15,000 bases of DNA from assembly GCF_000091045.1 (NCBI RefSeq), contig NC_006686.1, positions 940,001 to 955,000 of the forward strand, in the 5' to 3' direction. Position numbers and translations under genes: made by a program. Numbering within the stretch: position 1 is the first letter of the stretch; each line of letters starts with the position of its first letter. The notes below the pieces were generated by a model. The model saw only the letters and a list, made by a program, of their open reading frames with translations. It had not been told where the DNA came from and did no database searches. The DNA is from Cryptococcus deneoformans JEC21. Lineage: Eukaryota > Basidiomycota > Tremellomycetes > Tremellales > Cryptococcaceae. Shown here piece after piece: positions 1 through 15,000 of this stretch.

Positions 1-1
1 C

Positions 2-1810
2 GAGGATTCAACGAGATCTGAACACCATCGTCGAGACCCGGTGCATTTCGAAGAACTTCCTGGCACGAAGGAATGCGGTGTCTTGAGAAGCCATGCTGGA
101 AAATGGTATTCAGCAAACAGTAATAATGGTGCTGAAGAGAAGGAAGTCGGTGCTCCATCACAACTCCCCTCTCAGACAGAGGCTGTGCCGATGCCTCAAA
201 TCTCAATAACCAAAGCCAACAAATATGGCTCATATTGCTCGCCCTATGAGTCTTTACAGTACCGACTCCCAAACTTCCGGCCTTCCGAACCCCTTGAATT
301 TCCAGGAGTCACCAATGCCTTTCCCATACCTGGATATGGTTCGTTAAGATCGAATCCCCATTCTGCACACATCCATGAATCCCTCACCTCTCGCCACTCT
401 GATGACATGGACGAGAGCGGTCAGGACGTCCATGTTGCTATCGAAAATCAGCCATCTCCAACGATTCAGAACCCTCTTCACCGCAAAGGCTCGATCTTTA
501 AGCGTATGGCCGAAGCAAGTGCATCCGTTCTCTTGGGCCGCCGGCCGAGTCAAGCCAGTGGGCGCTTATCTATGAATCAGCTAGAAATCCGTGATCCTGC
601 GCCACAACCAACTCTCTGGCCTGTTCTCTCTCAAGTTCAGCTTTGTTCAGTAGGGATTGCAACCCCGTCCTTGGTTGCGCATGAAAATAGACAACATCCG
701 CCAGTAAGCTGGAGGGACAACGTTTCTCAAGGGCTTCTACCAAATGACTCTTATGGCCCTAGTATTTCCAGCCTTAAATCTTTCAGGTCGATGAGGGACA
801 TGATCATTGTCCAGAAAGAAGAAACACAAGACAACATTGAGACGTTTAGGATCATTGATGAGGACGATTCTGGCGGGTCTCCCGAGCCGAAAGCAGCAGG
901 TTTGACAACCCACCTACAGCGAAGGGAATCCAATGAGAACATGTGCACGCCAAAAGAGGATCATGGGGAAATAGATGGCTTCACCTGTAAGCAAGAACCG
1001 TCGCGTGAAGGGTGGGAGGCGACGATTTTGATGGACAGCCTTGCTTTCGAGCCCAGAGTTTTGGATTTGTCGTTGAAGGCGATTGTAGATCCAGGCGCTT
1101 TTACGGATTCGTCCGCCATTCTCAAAACAGCTGGGTTATTGGACACTGAATCAGTTGCAGAAACAGAAAGCGGGTTGTCAGACTCACTTTCCCATGGTTC
1201 TGACAAGAATTCAAGTCTGGAAGAAGCTGCCTCTGGCACACCCCAGACGGACCCGTCTATCTTTTCCCATTCACCGGGTGAAACGAAGCCTCCTCATGAA
1301 CATGTAACACCGCTCAGCGCTGAATCATCATTTGATTTCTGCGCCACATCTGCAGGTAAGGCGAGACGACGGCCTGTGCGAGAAGTCGTCAATTCTATCA
1401 ACAAAAGAGGAGACAACACTCCTATGGGGCTTCTCGCACCTAGGAGCTTTTATTCCCCTGCACCTGGAAGCTCATCTGGCGGCATGAAAGTGCATTCCGG
1501 GCCTATCAGTAAGAGTACTATGTCGTCTGATGATGCCGATCCCTCAGGTATTTGCAACCCGTTTGTCACCTCCGAAAGCGAGTATGTTTCACAGAGCATG
1601 CGTCCTACTAGCACTTCGCCTACGTTCAAGGGACCAATTGCACCCCATGATACTGCTATTATCCCAAAGCAGAGAGAAACACCCGTAGGGCAGGTAAAAA
1701 CAAAAACAATGTGGGAAATGGTCAAAAGAGAAGAAACGTTGAGAATCGCGAATCCAGATGCGGCAAGCGTATCGGAATCGAAGAAACCACTTCCGGATTT
1801 TCATGGGTGA
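2..1810 (+). CDS. Large low-complexity protein of unknown function, 3' part
   Basis: The frame is open from the left edge of the window to a TGA at 1808-1810, so the gene is 5'-partial. The first in-frame ATG inside the window is at 191, and no start can be fixed. The roughly 600 visible residues are rich in Ser, Pro, Glu and Asp. No transmembrane segment, signal peptide or catalytic motif is visible, and the chain looks mostly disordered. Two basophilic kinase-type sites sit close together: RKGS (codons near 482-493) and RRPS (near 539-550). They flank a short amphipathic stretch and resemble protein kinase A sites. The C-terminus has a charged KREE segment and then ends in DFHG. About 1.8 kb without an intron is unusual beside the intron-dense neighbours. 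I do not recognise the family. A regulatory or scaffold protein is possible, but that is a guess. Confidence 0.75.
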   Translation, partial: EDSTRSEHHRRDPVHFEELPGTKECGVLRSHAGKWYSANSNNGAEEKEVGAPSQLPSQTEAVPMPQISITKANKYGSYCSPYESLQYRLPNFRPSEPLEFPGVTNAFPIPGYGSLRSNPHSAHIHESLTSRHSDDMDESGQDVHVAIENQPSPTIQNPLHRKGSIFKRMAEASASVLLGRRPSQASGRLSMNQLEIRDPAPQPTLWPVLSQVQLCSVGIATPSLVAHENRQHPPVSWRDNVSQGLLPNDSYGPSISSLKSFRSMRDMIIVQKEETQDNIETFRIIDEDDSGGSPEPKAAGLTTHLQRRESNENMCTPKEDHGEIDGFTCKQEPSREGWEATILMDSLAFEPRVLDLSLKAIVDPGAFTDSSAILKTAGLLDTESVAETESGLSDSLSHGSDKNSSLEEAASGTPQTDPSIFSHSPGETKPPHEHVTPLSAESSFDFCATSAGKARRRPVREVVNSINKRGDNTPMGLLAPRSFYSPAPGSSSGGMKVHSGPISKSTMSSDDADPSGICNPFVTSESEYVSQSMRPTSTSPTFKGPIAPHDTAIIPKQRETPVGQVKTKTMWEMVKREETLRIANPDAASVSESKKPLPDFHG

Positions 1811-2170
1811 GAGCGGTAAAATTAATTGAAGATGAAGGGGTGATAACGATAAGCCTGTCCTGGATGATTCACAATGTGCTTACAGCTAGCCGCCGGATTT
1901 ATAACAAGAATGCAAAGTCGATATGTCCCTTCTTGTTGCGCAACGGTGATGCACTTATGTGCTTTCATTTGCAAGGCGTTGGAATCTCGGTAGCCTAGCC
2001 TATGATTATGCGAAGATAGTCCAAGGTGAGGAAATGATATTGCGTGGACTATAACGAAGCAGGTTGGGAATGAAAAGCGGGGCGTGAGTCACGAACTGAT
2101 CCGGCATGAATAAGAATCACGGACTCGCCGATCGATGCACCTCATTCTCCTGCTTTGATAATTAACAAAA

Positions 2171-2225
2171 AAGGACCGATGTTACATATTACATAAGCAT
2201 AATTACTGTATTATGCAAGGTCCTT
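2171..2225. repeat. Nested inverted repeat
   Basis: An outer pair, AAGGACC (2171-2177) and GGTCCTT (2219-2225), encloses an inner pair, GCATAAT (2197-2203) and ATTATGC (2210-2216). The inner pair alone makes a 7-bp stem with a 6-nt loop. The arrangement is asymmetric, with 19 nt on one side and 2 nt on the other. It could be an RNA 3'-end structure, a protein-binding palindrome or a small transposon relic. Confidence 0.45.
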
Positions 2226-2337
2226 AGATATGTATACCCCTTGACACCGACGGGCGACGGACGGGCAACGATAGTGTACAAGTTCAGTCATTCAATTCCT
2301 TTCCAGTAATCGATATACCAAAGACTATTCTTTCTTG

Positions 2338-2387
2338 GTGAGTTTGTTTTTCTCATCCATATTCTCTCATAACTCTGCTGATTCTAG
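2338..2387 (+). other. Probable intron in the EMC10 5' leader
   Basis: A GTGAGT donor at 2338, a CTGAT branch-like site and a CTAG acceptor ending at 2387 define a 50-nt intron. That is the same size and style as the coding introns here. It lies about 130 nt before the EMC10 ATG, inside the expected leader. No protein frame supports it, so it rests on splice signals alone. Confidence 0.4.
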
Positions 2388-2520
2388 TACTGGTATTGTT
2401 CTGTTTTCAGCGTGCCCTATGGTGGTCTAGCATCTACAGCTCGTAGTTATCTTTCACTAAGCCTCAAGCCCCAAGCCCCGTGCCCCAAAGTGGTCTGAGT
2501 TCTGCAACCTTGCCATCATA

Positions 2521-3339
2521 ATGTCCTTCTTCTCTGTGCTCTTCTTCGTCCTTGTCGCTCCGTTAGTATTCGCAAACACGTTGCAATACAAGCTTCACCA
2601 CCGATTCGTGCCTGTTCAAGCTAGCGCAGGATCGCCGCCATCTTTCAGTCCGTTGGGCCATCTCGTTCTGTCATCAGCAGAAGACGGTTCACCAATCAAC
2701 CCTCAGATTATTCCACTGAGTACGACCGCACAGGTAGAGCCGCAAGAGACGGCTGATAGTGCAGGGTGGTATCAAGTGGGGTTACAGGTGAAAGAAGGCG
2801 ATAGTGATGACGATAAAGACTGGTTGATTGCCAGTACCCGTGCTGTAAGTGTCTACTAAAGCCCGTACATCGATTCACTATTGAATACTCATAAAACACA
2901 TACATATGTAGAGCTACTTGGCAGGCCCTCTGTTGGTCAAGTTGCACATGGAGGGTACTCAATTAGTTTCCCTTTCGGTGCACCCTTTGACTTCTCGATC
3001 TTATGATGATTCATTATCCACTGTGTCCCTGCCACAAGACATCTCTATTTTCCAATTAACGATCATGGACTCACAGAAAACAAGACCGTTGGTGCTTCCT
3101 CGATTCACCTCGCGAAAGCAATAGTCAGGCTAACATGCATCGGCTGACTTCCCTTTAGACCTCCGATGGGCACTTCCATGATGATCGATAATGATACAGG
3201 CGCTCCTGTCACGCCTCCCCCCGAAAAATCATTTCTTCAGAAATACTGGATGTACATTGTAGGCATCGCGCTTTTCTTTGCCGCACAGATGGGGCCTGAA
3301 GAACCTCGTAATCAAAATAAAGGCGGAAGCGGGAAATGA
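2521..3339 (+). CDS. EMC10: ER membrane protein complex subunit 10 (EMC10-like)
   Basis: EMC10 is a lumenal, membrane-anchored subunit of the ER membrane protein complex, which inserts tail-anchored and multipass proteins. Exons are 2521-2844, 2912-3087 and 3159-3339, giving about 226 residues. Residues 1-18 form a signal peptide (MSFFSVLFFVLVAPLVFA). A beta-rich lumenal domain follows. The end carries the family signature PPPEKSFLQKYWMYIVG, which leads into a short membrane segment and a polar tail. Intron 1 has a good GTAAGT donor. Intron 2 has a clear TTTAG acceptor, but its donor is uncertain. GTTGGT at 3088 keeps the frame. A GC donor at 3118 would also keep it and add 10 residues. Using GT at 3124 would create a stop. 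ATG 2521 is chosen because the signal peptide begins there. The gene converges on the lactate dehydrogenase gene, with 105 bp between the two stops. Confidence 0.85.
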
Positions 3340-3444
3340 AGCTTTTCAAAGCTTCACCCCAGCAAAATATCTTTTTATATCCCCACTGAAATGCATGACA
3401 GGTATCGCTACTGGATTGACTGCTCGTATGACCTGGGTACCTAT

Positions 3445-5607
3445 TTATTGAGTTTTAACATAAGGAGGGGCATTGTTCCCCACCCACGGTCCTGCCGGGC
3501 CCACCATCTCTGGCTTGAGATCCTCCAGGCGTGGCGCACCGATGTTCCTCATTGTATTTGTGATCTCTTCCGCAAGGACTACAACATGTCAGCCATGGAT
3601 GCAGTGCACCTTTGATTGGTAAACATGACTCACTCTGGCAAAGCCTGACGACACCCTCTTCACCATGTGTGCCGTTAGCATATAAAAAGCTTCTCCCAAT
3701 CCCAACAGCCTTGGCACCAAGAGCAATCGCTTTCACCACGTCTGCACCCGATCGAACACCGCCATCCATCATAACTTCGATTTTGTCAAAGAGGTCCGGT
3801 CGCTTACAGCGTAACTCATAGAGAAGATCTATAGGTGCAGGGGCACTAAATGGTCTGTCAGATATGTTGAAGGGCTGAGTGGCAAATATATGCTTACTAA
3901 TCACATTGCCTTCCTCCGTGATTAGACTGTGCCAGCTGTCAGCCAAAGAGCCGGGCTTATTTAGAATAATTCAAGAAATCAACTTACGAGGATCACGCCT
4001 TGCACGCCGGCTTTAGCACATAGATCCACATCCTCCACACACTGAACACCCTTTACGATAATAGGTAAGTTTGTATGTTCCTGCAGCGATATAAGTAAGT
4101 GTTTGGTATAATCTCACGCATGTTGACATACTCGTATAAAGTCAATGTCTTTCCACGTCAGATTCGTATCTTGGTAGCCTGAGATTGCTTGACTGACACC
4201 TAAAGGTGAAGCACTCTTTTGTTGACCACTGCTGCTAGGCGGCGGAGCTACATGTGCTTTGGCTCGGACATCCATCGTTCGTTTACTACGCCAAGCTGTA
4301 TCAACTGTGAAGATAATTGCGTTGGCTCCAAGTGCAGTAACCCTTTTGAGGAGGGCAATGGAAGCTGCCCGATCTTTATTGAGATAGATCTGGAACATCA
4401 CAGGTTGTCCTTCTTTTCTGGCAGTCATGATCTCGTCGAGAGAGCAGGAAGCGTTGATGGAGATCTGTCCATAATCAAATTTGTCAGCTATTAGAAAAGA
4501 CGGTTGTGATAAAAAGCATTTACTCCTTGGACTATTCCACATGCTCCAGCGCCCCTAGTCAAATTGACTTCTCCTAAAGGATTTCCCAGCTTTGCCATGG
4601 CGGCAGGGGAAATGAAAACAGGCATAGTCGTCTTCATACCCATGAATTCCGTCTCAGTACTACCAGTAGTTGCGTCTCGAAGTATTCTGGGGCGGAAGAA
4701 GTACCGGTCGAAGGCCTTTTCATTCTCAGCGGCGGCTGTGATAAATATTAGTATTTCTGAGAGCTTCATTCACTGCCCCGGCCACTCACTTTTCTCCCTA
4801 TCTGCTGCACTTTTGTAATAGTTCCAAGCTGTACCACTCATCACTTTTTCGGCCCAGTCTTCAAAGTCCTGTACCAGTAACATTCCATCGACCCCCGGCA
4901 TGGATTTCCTGGCTTCTTCCATGCGCAAGTCCTCCTCTGTTGGCTCTTCTTCCTCCGGTTCCGGCATCGTTGCCGGGTCCACTGGGCCAATATGTTGAGA
5001 GGGATCGAGCATGTCTAGAGCGTCAGGGGGATGAAGGGGCTTGAATATTTTCCTTTTTGGGTTTTTGCGTGAGATTCAGAAACGATGCACTGTGTATTTA
5101 CTCACGTAGCATCCTTCCCAGCGTTGGCAATGATGATTTCAGCCCCCCCCGGATGATTTTCCAAGAAATCTGTCACATCATAAATCTTTCCCTAAAGTAG
5201 AGGTTTATTAGCTCACTCCGCAAAATGTTTTGAGATCGGTTGCTCTCTTACATCTATTATCACCCAGCAATCCTCCCGTTTGTTATGTTTCTGCACTTCC
5301 TCAAAGCTGACCAGTTTCTGCCCACTGGGCTGGACAGTCGACACGCCGGGGGCTTGAGCATTTGAGAGCTCGTCTGCTCTGACGGGGTTCCAAGACTGAT
5401 AAGCCACCGCGATACCCTTAAGAGCGAAGAAAGAGGTCAGCCAGCACGCTGTGTGTGATGGAGATGCACACGTACTGCGGATGCGATACCAGCTAGGAGG
5501 GCTGTTGTTCTGTAGGTGTATTTCGTGCGGGGCGCAGAAGCTGTGGAAAAGCGTTGGGTAAGAAGATTTCGCTGTGGGCGAGCACGGGTAAGGACACGGG
5601 CGAGCAT
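3445..5607 (-). CDS. CYB2: L-lactate dehydrogenase (cytochrome), flavocytochrome b2
   Basis: This enzyme oxidises L-lactate to pyruvate with FMN and passes electrons through heme b2 to cytochrome c in the mitochondrial intermembrane space. Ten exons are inferred: 5607-5476, 5416-5252, 5191-5106, 5052-4790, 4735-4524, 4464-4132, 4080-3988, 3926-3898, 3845-3634 and 3578-3445. They give 552 residues, against 591 in the budding yeast enzyme. Residues 1-30 are Arg/Ser-rich with few acids (a mitochondrial presequence), and a hydrophobic sorting segment follows near 35-50. The cytochrome b5 domain (about 78-145) carries heme ligands H112 (HPGG) and H135 (LHPP). The FMN domain (about 185-520) carries AWNYY (204-207), QIY (Y313), FTVD (D341), IVKG (K407) and SNHGGR with catalytic H431 and R434. 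All key active-site residues are present. Every junction is in frame, and one exon is only 29 nt. The start is the ATG that opens the presequence. The frame is open further upstream, but that stretch is not targeting-like. Confidence 0.93.
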
Positions 5608-6386
5608 CGTGTGGGGGGAAGCGGCGGAGGAAATAGAGTAGAAAATATTGGCAGGAATGCTAATATGTATATATTTCTGGCGAATCGTCGCCCTCCAGTT
5701 ACCACCAGTCAGAGCCGCCGGCCCGGCATCCCGAACCCCATTCGTAATCCCGTGCCTGATTGCTACAGACAAAAGTATCGATTTCAAGGAGATCCACCAC
5801 TTTGTTGTTTGTTGCACTGTTTGTTGCACTGACATATTGTTGCAGGAACCAAATTTTATGCCTTATGGTTATGGATACACAAGTTTCCTCTCTAATAGGC
5901 TCAGCAGCAGTAGCAGCTCCCCAAGATCTGGTATATATCTAAACCATGCAAAACCAGAAGTCAAAGTTCACAGCACTGAAACGGGAGCCAAATTGCGCAA
6001 TCTTATCATTATTGAATGAGCGTCAGTTATCACAGGCTTTACTTATATATGATAGCATTCTTTGTAGATATCGCTGGATCTCCGATAAGAGGCAGTGTCA
6101 TATCAACATTCCTTTTCATTTGTTAGATAAAGAACTCGACCTTCGTTTCTTCTACACTTACTACTACGTGCGCGTAGAACTGATAATAATCATTAAATGC
6201 TCTTAACATAGATTGACGGGTGGCTCCTCCGACCCAGTAGACTTCAGGATTATGGCAAAGCTATTATGTTGCATGATGCATTGAGAGTAATATTGTAATA
6301 TTGTCCGTTCGATACATAGTACGTCATGTGACGTTTGATATACTGTCCATCTCATTCTCCGTTCCCCTTCGTCAAAGCACATCACA
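5608..6386 (-). promoter_or_regulatory. Upstream region of the lactate dehydrogenase gene
   Basis: This gene-free stretch lies between the lactate dehydrogenase start and the CDA2 stop, so it should hold the promoter of the former and the 3' UTR of the latter. An AT-rich TATA-like block at 5664-5676, read on the minus strand, lies about 60-70 nt before the ATG. The leader just before the ATG is pyrimidine-rich. A perfect 12-bp tandem repeat sits further up. The small frames here have no domain or codon character and are left out. Confidence 0.5.
5806..5829. repeat. Perfect 12-bp tandem duplication
   Basis: TGTTTGTTGCAC occurs twice head to tail (5806-5817 and 5818-5829), about 200 bp upstream of the lactate dehydrogenase start. 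It could be a duplicated factor-binding site or a simple slippage product. Confidence 0.6.
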
Positions 6387-7973
6387 TTACAGTAACATCA
6401 CGCCAGCAAACACACCGCTCAAAACAAGACCCACCCCTGACAAACCGTCGAACATGCCCAAAGCGCCACTGCTAGCGTTGCTTGAGCTACTAGAGGCGCT
6501 TGTGCTACCAGAGCTGCTTGAGTCGTCGCTGCTGCTAGTGGCACTGGCACTGCCAGCGGCGCTACCGGAGCCAGAAGAAGAAGTGTTCGTTGAGCTGCTT
6601 CCATCTTTCTGAGTGGTAGAGCTGCTGATGTTCGTGACACCAGAGATGTAAGTCTCAAAGTTGGGACAAGTGACATTACTCTCGAGATATGGTTGGGTGA
6701 TGTTGTATGCAGTGCACATAGGGACGATGTAGCTGAAAGCCGATTTGATCTTGGGGAACATAGTCATGAAAACAGACATGGTGTAGTTGGCTGCAAGAGG
6801 CATCGTGAGCAGACATCCGTCTAGTCGTTGGGAGAGACTTACTGAGCTCGTGATTAAGGACAACGGGACCGTGAGTAGTGTAAGTACCGTTACCAGCCTT
6901 GTCGATGACTGCTTGGTAGTTATCCGTCACATCTTGCTCAGTGACGCCATCGGTTCCAGCCGCCCAGTCATCGGTGTCGTCTGACCAGATGATGGTGGTC
7001 AGGTTGAGTGCCTGGGCAATCATACGAACTCTGTTGTCGACATCGCCGTACGGAGGTCGCCTGTGTCATCATTAGCTATAGCCTCACACAATTCCACCAA
7101 AATGCCAACATACCAGCACTGGGGAGTAACTCCAAGGACAGCCTTGATGGCTTTCTGGGTGTAGTACAACTCGGCAAAGACAACCTCGTTACTGAGAGCG
7201 GTCATGTACTGATGAGACCAGGTGTGAACACATATTTGATGGCCTTCGTCGTGAGCCCTCATAGCCTGGAGAGGCCAGTCCATGACATTGGATCCAATGA
7301 AAAACCTATTCACACACATAAGTTTGGACATGGATAAAGAGGGACGACCACGTACATGGTAGCCTTCTGGTTGTTCTCCGAAAGAAGATTATACAAAGCG
7401 TTGTGACTACAGTTAGGTCCATCGTCGAAACCCAAACCCCAAGTCATTGGCTCGGGTACGATGGTGATATCGGCTTCCAAACCAGTATCACTGGCGGGGG
7501 TGGTACACTTGTTATGGGTCCACCAACAGTCTGGGTCACTGCTATTGTAGTTGACACCGGTCCAATCACCTGTGGGGGTCCCGTGGGGAACATCATTTGG
7601 AAGCTTGGTGTTAAGAGTGGAGTTGATGGTCGCAAAAAGTTGTTGGCCTTCTGTGTCATTTGAGAGGATGGAAGCGGTCTCCCAGATAGTGGGGAAAGAG
7701 GATGCAATCTCGGTCACAGGGGCATAACCATAGGCTGTACATTCGGTATTAACGTCTACGTGAATCATGATGGTCAGCCCTTGTCCTAAAATACAATTGT
7801 ATTAACCTACCTGTACTGGCAGCAGCACTAGCTTCATCGGTAACATCTCGGCGGTACACCATGGGACCGCCAACGTTTCGCCGACCAATCTCCTGGCCAC
7901 CACATCCGGGATGGGCGAGGGCGACACCAGCTGTGAGGGTGAGGAGGGCGGCGGCAGCGGTGGAAGGGATCAT
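6387..7973 (-). CDS. CDA2: Chitin deacetylase, GPI-anchored mannoprotein (MP98/Cda2)
   Basis: This carbohydrate esterase family 4 enzyme removes acetyl groups from chitin in the cell wall to make chitosan. Exons are 7973-7811, 7755-7356, 7305-7114, 7060-6843 and 6790-6387. They give 458 residues, the length I recall for cryptococcal MP98/Cda2. The signal peptide is residues 1-20 (MIPSTAAAALLTLTAGVALA). The NodB-type catalytic domain has FDDGP (164-168), HTWSHQ (215-220, metal-binding His), RPPYGD (253-258), the WSDDTDDW region (277-284) and VVLNHE (318-323). From about 378 to 433 the chain is almost all Ser, Thr, Ala and Gly, fit for heavy O-mannosylation. It ends in a hydrophobic tail (LSGVGLVLSGVFAGVMLL) typical of a GPI signal. 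N-glycosylation sequons such as NCS, NGT and NIS are frequent. All four introns (50-55 nt) have GT donors and AG acceptors. A CT-rich leader suggests high expression. Confidence 0.97.
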
Positions 7974-8060
7974 TTCGCCTGTGTGATTAAAAGGCGAAAA
8001 GTTTATTATTGTCCTTTGAGGTAAAGAATGGAAAAGGTAATAAAATGAGAAAGAATGGAG
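7974..8060 (-). promoter_or_regulatory. Pyrimidine-rich CDA2 leader
   Basis: Read on the minus strand, the bases just before the CDA2 ATG are CT-rich, with repeated CATCTC and ATTCTTT words, and an A-rich AATAATAAA patch lies between. Such tracts near the transcription start are typical of strongly expressed fungal genes. No exact start site can be placed. Confidence 0.4.
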
Positions 8061-8141
8061 ATGAGAGAGATGAGAATCAGCAACCGAGCTTTGGGTCTTT
8101 ATTTTTATGAGGGCGATGTCTCGGTTATTCTGCGCTACTTC

Positions 8142-8162
8142 TATTTTCTATTTTCTATTTTC
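8142..8162. repeat. TATTTTC tandem repeat, three copies
   Basis: Three perfect 7-bp units lie head to tail about 170-190 bp upstream of the CDA2 start. On the CDA2 strand they read as GAAAATA repeats, an A-rich upstream element of the kind that disfavours nucleosomes. Confidence 0.55.
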
Positions 8163-8720
8163 TGCCTTGTTTGCGGTTGGTTATTTCTGTGCTGTGTTGT
8201 GCCACCCACTATTAAGTTCACCTGCTGCTTTCCCTTGCAAGCTTCCCTGTGCTGCTTTCCCGCGCTGTTTGCGTGGTTTGGCTCGCCTGCATTGTGTTCT
8301 GCATGCCTTGCTCGTTACTCATCTCCCGTTTCCATCGTCTAAGAAGATCCTAGAGATACTCGCTCAAGCCTAAGCAATATCGTCAAATATGCGTCACACC
8401 TTCATCGCCCTCCAGAAGTTACCCTGACTGCTTACTGCATGCGATTGTTATTTTTTTAACTCGCGAGGCGGTTCAAGGGTTAGACCTTCTTTACCAGATC
8501 CCGTAATCCACCATGAACCGCCAGCGACAGCCGTCAACCCCGAATTGCGGAGTTTTTACTATGCGGATCCCCGCCCACTGCACCAACTGCGGGTGCTAAT
8601 AAACAGGTGACAACCTGAATGAAAGATGATTTCACAACGAACGCGACCCCCGGTTGTGTGTCTATTAATAACCTCCTCGGCATCAACAACAAGGTCAGAT
8701 GCCAGATTTATTTTTCCTCC

Positions 8721-8785
8721 TTCGTAATTAATTCATTTTAAATTTCCTATTTATTTTTCTCGCTTTATCTTTTTCGTAATTAATT
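8721..8785. repeat. 13-bp direct repeat in AT-rich DNA
   Basis: TTCGTAATTAATT occurs at 8721-8733 and again at 8773-8785, 52 bp apart. The DNA between is T-rich. No coding or mobile-element signature is attached to it. Confidence 0.5.
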
Positions 8786-9354
8786 ATATAGTGACCACAT
8801 ATGTATGAGACCAAAACCGTCTGCCGCCGTCCTCCCCTCATTCCCACCGGCCAACTTCTGCGTAGCTTCCGTAGTACAAATAGCCCCCTGACCCTTTGAA
8901 TTGAATTTATGCGTTTTTAAAATTACGTATAAAACTCGGCCCTTTTCACCGTTTGAACTTGCGTCTAAATAATGTAACTACCCACAAAAACAAGAAGACA
9001 TACACTCATGACTCATGCAAGAAGAAACAGCACGACGACGACGTATAACATACACAAGAGCAATGAGAAGCTTCCTGCCAATAACGAACGGCTAAATTCC
9101 TTATGGGCCGTAGTACAGTGTACGGTGTTGGATGGTCATATTGACTGCGCTGACTACCTTAGCCGTCAAGCGCAGTTGGAGGTATATTATTTAACGGTCA
9201 ACGTGTGGGTCCTACTGTAAACTGTAATAGTGCAAGCAAACAGCAATAATTCATATGAAATTGTTGTGTATTCGGTGCTGATGATAGATGAAATAATCCA
9301 TTATTCTTTCATCTATGATGGGTCCATCTGCTACAGCCAGCTCTGTCCTTATCA

Positions 9355-10932
9355 TCAAAGCTCATCCTTCAATGTCTTTGTCCCACTGACGCCGTCGTTG
9401 CGATGCTCTACACCGAGAGCGAGGATAGACAAAAAGTCGTACACCATGTCCGCTGCGGCAATGGCCGATATCTCGGCTAGCATAATAATAGGATTAAGCG
9501 AATGTTAGAATTGTAGAAAGCCAGTCCACCCACCATTGGTATCATAAGCAGGCGAAAGTTCCACAATGTCCAAGGCTACGATATTGAGCCCAATAAGTGA
9601 GTGAAGGATCCTACGAAGCTCTCGAGAAGTCCATCCACCGGACTCCGGGGTACCAGCTATGTCATATCAACACTGCAGTTGTCCAAGATGCCTCAGATGC
9701 TTACTAGCAGGTACAAAGGCAGGATCCATGACATCGACGTCAAGGCTAATCACGACCGGCCCATCACCGATTCTGTTTTTAATCTTCTCTGAGATCCAGT
9801 CAATCCCAAAGTCATCCAAATCGAAAGTATGGATAAGATCAAATCCTGCAGTCACATCATCTTCCAAATCTTGGGGGCCCTAATGGTAACCGTCAACATC
9901 CTAAAATTTCTAGTGTTAATCACTTACCCCAAAGCGGGTCCTTATACCAGCATGGATGGATGAATTGGGCTTTATGAAACCTTTCTCGTACGCATGCCAA
10001 AAGAAAGTCCCATGGTTAAGGCTAGCCTGGACCGAGACACTGCCAACATATCTGTGTGGGTTCCATGTGTCGATATGAGCATCAAAATGAATGACAGAGA
10101 CTGGCCCGTAGACTTCATGAACGGCATCGAGGATAGGAAGAACCTTTGGTCTACATCAGCAATACAGCAAGTCCGTGCTTTTCTATTACCCACAATGGTA
10201 TGATCGCCGCCCAGAGTGATGATCCGGGGGTGTATCTTTCCATCGAGACCTCGCTGCATGTTTAGGTTTTGCATCTTTTCTGGTGATACAACAGGATGAT
10301 GGAGTAAGGATCGATATGCTGAGTTGATTTGCTTTACCGCAGTTGCAGGATCGAAAGGTGTCACAGGAACGTCACCACAATCAAGCTACGAGAGATGAAG
10401 TGCGGTTTAGCGCTCAACAATCGTCCAAATATCGTGGAACTCACTATGGAGAGATCTCCTGAATATGGGTTGACTTCTAACCTGCTGTTGTAGCCACGGT
10501 CAGGCCGCTGCCTTCGTGAGCCTGGAAAGCACAACGGATACAGTATCAGCATACATTTAAACAAGCCTATGTCCACGGTACTCACCACTTCTCAAAGCGT
10601 ATGGTCCAAACCTCGCGCCTGTGACATATCAACGTCAATAGTGAGTCCCAAGTACAAAGACCGGTTCACGTACCAGGCCGAAATGAAACAGCAGAGTCAA
10701 AAGGCACACCCAATAGAGCAATATCAAATGCTGCATCCTTGACGTCCAAGCACCTTTTATGTGGGAGATGGGCAAAACTTGCTACTCCACTGAAGCTCAA
10801 GTCTGGAGTGTTCGCATATTCGTCGTTCCAGGGGTCGAGCTGTTCGCTATAACCGTCGTCTTCTTGAATTTTGGCTAGTACATTTGATGCAGCTGCCATC
10901 AGAAGAATGGAGACACCGAGCCGCCCATACAT
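9355..10932 (-). CDS. Agmatinase-like ureohydrolase with signal peptide and C-terminal KDEL
   Basis: The arginase/agmatinase family uses two Mn ions to hydrolyse a guanidino group and release urea. Agmatinase turns agmatine into putrescine. Exons are 10932-10674, 10618-10586, 10521-10445, 10385-10194, 10143-9928, 9879-9705, 9656-9534 and 9476-9355. They give 398 residues, longer than bacterial agmatinase (about 300) because of the N-terminal extension. Residues 1-20 ([20 protein letters not shown]) form a signal peptide. Metal ligands are H185 (GGDHT), D208, H210 and D212 (FDAHID), and D306 and D308 (SLDVDVMDP). SLNHGTFF (229-236) and GTPESGGW (319-326) fit the agmatinase branch better than arginase. 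The protein ends in TLKDEL, an ER-retrieval-like tail. All junctions are in frame, and exon 2 is only 33 nt. The substrate is inferred: other guanidino acids or amines are possible, and fungal members of this group are often only annotated by similarity. Confidence 0.9.
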
Positions 10933-11392
10933 ACTGGCGGTTTCCTCGTAATAATAAGGCAGTAGTCAGTTGGCCTTGAATTTGGGAGATGTTCAACCAG
11001 AGAAATGTTGTTGATGGGACTAGAATAATAACTCTTGCGTGGAGGCGTTATGTAGTTGTTAGGTTAATACATTTGCATCTATGCATATCTTATATGTGAT
11101 ACTTAAATGTACTCATTTAGTTTTGCCGCCGCCGCAGGCGTTACCGGCGTACGTGCTTTCACAACCGTTGGACGACGGCACCATTTGATAAGACCTCGAA
11201 GCCGGCATCTACTGCTGACGACTAAGTATCTCTGTAGTGGGATAGCAGTTAGGGTGGGGTATATCTTGCCGATTACAGCAGTCCCCCAGAATCCCGAGCA
11301 TGCCCGATGTCGCACACCTTCGTTGCCGGTAAGACGCATGCGCGATGCATGACTGGCGAGCGAAGATTCGGTGTTGTTAAGCGCCAGCGCGC
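10933..11392. other. Upstream region of the ureohydrolase gene, left flank of the insertion
   Basis: No gene is recognised. The first 150 bp should carry the promoter and leader of the minus-strand ureohydrolase gene. The small frames at 11107-11352 and on the opposite strand have no domain or conserved look. The flank next to the element is GC-rich, with an imperfect palindrome (GTTAAGCGC at 11376-11384 facing GCGCTAAC at 11389-11396). Confidence 0.5.
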
Positions 11393-11395
11393 TAA
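11393..11395. repeat. Left target-site duplication TAA
   Basis: TAA directly precedes the left CACTG end and matches the TAA that directly follows the right CAGTG end. Three base pairs is the size expected for CACTA elements. The empty site would read GCGCTAAGGC. Confidence 0.7.
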
Positions 11396-11408
11396 CACTG
11401 TGTGCGCG
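11396..11408 (+). repeat. Left terminal inverted repeat
   Basis: CACTGTGTGCGCG is identical, in reverse complement, to the right end. The first subterminal motif starts only four bases further in. Confidence 0.85.
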
Positions 11409-11411
11409 AGC

Positions 11412-11822
11412 GCATATCGGAATCGCCCGATATGCAACGATATGCCACGTAACGATGGCATAACGGAAACAATTTTGACGCACCTGATATTCAAGCATAA
11501 TAAAATCTACAGCTTCCGACATGCCCCGCGTGGCAACATATCGGCCTCATATCGGGGACAGTTCATTTATGCACGCATCTCAAAATGTACCTGTTATGTT
11601 TGGTTCTGCTGCATATCCTAACTGTCCGATATCATACGATTCGCAGAATATCGTAATGCTCGCTATCCACCCGTTATGCCTGCATATCGGATATGCTTAT
11701 ATGCTCTCTTTTAAGCTACACATCGGACGACTCGATATGCAACCATTATACTTGCATATTGGCTGCATATTCAACTAAATGGCAGTTATGCAGCGTGTCG
11801 AATGTCCGTTATGCACATAACG
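11412..11822. repeat. Left subterminal motif array (CGWTATGC)
   Basis: Eight exact copies of CGATATGC or CGTTATGC, or their reverse complements, start at 11412, 11428, 11438, 11458, 11672, 11682, 11733 and 11807. Many one-mismatch copies lie between them, such as CATATCGG near 11536 and 11548. Several are paired back to back: GCATATCGGATATGC (11682-11696) and CGTTATGCACATAACG (11807-11822) are palindromes. This resembles transposase-binding arrays of CACTA elements. Confidence 0.75.
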
Positions 11823-12095
11823 AATCGCTTTCAAAACTGCTTTTGCGCTGCTATATACCATTGCCACTCATTCCCTTGCTCAACTGTATGTTCTCAATGC
11901 TTGGTGATATCCATGAATGCATAACAATACTACTATCGCCTAACCCTACTCCTCCTGATCTACCTACCATGTGCCGACTACCTTCGTTGTTCTACGGTCG
12001 TAGTGTATAACGTACCTCAACGGTAAGTACTCACCTATCGCATATGAATCATCGACAGTAAACCAACCATATGTTCCTAGCTTGAGCTGCTGAGA

Positions 12096-12494
12096 CTAAG
12101 AATCAATCAGTTGAACTTCGAGACAGACATTTGTCATTGGAGGCGGCTCACGAAATATGTACGTGACGATTGGTAGACACGCCAGCCATTGACCTTCACT
12201 GTGTGCCACATGTCAGCATGAGACTGGCTGTTGTTGATGGGATAGAATACCGGAAAGAAACCAAAAGCTTACTAAAACATGCCCATTTCTGCCCTTCTCT
12301 AGACATATATCAGCCCTGTGTATTAGGGTGTTAGCACCACAAGGGGGAGACGGGTAGCTGCAAAAGAAATGTTGGACTTACAACAATAATCCTTCCCTTA
12401 TTGTATACTGCCTACAAACGATCAGCTCATGCTCCTTTTAAGATCTTGTATTTTAGTCGCCGCTCTAAATGCTTACCACAATATTATTGACCAT
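12096..12494 (-). CDS. Candidate small spliced gene inside the element, unknown function
   Basis: Four minus-strand exons can be joined in one frame: 12494-12477, 12411-12382, 12298-12273 and 12198-12096, ending in TAG. Donors are GTAAGC, GTAAGT and GTAAGC. Acceptors are TTTGTAG, GTCTAG and CACACAG. CTGAT or CTGAC branch-like sites lie 5-17 nt before the AG, and introns are 65-83 nt. The product would be about 58 residues, starting MVNNIVAVYNKG. Its last exon reads in part EGQWLACLPIVTYIF and then REPPPMTNVCLEVQL. I recognise no family. The ATG is only the first available, and the frame is open further upstream. The exons are short, so chance assembly remains quite possible. It could be cargo, a decayed host fragment or noise. 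Confidence 0.25.
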
Positions 12495-12523
12495 ACAAAA
12501 TATCTTACAGCTTGTTATTATGG

Positions 12524-12554
12524 GAAGCCTTGAAGCCTTAAGCCTTGAAGCCTT
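12524..12554. repeat. Short tandem repeat, unit GAAGCCTT
   Basis: Four head-to-tail units of 8, 8, 7 and 8 bp follow one another, and one unit has lost its G. It sits just upstream, on the minus strand, of the candidate spliced frame. Confidence 0.65.
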
Positions 12555-13000
12555 GAGACAATGTGATAGAAAATAGTAAATGGTTAAGAGGAATAGTGAA
12601 GTAGTTATGGGTTGCGTTTGGAAGTTGGGGCTGTAAACTGCGTTGCGCTGCTTTCATATATACCTTAGAGGGTCGCCGAGTTCTGACAGATGAAGCTCAA
12701 TTCCAATGGATGATGGTGTGCATTATTTTACTGATGAATTTCACAAATTAGTAGAAGCAATAATATGAGGCACATCTGTAATGCTGTGAGGTCAGTTTGC
12801 AAAGCGCAGGCGCACACTTCGTTTCACGACTGACCTTGAGCCGGGATTTGGGATTTGAGTTGTTCTTCTCTGTTCTTTGGTCTTCGGGCGGCAGACGGAG
12901 GAGCAGGTGACTGAGGTTCTTTTGGAAGCTGGCGGAACAGCCAAACACGGATAATTATACGACTCCTACTGTCGCACTCTCGCCAAACGACAGATTTGCA

Positions 13001-13024
13001 ATGAGCTATTATATGAGCTATTAT
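13001..13024. repeat. Perfect 12-bp tandem duplication
   Basis: ATGAGCTATTAT occurs twice head to tail. It lies in the interior of the insertion, with no clear coding context. Confidence 0.6.
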
Positions 13025-13167
13025 AGAGCAGGAGTGCCATGCCGACAGTGGCAATCTCGGCGTTCGAAACAGGTGGCTGACAGATCTCCACCCTTTCGTC
13101 CGAGGCCTAATCAAACAAGCCTCCACCTTCCATGTCCACAGGTTCCACGGCGCACCATCCCAACTCT

Positions 13168-13398
13168 TCACTGGAAAACACGTAAGTAGCTTGCTTGATT
13201 TTTCTTTTCTTTCCTCATCGCTTGATCAACATCCCTCTTCTTCTTGCCGAGCGCTTGATCAACGCACCCATTACCTCGACGGACCTCCCGTATCCTTACA
13301 CTTGTATTGTGTATTAAGGTAGTAGTAGTGGTGCCACCTGGCTGCTGAATTGTGACTGGCTGACATGAATAAATACCAGATGAAGAAGATGCAAGCAA
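13168..13398 (-). other. Weak minus-strand open frame with a 33-bp internal duplication
   Basis: A frame of about 75 codons ends in TGA at 13168-13170 and stays open a little upstream. It has a Ser/Thr-rich start and then two related basic units, VDQALGKKKRD and VDQAMRKEKKN. At DNA level the units share CGCTTGATCAAC (13219-13230 and 13252-13263), 33 bp apart. No ATG opens the frame and no domain is recognised. It may be an exon or remnant of element cargo, or chance. Confidence 0.2.
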
Positions 13399-14221
13399 TG
13401 TGGAAGAGCTCGTAAGAGATTGTACGACAGAAGTATATACGTTTTATGGGTGGTTGGCTACAGTACATACGTGCATGGGATTATCATATCATCACATTAT
13501 TTCAGATTAATTAATTATTTATGTTCTTCGTTATCTTATCATGAAATGTTGTTGCTATTTTGTCTGCGCCTGCCGGCATGCAAGGGTGAACTACCAGCCA
13601 AGAGGACTCCCTTGACTATCGGGATTATACCTTCATGTAGGGATGGTGTTGATGGGGCGGAAGAAAGGGTGCGTAGCTGGTAGTATAATTATGTAGGTAT
13701 GCGGTAATAGGGAGATGAACGTAGCGCGCGTAGTAGTAGGCTGGCATATATTAGTGGTGGGTACCGGGGTATGAATACTACGCGGTGTAGCTATTATGTA
13801 GTACTGGATGTAGCCTATAGCTCGCTATGGACGGTGCCCTTCAATTATGGTGGTGGTGACAACTACCGATGTGAATGAATGACGATACCATCGTCGATGT
13901 AAAACACGTCTCATCTTCAAGAAAGTGAGAGTGATGAGATTTAAGGCCGTTTTAATGTATGATAGTTCTGTACTATACTATATTCTTCTGGCCATGATAA
14001 TCCTAATATCGATCAATAATGCCTCCTGGTAGCTTTTACTACATACTACGTAGGAGTTAAGTGTCTTATCTCGTCGCATTCTACTGCTGTGGTACCAAGG
14101 AAGCCCAAACTGACTCATTATAATGCTCAAAACACCAAATATTCATCATGGATGCACAAGGTGATCTTTGCAAGCTGGCGAGATTAAAAGATTTCGAAGC
14201 TGTCCTTATGCTACATAACGG

Positions 14222-14463
14222 AGCATATTATGTAAATTTTAATATGCTGCATATAGATTTCTAATATGCATTGATATCCCGCATTTCAGATTCTCGATAT
14301 GCTACTTACAGGTCATCGGGGCATATCGAATCCATTGATATGCTGCAGATCACGAGGTCTCACCAAAAAACCCGATATCCATCGTTATGTAAGATTTCAA
14401 TGCATAACAGGTGCCTCGTTTTCCCAGCATAACGGGCCCATTTCGGCTTTTTTTCCGTTATGC
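14222..14463. repeat. Right subterminal motif array (CGWTATGC)
   Basis: Exact CGATATGC or CGTTATGC motifs (either strand) start at 14295, 14321, 14427 and 14456. One-mismatch copies lie around them, including ACATAACG, TGATATGC, CGTTATGT and GCATAACA. The array mirrors the left one and ends about 40 bp before the right terminal repeat. Confidence 0.75.
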
Positions 14464-14500
14464 TGGATAAGTGGGGATATCCGAAAATTGAATATGCAAG

Positions 14501-14513
14501 CGCGCACACAGTG
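14501..14513 (-). repeat. Right terminal inverted repeat
   Basis: CGCGCACACAGTG is the exact reverse complement of the left terminus. Beyond 13 bp the two ends diverge, although both carry GCATAT a few bases further in. Confidence 0.85.
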
Positions 14514-14516
14514 TAA
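14514..14516. repeat. Right target-site duplication TAA
   Basis: TAA follows the right CAGTG end and matches the left flank. Confidence 0.7.
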
Positions 14517-15000
14517 GGCAAGACTACGAGTAGTAACTCGTACTCTTCTGGCGTTTGCGCTAATATATGATTAATGGCGTTTAAGCATATAAATAATGCA
14601 GCAGAAGAGAACTTCGAAGGGCGAGTTTTTTATTCCATTCTTCTCTTCGTTCGTTCTTCGTTCTTCATTCTTTTACGTCGATAGTGTTGGATGAGCGAGA
14701 AAATTGGAGTCTGGGACACGGAGGAGGATTCCGAGAGAGACCATTTGTGGCGTGGCAGTTGCGTGGCTGATTTTTACATCTTCTTTCACATTCTATATAT
14801 TCACATAATAGTTTCTTTTTCTTTTCTTTATGCATTCATAGACACATCATCACAACAGATAGTACGAGCAGTTGCTGCACCGGCGCTCAGTAATCTGCAA
14901 CAACCAAAGCTGCAATGTAACAAGCATATATACTCATTACCGCAACCCCTAACGAGTGGTGTCATAACTGGTCTACTACGCTTGCACATTATTGTAATGA
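14517..15000. other. Right flank of the insertion, no gene seen
   Basis: No coding frame is supported. A small perfect inverted repeat (TACGAGT at 14525-14531, ACTCGTA at 14536-14542) lies just outside the element. A TATA-like block and pyrimidine-rich stretches (14630-14680 and 14810-14830, with TTCGTTC and TTTCTTTTC words) look like the start of a promoter for a rightward gene beyond the window. Confidence 0.45.
14588..14595 (+). promoter_or_regulatory. TATA-box candidate
   Basis: TATAAATA lies about 40 bp before a CT-rich tract on the plus strand. If used, it would drive a gene to the right of the window. No start codon context supports it yet. Confidence 0.3.

What the first reader, a model, noticed from the sequence alone, without database searches (positions are those of the whole stretch)
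11393..14516. A 3.1-kb CACTG-ended transposon with perfect ends and TAA duplication in a Cryptococcus-like genome
Seen directly: 13-bp perfect inverted ends (CACTGTGTGCGCG), TAA on both sides, and motif arrays just inside both ends. Known: this combination defines the CACTA (EnSpm/CMC) superfamily. Inferred: this is a non-autonomous copy needing a transposase from elsewhere. Intact ends and an undamaged duplication suggest a fairly recent insertion.
Basis: partly seen in the sequence, partly recalled or inferred. Interest (0 to 1): 0.75.

Follow-up and report, generated by a model that had tools for sequence, protein, structure and literature searches.

The report
Cut-down CACTA-type fungal jumping element
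This is a real but ordinary short DNA transposon in a Cryptococcus genome that carries no recognisable enzyme of its own; it has one near-identical second copy and one decayed relative, and no element with matching ends that could supply the enzyme was found in this genome.

Summary
Window 11396-14513 (3118 bp) is a transposable element with perfect 13-bp ends (CACTGTGTGCGCG) and a 3-bp TAA duplication. A second copy on contig C9 (3104 bp, about 99% identical) has exactly the same ends and a different 3-bp duplication, CTT, so boundaries and duplication are established, not coincidental. Both ends carry arrays of one motif, GCATAWCGG: 14 in the left 430 bp, 7 in the right 330 bp, none between. 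No recognisable protein is encoded. This is the anatomy of a non-autonomous CACTA (EnSpm) element; the published C. neoformans element CNIRT6 also starts CACTG and makes 3-bp duplications. The expected autonomous partner was looked for and not found: the paired end motif occurs only in the two copies and one decayed relative on C3, and the transposase-bearing CACTA elements whose ends could be recognised end CACTATGGGACC. All 13 differences between the copies lie in the right 39%, which suggests recombination or gene conversion. Empty sites in other strains could not be examined. New member of a known kind, possibly already catalogued in Repbase or GenBank.

The parts
11393..11395 (.). target-site duplication TAA, left
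   Evidence: read directly; the C9 copy has CTT here
11396..11408 (+). left terminal inverted repeat CACTGTGTGCGCG
   Evidence: the C9 copy begins at exactly this base
11412..11814 (.). left subterminal array, 14 copies of GCATAWCGG (at most 1 mismatch) in both orientations
11396..14513 (.). whole element, 3118 bp, no recognisable protein
12685..12889 (.). internal segment about 71% identical to C10:148284-148489, which lies about 160 bp from a stretch that matches the C3 relative
13581..13840 (.). internal segment that shares pieces (78-94% identical) with a dispersed repeat at C5, C3 (two places) and C11
14213..14463 (.). right subterminal array, 7 copies of GCATAWCGG (at most 1 mismatch) in both orientations
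14501..14513 (-). right terminal inverted repeat
14514..14516 (.). target-site duplication TAA, right
   Evidence: read directly

Best explanation
A non-autonomous, cut-and-paste DNA transposon of the CACTA (EnSpm) type. Its ends (13-bp inverted repeat plus GCATAWCGG arrays) are the binding and cleavage sites of a transposase supplied in trans, and each insertion duplicates 3 bp of target. Shown: two near-identical copies with identical boundaries and different 3-bp duplications, arrays at both ends, no recognisable coding capacity. Inferred: cut-and-paste movement, the role of the arrays as transposase binding sites, and the source of the transposase. That source is either an element with matching ends missing from this assembly (lost, or present only in other strains), or a CACTA transposase in this genome that tolerates different ends.
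For: Second copy with the same ends and a CTT duplication. Motif arrays at both ends only. No Pfam family above its cut-off in the 22 ORFs of 40 aa or more that touch the element (9, 10, 3). Published CNIRT6 of C. neoformans begins CACTG, makes variable 3-bp duplications and encodes a CACTA-clade transposase (PMC12810828, passages). PF02992 transposase loci exist in this genome (6 matches, 5 over the cut-off); one lies in a 6310-bp element with 26/26 inverted ends and a CTT duplication.
Against: No element with matching ends and a transposase was found. CACTGTGTGCGCG with up to 1 mismatch has 10 places (2 for the reversed control pattern); 4 are the ends of the two copies, 1 the C3 relative, and none lies in the seven 10-kb stretches around the transposase loci. 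The convergent motif pair occurs only in the two copies and the C3 relative (5 places; the reversed control pattern gave 2 rows). The CACTATGGG elements have different ends, and none of the seven stretches holds a GCATAWCGG array (1 to 5 scattered matches each). PMC12810828 found no mobilisation of clearly non-autonomous copies in its C. neoformans isolates (passage). So the trans-mobilisation step rests on analogy.
Confidence: 0.88

Rival explanations
1. A PIF/Harbinger-type element: these duplicate a 3-bp TWA target, which TAA fits (target preference recalled, not from a call).
For: TAA at the C4 copy; Harbinger elements are reported in Cryptococcus (PMC7175516, passages).
Against: The C9 copy is flanked by CTT, and the ends begin CACTG.
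Confidence: 0.03
2. A non-autonomous member of another CMC group (Mirage, Chapaev or CNEST type) or of the KDZ group.
For: CAC at the ends is shared across the CMC group (recalled).
Against: CNEST makes 2-bp TA duplications and begins CACGG, and KDZ1 makes 8-bp duplications (PMC12810828 section 8). Both copies here have exactly 3 bp.
Confidence: 0.05
3. The family is cross-mobilised by the resident CACTATGGG-ended CACTA elements of this genome (a more specific form of the best explanation).
For: Transposase_21 frames without internal stops lie at C7, C9 and one C12 locus; the C7 element has a 3-bp duplication.
Against: The terminal 13 bases agree at only 8 positions (counted by eye), and the subterminal motif array is not shared.
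Confidence: 0.2
4. A segmental duplication or unique sequence that only looks like a transposon.
For: Only two full copies.
Against: The similarity stops exactly at the inverted ends, the flanks differ, and each copy has its own 3-bp direct repeat.
Confidence: 0.01

Closest known systems
CNIRT6 (Cryptococcus neoformans CACTA-superfamily element)
   Same: CACTG start, 3-bp duplications of variable sequence (PMC12810828, passages)
   Different: CNIRT6 is about 7.5 kb, has 24-bp inverted repeats and encodes a transposase; this element is 3.1 kb, has a 13-bp perfect repeat and no recognisable protein. CNIRT6's end sequence beyond CACTG and its subterminal motifs were not available to me, so a direct match could not be tested.
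CACTATGGG-ended CACTA elements of the same genome (C7:903741-910050; C12:131304-137437; C12:161630-167751)
   Same: CACT start, inverted repeats, 3-bp duplication at C7, Transposase_21
   Different: other terminal sequence (CACTATGGGACCCGCGGCGGC at C7), no GCATAWCGG array
T1 and T3/CNIRT4 of C. deneoformans
   Same: DNA transposons of the same species group (PMC8670703 and PMC3744442, passages); T1 recalled as short and without a transposase
   Different: The passages of PMC3744442 Table 2 show at least 3 entries labelled T1 and 6 labelled T3, against two full copies of this element; those entries may be fragments.

Membership tests
CACTA (EnSpm) superfamily | inverted ends beginning CACTA or a close variant (CACTR) | tested here: met
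   CACTG, perfect over 13 bp at both ends of both copies; a variant form, precedent CNIRT6
CACTA (EnSpm) superfamily | 3-bp target-site duplication | tested here: met
   TAA at C4, CTT at C9
CACTA (EnSpm) superfamily | subterminal arrays of a short motif in both orientations (recalled as typical) | tested here: met
   GCATAWCGG 14 + 7, none between, shuffled maxima 4 and 2
CACTA (EnSpm) superfamily | transposase of the CMC clade encoded by the element | tested here: not met
   no Pfam family above cut-off in the 22 ORFs of 40 aa or more; hence non-autonomous at most
CACTA (EnSpm) superfamily | an autonomous partner with the same ends | tested here: not met
   none found in this assembly; other strains could not be searched
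PIF/Harbinger | 3-bp TWA duplication (recalled) | tested here: not met
   CTT at the C9 copy
CNEST type (CMC supergroup) | 2-bp TA duplication, CACGG ends | tested here: not met
   3-bp duplications, CACTG ends; definition from PMC12810828 section 8
KDZ | 4-8 bp duplications, inverted repeats of 139-241 bp in C. neoformans | tested here: not met
   3-bp duplications, 13-bp perfect ends; definition from PMC12810828

The most novel reading that the evidence does not exclude
An orphan CACTA family with its own end code (CACTGTGTGCGCG plus GCATAWCGG arrays) that moved recently in a genome which no longer holds, or never held, its own autonomous element, so that its transposase comes from another strain through mating or from a resident CACTA element with unlike ends. 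The one-sided divergence of the two copies would record recombination between copies.
Probability: 0.35. Interest if true: 0.4.

Novelty: new member of a known kind. Interest (0 to 1): 0.22.

Why it matters
It adds a short, well-delimited pair of ends to the few CACTA-type elements described from Cryptococcus, where DNA transposons are an experimentally shown source of mutation (PMC12810828, passages). A defined, enzyme-free element with a sharp end code is a convenient reporter for asking which CACTA transposase acts on which ends. Beyond that it is ordinary.

Tried and rejected
Rejected: the TAA-flanked copy as chance (second copy); Harbinger, CNEST and KDZ membership (duplication length or sequence); C7:415150 as a further element end (two scattered motif matches in the 3 kb held, no second end matching more than 11 of 20 bases there); the 9 hits and 40 other than the two copies as element ends. 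All 9 were scanned: 1 to 3 motif matches in each locus of 2.4 to 3 kb, one of them there by construction. The reversed control patterns gave 3 and 5 hits, so 9 is about what chance gives. Two of the 9, C5:1506647 and C7:1346527, lie near contig ends.

Led nowhere: Rfam (0 matches in the window). ORFs of the element (79 of at least 25 aa) against 9 stretches: hits at E <= 0.01 only to the C3 and C10 stretches, none to the seven transposase stretches. Searches for a text on the ends of T1 and T3. Two PNAS papers on C. deneoformans transposons are not held. A homology search with the C7 transposase (108 proteins at E <= 0.001 among the 7996 candidates scored, a capped list) confirmed a Tnp2 family but gives no DNA ends.

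Literature: none of the titles and abstract beginnings listed, nor the passages seen of PMC12810828, PMC1636069, PMC7175516, PMC8670703, PMC3744442 and PMC3618354, describes this element; the other listed papers were not opened. Of PMC12810828 I also read section 8. Repbase and the GenBank CNIRT records were not available, so it may already be catalogued.

Corrections: an earlier count said 6 indels; the count is 5.

Full report
What is there. The window is bases 940001-955000 of contig C4 of a genome of 19,051,922 bases in 14 contigs. That fits Cryptococcus serotype D, 19.1 Mb and 14 chromosomes (PMC7175516, table seen in passages); I take it to be C. deneoformans JEC21 from recalled assembly size, not from a call. 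The sequence reads TAA, CACTGTGTGCGCG, 3092 bp of interior, CGCGCACACAGTG, TAA. The perfect repeat is 13 bp; after three mismatched bases it resumes for six more.

Is it more than chance? Perfect 13-bp inverted pairs alone are common by chance in a window of this size (1.4 per shuffled window), but with adjoining 3-bp direct repeats they are not (0.013 per window, 150 shuffles). The stronger evidence is the second copy. C9:202541-205644, minus strand, matches the element from first to last base and no further. Its flanks are unrelated and carry CTT on both sides. Two copies with identical boundaries and different 3-bp duplications are the signature of transposition.

End structure. One motif, GCATAWCGG, fills both ends: 14 places in the left 430 bp, 7 in the right 330 bp, none in the 2358 bp between and 3 in the rest of the window, at up to one mismatch; 200 shuffles of each end gave at most 4 and 2. 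It unites the two words that the k-mer count showed as enriched, CATATCGG and CATAACGG. The boundaries 430 and 330 were chosen after looking at the sequence. Subterminal arrays in both orientations are typical of CACTA elements, where in maize they bind an element-encoded protein (recalled).

Coding capacity. The longest stop-to-stop frames that touch the element are 147 aa, which crosses the left border, and 133 aa. The 22 ORFs of 40 aa or more that touch the element were scanned, two of them in their longer stop-to-stop form: none has a Pfam family above its curated cut-off; two have weak matches below it, E 0.033 and 0.046. The window has no Rfam match. Introns were not modelled.

Relatives in the genome. 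A search with the whole element gave 11 places: the two copies, three pieces of one place on C3 (1108422-1109762), and internal pieces at C10, C5, C3 (two places) and C11 (two pieces). The C3 place at 1108019-1109767 is an old relative. It begins CTT, CACTGTGTGCGTG, and shares the last 33 bp, a stretch of the right end (2894-3065), a stretch at 673-912 and bases 4-47 of the element at 81-91% identity. Its other end is damaged: the terminal CAGTG is lost (read). About 840 bp inside it belongs to another repeat with good matches on C9, C13, C2 and C8, so it was interrupted after insertion. A stretch on C10 holds one piece that matches the C3 relative (84%) and, about 160 bp away, a piece that matches this element at 1290-1494 (71%). 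It has no motif array and no matching end; I read it as a fossil of the same family. A further internal piece, about 2186-2445, resembles a dispersed repeat found at four other places.

The missing partner. CACTGTGTGCGCG with up to one mismatch has 10 places, against 2 for the control pattern read backwards: 4 are the ends of the two copies, 1 is the C3 relative, and the other 5 carry no array, 0 to 2 scattered matches in 3 kb each. CACTGTGTGCG exactly has 6 places, control 2: the 4 ends, the C3 relative and C7:415152, which has no array. The convergent motif pair CATAWCGG N0-30 CCGWTATG occurs only in the two copies (both ends of each) and the C3 relative: 10 rows, each place counted on both strands, 5 places; control 2 rows. 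That search demands exact 8-base words, so a diverged array would be missed.

The genome does have CACTA transposases. PF02992 has 6 matches, 5 above the cut-off, and the Plavaka family 2 pieces at one locus. Of the seven 10-kb stretches fetched around them, three show an element with long inverted ends, all beginning CACTATGGGACC: C7 26/26 with CTT on both sides, C12 25/26 and 24/26 without matching duplications. For the other four no pair of ends was recognised. None of the seven stretches holds a GCATAWCGG array; they have 1 to 5 scattered matches each. K-mer counts on the C7 element show only a weak enrichment of another word, CAAGCCG, at its ends. So the likely mechanism, mobilisation in trans, lacks its agent in this assembly. 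A diverged partner, a transposase outside these Pfam families, or one in another strain is not excluded.

Age. The copies differ by 8 substitutions and 5 indels, and 2 positions are N in the C9 copy. All 13 differences lie beyond position 1914 of 3118; if differences fell evenly the chance is about 4e-6, or 5e-4 for substitutions alone. The dividing point was taken from the data and indels may cluster in simple sequence, so these figures are rough. Partial gene conversion, or recombination between older variants, is the simplest reading. Identity over the left 1.9 kb agrees with a young family.

Surroundings. The C4 copy lies upstream of a minus-strand gene with a weak arginase-family match (22.2 bits, cut-off 22); its probable start is about 0.46 kb away, judged by eye from the translation. 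The C9 copy ends about 180 bp before the first ATG of an open frame that has no Pfam match itself; the next long frame on that strand matches the major facilitator superfamily, so the two are probably exons of one transporter gene. Other genes in the window include an FMN-dependent dehydrogenase and a polysaccharide deacetylase.

Known kinds. CNIRT6 of C. neoformans is about 7.5 kb, starts CACTG with 24-bp inverted repeats, makes variable 3-bp duplications, and its transposase falls in a CACTA clade with 79% bootstrap (PMC12810828, passages). That makes CACTG plus 3 bp a sound basis for filing this element with CACTA as a non-autonomous member. The same paper reports no evidence of mobilisation of clearly non-autonomous copies in its C. 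neoformans isolates (passage), which does not support movement of such elements there and leaves this species group open. CNEST (2-bp TA, CACGG; section 8) and KDZ (longer duplications and repeats) do not fit. T1 and T3/CNIRT4 are known mobile DNA transposons of C. deneoformans (PMC8670703, PMC3744442, passages); their sequences were not at hand, so I cannot exclude that this element already has a name.

Verdict. Observation confirmed, interpretation supported, novelty modest. The two points worth keeping are the absence of an element with matching ends and the one-sided divergence of the copies.

Noticed in passing
G000 C3:1108847-1109691 (inside the C3 relative, L025): A separate repeat of about 840 bp sits inside the old C3 relative, with matching pieces (79-93%) on C9, C13, C2, C8, C7, C1 and C12; part of it matches in inverted order, which suggests inverted ends.
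   Followed up: partly
window 13581-13840; L027, L028, L029, L030: A dispersed repeat of roughly 300 bp occurs in the element and at four other loci on C5, C3 (two) and C11. The core CTATCGGGATTATAC is the same in four of the five, with one change in L029. Its nature is unknown.
   Followed up: partly
window 13310-14417 against C9:202541-203730: All 13 differences between the two copies lie in the right 39% of the element.
   Followed up: partly
G000 C7:903741-910050, C12:131304-137437, C12:161630-167751: CACTATGGG-ended CACTA elements of 6.1-6.3 kb with Transposase_21; the C7 copy has 26/26 inverted ends and a CTT duplication.
   Followed up: partly
G000 C5:1506647-1506675 and C7:1346527-1346555: Two near-identical short stretches (CACTGAGYGATCGNTTGTATCCGTTATGC) about 1 kb from contig ends, probably a subtelomeric repeat.
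   Followed up: no
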